Virus record (IMG/VR): IMGVR_UViG_3300049736_000180
Location: 1-22,279 of that record
Source of the DNA: a virus
DNA: 22,279 bases
Direction: 5' to 3' (one strand)
A model generated the notes under the pieces. The model was given only the letters and a program-made list of their open reading frames with translations. It was not told where the DNA came from and ran no database searches. This document shows, piece by piece, positions 1-22,279 of the stretch. The translations under genes were made by a program, and so were the position numbers. Position 1 is the first letter of the stretch. Each line of letters opens with the position of its first letter.

Positions 1-1205
1 AGCAGACTGCACAAAGAAGTGTTAAAGCTTTCAGTGGTAAAACTGGTAAGTTAGATATGAACAAACTTGCAAAATACCAAATCGTTGATGATGTTTTCAA
101 AAGAGTTACTTACTTGCCTGATGGACAAAATCATGGTCTAAATGTTTTACTTGATTGGAGTGGTTCAATTGCAAACAGTTGTGCTGAGTTATTAGAACAA
201 GCAGTTATTCTTTCAGAGTTCTGCAGAAAAGCAAACATCCCTCACAGAGTTTATCTCTTCAGTGATGCATACTCTAAGAATAGTGATGACTACTATACTC
301 ATGATGATGGATACCTTGTTGAATTATTCTCAAATGAAATGAACAATAAGAAGTATCAAGAAATGATGACTAACATCGGGGCTCTTTGGATGAATCATTT
401 CCTAGGAAAGTTCGGTTGGAGAAGCACTCCAAAAATGGAGAAGGCTCACAATAGTTTTTACGATGGTGAGTATGCAATCAGTTATGAAGATGACCCTTAC
501 TTCTACTTCGATACTAATGTCAGACCAATGAGTTACAGATTAGGTGGTACACCTCTTGACCATTGTTTAGTTGTCATGAGAAAATTACTTCCCGAGTTCA
601 ACAGAGCTTATGGAATTGAGAAGTCAATCCTAACAGTAATAACAGATGGATTCTCACATAGAAGTTCTTTACTCAATGTTGATTCTTCAGAAAAGAATGC
701 ATGGGCAAGAGGAGAAGGTATTGACCCTTGGGATATTTCTGAAGTAACTGAGATACTTGACCCATTCGATAATAAAGTTTTCCCTCTAAAGAACATTAAC
801 AATAGTAGATATAACAGATACGATGACTCTTTCAAAAAAACTCAGAACCTATTGTCTTGGTTATCTAAAACTTGTAACGTCACTGTGACTGGTTACTTTG
901 TTCTTGATAAGAAAAGAGACATGCATGACATCATGGAATACACTTCTATGAAAGATACATGGTGGGATAATGACAGACAAATCTGGGCTGAGATTAGGAA
1001 GAATGGATTGGTTGTCGACTGTCACGGTTACAACAAAATGTTCTTGACTGCAACTTCTTCACTTGGTGTTGATGGTTCAGACGAATTAGATGATGACTTG
1101 GTCGATGCCAAGAAGTCTAGAGTGTTGGCTGCTTTCAAAAAGAATCAGAAAGCAAAAACAACTTCAAGGTTTTTAACAAATGAATTTATTAAGGAGATAT
1201 CATGA
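1..1205 (+). CDS. VWA-domain (CobT-like) protein, 5' partial
   Basis: This is the C-terminal part of a von Willebrand factor A type protein that partners a MoxR/CobS-like AAA+ ATPase in marine T4-like phages. The frame is open from base 3 with no stop before the first Met (57), and the residues just upstream (FSGKTGKLD) look like continuing protein, so the gene very likely starts outside the window. A MIDAS-type motif DWSGS lies at 153-167, the metal site typical of VWA domains. The end is Lys-rich. The stop overlaps the next start (ATGA). The CobS-like ATPase it should work with lies one gene downstream. Phage homologues are often labelled CobT from similarity to cobaltochelatase, but nothing here suggests cobalamin synthesis. 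The real role in the phage is unknown. The fold assignment is fairly sure. Confidence 0.85.
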   Translation, partial: QTAQRSVKAFSGKTGKLDMNKLAKYQIVDDVFKRVTYLPDGQNHGLNVLLDWSGSIANSCAELLEQAVILSEFCRKANIPHRVYLFSDAYSKNSDDYYTHDDGYLVELFSNEMNNKKYQEMMTNIGALWMNHFLGKFGWRSTPKMEKAHNSFYDGEYAISYEDDPYFYFDTNVRPMSYRLGGTPLDHCLVVMRKLLPEFNRAYGIEKSILTVITDGFSHRSSLLNVDSSEKNAWARGEGIDPWDISEVTEILDPFDNKVFPLKNINNSRYNRYDDSFKKTQNLLSWLSKTCNVTVTGYFVLDKKRDMHDIMEYTSMKDTWWDNDRQIWAEIRKNGLVVDCHGYNKMFLTATSSLGVDGSDELDDDLVDAKKSRVLAAFKKNQKAKTTSRFLTNEFIKEIS

Positions 1206-1471
1206 GAGACCCATTAAGAGTAGACGAAGCATATTACATTAATCATCAAACTGATTATTCAAAGTTTGCAGATGCAGTTATGGATGTTGGGCCTGCCCCA
1301 TGCACCTTCCATAATTGTCCAAAGATACAGGAATGTAAAACTGAAGCAAAAGAATGTTTTGCATTTAGGATATGGGTCAATAAAGGTGAGAACTATTTGA
1401 CTGAGAAAAATAAAAAAGGTGTAGTAAAATGCCTAGAGAAGATGGGAACTAGATTTGAAGAGCTTAAATAA
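1202..1471 (+). CDS. small Cys-rich hypothetical protein
   Basis: This 89-aa protein is not one I recognise. Its middle carries four cysteines spaced C-x4-C-x5-C-x6-C (residues about 34-52), which could bind zinc or an Fe-S cluster; that is inference only. It has no signal peptide or membrane segment. The start ATG overlaps the stop of the upstream VWA gene by 4 nt and follows a good ribosome site (AAGGAGA), so the two are translationally coupled. A promoter for the CobS-like gene begins 6 nt after its stop. Its position between the VWA gene and the AAA+ ATPase gene suggests a role with that pair, but no function can be assigned. Confidence 0.75.
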   Translation: MRDPLRVDEAYYINHQTDYSKFADAVMDVGPAPCTFHNCPKIQECKTEAKECFAFRIWVNKGENYLTEKNKKGVVKCLEKMGTRFEELK

Positions 1472-1476
1472 CAGCC

Positions 1477-1506
1477 TTGACAATGCCATCAGCTTTTTAG
1501 TATACT
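1477..1506 (+). promoter_or_regulatory. sigma70-type promoter before cobS-like gene
   Basis: A perfect -35 TTGACA (1477-1482) is followed after 18 nt by -10 TATACT (1501-1506). The -10 sits in a perfect 10-bp palindrome TAGTATACTA (1498-1507), so a regulator could bind there. The -35 context GCCTTGACA is the same as at the methyltransferase promoter (14566-14574). The expected transcription start, about 1513-1514, coincides with an in-frame ATG at 1514. Confidence 0.75.
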
Positions 1507-1543
1507 ATAAAAGATGAGAAAACAAATTGAAAACGGAGACTAT

Positions 1544-2782
1544 ATGACAAATTCAATTGATGTAAACGGTAAGAAATTTTCTTACACACCCGACAGGGCG
1601 GAGTTTTTGGGAGAACTCGTTTCTAAATTCCCTAACCAAACGTCCTTTGGAAGGAAAGAAATCAAAGATGCCTTTGATGGTTATTTCCCTTCATGGATAA
1701 AATCCTCGAAGTATAACTTCAAAGAAGCTCAAGAGACTGGGCCTTTGTTGTACAACCTTCAGGCTGTTATTACTGGTTACAATGGTGGGTATTCAGATGA
1801 TGCCACTCCTGTTCCAGTTAAACCTGCTCCAATTGCAGCTGTTGCTTCCCCAAGTAACATGCCAGTTGCAGCTCAAACAGAGTCAGTCAATCTACTTGAC
1901 GATGGTGTAAAAATCATTCCCGAGAAGATGTCTAACTATGTTCCTTTTGGACATTTCAAAGATGTCAAGAATATTATTAAATCCAAAATCTTTTTTCCAG
2001 TATTCGTTACTGGTCTGAGTGGTAATGGTAAAACTCTTATGATTGAACAAACGTGTGCTCAATTGAAGAGAGAACTCTACAGGGTTAACATCACCATCGA
2101 GACAGATGAAGATGACCTAATGGGTGGTCACACTTTAGTAAACGGTAACGTTGTCTTCAGAGAAGGGCCAGTTATCAAAGCAATGAGAAAAGGTGCTGTA
2201 CTTCTATTAGACGAAGTCGACCTTGGTTCAAACAAGTTGATGTGTCTACAATCAGTTCTTGAAGGTAAAGGATACCTAATCAAGAAAACTGGTGAGTGGG
2301 TTTCACCTAAACAGGGTTTCACAATCCTTGCGACTGCAAACACTAAAGGACAAGGTTCCGATGATGGAAAGTTCATAGGAACTCAAATCATGAACGAAGC
2401 CATGTTGGAAAGATTTGCAATCACAATGCAACAAGAATATCCACCAGTGAAAACTGAGAAGTCAATCCTTTCAAAAGAAATGGAATTGACTGGTGACGTT
2501 GATGCAGACTTCGTTGAGAAGCTTGTTGACTGGGCTGACATTATCAGAAAAACATATTACGAAGGTGGTATTGATGATGTTGTTACGACTAGAAGATTGG
2601 TTCACATTGTCAATGCATTCAGAATGTTCAATGACAAACTCAAGTCAATCACTATGTGTATTTCAAGGTTCGACGAAGAGACTAGAAATAGTATCCTCGA
2701 CCTCTATTCCAAGATTGATGCTGGGATAGATTTGAATGCTGAAGAAATTTCAGAAAACCCTGTTGACGAAACAGGGTACTAG
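1544..2782 (+). CDS. cobS: CobS-like (MoxR-type) AAA+ ATPase
   Basis: A 412-aa AAA+ ATPase of the dynein-related/MoxR type, common in marine T4-like phages under the name CobS. Walker A GLSGNGKT is at residues 157-164 and Walker B VLLLDEVD at 219-226. An N-terminal domain of about 115 residues, then a Pro/Ala-rich linker, precede the ATPase core. In the family these ATPases act with VWA proteins, and the VWA gene lies just upstream, so the two are probably a chaperone- or remodelling-type pair. The cobaltochelatase role of bacterial CobS is unlikely, since no other cobalamin genes are seen. The start at 1544 is chosen because GGAG lies 5 nt before it. An in-frame ATG at 1514 lies right at the predicted transcription start and would add 10 residues if a leaderless message is used. 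Confidence 0.9.
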   Translation: MTNSIDVNGKKFSYTPDRAEFLGELVSKFPNQTSFGRKEIKDAFDGYFPSWIKSSKYNFKEAQETGPLLYNLQAVITGYNGGYSDDATPVPVKPAPIAAVASPSNMPVAAQTESVNLLDDGVKIIPEKMSNYVPFGHFKDVKNIIKSKIFFPVFVTGLSGNGKTLMIEQTCAQLKRELYRVNITIETDEDDLMGGHTLVNGNVVFREGPVIKAMRKGAVLLLDEVDLGSNKLMCLQSVLEGKGYLIKKTGEWVSPKQGFTILATANTKGQGSDDGKFIGTQIMNEAMLERFAITMQQEYPPVKTEKSILSKEMELTGDVDADFVEKLVDWADIIRKTYYEGGIDDVVTTRRLVHIVNAFRMFNDKLKSITMCISRFDEETRNSILDLYSKIDAGIDLNAEEISENPVDETGY

Positions 2783-2797
2783 GAGTATACTGGTATC

Positions 2798-3094
2798 ATG
2801 TTTGGTAAAAAAGTTCAAACAATAGACTACAAATACAATGAGCAAGAACTCCTCAAGGAGTTCAAGCTCTACGTAGACAAAACATACGGTGAACATTATT
2901 CCAAAGATAAGTTTCAGGCAACTGAGTTTATTATGGATGGTGGTCACGGTGAAGGATTTTGTATCGGGAACGTGATGAAATATGCACAACGATACGGCAA
3001 GAAGGGTGGTTATAATCGTGCTGACCTTCTCAAGGTAATTCATTATGGATTCCTTGCTTTGTACAACCACGATAATTATAAGGAGACTAACTAG
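2798..3094 (+). CDS. DUF3310-like protein
   Basis: A 98-aa protein with the pattern of phage DUF3310 proteins: a short N-terminal region, then G-N-x-x-K-Y (about residues 57-62), a KGG turn, and an L-x-K-x-x-x-Y helix near the end. DUF3310 also occurs as the C-terminal part of T7 gp1.7-type nucleotide kinases, but the kinase part is absent here. Its biochemical role is not established. An AGGAG at 2781-2785 is 12 nt from the ATG, longer than usual. The gene sits between the CobS-like ATPase and the sliding clamp and ends where the clamp gene begins, so it is probably cotranscribed with replication genes. The family call comes from pattern memory and is moderately sure. Confidence 0.7.
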   Translation: MFGKKVQTIDYKYNEQELLKEFKLYVDKTYGEHYSKDKFQATEFIMDGGHGEGFCIGNVMKYAQRYGKKGGYNRADLLKVIHYGFLALYNHDNYKETN

Positions 3095-3096
3095 TG

Positions 3097-3762
3097 ATGA
3101 AAATTAGTAATGATACGAAAGATGTTCTAAAGAACTTCTCTACAATCAACTCGGGCATTCGAGTCAAAACAGGCAACAAACTGGAAACTATTTCCAATAT
3201 GAAAAACATTCTTGCAGTAGCAACTGTGGCTGAGGACTTCCCTCAAGACTTCAGTATCTACAACCTGCCAGAATTCTTAGGTGCAACATCCTTAATGGAT
3301 GACCCCGACTTCCAATTCAATGATTCCTCATTGTCTGTGGCAGATAACAATTCCTCATTGTCATATTTCTATGCAGCTGAAGGAATGGTAACTGCACCCG
3401 AAAAAATGATAACTATGCCAGAGGCAGAGATAGAATTCAAAGTAACGTCAACATTATTGACCGACCTTAAGAAAGCTGCAGCTGTCCTAGGTGTTAATGA
3501 TTTGATTCTCAAATCAGATGGTACTAATGTGACATTGATTGTCACAGACAAGAAGAGTGATACCTCTAATACATTCTCAAGAATCGTAGGTGAAGGTGAT
3601 GGAACTTCTTATGAAATGAATTTCAAGATGGAGAATCTTAAAATTCTAGATGGTAACTATGATGTTCAAGTATCATCAAAAGGTATATCTCATTTCAACA
3701 ATGCAGATGTAGAGTTGGAATACTTTATTGCACTGGAGCCTGACAGCAAATACAATGCCTAA
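3097..3762 (+). CDS. 45: sliding clamp (gp45)
   Basis: A 221-aa protein matching the T4 gp45 sliding clamp in length (T4: 228 aa) and at both ends: the N-terminal pattern K-[IL]-S-x-D-T-x-x-x-L-K-N-F-x-T-I-N-S-G-I and the C-terminal ALE/DS pattern. Gp45 forms a trimeric ring on DNA that tethers polymerase gp43 and, in T4, also activates late transcription. It has no enzymatic motifs, as expected. A GTG at 3094 overlaps the previous stop and could add one residue; the ATG at 3097 is preferred because it is 10 nt after AGGAGA. It is followed by gp44 and gp62, the loader that opens it. The order 45-44-62-regA is that of T4. Confidence 0.93.
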   Translation: MKISNDTKDVLKNFSTINSGIRVKTGNKLETISNMKNILAVATVAEDFPQDFSIYNLPEFLGATSLMDDPDFQFNDSSLSVADNNSSLSYFYAAEGMVTAPEKMITMPEAEIEFKVTSTLLTDLKKAAAVLGVNDLILKSDGTNVTLIVTDKKSDTSNTFSRIVGEGDGTSYEMNFKMENLKILDGNYDVQVSSKGISHFNNADVELEYFIALEPDSKYNA

Positions 3763-3772
3763 CCTATATAAT
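3740..3772 (+). promoter_or_regulatory. weak candidate promoter before gp44
   Basis: A TATAAT (3767-3772) inside an AT-rich run at the end of gp45 is preceded by CTGACA (3740-3745). The spacing is 21 nt to TATAAT, or 19 nt to the overlapping TATATA at 3765-3770, so the match is poor. It would start a transcript leading into the structured leader of gp44. Confidence 0.3.
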
Positions 3773-3814
3773 AATAGTGTGAATATTGTGCCAGTCTCTG
3801 CAATATACGCGGGA

Positions 3815-3869
3815 GTAGTCCTCACTCATCATTGGGTGGACTGCACTGCAAACTCGGTGGGGGGTTTGC
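3815..3869 (+). promoter_or_regulatory. two tandem RNA hairpins in gp44 leader
   Basis: The 111-nt gap between gp45 and gp44 has no gene but can fold into two adjacent hairpins. The first pairs 3815-3820 and 3823-3828 with 3833-3844: 12 pairs including two G-U, a 2-nt bulge at 3821-3822 and the tetraloop TCAT. The second pairs GCAAACTC (3848-3855) with GGGTTTGC (3862-3869) and has a G-rich 6-nt loop. The second ends 4 nt before the gp44 ATG (3874) and covers the only G-rich run that could act as a ribosome site. A translational control element is likely. RegA, encoded just downstream, represses gp44/gp45 translation in T4 and is one candidate ligand. There is no U-run, so a terminator is unlikely. 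Confidence 0.5.
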
Positions 3870-3873
3870 TCTC

Positions 3874-4812
3874 ATGAATGAATTTCTCTATGTAGAAAAG
3901 TATCGTCCTCAGACTATTGATGATACGATACTTCCAAAAGAACTTAAAGAAACCTTTAAGGAATTTGTAAAGAATGGAGAAGTACCTAATCTATTGTTGT
4001 GTGGGTCAGCAGGTGTTGGTAAAACAACAGTTGCAAAAGCATTGTGTAACGAACTCGATGCAGACTTTATAGTAATCAATGGTTCCGACGAAGGACGTTT
4101 GATTGACACACTCAGAACAAAGATTAAAAACTTTGCATCAACGGTTTCATTATCGGGTGGTGCAAAGGTTGTAATCTTAGATGAAGCAGATTACATATCT
4201 GCAGATTCAGTTCAACCAGCTTTGAGAAACTTCATAGAAGAGTTCTCATCCAACTGTAGATTTATCTTTACATGTAATTATAAGAATAGAATTATTCCAC
4301 CATTACATTCTAGAACTACAGTAATCGATTTTAGTATTACACCAAAACAAAAACCACAACTTGCACAACAGATGTTACTCAGATGTAAAAACATTTGTGA
4401 GATTGAAAAGATTGATGCAGATGAAAGGGTACTTGCAGAACTTATAATGAAGTTCTTCCCCGACTTCCGAAGATGTCTGAATGAGATTCAGAGATATGGT
4501 GTCAGTGGTGTAATTGATAGTGGATTGATTTCAACACTATCCGAAGAAAAGTTAACCCCTTTGATAAATAATATTAAAGAGAAGAACTGGTCTGCCATGA
4601 GAAAGTGGGTCGGGACTAATTCTGATAATGATTTTAATTCATTATTCAGAAAGGTTTTCAATGCACTGGAATTACAATTGGAACCCCAATCAATTCCAGC
4701 GTGTGTGTTAATTATTGCAGACTATCAATACAAGTCTGCATTTGCAATGGATTCAGAGATAAACTTTGTTGCTTGTCTAACTGAAATCATGGGAGAATGT
4801 AAGTTCAAATGA
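3874..4812 (+). CDS. 44: clamp loader large subunit (gp44)
   Basis: A 312-aa AAA+ ATPase matching T4 gp44 (319 aa), the ATP-driven subunit of the gp44/gp62 clamp loader that places gp45 on primer-template DNA. It begins with the family signature EKYRP. Walker A GSAGVGKTT is at residues 44-52 and Walker B VVILDEAD at about 99-106. A sensor-1 type segment with FTCN follows. Where clamp loaders usually have Ser-Arg-Cys, this protein has Ser-Arg-Thr (146-148); the arginine finger is kept. The ATG at 3874 is chosen over an upstream TTG (3832) because family similarity begins there and the upstream part lies in the hairpin leader. The stop overlaps the next ATG. Confidence 0.95.
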   Translation: MNEFLYVEKYRPQTIDDTILPKELKETFKEFVKNGEVPNLLLCGSAGVGKTTVAKALCNELDADFIVINGSDEGRLIDTLRTKIKNFASTVSLSGGAKVVILDEADYISADSVQPALRNFIEEFSSNCRFIFTCNYKNRIIPPLHSRTTVIDFSITPKQKPQLAQQMLLRCKNICEIEKIDADERVLAELIMKFFPDFRRCLNEIQRYGVSGVIDSGLISTLSEEKLTPLINNIKEKNWSAMRKWVGTNSDNDFNSLFRKVFNALELQLEPQSIPACVLIIADYQYKSAFAMDSEINFVACLTEIMGECKFK

Positions 4813-5069
4813 CAGAATATAATGAAACAGTAGAACGACAAAGACTGCTACTAGAAGCTGAGAAATGGTCACAGGGTGTTAAATCACTTCATGCACATTC
4901 CTTTACTTCAATGTGGTACGACACAAGAGGTAACGATGGTTCAGTGATGGACATTGAATATAACAACGGTGTTGTGAAAAGAGAGATAAAGTCAACAGGT
5001 GAAACTGTATACTTTGGTAAAGCTCTAACTGGTCAAGCACTACTAGATTCTTACATAAGAAATACATAA
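4809..5069 (+). CDS. hypothetical protein between gp44 and gp62
   Basis: An 86-aa protein I do not recognise. It starts in the stop codon of gp44 (ATGA overlap) and ends directly at the GTG of gp62, so it is translated with the clamp loader genes. The first 30 residues are charged and probably helical. The rest has Trp/Tyr and short beta-like stretches (MWYD, MDIEYNNG). It has no signal peptide, membrane helix or known motif. T4 has no gene at this position. The tight packing suggests a loader-associated or replication role, but this is inference. Confidence 0.75.
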   Translation: MTEYNETVERQRLLLEAEKWSQGVKSLHAHSFTSMWYDTRGNDGSVMDIEYNNGVVKREIKSTGETVYFGKALTGQALLDSYIRNT

Positions 5070-5462
5070 GTGGCAAAACGAAATCCATTCGATTTTGTCA
5101 AGTCGGTCTCTTCCGATAAGACTGATATCATGGTTGATGATATCGAAGAGAAAGCATATCAACCATTCTTAATAAACAAATCTTTGTCTTACCACCAAGA
5201 TTCTGTTTTCTTTACTAACGAAATGAACTGTCGACACGGTCTAGACAACCGTCTTCAATATGTGTTTTTCCTAAATACTTTACGAAAACGACAAAGATTT
5301 TCAAAGTGGTCTAAACCATATGTTAGTAAAAAACTCGATGTCGTAAAACAATATTATCAGATGTCAACAAGAGAGGCCAAAGATTTATACACTCTCTTAT
5401 CTGATAAAGAGTTACGTGAGTTGAAAGACAGAATGAATATTGGTGGTAATAACAATGGATGA
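5070..5462 (+). CDS. 62: clamp loader small subunit (gp62)
   Basis: A 130-aa protein matching the short form of gp62 found in marine T4-like phages; T4 gp62 is 187 aa. It begins NPFDF, has a central segment with EMN-x-x-x-x-LDNRLQ-x-x-F, and a basic stretch (RKRQRFSKWSKP) that resembles the gp62 region around GKRYGKWAK in T4. One copy of gp62 with four gp44 subunits forms the clamp loader. There is no ATPase motif, as expected. It starts with GTG right after the previous stop, without a clear ribosome site, so expression probably depends on coupling. Its end overlaps regA by 8 nt. The order 44-x-62-regA supports the call. Confidence 0.88.
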   Translation: MAKRNPFDFVKSVSSDKTDIMVDDIEEKAYQPFLINKSLSYHQDSVFFTNEMNCRHGLDNRLQYVFFLNTLRKRQRFSKWSKPYVSKKLDVVKQYYQMSTREAKDLYTLLSDKELRELKDRMNIGGNNNG

Positions 5463-5865
5463 TGCACAAGATAAAATAGTACAAGACCTCGTAGAGGTAA
5501 CCTTCCCCGAAAAAGATGACTTCCTTAAGATAAGGGAAACACTATCACGCATAGGAGTTGCATCAAGAAGAGAACAAGAACTATTTCAATCTTGTCACAT
5601 ACTACACAAACGTGGTAAGTATTACATCACTCACTTCAAAGAACTATTCAAACTAGATGGTAAACCTACCAACATAGATGAGTCAGATATCGGTAGAAGA
5701 AACACTATCTGTAAGCTGCTAGCACAGTGGAAACTCGTAACTTTAGTCGACCCTTCTAAGATAGAAGAACCGAACGCACCCCTCTCTCAAATCAAAATCA
5801 TACCATACAAAGAGAAATCCAACTGGAAATTAACCACTAAATACTCTATTGGTGGTTCCAAATAG
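5455..5865 (+). CDS. regA: RegA translational repressor
   Basis: A 136-aa protein matching T4 RegA (122 aa), an RNA-binding repressor that blocks ribosome binding on many early phage messages, including those for gp44 and gp45. The strongest parts are the segment FLKIRETLSRIG, the QSCHILHKRGKYYI block followed by HFKE, and the C-terminal W-K-L-x-x-K-Y-x-I-G. It carries about 14 extra N-terminal residues compared with T4. The ATG at 5455 is used; an in-frame TTG at 5440 is less likely. It overlaps gp62 by 8 nt, as expected for the T4 replication operon. In T4 the next gene is 43; here gp43 begins only at 20005. Confidence 0.93.
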   Translation: MDDAQDKIVQDLVEVTFPEKDDFLKIRETLSRIGVASRREQELFQSCHILHKRGKYYITHFKELFKLDGKPTNIDESDIGRRNTICKLLAQWKLVTLVDPSKIEEPNAPLSQIKIIPYKEKSNWKLTTKYSIGGSK

Positions 5866-5902
5866 ATAAATACTTCTGTTAAACTTTAATAGGAGATAAC
5901 AT

Positions 5903-6097
5903 ATGTGGGACTTTATAAGTAGTGTATGGGCATTTATGTCAGCCATTCCAGCAATCATTTCGATTTGTTCAGTGATTGTTATGCTTACAGATACACCTAA
6001 AGACGATGCTCTTTGGGCAAAATGCTATAAATACATAGAAGTCTTTGCTCTAGCAATAGGAAAAGCAAAGGATAAAAATCCATTATTGGATAAGTAA
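5903..6097 (+). CDS. small membrane protein
   Basis: A 64-aa protein with one hydrophobic helix (residues about 5-28), a short acidic turn (TDTPKDDA), then a mostly helical tail ending in Lys-rich residues. It has no signal peptidase site, so it is probably an inner-membrane anchor. It follows a strong ribosome site (TAGGAGATAAC). Upstream, GATAAATA (5867-5874) resembles a T4-type late promoter (TATAAATA), which would make it a late gene, but the match is imperfect. Size and topology would fit a holin or a structural microprotein; nothing decides this. Confidence 0.7.
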   Translation: MWDFISSVWAFMSAIPAIISICSVIVMLTDTPKDDALWAKCYKYIEVFALAIGKAKDKNPLLDK

Positions 6098-6114
6098 ATA
6101 ATTAGGAGAACATT

Positions 6115-6366
6115 ATGGACAGTACAACAGGGATAGTATTACTACTCGTATTGGCGGTCGTGTTTTTCGTTGTTAAAGGAAAAGATAAAAAGGTTAAACC
6201 TAAATCTGTTCCTTCCAAAGCAAAGCCTAAAGCACCTACAGTTGCAGAGTTGAAGAAACTCACAAAGAATCAACTAGTAGAACTTGCAGAAAAGAAGAAC
6301 CTTAAGGTTAAAAAATCTGGCGCAAAGGCTGCAGTTATCAGCGAAATTCGTGAACAATTGAAGTAA
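6115..6366 (+). CDS. membrane-anchored SAP/Rho-N-like protein
   Basis: An 83-aa protein in three parts. An N-terminal membrane helix (about 6-20) is followed by a Lys/Pro-rich linker (KDKKVKPKSVPSKAKPK) and a C-terminal helix-extended-helix of about 35 residues with the pattern LTKNQLVELAEKKNLKVKKSG. That pattern resembles SAP or Rho N-terminal domains, which bind nucleic acids. It has a good ribosome site (TTAGGAGAAC) and lies 17 nt after the previous gene. A clear intrinsic terminator follows its stop, so it ends a transcription unit. A DNA-to-membrane tether is conceivable but is inference. The domain call is by pattern and only moderately sure. Confidence 0.7.
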   Translation: MDSTTGIVLLLVLAVVFFVVKGKDKKVKPKSVPSKAKPKAPTVAELKKLTKNQLVELAEKKNLKVKKSGAKAAVISEIREQLK

Positions 6367-6382
6367 CTCTTAACAGAGTTTG

Positions 6383-6412
6383 AAAAAGAGGGACGTTTAT
6401 CGTCCCTTTTTT
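6383..6412 (+). terminator. intrinsic terminator
   Basis: A 7-bp GC-rich stem AGGGACG (6389-6395) pairs with CGTCCCT (6401-6407), loop TTTAT, followed by a T-run to 6412. An A-run before the stem pairs with the T-run, so it could work on both strands. It separates the regA-side genes from the curli island. Confidence 0.9.
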
Positions 6413-6447
6413 GCGCTTACAAGAAAGTAAAAAGAATAAATAATTGC

Positions 6448-6744
6448 ATGAATGAGATATTTGAGTTGATAGGTGAAGTGGGAGCCCCAATTGCTGGAAG
6501 CATAGTCATGGGATTCTTTATCTTTACTGTTATCAAACAAATCCTTGAGGGTGTTGTTGACGATATAAAAACGTTAACGATGTTCTGCAAGTCCTTAGAA
6601 AACCGTGCGAGAACAATGTCAAATGAAATGATTAAGATTGACATGTTAGTTTCATCAGCACTTGAATTGAGACCCGACATAGAACGTATTGCACGTGCAG
6701 AAAACTTTATAGAAGACGGTAAGCTCGACGTAAGAAGAGATTAA
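6448..6744 (+). CDS. small membrane protein
   Basis: A 98-aa protein with one N-terminal membrane helix (about residues 12-30, starting near APIAGSIVMGF) and a long, charged, probably coiled-coil tail. I do not recognise a family. It is the first gene after the terminator at 6383-6412, and no good sigma70 promoter is seen before it; AATAAATA (6435-6442) only loosely resembles a late promoter. The ribosome site is weak. It is followed after 1 nt by another protein of similar build and then by csgF, so it may belong to the curli transcription unit. Confidence 0.7.
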   Translation: MNEIFELIGEVGAPIAGSIVMGFFIFTVIKQILEGVVDDIKTLTMFCKSLENRARTMSNEMIKIDMLVSSALELRPDIERIARAENFIEDGKLDVRRD

Positions 6745-6745
6745 C

Positions 6746-7063
6746 ATGGAAACTGAAGTTGTTGAAGTTGTAGCAAATACAGACCCCACGTTAGTTACTC
6801 TACTGAATGAATATGGTTTTCCTATTGTCATGATGGTTGGCCTGGGATATTTCATTTATTATATTTGGTGGTTTGTAGGTGAAAAACTAGAACCCGAAAT
6901 AGAGAAACAGCATTTTGCACTTATCAAAGTTATTGACCAAGTGAGAATGTTAGACCAAGATTTAATTCGTTTACAACAAAAGGTAGACGTAGTTCTTGAA
7001 TATAAAGAGAACGCAAAAAAGAAAGAGGTTAAGAATGCAGAAAATAGCAGCGATAATAATTAG
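6746..7063 (+). CDS. membrane and coiled-coil protein, possibly holin-like
   Basis: A 105-aa protein with a short extracytoplasmic N terminus, one membrane helix rich in Gly/Tyr/Trp (about residues 26-45), and a long C-terminal coiled coil that ends in Lys/Asn-rich sequence. Single-helix proteins with a coiled tail include the BhlA/UviB holin-like group, but the similarity is only in layout. Its 3' end overlaps the csgF start by 29 nt, so it is cotranslated with the curli genes. An accessory role in curli secretion is equally possible. Confidence 0.68.
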   Translation: METEVVEVVANTDPTLVTLLNEYGFPIVMMVGLGYFIYYIWWFVGEKLEPEIEKQHFALIKVIDQVRMLDQDLIRLQQKVDVVLEYKENAKKKEVKNAENSSDNN

Positions 7064-7496
7064 TATTTCTTTTGCACTTAGTGTAAGTGCAGATGAAATT
7101 GTTCACAAATTTAAAAGTCCAAGCTTCAGTGGAATAGGAATATCTGCACATTATCTTACAATTGAAAATCAAGAGAAGTCAAGACGTGATAAAATAAAGC
7201 AAGACTTGGAAGATGCAATTGCAAAAGCAGATAGGGAAGCTCAGAATACAACGCTTGCCAAATTTTTAAGGAACGTAGAGAGTAGAATCTACGCTCAGTT
7301 AGCAAAACAGTTAGTTGAAAATATGTTCTCAAATGGAACTGCAGCTAATTATGGTACATTTGTAATGGAAGGAAACACTGTTACATATGAAAGAATGACT
7401 GGGGAAGATGGTGTCGATTTCATAAGATTAACAATTGTTACTGAAGATGGAACAACAACAGTTTTAGATATACCAGTAGGAACAGGAAGCTTCTAA
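7035..7496 (+). CDS. csgF: curli assembly protein CsgF
   Basis: A 153-aa CsgF homologue (E. coli CsgF: 138 aa). It begins with a signal peptide (residues 1-19, ending SVSA). Mature CsgF starts with a segment that plugs into the CsgG pore; here this is the F-K-S-P-S-F-S-G block, matching F-R-N-P-N-F-G-G in E. coli. The middle carries the family helix ending in NVESRIYAQLAKQLVENMF and the C-terminal part is beta-rich. CsgF sits at the outer face of the outer membrane and couples the CsgG pore to the nucleator curlin. The ATG at 7035 is chosen because the signal peptide starts there; an in-frame upstream start would add 13 basic residues. csgG follows after 3 nt. No csgE is seen. Confidence 0.88.
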   Translation: MQKIAAIIISISFALSVSADEIVHKFKSPSFSGIGISAHYLTIENQEKSRRDKIKQDLEDAIAKADREAQNTTLAKFLRNVESRIYAQLAKQLVENMFSNGTAANYGTFVMEGNTVTYERMTGEDGVDFIRLTIVTEDGTTTVLDIPVGTGSF

Positions 7497-7499
7497 ACA

Positions 7500-8408
7500 A
7501 TGAAAAATATACTAACAGTAGGACTACTAGTTCTACTCATGAGTGGGTGTGCTAGTATTCCCAGCATGACAGACTCATGTTCTTCCATTGTGATGGAAAG
7601 GTTAGGTACATGCGTTGAAGAAGCAGAAGTGGTAAATATACCTACTTATCAAGAGTTGTCTGATTTACCAGCAGCGGATACGATGCCAGTAGTTGCAGTA
7701 TACGCTTTTCAAGATAAGACAGGACAACGTAAGAGTAAAGATGGAATTGCATCTTTCTCTACTGCAGTAACCCAAGGTGCAGAATCATTTTTGATTGATG
7801 CCTTGAAGACTGCTGGAAAAGGTAAATGGTTTAGAGTTGTAGAAAGAACAAACTTAGATGCACTAATAAGAGAGCGTCAAATAGTTCGTTCTGCAAGAGA
7901 AGACTTTGCAAACCAAGATGGAAATGAGAATGCTCCAACAGGTATTCAACCATTGCTGTTTGCTGGTATCCTGCTTGACGGTGGGATAGTTGGTTATGAT
8001 ACTAACATTGAAAGCGGTGGTAGAGGCGCAAGATACTTAGGTATTGGTTCAAGTGCTTCCTATCGTAGGGATGTTGTCACCATATCGTTGAGAGGAATAT
8101 CAACTTTAACAGGTGAAATTTTGCTGAATGTACAGACTCAGAAAACGATTCTTAGTACAGGTGGTGGTTATGATGTATTCCGCTTCGTTGATATGGATAC
8201 GAAGTTAGTGGAAATGGAAGATGGCGTCGCAGCCAATGAGGGAGTTACAAAAGCAACTCGTTCAGCGATAGAACTTGCCGTCTTGGAACTAATATACCAA
8301 GGTCATGATAGAGACTTTTGGATAATAAAGGATGGACATCGACACCCACATGGAACTCATGGAAGGAACGAGAAACATTCAACAGAGGAAATAACAGATG
8401 AAGAATAA
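7500..8408 (+). CDS. csgG: curli secretion pore CsgG
   Basis: A 302-aa CsgG homologue (E. coli: 277 aa), the outer-membrane lipoprotein that forms the nonameric pore for curlin export. The lipobox LMSGC puts the lipidated Cys at residue 17. Family patterns are clear: DKTGQ followed by F-S-T-A-V-x-Q-[GS]-A, then ERTNLDALIRERQIVR, an SGGRGARYLGIG transmembrane-hairpin region, the TGEILLNVQTQKTIL strand, and the FRF(V/I)D segment. The C-terminal 35 residues are His/Glu-rich, unlike E. coli. It overlaps the first curlin-like gene by 11 nt. The host must have an outer membrane and lipoprotein sorting for this to work. Confidence 0.95.
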   Translation: MKNILTVGLLVLLMSGCASIPSMTDSCSSIVMERLGTCVEEAEVVNIPTYQELSDLPAADTMPVVAVYAFQDKTGQRKSKDGIASFSTAVTQGAESFLIDALKTAGKGKWFRVVERTNLDALIRERQIVRSAREDFANQDGNENAPTGIQPLLFAGILLDGGIVGYDTNIESGGRGARYLGIGSSASYRRDVVTISLRGISTLTGEILLNVQTQKTILSTGGGYDVFRFVDMDTKLVEMEDGVAANEGVTKATRSAIELAVLELIYQGHDRDFWIIKDGHRHPHGTHGRNEKHSTEEITDEE

Positions 8409-9126
8409 AATATTACTCATGATGTTAACATTAGGAGCGTCAACTTTAGCATTTGCTGGAGCAGACGATAATGAAGTTTGGTTACAACAATCGGGTACTG
8501 CGCTTACTTTAAACATAACACAAAAAGGTTATGGTAACAAAGTTGGTGGTGATGACTTTAGTGGTACGTCAATAGATATGTTATTGACTGGTGCTACCAA
8601 TAGTTTAACACTAGTACAATTCGGTGACAGTAACAAACTATACGGCCCATTCATTGCAGATAGTTCAACAGTAAATTTAACTTTTACTGGTGATTCAAAC
8701 TCAATGGATTGGAACGTTGGTTATCAAGGTTCAGCAGATAACTTAAATATGTTAGGAGCTGTTACAGGTTCATCTAACACATTTGATATTGATGTTGGAT
8801 ACGACCAGTCTGCAGAATACTTAAACTGGGACTTAGTAGTAGGTGGTTCAAGTAATGTATTCACAACAAAGATAGATAGTGACAATGCTGTTTGGAACTG
8901 GACTGTTACAGGTTCAACAAATGACATTAATACTATTCAGGCAGACGCAACAGATAATAAAATTACTGCAGTCTTAACTGGTTCAGGCAATGATATAGAT
9001 ATCATTCAAAAATCGGGTTCAGATACAGGTTGTCCAAGTGGTCAGTCATGTAGTGGTATTATTGATGTGAGCTTCGTGACTTCTAATGCAAATATTGACA
9101 TCGTTCAAAAAGACGATAACGATTAA
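8398..9126 (+). CDS. curlin-like fibre subunit 1
   Basis: A 242-aa secreted protein with a signal peptide (about residues 1-20, ending LAFA) and many Asn/Gln/Gly/Ser-rich repeats of the curlin type (pattern roughly N-x5-Q-x-G-x-x-N, for instance LNITQKGYGN, LTLVQFGDSN and IDIIQKSGSD). Repeats are more degenerate than in CsgA, with Trp-rich versions in the middle. Near the end is a C-x5-C pair (CPSGQSC), followed by a last strand with I-x-I-V-Q. It should be exported through CsgG as an amyloid-like subunit or nucleator. It overlaps csgG by 11 nt and the FecR gene by 41 nt. CsgA versus CsgB cannot be decided. Confidence 0.85.
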   Translation: MKNKILLMMLTLGASTLAFAGADDNEVWLQQSGTALTLNITQKGYGNKVGGDDFSGTSIDMLLTGATNSLTLVQFGDSNKLYGPFIADSSTVNLTFTGDSNSMDWNVGYQGSADNLNMLGAVTGSSNTFDIDVGYDQSAEYLNWDLVVGGSSNVFTTKIDSDNAVWNWTVTGSTNDINTIQADATDNKITAVLTGSGNDIDIIQKSGSDTGCPSGQSCSGIIDVSFVTSNANIDIVQKDDND

Positions 9127-10225
9127 TTTTCTTCTGATTGGTTCACTTGCAATTGCAGCTGAACCAATTGGTGAAATAGTCGAACAGAAAGGATACGCGG
9201 GTTTACAGAGAGACGGTTCAGAAACCATTCTCTCTGCATCCGAGTTACCCGATGTGCTGATGTATGATACAGCACAAACCGTAAACGGTAGAATGAAAAT
9301 CCAGTTCAAAGGAACTGAAGAGTTGGATTTAACAGAACATACCAAGGTTTGGATAGACGAGGTTTATTATGACCCCGACCCATCCAAGTCCAAAATGGCC
9401 ATAAGAATGGCACAAGGCACCGCCCGATTTGCTTCGGGTTTTGGTGGAAAAATTAAGAAAGCTAACATAAATATAACTACCCCGACTGCACAGATAACAG
9501 TCAACGGCACCGACTTCACTACAAGTATTGATGAAATCGGAAGGTCACTTGTTATATTGCTGCCTGATAAATGGGGAGCTCCTTCGGGAAGTATTTTAGT
9601 TAGTAATGCAGGCGGTGAAGTATTATTAGATGAGGCCTATCAAGCAACTATGGTTTCTACATATGACTCATCACCAACTAAACCAGTAGTGGTTAATGGG
9701 ATTACACCCAGTTTAATTGACAACTTATTCATTGTCAGTCCACCCGACGAGGTGAATGAACAAGTTGCAGAAGAACAAAGAAGTAACGAGAATGATAGTA
9801 ACAATGTTCTTGATGTAGATTTCTTAGAGTTCAATGACCTAGAAGAAAATTACTTTGAGGATGATGAATTAGAATACACGGAACTCGACAGAGATTTATT
9901 AGATGTCGATTTCCTACAGGATTTACTAGATGTTGTCTTGGATATTGACCGTAAGGTTGGTATTGATAGAGAAGTATCTAATGCCTTCGGAGTGGTTCGT
10001 ATTGACGGAACTCTGCCAGGCTTTGATAAAGACACTCAATACAATACAATTGTAGACAAGGGTCTTGGTCAGATATGGTTCTACAGGGAAGTGAATGGAA
10101 TTATTTCTATTAGACTCCCTATATATGCTCAAGCAAATATTAGAACTGTAACAGACGAAAAGGAGTCACTAATAAGGGTGGGTGATGGTTCGTCTCTAAA
10201 TATCACCATCACACAAACAAACTAG
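9086..10225 (+). CDS. secreted FecR-domain protein
   Basis: A 379-aa protein with an N-terminal signal sequence (basic residues 8-9, then FLLIGSLAIAA, cleavage near 25). A FecR domain follows at about residues 35-165, with the typical DLTEHTKVWIDEV strand and TPTAQITVNGTDF segment. Residues 235-290 are very acidic, with LDVDFL at 242 and again at 272. The C terminus (LNITITQTN) looks like a single curlin strand. FecR domains sense or transmit envelope signals, and FecR proteins often neighbour CHASE2 cyclases, as here (11164). The ATG at 9086 lies inside the curlin gene (41-nt overlap) without a clear ribosome site, so translation is probably coupled. No sigma factor gene is present, which argues against the classical FecI/FecR scheme. 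Confidence 0.82.
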   Translation: MQILTSFKKTITINFLLIGSLAIAAEPIGEIVEQKGYAGLQRDGSETILSASELPDVLMYDTAQTVNGRMKIQFKGTEELDLTEHTKVWIDEVYYDPDPSKSKMAIRMAQGTARFASGFGGKIKKANINITTPTAQITVNGTDFTTSIDEIGRSLVILLPDKWGAPSGSILVSNAGGEVLLDEAYQATMVSTYDSSPTKPVVVNGITPSLIDNLFIVSPPDEVNEQVAEEQRSNENDSNNVLDVDFLEFNDLEENYFEDDELEYTELDRDLLDVDFLQDLLDVVLDIDRKVGIDREVSNAFGVVRIDGTLPGFDKDTQYNTIVDKGLGQIWFYREVNGIISIRLPIYAQANIRTVTDEKESLIRVGDGSSLNITITQTN

Positions 10226-10233
10226 GAGAATAT

Positions 10234-10380
10234 ATGAATATCATAGAAAAGTTCCGCTCATGGCATGAAAAACAAATCTTTGGATTTCAAGAAGCAATGA
10301 GACTAGATGACTACCACATGATGTGGTTGGCATTCGGTGAGGGAGTTGTCTTATGTTTATTATTTCAATGGTTATTCTAA
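10234..10380 (+). CDS. 48-aa membrane microprotein
   Basis: A short reading frame of 48 codons with an excellent ribosome site (TAGGAGAATAT) just before its ATG, 8 nt after the FecR gene. The N-terminal half is charged and amphipathic (EKFRSWHEKQIFGFQEA), and the C-terminal half is one hydrophobic helix (about residues 31-48) ending in Trp-Leu-Phe at the stop. The second curlin-like gene starts 7 nt after it. It has no recognised family. The ribosome site and tight spacing argue for a real gene, perhaps an accessory of curlin export or of the FecR protein. Confidence 0.6.
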   Translation: MNIIEKFRSWHEKQIFGFQEAMRLDDYHMMWLAFGEGVVLCLLFQWLF

Positions 10381-10387
10381 AAAGAAT

Positions 10388-11029
10388 ATGAAAAGAATTT
10401 TATTATTAATTTTATTGACACCTGTAGCATGGGCTGGGGACAACCACGTCCATGTCGAACAGGTTGCAAGCGGTGATGGGACAGACCTTAACATATCCCA
10501 AGTTGGTTTTGATAACACAATCAACTTCACATTTGCACACGCAAACAATACCTTCAACTTATCACAACAAGGAAGTGGTAATTCTATTTCTTGGGTATCC
10601 TATTGGGGCTCTGGAAAAAGTTGGGGTGGTGATGTAGATGGAACAAACAATACAGAATCAGTTCAACAACTAGGTGGTGCAACATATGGTAGACACATAT
10701 GGGGTAATAGTAATACAGTAAATGTATATCAGAGTGGTACACATACACACAACCTAGACATTCATGCAGATAGTGTAGACCATGATTTACATCAATCGGG
10801 TAGTGGAAGTCACTACAACCATACATATTTTTATGGTAATACAGATGGTTCTGATACTAACATATCTCAAACAGGGAGTGCAAATCATAACTCTCAAATC
10901 AGATTACAAGGTTCATATAAAACAGACTTGAATCTAACTCAGACTGGTTCTACAGCAAAGTCATACAATCTTACACAAAATTGTGTAACTGCTGGTGGAT
11001 GTACAATAAGTATTACACAGAGTGACTAA
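10388..11029 (+). CDS. curlin-like fibre subunit 2
   Basis: A 213-aa secreted protein with a signal peptide (residues 1-17, ending VAWA) and about seven curlin-like repeats, for example LNISQVGFDN, FNLSQQGSGN, VNVYQSGTHT, TNISQTGSAN and LNLTQTGSTA. These fit the curlin pattern (Q-x-G spaced from Asn) better than those in subunit 1. The middle is rich in His, Tyr and Gly. A C-x5-C pair (CVTAGGC) precedes a final strand ISITQ at the C terminus, as in subunit 1. The ATG at 10388 is chosen for the signal peptide. CsgA or CsgB identity cannot be fixed. The stop is directly followed by the next ATG (TAAATG). Confidence 0.87.
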   Translation: MKRILLLILLTPVAWAGDNHVHVEQVASGDGTDLNISQVGFDNTINFTFAHANNTFNLSQQGSGNSISWVSYWGSGKSWGGDVDGTNNTESVQQLGGATYGRHIWGNSNTVNVYQSGTHTHNLDIHADSVDHDLHQSGSGSHYNHTYFYGNTDGSDTNISQTGSANHNSQIRLQGSYKTDLNLTQTGSTAKSYNLTQNCVTAGGCTISITQSD

Positions 11030-11194
11030 ATGAAACAGTGGTTATTTAACAAGATGGTTCCATATGCCATCCAATTCAGAGAGTGGTCAAAGGGGAAAAC
11101 ATGGATACAAATCCCATTGTGGATTTTTATATTATGGATGTTAGGATTTGCTAATCCTTACTGGTGTGTTTATCCCGTCTGCTGGATTCAGTAG
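11030..11194 (+). CDS. 54-aa membrane microprotein
   Basis: A 54-codon reading frame that begins directly after the stop of curlin-like subunit 2. It has a basic N-terminal half (KMVPYAIQFREWSKGKTW) and a Trp-rich hydrophobic helix (about residues 27-41), then a short tail with two Cys. Its 3' end overlaps the cyclase reading frame. The stop TAG runs into GTG (TAGTG at 11192-11196), an alternative start for the cyclase, so it may couple translation of the cyclase. No family is recognised. The start has no strong ribosome site of its own; coupling with the curlin stop is likely. Confidence 0.5.
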   Translation: MKQWLFNKMVPYAIQFREWSKGKTWIQIPLWIFILWMLGFANPYWCVYPVCWIQ

Positions 11195-13035
11195 TGTACA
11201 GCTGGAAGACAGTATTAGTAACAATAGGTTTACTATTTACACTTAAGATTTGGAACCCATACTTCATAGAGAATATCTCTTGGACATGGTTCGATTACTT
11301 ACATCAACAACAAGGAGAATTTTATGTGGATGACATCGTTCTTGTCGACATCGACGAGAAGTCTCTTGAAACTTTTGGACAATATCCTATACGTCGTGGT
11401 ATTTACCGTGACCTTCTTCTTGATACCCATTATAGCAATACTCATATTTTTGGTATGCTATTTTCTAAACCCGACAGAGACCCAACTCAAGACCCGATAT
11501 TTGCAGAGGGATTAGTCAACCGTCTCACAATCCTTGGAGCTGCTCCAACATCACAAATTCAAAAAGGTTCTGCACCATTTGTAGGTAATTCAACATTTGG
11601 TGGTGGTAATCCAAAAGATTTTCTTTGGAACTTCGATGGAATCGTCTCACCCATCTCAATACTGATGGAAAATACTTATGGGGTTGGAGTTGTGACGGCT
11701 ACTCCAGCTGTCACTGGAACACCAAATTTTGATGGTACTACGCGGTCTGTACCCCTATTGGTTACGGCAAACGATGAAGTATACCCATCACTAATGTTAG
11801 AAGCTTTAAGAGCTCTTAAAGGTGAACCTAGTTATCAGACAAAGATTACACCCGAAACTGGTGTAGAGTGGGTACGGATGGGAAGAGACAAACCGATAAC
11901 CACCACTCCAACCAGTGATGTAATGGTATCCTACTGGAATAAATTCCATAGAATTTCTGCTGTAGATTTACCCGAATCTAATTTCGAAAATAAGATTCTC
12001 GTGTGGGGTCTGACTGCAGAGGGTTTGAATAATCCAGTTTCAACCCCAATGGGAGTAATGTATCCCCATGAAGTGCAAGCGAACCTGCTCCAAACCGTTT
12101 TGACAGGAGTTCAAATACAACAATCCTACTATCTTGAATCCTTAGAGTCTGTTCTTCTTCTGATAGTCCTACTAATGATATTGGGTTTGGTCTACAAAGC
12201 TCCCACACTTCTTTCGGGGGTAGGGAGTCTATTGCTTGTAGTATGCCAGATTGGCGGGAGTTATTATATTTGGACTTCAGAGCTCGTTCTTTTCGATACC
12301 TTCTTTTCATCGTTGGCCTCCTTAGTTGTTTTTGGACATGCATCATTTAACAAATACTATGTAACTTTCCAAGAAAAGCAACAAATCAAGAAGCAGTTCC
12401 AAAAGTATTTATCACCCGACATGATTGAAGAGCTCCAAAAACATCCCGAAAAATTGAAACTTGGTGGAGATAGAAGGGAGATGACCTTCATGTTTATGGA
12501 CATATGTGGGTTCACCCCCATAAGCGAAGCGTTCATGAAGAATGATGACCCCGAAGGATTAGTTGAATTAATTAATAAATTCCTAGACTTACAGACAAAA
12601 ATTATTCTAAATAATGGTGGAACTATAGATAAATACATGGGCGACTGTATTATGAGTTTTTGGAATGCTCCCATGGATTGTCCCGACCATGCCGAGATGG
12701 CAGTGAAGTCTGCAGAAGAAATATTAATTGCAACCAAGGAACTCAATGAAGAACTTAAACCACTTAATCTCCCGCCTATCAATGTCGGCATTGGTATTAA
12801 TACTGGGGAGTGCATCGTTGGAAACATGGGGTCAGAACTTAGATTTGACTATTCCGTCATTGGAGATGCAGTTAACCTCGGAGCTAGACTCGAAAGCCAA
12901 ACACGAAATTATGATGGGGTGGACGTGTTGTTGGGCGAAGCAACATATAGACAGTGTCCATCTAGAGCATTCTCAGAAGTTGATAGAATTACAGTTAAAG
13001 GAAAATCAGTTCCAGTCACAGTTTACACCATCTGA
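11164..13035 (+). CDS. CHASE2-class III nucleotide cyclase
   Basis: A 623-aa membrane enzyme predicted to make cAMP. An N-terminal membrane helix (about 14-30) is followed by a periplasmic CHASE2 sensor domain (about 35-320), three membrane helices (about 325-395), and a C-terminal class III cyclase domain. Both metal-binding Asp are present (D446 in MDICGFT, D494 in KYMGDC). The substrate Lys is K490, and the transition-state Asn and Arg are N571 and R575. The second adenine-specifying position is Ser (564), where class IIIb enzymes usually have Thr, so activity is likely but substrate choice should be tested. Start is GTG 11164, or GTG 11194 coupled to the upstream stop. Its FecR neighbour is a known association. 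A nucleotide cyclase in a phage is unusual. Confidence 0.9.
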   Translation: MCLSRLLDSVVYSWKTVLVTIGLLFTLKIWNPYFIENISWTWFDYLHQQQGEFYVDDIVLVDIDEKSLETFGQYPIRRGIYRDLLLDTHYSNTHIFGMLFSKPDRDPTQDPIFAEGLVNRLTILGAAPTSQIQKGSAPFVGNSTFGGGNPKDFLWNFDGIVSPISILMENTYGVGVVTATPAVTGTPNFDGTTRSVPLLVTANDEVYPSLMLEALRALKGEPSYQTKITPETGVEWVRMGRDKPITTTPTSDVMVSYWNKFHRISAVDLPESNFENKILVWGLTAEGLNNPVSTPMGVMYPHEVQANLLQTVLTGVQIQQSYYLESLESVLLLIVLLMILGLVYKAPTLLSGVGSLLLVVCQIGGSYYIWTSELVLFDTFFSSLASLVVFGHASFNKYYVTFQEKQQIKKQFQKYLSPDMIEELQKHPEKLKLGGDRREMTFMFMDICGFTPISEAFMKNDDPEGLVELINKFLDLQTKIILNNGGTIDKYMGDCIMSFWNAPMDCPDHAEMAVKSAEEILIATKELNEELKPLNLPPINVGIGINTGECIVGNMGSELRFDYSVIGDAVNLGARLESQTRNYDGVDVLLGEATYRQCPSRAFSEVDRITVKGKSVPVTVYTI

Positions 13036-13342
13036 ACCAATCTCAACTAAGCAGTGGGCTACATTTCTCACATTACAACTTGCAGATATCTATACAACTT
13101 ATCGTGGACTTAAATACAATTGTGTTTATGAAATGAATCCGATTATTGGTGAACAACCATCAGTACCACAAATGTTTCTTGTTAAAACAATCGTTCTCTT
13201 GCCTGCAATCGAATCTGATATAAAACGAGAGTCTCTAACTCCACAAACTATGGATAATATAAATCTTTTAATGGCATTAGTTGTAGGTAATAACTATAAT
13301 GTCTGGCATGGTGCAGAAAGAAATTGTTCAAAAAGGTCTTGA
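12980..13342 (+). CDS. small multi-helix membrane protein, start uncertain
   Basis: A protein of up to 120 aa with three hydrophobic segments. The pattern LQLADIYTTYRGL, an E-x-NP-x-[IL]-G turn (EMNPIIGE) and a last helix before NNYNVWHG resemble small phage/bacterial membrane proteins of the DUF5658-like type (from pattern memory). No ATG precedes the conserved part. The start given is TTG 12980, which would overlap the cyclase by 56 nt; the next ATG (13132) would remove the conserved first helix. The true start is therefore open. It ends the curli/FecR/cyclase unit; the next gene has its own promoter. Confidence 0.6.
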   Translation: MIELQLKENQFQSQFTPSEPISTKQWATFLTLQLADIYTTYRGLKYNCVYEMNPIIGEQPSVPQMFLVKTIVLLPAIESDIKRESLTPQTMDNINLLMALVVGNNYNVWHGAERNCSKRS

Positions 13343-13366
13343 AATTTTAGAAAAAGTCCTTATAAT
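13339..13366 (+). promoter_or_regulatory. sigma70-type promoter for hsp20
   Basis: A -35 TTGAAA (13339-13344) and a -10 TATAAT (13361-13366) with 16-nt spacing, overlapping the stop of the preceding gene. It would give a leader of about 175 nt before hsp20. A T4-type late promoter sequence TATAAATA lies at 13380-13387, so hsp20 could have early and late promoters. Confidence 0.65.
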
Positions 13367-13405
13367 AGTAGTATGGTGTTATAAATACCATTGTAAGAGA
13401 ACTTA

Positions 13406-13428
13406 AAAAGAGCTCGGATTTGGAACTT
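13406..13428 (+). repeat. 23-nt imperfect direct repeat, copy 1
   Basis: The first 12 nt, AAAAGAGCTCGG, are identical with copy 2 at 13468-13479, and about 19 of 23 positions match overall. It lies in the hsp20 leader, 62 nt before copy 2. The GAGCTC core is itself a palindrome, so protein binding sites are possible. Confidence 0.7.
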
Positions 13429-13467
13429 GGATTGGGCAACGCCGACATCAAGTGACCCCATTTCTTC

Positions 13468-13490
13468 AAAAGAGCTCGGTTCTCGAACAT
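13468..13490 (+). repeat. 23-nt imperfect direct repeat, copy 2
   Basis: Second copy of the AAAAGAGCTCGG repeat, followed by a partly conserved T-x-T-x-GAAC-x-T half. Both copies lie between the hsp20 promoter and its start codon. No coding role is seen; no gene fits in 13343-13548. Confidence 0.7.
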
Positions 13491-13526
13491 TAATGCAATG
13501 CTCATTAGAGGTTGCACATTATAAAC

Positions 13527-13542
13527 TTGCTTAATAAAGGAG
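13527..13542 (+). promoter_or_regulatory. possible ROSE-like hairpin over hsp20 ribosome site
   Basis: TTGCT (13527-13531) can pair with the ribosome site AGGAG (13538-13542) across a 6-nt loop TAATAA, including one G-G pair. This is the pairing scheme of ROSE-type RNA thermometers found upstream of hsp20 genes in proteobacteria. The stem does not extend outward, so it would be weak alone. Confidence 0.3.
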
Positions 13543-13548
13543 AAAGCT

Positions 13549-13968
13549 ATGACTATATACGATGACGTATTCGGGAAATCATTCCCATTCGCAATAGGGT
13601 TCGACAGAACCGTTCAACTATTAAACCGTGCAGAACACTTGCACGATTCAACAAACTACCCACCTTACAACATTGTGAAACACAGTGATGAAGATTTCAG
13701 CGTGGAGTTAGGGGTTGCTGGATTTGACAAGAAGGAAATCTCTCTTACTAAAGAGAAGAACCAACTTATCATTGAAGGTAAGAAAGAAGAAAAAGATGAA
13801 AGAGAATTTGTACACAAATCTCTTGCAACTCGTTCTTTCAAAAGGTCATTCACACTTGCAGATGATATTGTAATTGATTCAGCACATATTGAGAATGGTA
13901 TTTTATCTATTCAATTAGTGAGAGAAATTCCCGAGGAAGATAAACCTCTAGAAATTAAAATCTCATAA
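13549..13968 (+). CDS. hsp20: small heat shock protein Hsp20 (IbpA-like)
   Basis: A 139-aa alpha-crystallin-type chaperone. The N-terminal arm (1-38) has FGKSFPFAIGFDR as in IbpA. The crystallin domain spans about 39-128 with the NYPPYNI start, the AGF-x-K-x-[ED]-I segment, the LIIEGKKEE strand and the ATRSFKRSFTLAD loop. The short tail ends LEIKI, close to the I-x-I/V assembly motif. Such proteins bind unfolding proteins without ATP. Hsp20 genes are near-universal in marine T4-like phages. The ribosome site (AAAGGAGAAAG) is strong. The gene has its own promoter and an unusually long leader. Confidence 0.95.
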   Translation: MTIYDDVFGKSFPFAIGFDRTVQLLNRAEHLHDSTNYPPYNIVKHSDEDFSVELGVAGFDKKEISLTKEKNQLIIEGKKEEKDEREFVHKSLATRSFKRSFTLADDIVIDSAHIENGILSIQLVREIPEEDKPLEIKIS

Positions 13969-13979
13969 AGCCTATATAC

Positions 13980-14013
13980 AGATGCACCCATTTGTACTAT
14001 AATGGGTGTATCT
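13980..14013 (+). promoter_or_regulatory. 13-bp inverted repeat over peroxiredoxin promoter
   Basis: Arms AGATGCACCCATT (13980-13992) and AATGGGTGTATCT (14001-14013), with one G-T pair and an 8-nt loop, follow the hsp20 stop by 11 nt. The -10 TATAAT (13998-14003) lies across the loop and right arm; the -35 candidate is TATACA (13975-13980) at 17 nt. It can be an operator for a dimeric regulator or, as RNA, a terminator-like hairpin after hsp20. The following sequence has no T-run, which weakens the terminator reading. Confidence 0.6.
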
Positions 14014-14032
14014 ACTATTATGGAGATTAGAT

Positions 14033-14560
14033 ATGACAGATGAAAGAATAATGGGATTAGAAATTATCGAAGGGGAAACTAGAGTACCCGAAGTAATCCT
14101 ACCACAGAGAGTCGGTGGTGAATTCGTAACACTAGACACACAACAACAGTTTGCTGGTAAAAGAGTAATTGTATTTGGTTTGCCTGGCGCATTCACACCA
14201 ACATGTTCAACTCAACAACTGCCTGGCTTTGATGAGAACTTTGAGAAGTTCCAAGAAAAAGGTATTGATGAGATTTACTGTGTATCAGTTAACGATACAT
14301 TCGTAATGAACTCATGGTTCGAATCATTAGGTATCAAAAACGTTTACCCTCTTCCCGATGGTAACGGTGAGTTCACTCACTTGATTGGTGCAGAATGTTC
14401 TAAATCAAATCTTGGTTTTGGATATAGGTCTTGGAGATATGCAATAGTTGTTAATGATGGTGTAATTGAAAAAGCATTTATCGAAGATGGTTATCAAGAC
14501 AATGCAGAGTCCGACCCCTACGAATTCTCAAGCCCAGAAAATCTATTAGAAAATCTTTAG
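14033..14560 (+). CDS. peroxiredoxin (Prx5-like)
   Basis: A 175-aa thiol peroxidase of the Prx5/redoxin type that reduces hydrogen peroxide and organic peroxides. The active-site segment GAFTPTCS puts the peroxidatic Cys at residue 58. Downstream family features include the ISVND-type strand (here VSVND) and a W-x-x-x-x-G-I/V segment. Two other Cys follow (in IYCVSV and AECSKS), either of which could be resolving. There is no signal peptide, so it is cytoplasmic. The start at 14033 is chosen because GGAG lies 7 nt before it. The gene has its own promoter under a strong inverted repeat. It is an auxiliary gene that probably protects the infected cell from oxidative damage. Confidence 0.9.
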   Translation: MTDERIMGLEIIEGETRVPEVILPQRVGGEFVTLDTQQQFAGKRVIVFGLPGAFTPTCSTQQLPGFDENFEKFQEKGIDEIYCVSVNDTFVMNSWFESLGIKNVYPLPDGNGEFTHLIGAECSKSNLGFGYRSWRYAIVVNDGVIEKAFIEDGYQDNAESDPYEFSSPENLLENL

Positions 14561-14568
14561 AAACCGCC

Positions 14569-14598
14569 TTGACAGCATTGTGCTAAATACTGTATAAT
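14569..14598 (+). promoter_or_regulatory. sigma70 promoter of the DNA-modification genes
   Basis: A perfect -35 TTGACA (14569-14574) and a perfect -10 TATAAT (14593-14598), spaced by 18 nt. The expected start of transcription, 6-7 nt on, falls on the ATG at 14605, so the message would be leaderless or nearly so. The -35 context GCCTTGACA is shared with the promoter at 1477. Confidence 0.8.
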
Positions 14599-14604
14599 GG
14601 AGTC

Positions 14605-15879
14605 ATGATGAGTAATAAATATTTTCAATACAACCTAGAAGACCTTCATCGTAACAGTGAAAGTAAACAGTTTAATTACATTACTTTCTTTGCTGGTGGT
14701 GGGGGTTCTTCATGTGGTTACAAACTCGCAGGTGGTGACGTTCGATACATGAACGAGTTCCAACAGATTCATGTTGACACCTACCTAGAAAATTTCCCCA
14801 ATACAGTTCATGAATGTAGAGACATTAAAGAAGTCACTGCAGAAGGAATCATGGAGCTGACTGGACTTAAAAAATATGAATTAGATATCATGGATGGGTC
14901 ACCACCTTGTCCACCATTTTCTATGGCAGGTTCCAAGAAAGAAGGATGGAATCAAGAGAAGATGGCATATGGTATGAAGCAACAGAACATCGAAGACCTA
15001 ACATGGGAAATGATTAGGATTGCTGAAGGGTTAATGCCTAAAGTTATAGTATGTGAGAACGTGAAAGGTCTCTCGATGGACTATGCAAGAGACCATCTAA
15101 ACAAGATGGTAAATGATTTCGAAGCACTAGGATACTCAGTGACTTGGAAAATCATGAAGGGACATCAGCATGGTGTACCTCAGAAGAGAGAAAGAGTATT
15201 CATGGTTGGTGTACGTGATGATGTACTAGAAGGTATTGGAATGCCTTGGATGTGTATGTCTTCAGTCTTCCCCGACCCAGTTAAAGAATTTGCATCCATT
15301 GAAGATGCAATTCAAGATTTAGAAACCGATGAAGAGAATATGAAGGATGCAGCTTATCTAGAAACTGCAATGGACGATTCATCAAAAGGACATTGGGTAA
15401 ATGGTTTTGAACAACATCCCGATGAGAAGTTCAAGGATTGTGGCCCATGTGGTGGAGTTACACCTATACTACATGAGAGAGACAATCAAGCATATGTTTC
15501 TATTGGAGACCACATTGTTAAACCTTGGTTCCAAGAACAGATTAGAAACGGACACATACAACCCGAAGACGAGAAACATTCTTACTACATGTCAAGAATA
15601 GTTCCTAAACATTTACCAGCCCATTCATTAACTGAACAGGGATGTCAACCCAAGTTTATGGGTGGTAATCATTTCCATCACAGTGGTAGAAGAATTTACA
15701 CACCAAAAGAAATGGTGAGATTAATGACTCTACCAAATGATTATAAAATGACTGGTGACTACAATGATAAAGGTGCAAGAATAGGATTGATGGTTGCACC
15801 ATTATGTATGTATTACCTAGTCGAAAACATTAAAGGACAAATATTAGAACCATGGAATTCACTGCAACAAAAGACTTAG
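14605..15879 (+). CDS. DNA cytosine-C5 methyltransferase
   Basis: A 424-aa enzyme that transfers a methyl group from S-adenosylmethionine to carbon 5 of cytosine in DNA. Motifs are in the usual order: I FFAGGGGSSCGY (SAM binding, about 28-39), IV GSPPCPPFS with catalytic Cys at residue 102, VI ENVKG, VIII QKRERVFMVG, then a target-recognition region of about 140 residues, IX R-R-x-Y-T-x-x-E-M-x-R-L, and a diverged motif X near GARIGLMVAPL. All catalytic residues are present. The next gene, a TET-like dioxygenase, overlaps by 28 nt, so 5-methylcytosine is probably an intermediate. No restriction endonuclease is near. A second ATG at 14608 is better spaced from GGAG (14599-14602). Target sequence is unknown. 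Confidence 0.95.
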   Translation: MMSNKYFQYNLEDLHRNSESKQFNYITFFAGGGGSSCGYKLAGGDVRYMNEFQQIHVDTYLENFPNTVHECRDIKEVTAEGIMELTGLKKYELDIMDGSPPCPPFSMAGSKKEGWNQEKMAYGMKQQNIEDLTWEMIRIAEGLMPKVIVCENVKGLSMDYARDHLNKMVNDFEALGYSVTWKIMKGHQHGVPQKRERVFMVGVRDDVLEGIGMPWMCMSSVFPDPVKEFASIEDAIQDLETDEENMKDAAYLETAMDDSSKGHWVNGFEQHPDEKFKDCGPCGGVTPILHERDNQAYVSIGDHIVKPWFQEQIRNGHIQPEDEKHSYYMSRIVPKHLPAHSLTEQGCQPKFMGGNHFHHSGRRIYTPKEMVRLMTLPNDYKMTGDYNDKGARIGLMVAPLCMYYLVENIKGQILEPWNSLQQKT

Positions 15880-16853
15880 GATTTAAAGAAACATTTAAGA
15901 AATGGAACGGTAAGTATCTTACTGAAGATTCTTATGACACTGTTATCTCATCCATTGGTGTAGAAGATGATACTATTAAAATATACAAACCTCATGGTAC
16001 ACTCATGGGTGAAACTTTACTTGCATGTATAGTAAAGAAAGCATACAAAGGTAAAACTTATAGAACAGTTAAAGACACTTTGTTCTCTATAGATGATACA
16101 TCTACAATGAGAGCAAATGCAGCCGGGCCTATCGACCACGAAGAAATGAAAGCAAAAGGATTAATCGAAGGTAAAGACTATGTCCTAAGAACTCCAAACA
16201 GTTATTATCCATTAAAGAAGAACGGTGAGTTCAATCGTATTGCAGAAGCAAATGAGATTCATTCAGTTCTAATCGGGTATAAACGTGGCAGATTCACAGG
16301 AATGATTAAGGCAAGTGGTTGGATGGATAAGAAAGCAAACAAAGAAAAGTTTGAAACCCTTCAACAGATTGCACAAGTAAATGAACAAGCATTAAAGACT
16401 GCAGTTCCCGAGATATGGAATATGCAAAGAACATTTGCAGATGAATGTATAGAAGAGAAATACCATATCGGTGGAGCTCCTATGACAGCGTTATCTGCAA
16501 ACAAATATTCAACTGGTGGGACTGCAAAGATGTCTGCACATTTGGATGGAAAAGATTTAGAGTTCGGAATGACAACTATGTGTGTCTTCCGTATTGGAGA
16601 ATTTGGGGGTGCATACTTATGTTTCCCTAGATATGGTATTGCTATTGAAGCAGATGATGGAGACGTACTGATTGCAGATTCAAATGAATTGCATGGTGTA
16701 TCACCTATCACTGGTGAAGGAGTAAGGTTATCATGTGTTGCATATTGTGATGAACATGTTGCAACTAAAGGGAGAGCTGGAAAGACTGAGAATCCTATCG
16801 GCCCACATGCTGGAAAGTATGAGGAGAAAGGTTCACTCGACAGCTTTTTCTAG
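15852..16853 (+). CDS. TET/JBP-like 5-methylcytosine dioxygenase
   Basis: A 333-aa protein predicted to be a 2-oxoglutarate/Fe(II) dioxygenase of the TET/JBP family, which oxidises the methyl group of 5-methylcytosine (or thymine) in DNA to hydroxymethyl. The core is near the C-terminal half: H-x-D (H230, D232) in SAHLDG, a GGAYLCFP turn, ADDGDVLIADSNELHG with the distal iron-binding H281, and the 2OG-binding R292 in GVRLSC. This order and the G-D-V-x-[IL]-x-x-x-x-E-x-H pattern are those of the Tet_JBP domain. The N-terminal half is family-specific. It overlaps the methyltransferase gene by 28 nt, the best functional clue. An alternative is a thymine-oxidising JBP-type activity; 5mC is favoured by the context. 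Confidence 0.82.
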   Translation: MEFTATKDLGFKETFKKWNGKYLTEDSYDTVISSIGVEDDTIKIYKPHGTLMGETLLACIVKKAYKGKTYRTVKDTLFSIDDTSTMRANAAGPIDHEEMKAKGLIEGKDYVLRTPNSYYPLKKNGEFNRIAEANEIHSVLIGYKRGRFTGMIKASGWMDKKANKEKFETLQQIAQVNEQALKTAVPEIWNMQRTFADECIEEKYHIGGAPMTALSANKYSTGGTAKMSAHLDGKDLEFGMTTMCVFRIGEFGGAYLCFPRYGIAIEADDGDVLIADSNELHGVSPITGEGVRLSCVAYCDEHVATKGRAGKTENPIGPHAGKYEEKGSLDSFF

Positions 16854-16879
16854 ACCTAAATAATAATGTATCAACTGGA

Positions 16880-16926
16880 ACGTTTCCTTTTGGACATCAA
16901 ACGTCAAATCATATCCCCGTGGGATA
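16880..16926 (+). promoter_or_regulatory. two hairpins before the ParB-like gene
   Basis: In the 83-nt gap, ACGTTT (16880-16885) pairs with AAACGT (16899-16904), and TATCCC (16912-16917) pairs with GGGATA (16921-16926) across the loop CGT. The second stem ends on the first base of the ribosome site AAGGAG (16926-16931). It could limit ribosome access or process the message. No T-run follows, so termination is unlikely. Confidence 0.45.
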
Positions 16927-16936
16927 AGGAGTAAAA

Positions 16937-18073
16937 ATGACAACACAACAACACCTGTTCGCAGGTTTAAAAAAGAGCTACGATATAGAACTCACCCGAG
17001 AACTATGTCCACCCAAAGAAACTTATCAAACTTGTAAATTCAAGAAAAGACTTGTAGTACACAAGGATAAGATTCACATCATTGACCCTATTACAGGGGA
17101 ACCATTGCAACCGAGAGAAGAAATCAATCTCACTCAAAATGTTATTGAGATTAAAACTTCATTCAAGTACAGAGGTTGGTTACATTCAGAAGAACCATTA
17201 TTTGTACAAGTCGCTGCTGATGGAAACTTCATTCTAAGAAGTGGATTCAACAGATACAAAGCTGCAACGGAAAGTGGTTGGGAATATCTATTAGTAGATG
17301 TGTATGAAGATGCACCAGTCCAAAAGGACAACATTGCATTTAAGTATGTTTGTAACAATACTAACCTACCATCTAAACCTAATAAAGATATTGACTTCAT
17401 TAGAGGTGTAGTAGAAGCGATTGATGCAAATGCAATCAATCAAGAAGTCGAAGAAGAGATAATCTCATTCTTAAAACAAATCACATCAACAGATGATGGT
17501 ATGCGTTTAAAGACAGATGAAGAGATTGTCAATTATGTCGATGTAACAGAAGTAAATGACGATGGTTCAGAGAGTACTATTCAAGAACTATCAACTTCAT
17601 GTTTACTATATAAGGTCTACAGACAGAGAGGAAAGAACAGAAACATTCTACCGTTAGATGGTAAGGGTGCAAACCAAATTCTAAACTCTCTTGGAAAGGG
17701 ATGGGCTGGAGCAAGAAACAAAGATGTAACTGAGTTAGGTTATTGTTTTGAGAAGAAGACTACATGTCACAGGATACTGTGGGATGGTATGAAGCTTTAT
17801 AACAAGTATCAAACACCTATCATGTTATATGGTTATGTTGAGAATCCCTCATCAATGACTTTAAAGTCTGATAGAATAGAAACACTTGCAAGATACGAGT
17901 GGTTCATAGAAGAATGTGTAAGAAGATTTACGGATTCTCTTGACTATCACAAGATGGGACTTAACTTCATGGAACTTGAATGGAAGTTCAGAGAAATCTT
18001 TCAGTGGGGTGGATTTATACCTCAAGATAAAACACCACATTGTGATGAAAGTGGAAGGATAGTAGAACTATGA
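16937..18073 (+). CDS. ParB-like nuclease-domain protein
   Basis: A 378-aa protein with a ParB/sulfiredoxin-type domain at about residues 60-115: the EEPLFVQ strand, a DGNFILRSGFNRYKAA segment that matches the ParB pattern (G-x-x-x-[IL]-x-x-G-x-x-R-x-x-A), and a GWEYLLVDVYE strand. The rest is unassigned, with a large charged C-terminal region (about 240-378). ParB-like domains are found as CTP-binding clamps, as nucleases, and in phage DNA-modification gene clusters. Its place between the TET-like and kinase genes suggests it guides or completes base modification. It does not look like a partition protein, as no ParA is near. The stop overlaps the kinase start by 4 nt. Confidence 0.75.
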   Translation: MTTQQHLFAGLKKSYDIELTRELCPPKETYQTCKFKKRLVVHKDKIHIIDPITGEPLQPREEINLTQNVIEIKTSFKYRGWLHSEEPLFVQVAADGNFILRSGFNRYKAATESGWEYLLVDVYEDAPVQKDNIAFKYVCNNTNLPSKPNKDIDFIRGVVEAIDANAINQEVEEEIISFLKQITSTDDGMRLKTDEEIVNYVDVTEVNDDGSESTIQELSTSCLLYKVYRQRGKNRNILPLDGKGANQILNSLGKGWAGARNKDVTELGYCFEKKTTCHRILWDGMKLYNKYQTPIMLYGYVENPSSMTLKSDRIETLARYEWFIEECVRRFTDSLDYHKMGLNFMELEWKFREIFQWGGFIPQDKTPHCDESGRIVEL

Positions 18074-18603
18074 TTATAATGGTTGGTGGAGTTCCATGTT
18101 CGGGAAAGTCAACTCTCATGAGAAGACTTATCTCTAGGTTAGATGAACCCAATCTAATTGAACCGATGAAACTATTTAAGTGCCAAGAACATGGTGACAT
18201 ATTAGTAGTCGGTCAATATCCCGAGGGAGAGACATTCGGCGGAACTGATAAGCTCTCTCACGGTTCTATCCCACAGTTTAGAGAGTTCATTGAAGCAATG
18301 AACATTGCATACAAACATGTTCTTATAGAAGGTGACAGATACTTTAGAGGAGTAGACATAGAATGGTTAATGGATAATCATGAAGCAAGAGTCTATGTAC
18401 TTACTGTAGGACTAGAAGAAGAACATAATCGTCATGCAGAAAGAGGAGACACACAATCAGAAGTGTGGTTAAAGGGAAGAAGAAGTCAGATAAATAATAT
18501 ATTAACAAACATGAACTTGTTAGGACAACTACAGATTCGTGATAATGATTCAATAGAATCATCTATGAAAATAGAGGAAGAAATTTATGCCAGAATTATT
18601 TGA
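18070..18603 (+). CDS. P-loop kinase, candidate DNA-base kinase
   Basis: A 177-aa P-loop kinase. Walker A GGVPCSGKST is at residues 6-15. A central segment GTDKLSHGSIPQFREFIE and the following strand HVLIEGDRYF resemble phage kinases that phosphorylate 5-hydroxymethyl bases within DNA (from pattern memory, not verified). A lid-like region with E-x-x-x-R-x-x-x-R follows (EEEHNRHAERGD). If the preceding enzymes make 5-hydroxymethylcytosine, this kinase could activate it by phosphorylation, opening the way to further substitution. A general nucleotide kinase or a zeta-toxin-like kinase is the main alternative. It overlaps the ParB-like gene by 4 nt. Confidence 0.75.
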   Translation: MIIMVGGVPCSGKSTLMRRLISRLDEPNLIEPMKLFKCQEHGDILVVGQYPEGETFGGTDKLSHGSIPQFREFIEAMNIAYKHVLIEGDRYFRGVDIEWLMDNHEARVYVLTVGLEEEHNRHAERGDTQSEVWLKGRRSQINNILTNMNLLGQLQIRDNDSIESSMKIEEEIYARII

Positions 18604-18892
18604 TAAAAAGGTCTACATGGTAGTAGAAAATCCATCCGAAGAAGATGCAGCTATTGAATTGACTGGTGGAGAATGGGATGGATTAGTATACCAATATGGT
18701 AAGTTACAATTCGAAGAAGGTAAACCAAATATTAACTTCCAAAGAACTATAAGAAGGTTTCCACACGGCCAAGAAAAGACAGATATTGGACTTGAGGAAC
18801 TCCTAAATAATAGTGAATTAAATGACCTCATGGGTGAAATCCTCATGGAATTGGTCGATGAACAAATGAAACGAGAACAAGATGCCAAATAA
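18587..18892 (+). CDS. hypothetical protein
   Basis: A 101-aa protein I do not recognise. The N-terminal half is predicted beta-rich with GGEWDGLVYQYGKLQF, and the C-terminal third is acidic and helical (from about 68), ending Lys-rich. It has no membrane segment or signal peptide. It overlaps the kinase by 17 nt and the next small gene by 11 nt, so it is part of the same transcription unit as the modification genes. GAGG (about 18574) precedes the ATG. A role in the modification block cannot be shown. Confidence 0.75.
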   Translation: MPELFDKKVYMVVENPSEEDAAIELTGGEWDGLVYQYGKLQFEEGKPNINFQRTIRRFPHGQEKTDIGLEELLNNSELNDLMGEILMELVDEQMKREQDAK

Positions 18893-19040
18893 TGCAAGAC
18901 AAGTAAAAATACAACTAGATAACGGAGAAATGATTTATCCCGAAATAACTTATACGGATGAGTCTGACTTTGATGCTAAAGTTGCACAATACATTGCCGA
19001 CAACGGTGGAACATACTTAGGAGAGTATCAAGAATTATGA
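18882..19040 (+). CDS. 52-aa hypothetical protein
   Basis: A short gene of 52 codons: it begins within the end of the upstream gene (11-nt overlap) and its stop overlaps the lysozyme ATG (ATGA). Acidic, no hydrophobic helix, with a Q-V-K-I-Q-L-D-N-G-E start that reads as a short beta strand pair. The double overlap supports a real coupled gene. The family is unknown. Confidence 0.6.
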   Translation: MPNNARQVKIQLDNGEMIYPEITYTDESDFDAKVAQYIADNGGTYLGEYQEL

Positions 19041-19486
19041 ACAGGGAAATATTGAAGGAACAAATTAAAAGACACGAAGGTGAAGTATTAGAAGTCTATG
19101 CAGACTCATTAGGATACTTAACTTTTGGAGTGGGACATCTAATCAAAGAAGGTGACCCCGAACATGGTCAACCAGTTGGAACACCAGTATCACAACAAAG
19201 AGTTGATGATGTATATGATTATGATTTTGATAAACACGTTGCAGAAGCAATTCATGTTTTTGGAAGCGATGAAGCATTTTATAATCTACCCGAAGATATA
19301 CAACATGTATTAGTCAACATGACTTTTAACTTAGGTGCAACAAGACTAGGATACTTTAAAGGTATGATAGGTGCAGCTAGAGCTCATGATTGGAAAAAAA
19401 TGGCATATGAAATGGAAGATTCCAAATGGTTTGGACAGGTCGGAAGACGTTCGAAAGAACTACAGGAGCTTGTATTAAATGTCTAA
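19037..19486 (+). CDS. T4-type lysozyme (GH24 endolysin)
   Basis: A 149-aa glycoside hydrolase of family 24 (T4 lysozyme: 164 aa), cutting N-acetylmuramic acid to N-acetylglucosamine bonds in peptidoglycan. The catalytic triad is visible: E14 in RHEGE, D23 in YADSLGY and T29 in LTFGVGHL. Further family features are the NMTFNLGATRLGYF block and the final DSKWF-x-Q-x-x-x-R-x-x-E motif. There is no signal peptide or SAR helix, so a holin should be needed to reach the wall. It is embedded in a run of small overlapping genes rather than next to a clear holin. It overlaps the next broken gene by 8 nt. Confidence 0.95.
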   Translation: MNREILKEQIKRHEGEVLEVYADSLGYLTFGVGHLIKEGDPEHGQPVGTPVSQQRVDDVYDYDFDKHVAEAIHVFGSDEAFYNLPEDIQHVLVNMTFNLGATRLGYFKGMIGAARAHDWKKMAYEMEDSKWFGQVGRRSKELQELVLNV

Positions 19487-19745
19487 TCTTATCAAATGCC
19501 TCCGTTTAGAAAACGGAGACGTTGTTATTGGTAAAGTGAAAGAGTCGTGTTTTTAATATACTGTAGAAGAAGCACATGCTTGTATCGTATCAGTAGAAGG
19601 GGAACAAATGGAAGTGGGTCTAGCTCCATGGATTCCTTATGCAAAGGATTTTACCTTTGACATATCAAAAGTCAGAGTAGTGGCATGTTTTGAACCTAGA
19701 CCAAACCTTGCAACAAACTACAAGGTATTAACTGGAAATAAATAA
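19479..19745 (+). pseudogene. small conserved gene with in-frame TAA
   Basis: One frame runs from ATG 19479 to TAA 19743 and reads as one small protein of 88 codons but for a TAA at 19554-19556 (codon 26). Before it, LIKCLRLENGDVVIGKV is a typical N-terminal beta pair. After it, the same frame goes on as YTVEEAHACIVSVEG and then LAPWIPYAKDFTFDISKVRVVA, a pattern I associate with a small conserved T4-like phage protein. A single substitution would restore it. It may be a true nonsense mutation, a sequencing or assembly error, or two separately translated pieces with restart at ATG 19608. It overlaps lysozyme by 8 nt and shares one base with the next start (TAATG). Confidence 0.7.
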
Positions 19746-19981
19746 TGGTAGATTTTACATCAAAAGTGCTTAACGCACAAATCAAACAGGCTGATGCAAT
19801 GATTGAGAAACACAAAATCAATGTAGAAGTCCTCACAAAAAATGCAGTAGGTGTTGCAGAACATCCCGACACAATGGAAACAGTAGAGAAAGAATTAGAA
19901 AGAATTTCATACTGGACAGATATCAAGTCGGCTGCTCTAAATAATTTCGATTTCGAGAACAAAAGAACATTGACAGAATAG
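19745..19981 (+). CDS. small helical hypothetical protein
   Basis: A 78-aa protein, highly charged and probably all helical or coiled coil (residues 6-35 and 45-60). It has no known motif or membrane segment. It starts in the stop of the broken upstream gene (TAATG) without a strong ribosome site, so it depended on coupling with that gene. The -35 of the gp43 promoter (19970-19975) lies inside its last codons. The family is unknown. Confidence 0.65.
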   Translation: MVDFTSKVLNAQIKQADAMIEKHKINVEVLTKNAVGVAEHPDTMETVEKELERISYWTDIKSAALNNFDFENKRTLTE

Positions 19982-19998
19982 ACCCACTGTAGTATAAT
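19970..19998 (+). promoter_or_regulatory. sigma70 promoter for gp43
   Basis: A perfect TTGACA (19970-19975), a 17-nt spacer and a perfect TATAAT (19993-19998). The -10 is flanked by direct ACTGTA copies (19986-19991 and 20000-20005). The predicted transcription start coincides with the gp43 ATG (20005), and no ribosome site is present, which suggests a leaderless message. Confidence 0.85.
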
Positions 19999-20004
19999 TA
20001 CTGT

Positions 20005-22279
20005 ATGGATTTCTACACAAATGTCTGTCGAACACGCGACAAAATACTCGTAAAAGGTTATCAAGGTAAGAAACAGGTTCAAATGTCTGTGGACTACCGT
20101 CCAAACCATTACGTCCCAACAAAAAAACCTTCTGCATTCAAGTCATTGGATGGGAAGAACCTTGAGGCTGTAAATCTCAGTTCGATGGGTGGTGCAAGAA
20201 AGTTCCGTGAAAAATTTGCTGGAACAGCAGGAATGGAAATCCATGGATACGATAGATACATCTATACATATATTGCAGACAAGTTTCAAGGTGATATTAA
20301 GTATGACCCAAAGGTTATCAAGATTGCAACACTCGATATTGAGTGTGAATGTGAAGATGGGTTTCCCGAACCCATGCAAGCTTTCGAGAAGGTCAATGCA
20401 ATTACAATCAAACCATTTAGATTCATGGCTCACACATTCGGGATTGGGCCGTGGGATGACAAACCAGCGAACGTAACATATCATGAAGCACAGGATGAGA
20501 AAGACCTACTTGAACAGTTCATCAAGTACTGGAGAAAAGAAAAGTTCGACATCATTACTGGGTGGAATGTTAACACTTTTGACATTACTTACCTTTGTAA
20601 TCGTGTGGACAGAGTCTTCGGCTCAGAATCACATAAAAAGTTTTCACCATGGAACATGTGTGATATCAGAGAATTCAAAACCAATTGGGGGTCAACCCAA
20701 CAGGTCTTCAACCTTTACGGAATAAATGTAATTGATTACCTAGAACTGTACAAAAAACATACATTCGTAAATCAAGAGTCTTACAGACTAGACCACATTG
20801 CACAAGTAGAATTAGGTAAAGCCAAGGTGAGTTATGAAGAGGAAGGTTCTCTTCATCATCTATACAGACTAAACTATTCCAAGTTCCTTGCATACAATGT
20901 AAAGGATGTTACCCTTGTAGAAGACCTAGAAGACAAACTAGGATTGATGGAATTGATTCTTGCAATGTCTTATAATGCAAAATGTAATTACAATGATACA
21001 TTTGGTATGGTTAAGTATTGGGAGACAATCATCTACAACTTCCTCAAGGAACAGAAGATTGCAACACCACCACAGAAACTATCACAGACAAAGGGTGATA
21101 GAATTCAAGGTGCATATGTCAAAGAACCTATCGTGGGTAAACATGAATGGGTCGTCTCATTCGATTTGAACTCACTGTATCCACACATCATCATGCAGTA
21201 TAATATCTCACCCGAGAAGATGCAAAGAGGATTGACTGATACATCTGTAGAAAAATTATTCAACAAAGAAACGATTGTTGATGGCGCACTCGGTATCACA
21301 CCAAACGGAGCTAGGTTCTCTAACGACAAACAAGGATTCCTTCCCGAACTTATGCAGAAGTTCTATGACGAACGTAAGATGTGGAAGGGTAAAATGATTG
21401 AGTATCAGAAGGAACTGCAAACTTGTACAGATAGGAAACGTAAGAACGAACTCAATACATTAATCAAACGTTCTTACAATAACCAACAGGTTAGAAAGAT
21501 TGCACTCAACTCAGCTTATGGTGCTTTGGCAAATCAATACTTTGCATTCTTTGACCCACAACTTGCAGAGGCAATCACATTGTCGGGTCAGTTGATTATC
21601 AAACATGCAGAGAAGACAATCAATGATTGGTTGAACACCACACTCAAGACAGATGAAGACTATGTTGTTGCAATGGATACTGATTCTGTTTACATAACAC
21701 TAGACAAACTGATACAGAAGGTAATGCCTAATGAAACGAACAAAACCAAAATCACAAACTTCATCGACTCAATTGCAAAATCCCACATGGAAGAAGTTCT
21801 TGATGAGGGCTTCAGAGAACTTGCAGAGTACACCAATGCCTACGAACAGAAGATGGAAATGGGGAGAGAGGTCATCGCAGACCGTGGGATTTGGACTGCA
21901 AAGAAAAGATACATCCTCAACGTCATCGACAACGAAGGAGTCAGACTAGCCGAACCCAAACTCAAGATGATGGGTATTGAGACTGCAAAGTCCAGTACAC
22001 CACAATGGGTCAGAGGTAAACTTACAGATGCATTCAAGATTGTGATGCAAGGAACCGAAGAAGAACTATGGGACTTTGTTGAAGGTGCTCGTATGGACTT
22101 CCGTAGATTACCACCCGAAGAAATGTCTTCACCAAGAGGTTGTAATAATCTAGGACAGTATGCAGACCCAACAATGATTTACACCAAGGGTACACCCATA
22201 CACGTACGCGGTGCCTTACTTTACAATCATCACCTAAAACAAAAGAACATTCACAAACGTTATGAGTTGATTAAGAGTG
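20005..22279 (+). CDS. 43: DNA polymerase (gp43), 3' partial
   Basis: The first 758 residues of a family B replicative polymerase of T4 type (T4 gp43: 898 aa); the frame is open to the window end. The 3'-5' exonuclease has D111 and E113 (Exo I, LDIEC), D193 (Exo II, NTFDITY) and D301 (Exo III, YNVKDV). The polymerase domain has motif A DLNSLYP with D387, motif B KIALNSAYGALAN, motif C MDTDSVY with D558 and D560, and a KKRY segment after it. All catalytic residues are present, so it should be active. In T4 the gene follows regA; here about 14 kb lie between. It has a perfect promoter but no ribosome site, whereas T4 gp43 represses its own translation through a leader hairpin. Confidence 0.97.
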   Translation, partial: MDFYTNVCRTRDKILVKGYQGKKQVQMSVDYRPNHYVPTKKPSAFKSLDGKNLEAVNLSSMGGARKFREKFAGTAGMEIHGYDRYIYTYIADKFQGDIKYDPKVIKIATLDIECECEDGFPEPMQAFEKVNAITIKPFRFMAHTFGIGPWDDKPANVTYHEAQDEKDLLEQFIKYWRKEKFDIITGWNVNTFDITYLCNRVDRVFGSESHKKFSPWNMCDIREFKTNWGSTQQVFNLYGINVIDYLELYKKHTFVNQESYRLDHIAQVELGKAKVSYEEEGSLHHLYRLNYSKFLAYNVKDVTLVEDLEDKLGLMELILAMSYNAKCNYNDTFGMVKYWETIIYNFLKEQKIATPPQKLSQTKGDRIQGAYVKEPIVGKHEWVVSFDLNSLYPHIIMQYNISPEKMQRGLTDTSVEKLFNKETIVDGALGITPNGARFSNDKQGFLPELMQKFYDERKMWKGKMIEYQKELQTCTDRKRKNELNTLIKRSYNNQQVRKIALNSAYGALANQYFAFFDPQLAEAITLSGQLIIKHAEKTINDWLNTTLKTDEDYVVAMDTDSVYITLDKLIQKVMPNETNKTKITNFIDSIAKSHMEEVLDEGFRELAEYTNAYEQKMEMGREVIADRGIWTAKKRYILNVIDNEGVRLAEPKLKMMGIETAKSSTPQWVRGKLTDAFKIVMQGTEEELWDFVEGARMDFRRLPPEEMSSPRGCNNLGQYADPTMIYTKGTPIHVRGALLYNHHLKQKNIHKRYELIKS

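Follow-up and report, generated by a model that had tools for sequence, protein, structure and literature searches.

How might a phage complete the modification of its cytosines when a kinase stands where sister phages carry a glycosyltransferase? The question is raised by a 22,279-nt fragment of viral DNA (the window), in which genes for a C5-cytosine methyltransferase (MTase), a TET/JBP-type dioxygenase, a ParB-like protein and a P-loop kinase follow one another (Table 1). We consider it probable that this operon of a marine T4-like phage directs post-replicative hypermodification of cytosine, from C through 5mC and 5hmC to phosphorylated 5hmC in DNA. In the proposed pathway, (i) the MTase would convert C to 5mC in phage DNA; (ii) the TET enzyme would oxidise 5mC to 5hmC; and (iii) the kinase would move the γ-phosphate of ATP onto the hydroxymethyl group, yielding 5-(phosphooxymethyl)cytosine. 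Sister phages attach a sugar to that base; here a bulky, charged group would stand in its place and would most likely guard the DNA against nucleases able to recognise C, 5mC or 5hmC. The ParB-like protein would be an accessory found in only part of the family, perhaps a clamp on DNA that assists the enzymes in travelling along or selecting it. An earlier, sequence-only reading had predicted the MTase-TET-kinase chain on cytosine, and this prediction is supported by the protein families, by the exchange of kinase and glycosyltransferase in one slot and by kinship to 5hmU DNA kinases.

Organization of the Operon

Re-reading of the sequence reproduces the four open reading frames exactly: two neighbouring pairs overlap, by 28 and 4 nt, and one pair is separated by 83 nt. 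The same operon is found again among IMG/VR contigs and in Melnitz, an isolated phage; it is real, not a random run of reading frames. The promoter described as perfect in the sequence-only reading is indeed a 12/12 match, the sole one among 18 promoter-like sites in 4.7 kb, a total at chance level (16.7 expected). Only 6 nt separate it from the start codon of the MTase gene, and therefore the mRNA should start at or near that codon. Near relatives keep the -10 box; the -35 box is absent in some (L019, L023, L028). The small gene that overlaps the kinase gene is probably outside the pathway because loci with glycosyltransferases in the slot (L032-L035) have it too. The sequence-only reading, which saw no such enzyme in the window, agrees with the Pfam scan: neither the operon slot nor any of the 18 window reading frames scanned with Pfam gives a glycosyltransferase score.

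Table 1. Features of the candidate cytosine hypermodification operon (window coordinates)
Feature	Coordinates	Strand	Details
Sigma-70-type promoter	14569..14598	+	TTGACA 14569-14574, 18-nt spacer, TATAAT 14593-14598
C5-cytosine DNA methyltransferase (C to 5mC, predicted)	14605..15879	+	424 aa; PF00145; Cys102
TET/JBP-type 2OG-Fe(II) dioxygenase (5mC to 5hmC, predicted)	15852..16853	+	333 aa; PF12851; H230, D232, H281, R292
ParB/Srx-fold accessory protein, family-optional	16937..18073	+	378 aa; ParB_N sub-threshold; fold matches
P-loop kinase, hydroxymethyl-pyrimidine DNA kinase family (predicted 5hmC to phosphorylated 5hmC)	18070..18603	+	177 aa; phrog_800; PF18751
101-aa protein, phrog_3998	18587..18892	+	overlaps kinase gene

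Predicted Methylation and Oxidation

The first two enzymes are readily assigned, and the catalytic residues reported for them at the outset are in place. The MTase scores far above the Pfam cut-off for PF00145 (DNA_methylase; 8.3e-49, 167.2 bits, cut-off 22); its catalytic Cys102 (motif IV) sits in the motif SPPCPPFS and, like the ENV block (motif VI), does not vary across 17 aligned MTases. The TET protein falls inside the TET/JBP family (PF12851, Tet_JBP; 1.4e-13, 50.9 bits, cut-off 34.9), and its HxD...H...R residues are unchanged in all 25 aligned TET-like proteins; a search of solved structures with the TET sequence returned nothing useful. Saguaro gp2, which Pfam does not recognise as a TET, was set aside.

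The two genes mostly lie side by side. The best 80 of 84 relatives give 80 TET loci: in 67 of these the end of the MTase gene is no further than 80 nt from the start of TET, and in 6 further loci the contig begins less than 400 nt from TET. Gene order is less strict in the nine more distant loci L080-L088 (52-57% identity): the MTase adjoins TET in L087 only, lies 3.1 kb away in two and is not found in the records of six. The kinase-bearing record L045 has TET and kinase with no MTase in its 20 kb, and two loci (L127, L138) have MTase, ParB and kinase with no TET in the piece examined. The overlap with the MTase gene, together with the glycosyltransferases AGT and TAGT in sister operons, leads us to infer that TET acts on 5mC, not thymine.

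Kinase and Glycosyltransferase Share One Slot

What follows TET in the sister phages? The slot holds AGT (PF11440, 1.7e-73), TAGT (PF20691), an epimerase or GT8. Among 26 TET-bearing records (all 25 relatives of at least 20 kb among the best 80 of 84, plus Melnitz), 18 carry the kinase and eight AGT or TAGT; none carries both or neither, AGT and TAGT being absent from all 18 kinase-bearing records. On a TET tree of 68 of the 80 loci plus Melnitz, which leaves out L014, L057 and L079 (short) and L080-L088 (below 60% identity) and on which L043 and L068, with no readable slot, are unlabelled, the kinase/glycosyltransferase state changes at least twice. A single glycosyltransferase clade is rejected (p 5.4e-11), and two changes persist when L055 and L063, scored as glycosyltransferase by eye, are removed. 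Both versions of the operon occur in each of two genomic contexts, peroxiredoxin...lysozyme and gp44...regA. This exchange is the strongest argument for the proposed pathway.

Phage clusters of C5-MTase, TET and glycosyltransferase genes, with a TET-associated glycosyltransferase (PF20691), were reportedly described by Burke et al. in 2021. They resemble the window in that MTase and TET adjoin and would act first, and include close relatives within the same phage lineage; they differ in having a glycosyltransferase where the window has a kinase, with ParB optional. The parallel extends to T4 glucosyl-5hmC, also tailored in DNA after replication, and AGT itself fills the slot in two sister loci (L049, L051). 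In T4, however, a dCMP hydroxymethylase makes 5hmC before incorporation (PMC8670742), whereas PF00303, the family that includes these enzymes, is found in none of the 11 IMG/VR MTase-TET records searched, some of which may be incomplete contigs, nor in Melnitz; in these relatives, therefore, 5hmC would form only in DNA. The same paper describes the MetaGPA 5hmC carbamoyltransferase, which comes from environmental phages, lies beside thymidylate-synthase-family genes and acts on free 5hmdCTP (PMC8670742); as predicted for the window kinase, it tailors 5hmC, but it differs in its carbamoyl donor. The word "kinase" does not occur in the main text of that paper.

Identity of the Kinase

Which kinase is it? 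It matches the family phrog_800 (8.8e-12), which also matches M6 gp54 (2e-39), Cr30 (4.7e-24) and LittleMunchkin (1.6e-30); it also passes PF18751 (Ploopntkinase3; 1.5e-6, 28.3 bits), just above the cut-off of 27. M6 gp54, which we take to be a 5hmU DNA kinase (5-HMUDK), was reportedly identified as such by Lee et al. in 2018. The PHROG and RefSeq label, terminase small subunit, is rejected because M6 gp54, the presumed 5-HMUDK, bears the same label, which looks positional. Direct BLAST between the two proteins shows similarity barely past the P-loop, and a kinase-profile search of solved-structure sequences gives, in the top 60 of its 155 matches, chiefly stretches around the P-loop; M6 gp54 itself finds nothing useful among solved structures.

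Structure prediction for the kinase (pLDDT 93.9) reaches further: in BFVD, the model matches the 5-hmdU DNA kinases of PhiW-14 (E 2.2e-6, TMq 0.69) and SP10 (E 1.5e-5, TMq 0.66). Thirteen residues (G7, P9, G12, K13, T15, G58, T59, D60, E87, G88, R90, R121, Q129) are constant in 34 kinases, and the GTD and EG(D)R motifs are conserved in the alignments. The kinase is thus a member of the phage 5-hydroxymethyl-dU DNA kinase family, as judged by shared sequence family and predicted fold beyond the P-loop, and the profile searches do not group it with ordinary nucleotide kinases.

Could it nevertheless be an ordinary kinase, of (d)NMPs or small molecules, whose place in the operon is accidental, so that the DNA retains 5hmC? 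Its fold is that of many small-molecule kinases (best PDB Z 12.9), AK6, NRK1, gluconate and guanylate kinases among them, and the Pfam score is marginal; the two 5-hmdU DNA kinases rank only 8 and 11 in the BFVD list, below an entry called adenylate kinase at rank 4. However, the presence of two such enzymes among the viral structure matches, the conserved motifs, the relation to TET- and ADDT-linked kinases and the exchange with DNA glycosyltransferases, with which it never co-occurs in the 26 records, make a chance resident highly improbable.

A Proposed Shift from Thymine to Cytosine

If the kinase is a DNA kinase, which base does it phosphorylate? Thymidine hypermodification clusters of Rhodococcus phage Tonitrus (PMC11955845) and Gordonia phage CaiB (PMC9302106) include a TET/JBP enzyme, ADDT (aGPT-Pplase2) and a 5-hmU DNA kinase. 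Like the window, they group a TET/JBP oxygenase with a ParB-like protein and with a P-loop kinase from the family of the window kinase; by contrast, the window adds a C5-MTase and lacks ADDT, and thymine is already methylated, whereas cytosine needs methylation first. The resemblance of the window kinase to the 5-hmdU DNA kinases of M6, PhiW-14 and SP10 does not extend to its predicted base, 5hmC: a 5hmU DNA kinase is reported to act on 5hmU, not 5hmC (PMC6457204), and thus a shift in specificity must be assumed.

Phylogeny is consistent with such a shift. Kinases whose locus includes an MTase form one clade (100/99), nested among ADDT-linked kinases; the linkage changes once among 19 MTase-linked and 12 ADDT-linked rows, with L045 and L148 (weak ADDT) unlabelled. 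Because MTase-linked kinases arose once, their association with the MTase is a single event. All of 18 MTase-linked kinases share six residues (E31, F36, Q39, H83, W99, E118) that nine ADDT-linked ones lack. Among the matches listed, at least 67 loci are found through the kinase: 33 have MTase and TET without ADDT, eight have TET and ADDT without MTase, and one has all three; 14 show none of the three, 12 of these having less than 1.5 kb upstream. The "new branch" of the sequence-only reading fits as a variant that borrows a thymine-pathway kinase. In the literature searched, outside which most subscription papers lie, neither a 5hmC DNA kinase nor a phosphate-bearing cytosine was met and the phrase "hydroxymethylcytosine kinase" does not occur, which is weak evidence of novelty.

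End Product or Leaving Group?

In the thymine pathway, a phosphorylated intermediate is formed along the way (PMC6449724). Might the phosphate on cytosine also be a mere leaving group, attacked by a transferase from elsewhere in the phage or host to give an amino- or alkyl-methylcytosine? ADDT, found as PF18724 in Cr30, Kozie and LittleMunchkin, partners the nearest relatives of the kinase, and many reading frames have no assigned function; a PF13640 2OG-Fe(II) oxygenase is present in five of five kinase genomes and in neither of two glycosyltransferase genomes. Yet beyond the kinase and this oxygenase, no reading frame of at least 70 aa in G001 or G005 is present in all five and absent from both (tblastn, 1e-4, 20-kb pieces, at whose ends cut genes could be missed). 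The operon contains no such transferase, and ADDT is found in none of the 11 IMG/VR MTase-TET records, whose contigs may be incomplete (the window is a 22-kb fragment), nor in Melnitz. With ADDT missing from these 12 records (eight with the kinase, four with a glycosyltransferase), the phosphate may therefore be the end product, and we regard a leaving group as rather unlikely. Of the earlier term "kinase-activated 5hmC", the kinase family holds, while activation loses its known partner. Tentatively, and as possible more than probable, we propose that a DNA 5hmC kinase, re-targeted once from thymine-pathway 5hmU kinases, endows marine T4-like phages with a stable, charged 5-(phosphooxymethyl)cytosine in their virion DNA, a swappable alternative to glycosylation.

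The ParB-like Protein

The third protein, which the sequence-only reading placed in the pathway as ParB-like, owes this name to its predicted fold, the ParB_N profile scoring below threshold (E 0.028, 14.9 bits, cut-off 26.3) and a sequence search against solved structures giving no match. In its AlphaFold2 model (pLDDT 80.3), the ten best structural chains (KorB, ParB, Noc, PadC and pNOB8 ParB-N) match at Z 9.0-10.8 within residues 19-231; matches to the second part (residues ~242-367) are weak (Z below 4). A CTP-clamp role is putative. QPR and GFNR-like motifs can be seen by eye.

Between TET and kinase, 51 kinase-bearing loci have a readable slot: 30 encode a ParB-like protein (L072 scored by eye), 19 have no gene and two another gene, with nine changes on the TET tree. 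Since TET is followed directly by the kinase in 19 loci and another gene stands there in two, the pathway has no core step that depends on the ParB-like protein. The slot gene of L071 and L078 has a VDL...VVECK pattern resembling PD-(D/E)XK nucleases; profile scores in L078 are weak (Mrr_cat 0.14, DUF6602 0.036). Such a gene in so fast-changing a slot invites the thought of a restriction-modification-like weapon, in which the phage labels its own DNA by means of MTase, TET and kinase, and a nuclease or nickase from the ParB slot attacks host or rival-phage DNA that has no such label; with the slot empty at 19 loci and CTP-binding partition proteins and sulfiredoxin as the top structural matches of the ParB-like protein, this is quite improbable.

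Implications

If the proposed phosphorylation of 5hmC is correct, phosphate would join the known 5hmC decorations (glucose, other sugars, carbamoyl), a kinase lineage would have passed from thymine to cytosine by gain of an MTase and loss of an amino-acid transferase, and a 5hmC kinase would become a reagent for labelling 5hmC. The glycosyltransferase swap suggests a marine arms race with modification-dependent nucleases. The prediction is open to direct test because a cultured phage, the OM43 (Methylophilales) phage Melnitz, bears the operon; there, the MTase has no annotation beyond type II methylase, and TET and kinase are listed as hypothetical proteins.

Exchange of kinase and glycosyltransferase after TET

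What would act on the base after its predicted oxidation by TET? With the TET protein as query in IMG/VR (best 80 of 84 loci kept), the slot after TET holds either a kinase (alone, preceded by a ParB-like gene, or as two kinases in tandem) or kinase-free combinations of glycosyltransferases (GTs): an epimerase with TAGT (L032-L035, L076, L077), TAGT with AGT (L049), GT8 with AGT (L051), two TAGTs (L056), or GT8 with TAGT (L052, L053). The slot GTs score 1.7e-73 for AGT and up to 2.4e-15 for TAGT. Among 26 TET-bearing records, namely all 25 of at least 20 kb from these best 80 of 84 loci plus the cultured OM43 phage Melnitz, 18 encode the kinase and 8 at least one GT (AGT in 2, TAGT in 7); none encodes both, and none neither. 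The TET tree (69 rows) needs two changes between kinase and GT states, and the same number when GT labels are restricted to the 13 rows backed by Pfam or by BLAST similarity to a gene scanned with Pfam. Grouping of the GT rows in one clade is rejected (p 5.4e-11). Kinase and GT versions occur in each of two module contexts, peroxiredoxin...lysozyme and gp44...regA. In distant loci off the tree, the gene near TET is a kinase (L080, L083, L084, L087) or TAGT-like (L085, L086); L081, L082 and L088 have neither near TET. This exchange suggests that both enzymes work on the same substrate, predicted to be the 5hmC that MTase and TET would generate; it would be hard to explain otherwise.

The window MTase matches Pfam DNA_methylase (8.3e-49), and the sequence-only reading placed the next protein correctly in the TET/JBP family: it matches Tet_JBP (1.4e-13) with H230, D232, H281 and R292 all in place, and HxD...H...R is invariant in 25/25 aligned TET-like proteins, including actinophage and Cr30 proteins. 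Also as that reading described, the operon comprises four ORFs with overlaps of 28 and 4 nt, an 83-nt gap and a promoter. Because the -10 box ends so close to the MTase ATG (Table), the transcript would begin at about the start codon, and the mRNA would be leaderless or near-leaderless. In 67 of the best 80 of 84 loci, the MTase gene ends no more than 80 nt from where TET starts; in six of the 80, the contig starts less than 400 nt from TET. MTase lies 3.1 kb upstream of TET in L081 and L082 and was not found in L045, L080, L083, L085 or L086, even over whole records (5.5 to 20 kb). The pairing is thus strong in the window's lineage and looser in the nine distant loci L080-L088. L045 is the sole exception in the window's own lineage: either its MTase would lie elsewhere, or host 5mC or thymine would be used.

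The kinase and its thymine-pathway relatives

The window kinase belongs to PHROGs family phrog_800 (8.8e-12; Pfam Ploopntkinase3, 1.5e-6), labelled 'terminase small subunit', as does Pseudomonas phage M6 gp54 (2e-39), which we take to be the enzyme described as a 5-hmdU DNA kinase by Lee et al. 2018. In PMC6449724, M6 is named as the source of a purified 5hmdU DNA kinase. An AlphaFold2 model built on 34 sequences (mean pLDDT 93.9) has the P-loop kinase fold anticipated from sequence; in a viral structure library its matches include the '5-hmdU DNA kinases' of PhiW-14 (rank 8, E 2.2e-6, TMq 0.69) and SP10 (rank 11, E 1.5e-5, TMq 0.66). In the PDB, it resembles many P-loop kinases about equally (best Z 12.9), which means that its substrate cannot be read from the fold alone.

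TET can act directly on thymine, which is already methylated at position 5; cytosine must first be methylated by an MTase. A wider kinase search returned at least 33 loci, 31 of them absent from the earlier kinase search. Among at least 67 kinase-found loci, 33 have MTase and TET without ADDT, the amino acid:DNA transferase of the thymine pathway; 8 have TET and ADDT without MTase, 7 TET only, 2 MTase only, 2 ADDT only, and 14 no partner (12 of these with less than 1.5 kb upstream). One, L144, has all three, its MTase match being weak and apart from the cluster. MTase-linked kinases form one clade (100/99) nested among ADDT-linked kinases, with a single change of label on the tree (19 MTase-linked and 12 ADDT-linked rows); the association therefore counts as one event. 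The clade also contains L129 (unlabelled) and L045 (MTase not found). The Tonitrus paper describes ParB, TET/JBP, aGPT-Pplase2 and 5-hmU DNA kinase genes as a possible thymidine hypermodification system (PMC11955845), and in the CaiB paper these four genes are listed as nucleotide modification enzymes (PMC9302106). In another study, a 5hmU DNA kinase did not phosphorylate 5hmC-DNA (PMC6457204), so the window kinase must differ. The 18 MTase-linked kinases compared all share E31, F36, Q39, H83, W99 and E118, none of which occurs in 9 ADDT-linked ones. Also counting against the predicted pathway are L045, where TET and kinase lack an MTase, L127 and L138, whose available sequence has MTase-ParB-kinase and no TET, and the single-event origin of the MTase-linked kinases.

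Aligned second kinases of tandem pairs have altered motifs (L073, GTEVIT for GTDKLS and EC for EG; L070, a deletion); they are degenerate paralogues, perhaps acting as partner or regulator. In phage records NC_025422, NC_048106, NC_051587 and NC_007809, mislabels include SNF2 repair protein or queuine tRNA-ribosyltransferase for TET-like proteins, and terminase small subunit or adenylate kinase for the kinase family.

The ParB-like protein and further steps

The sequence-only reading tentatively assigned the later step to the kinase and the ParB-like protein together; phrog_800 membership bears out the kinase, but ParB as a needed step falls, since its gene is absent from 19 loci (present in 30; 9 changes on the tree). 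The protein scores below threshold for Pfam ParB_N (0.028); its model (pLDDT 80.3) has a ParB/Srx fold in the first 230 residues (ten best chains, Z 9.0-10.8, including pNOB8 ParB-N, KorB and ParB), and its relatives diverge to about 22% identity. Its role is accessory; the pathway does not need it as a catalytic step. Among other slot genes, that of L078 scores weakly for Mrr_cat and DUF6602, and no Pfam family scored for those of L072 and L002.

Neither ADDT nor the thymidylate-synthase family (including dCMP hydroxymethylases) was found in 11 IMG/VR MTase-TET records (7 kinase, 4 GT), which may be incomplete, or in Melnitz, a complete genome. When kinase genomes (G001, G004, a 97-kb contig, G005, G008, Melnitz) were compared with GT genomes (G006, G009), presence in 5/5 kinase and 0/2 GT genomes was shown, among G001 or G005 ORFs, only by the kinase and by a 2OG-Fe(II) oxygenase (PF13640); no dedicated further transferase was thus seen in these five versus two genomes. 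The pathway may end at the phosphate; alternatively, a later step may follow, carried out by the oxygenase, a candidate for such a step, or by another protein.

A 5hmC DNA kinase was not found in the literature searched; key work outside that coverage might mention such clusters. The Melnitz paper reads gene 5 as a type II methylase, and the record annotates TET and kinase as 'hypothetical'. Since Melnitz is cultured, the prediction is directly testable.

Features of the window and of compared IMG/VR loci
Record	Position	Feature	Remark
Window	14605-15879	MTase	
Window	15852-16853	TET	
Window	16937-18073	ParB-like	
Window	18070-18603	P-loop kinase	
Window	14593-14607	MTase ATG 6 nt past -10 box end	GGAG between
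Window	11164-13035	Phage CHASE2 + adenylate/guanylate cyclase catalytic domain (membrane sensor cyclase)	1.3e-29, 3.1e-16
Window	within 6996-11029	CsgF	PF10614 3.5e-13
Window	within 6996-11029	CsgG	PF03783 1.9e-49
Window	within 6996-11029	FecR-domain protein	beside curli-like genes
L045	5998-7546	TET then kinase	20-kb record without MTase
L127	153-3069	MTase-ParB-kinase	TET not found between them
L138		MTase-ParB-kinase	TET not found between them
L127	3254-3802	ORF resembling 2OG-Fe(II) oxygenase	by eye; after MTase-ParB-kinase
L071	3426-3992	TET-to-kinase gene	PD-(D/E)XK-like (VDL...VVECK)
L078	6986-7552	TET-to-kinase gene	PD-(D/E)XK-like (VDL...VVECK)
L072	6996-8270	ParB-like slot protein	by eye; N-terminal extension resembles GIY-YIG nuclease
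L002	6269-7552	ParB-like slot protein	by eye; N-terminal extension resembles GIY-YIG nuclease
L070	5868-6398	Second kinase in tandem	
L073	3544-4116	Second kinase in tandem	
L074	7533-8105	Second kinase in tandem	
L075	7475-8047	Second kinase in tandem	
L165	7097-7729 (minus)	PF13640 2OG-Fe(II) oxygenase	5/5 kinase, 0/2 GT pattern

Neighboring genes

The virus record (22,279 bases) carries the T4-type replication genes gp45, gp44 and RegA. The CHASE2-cyclase gene is also found in relatives with the peroxiredoxin...lysozyme context. Phages have csgFG and lack csgA/csgB, according to the Melnitz paper; in the window's curli-like region, two proteins with signal-like N-terminal stretches have sub-threshold Curlin_rpt scores (0.025, three stretches; 0.13) and may be the missing fibre subunits.
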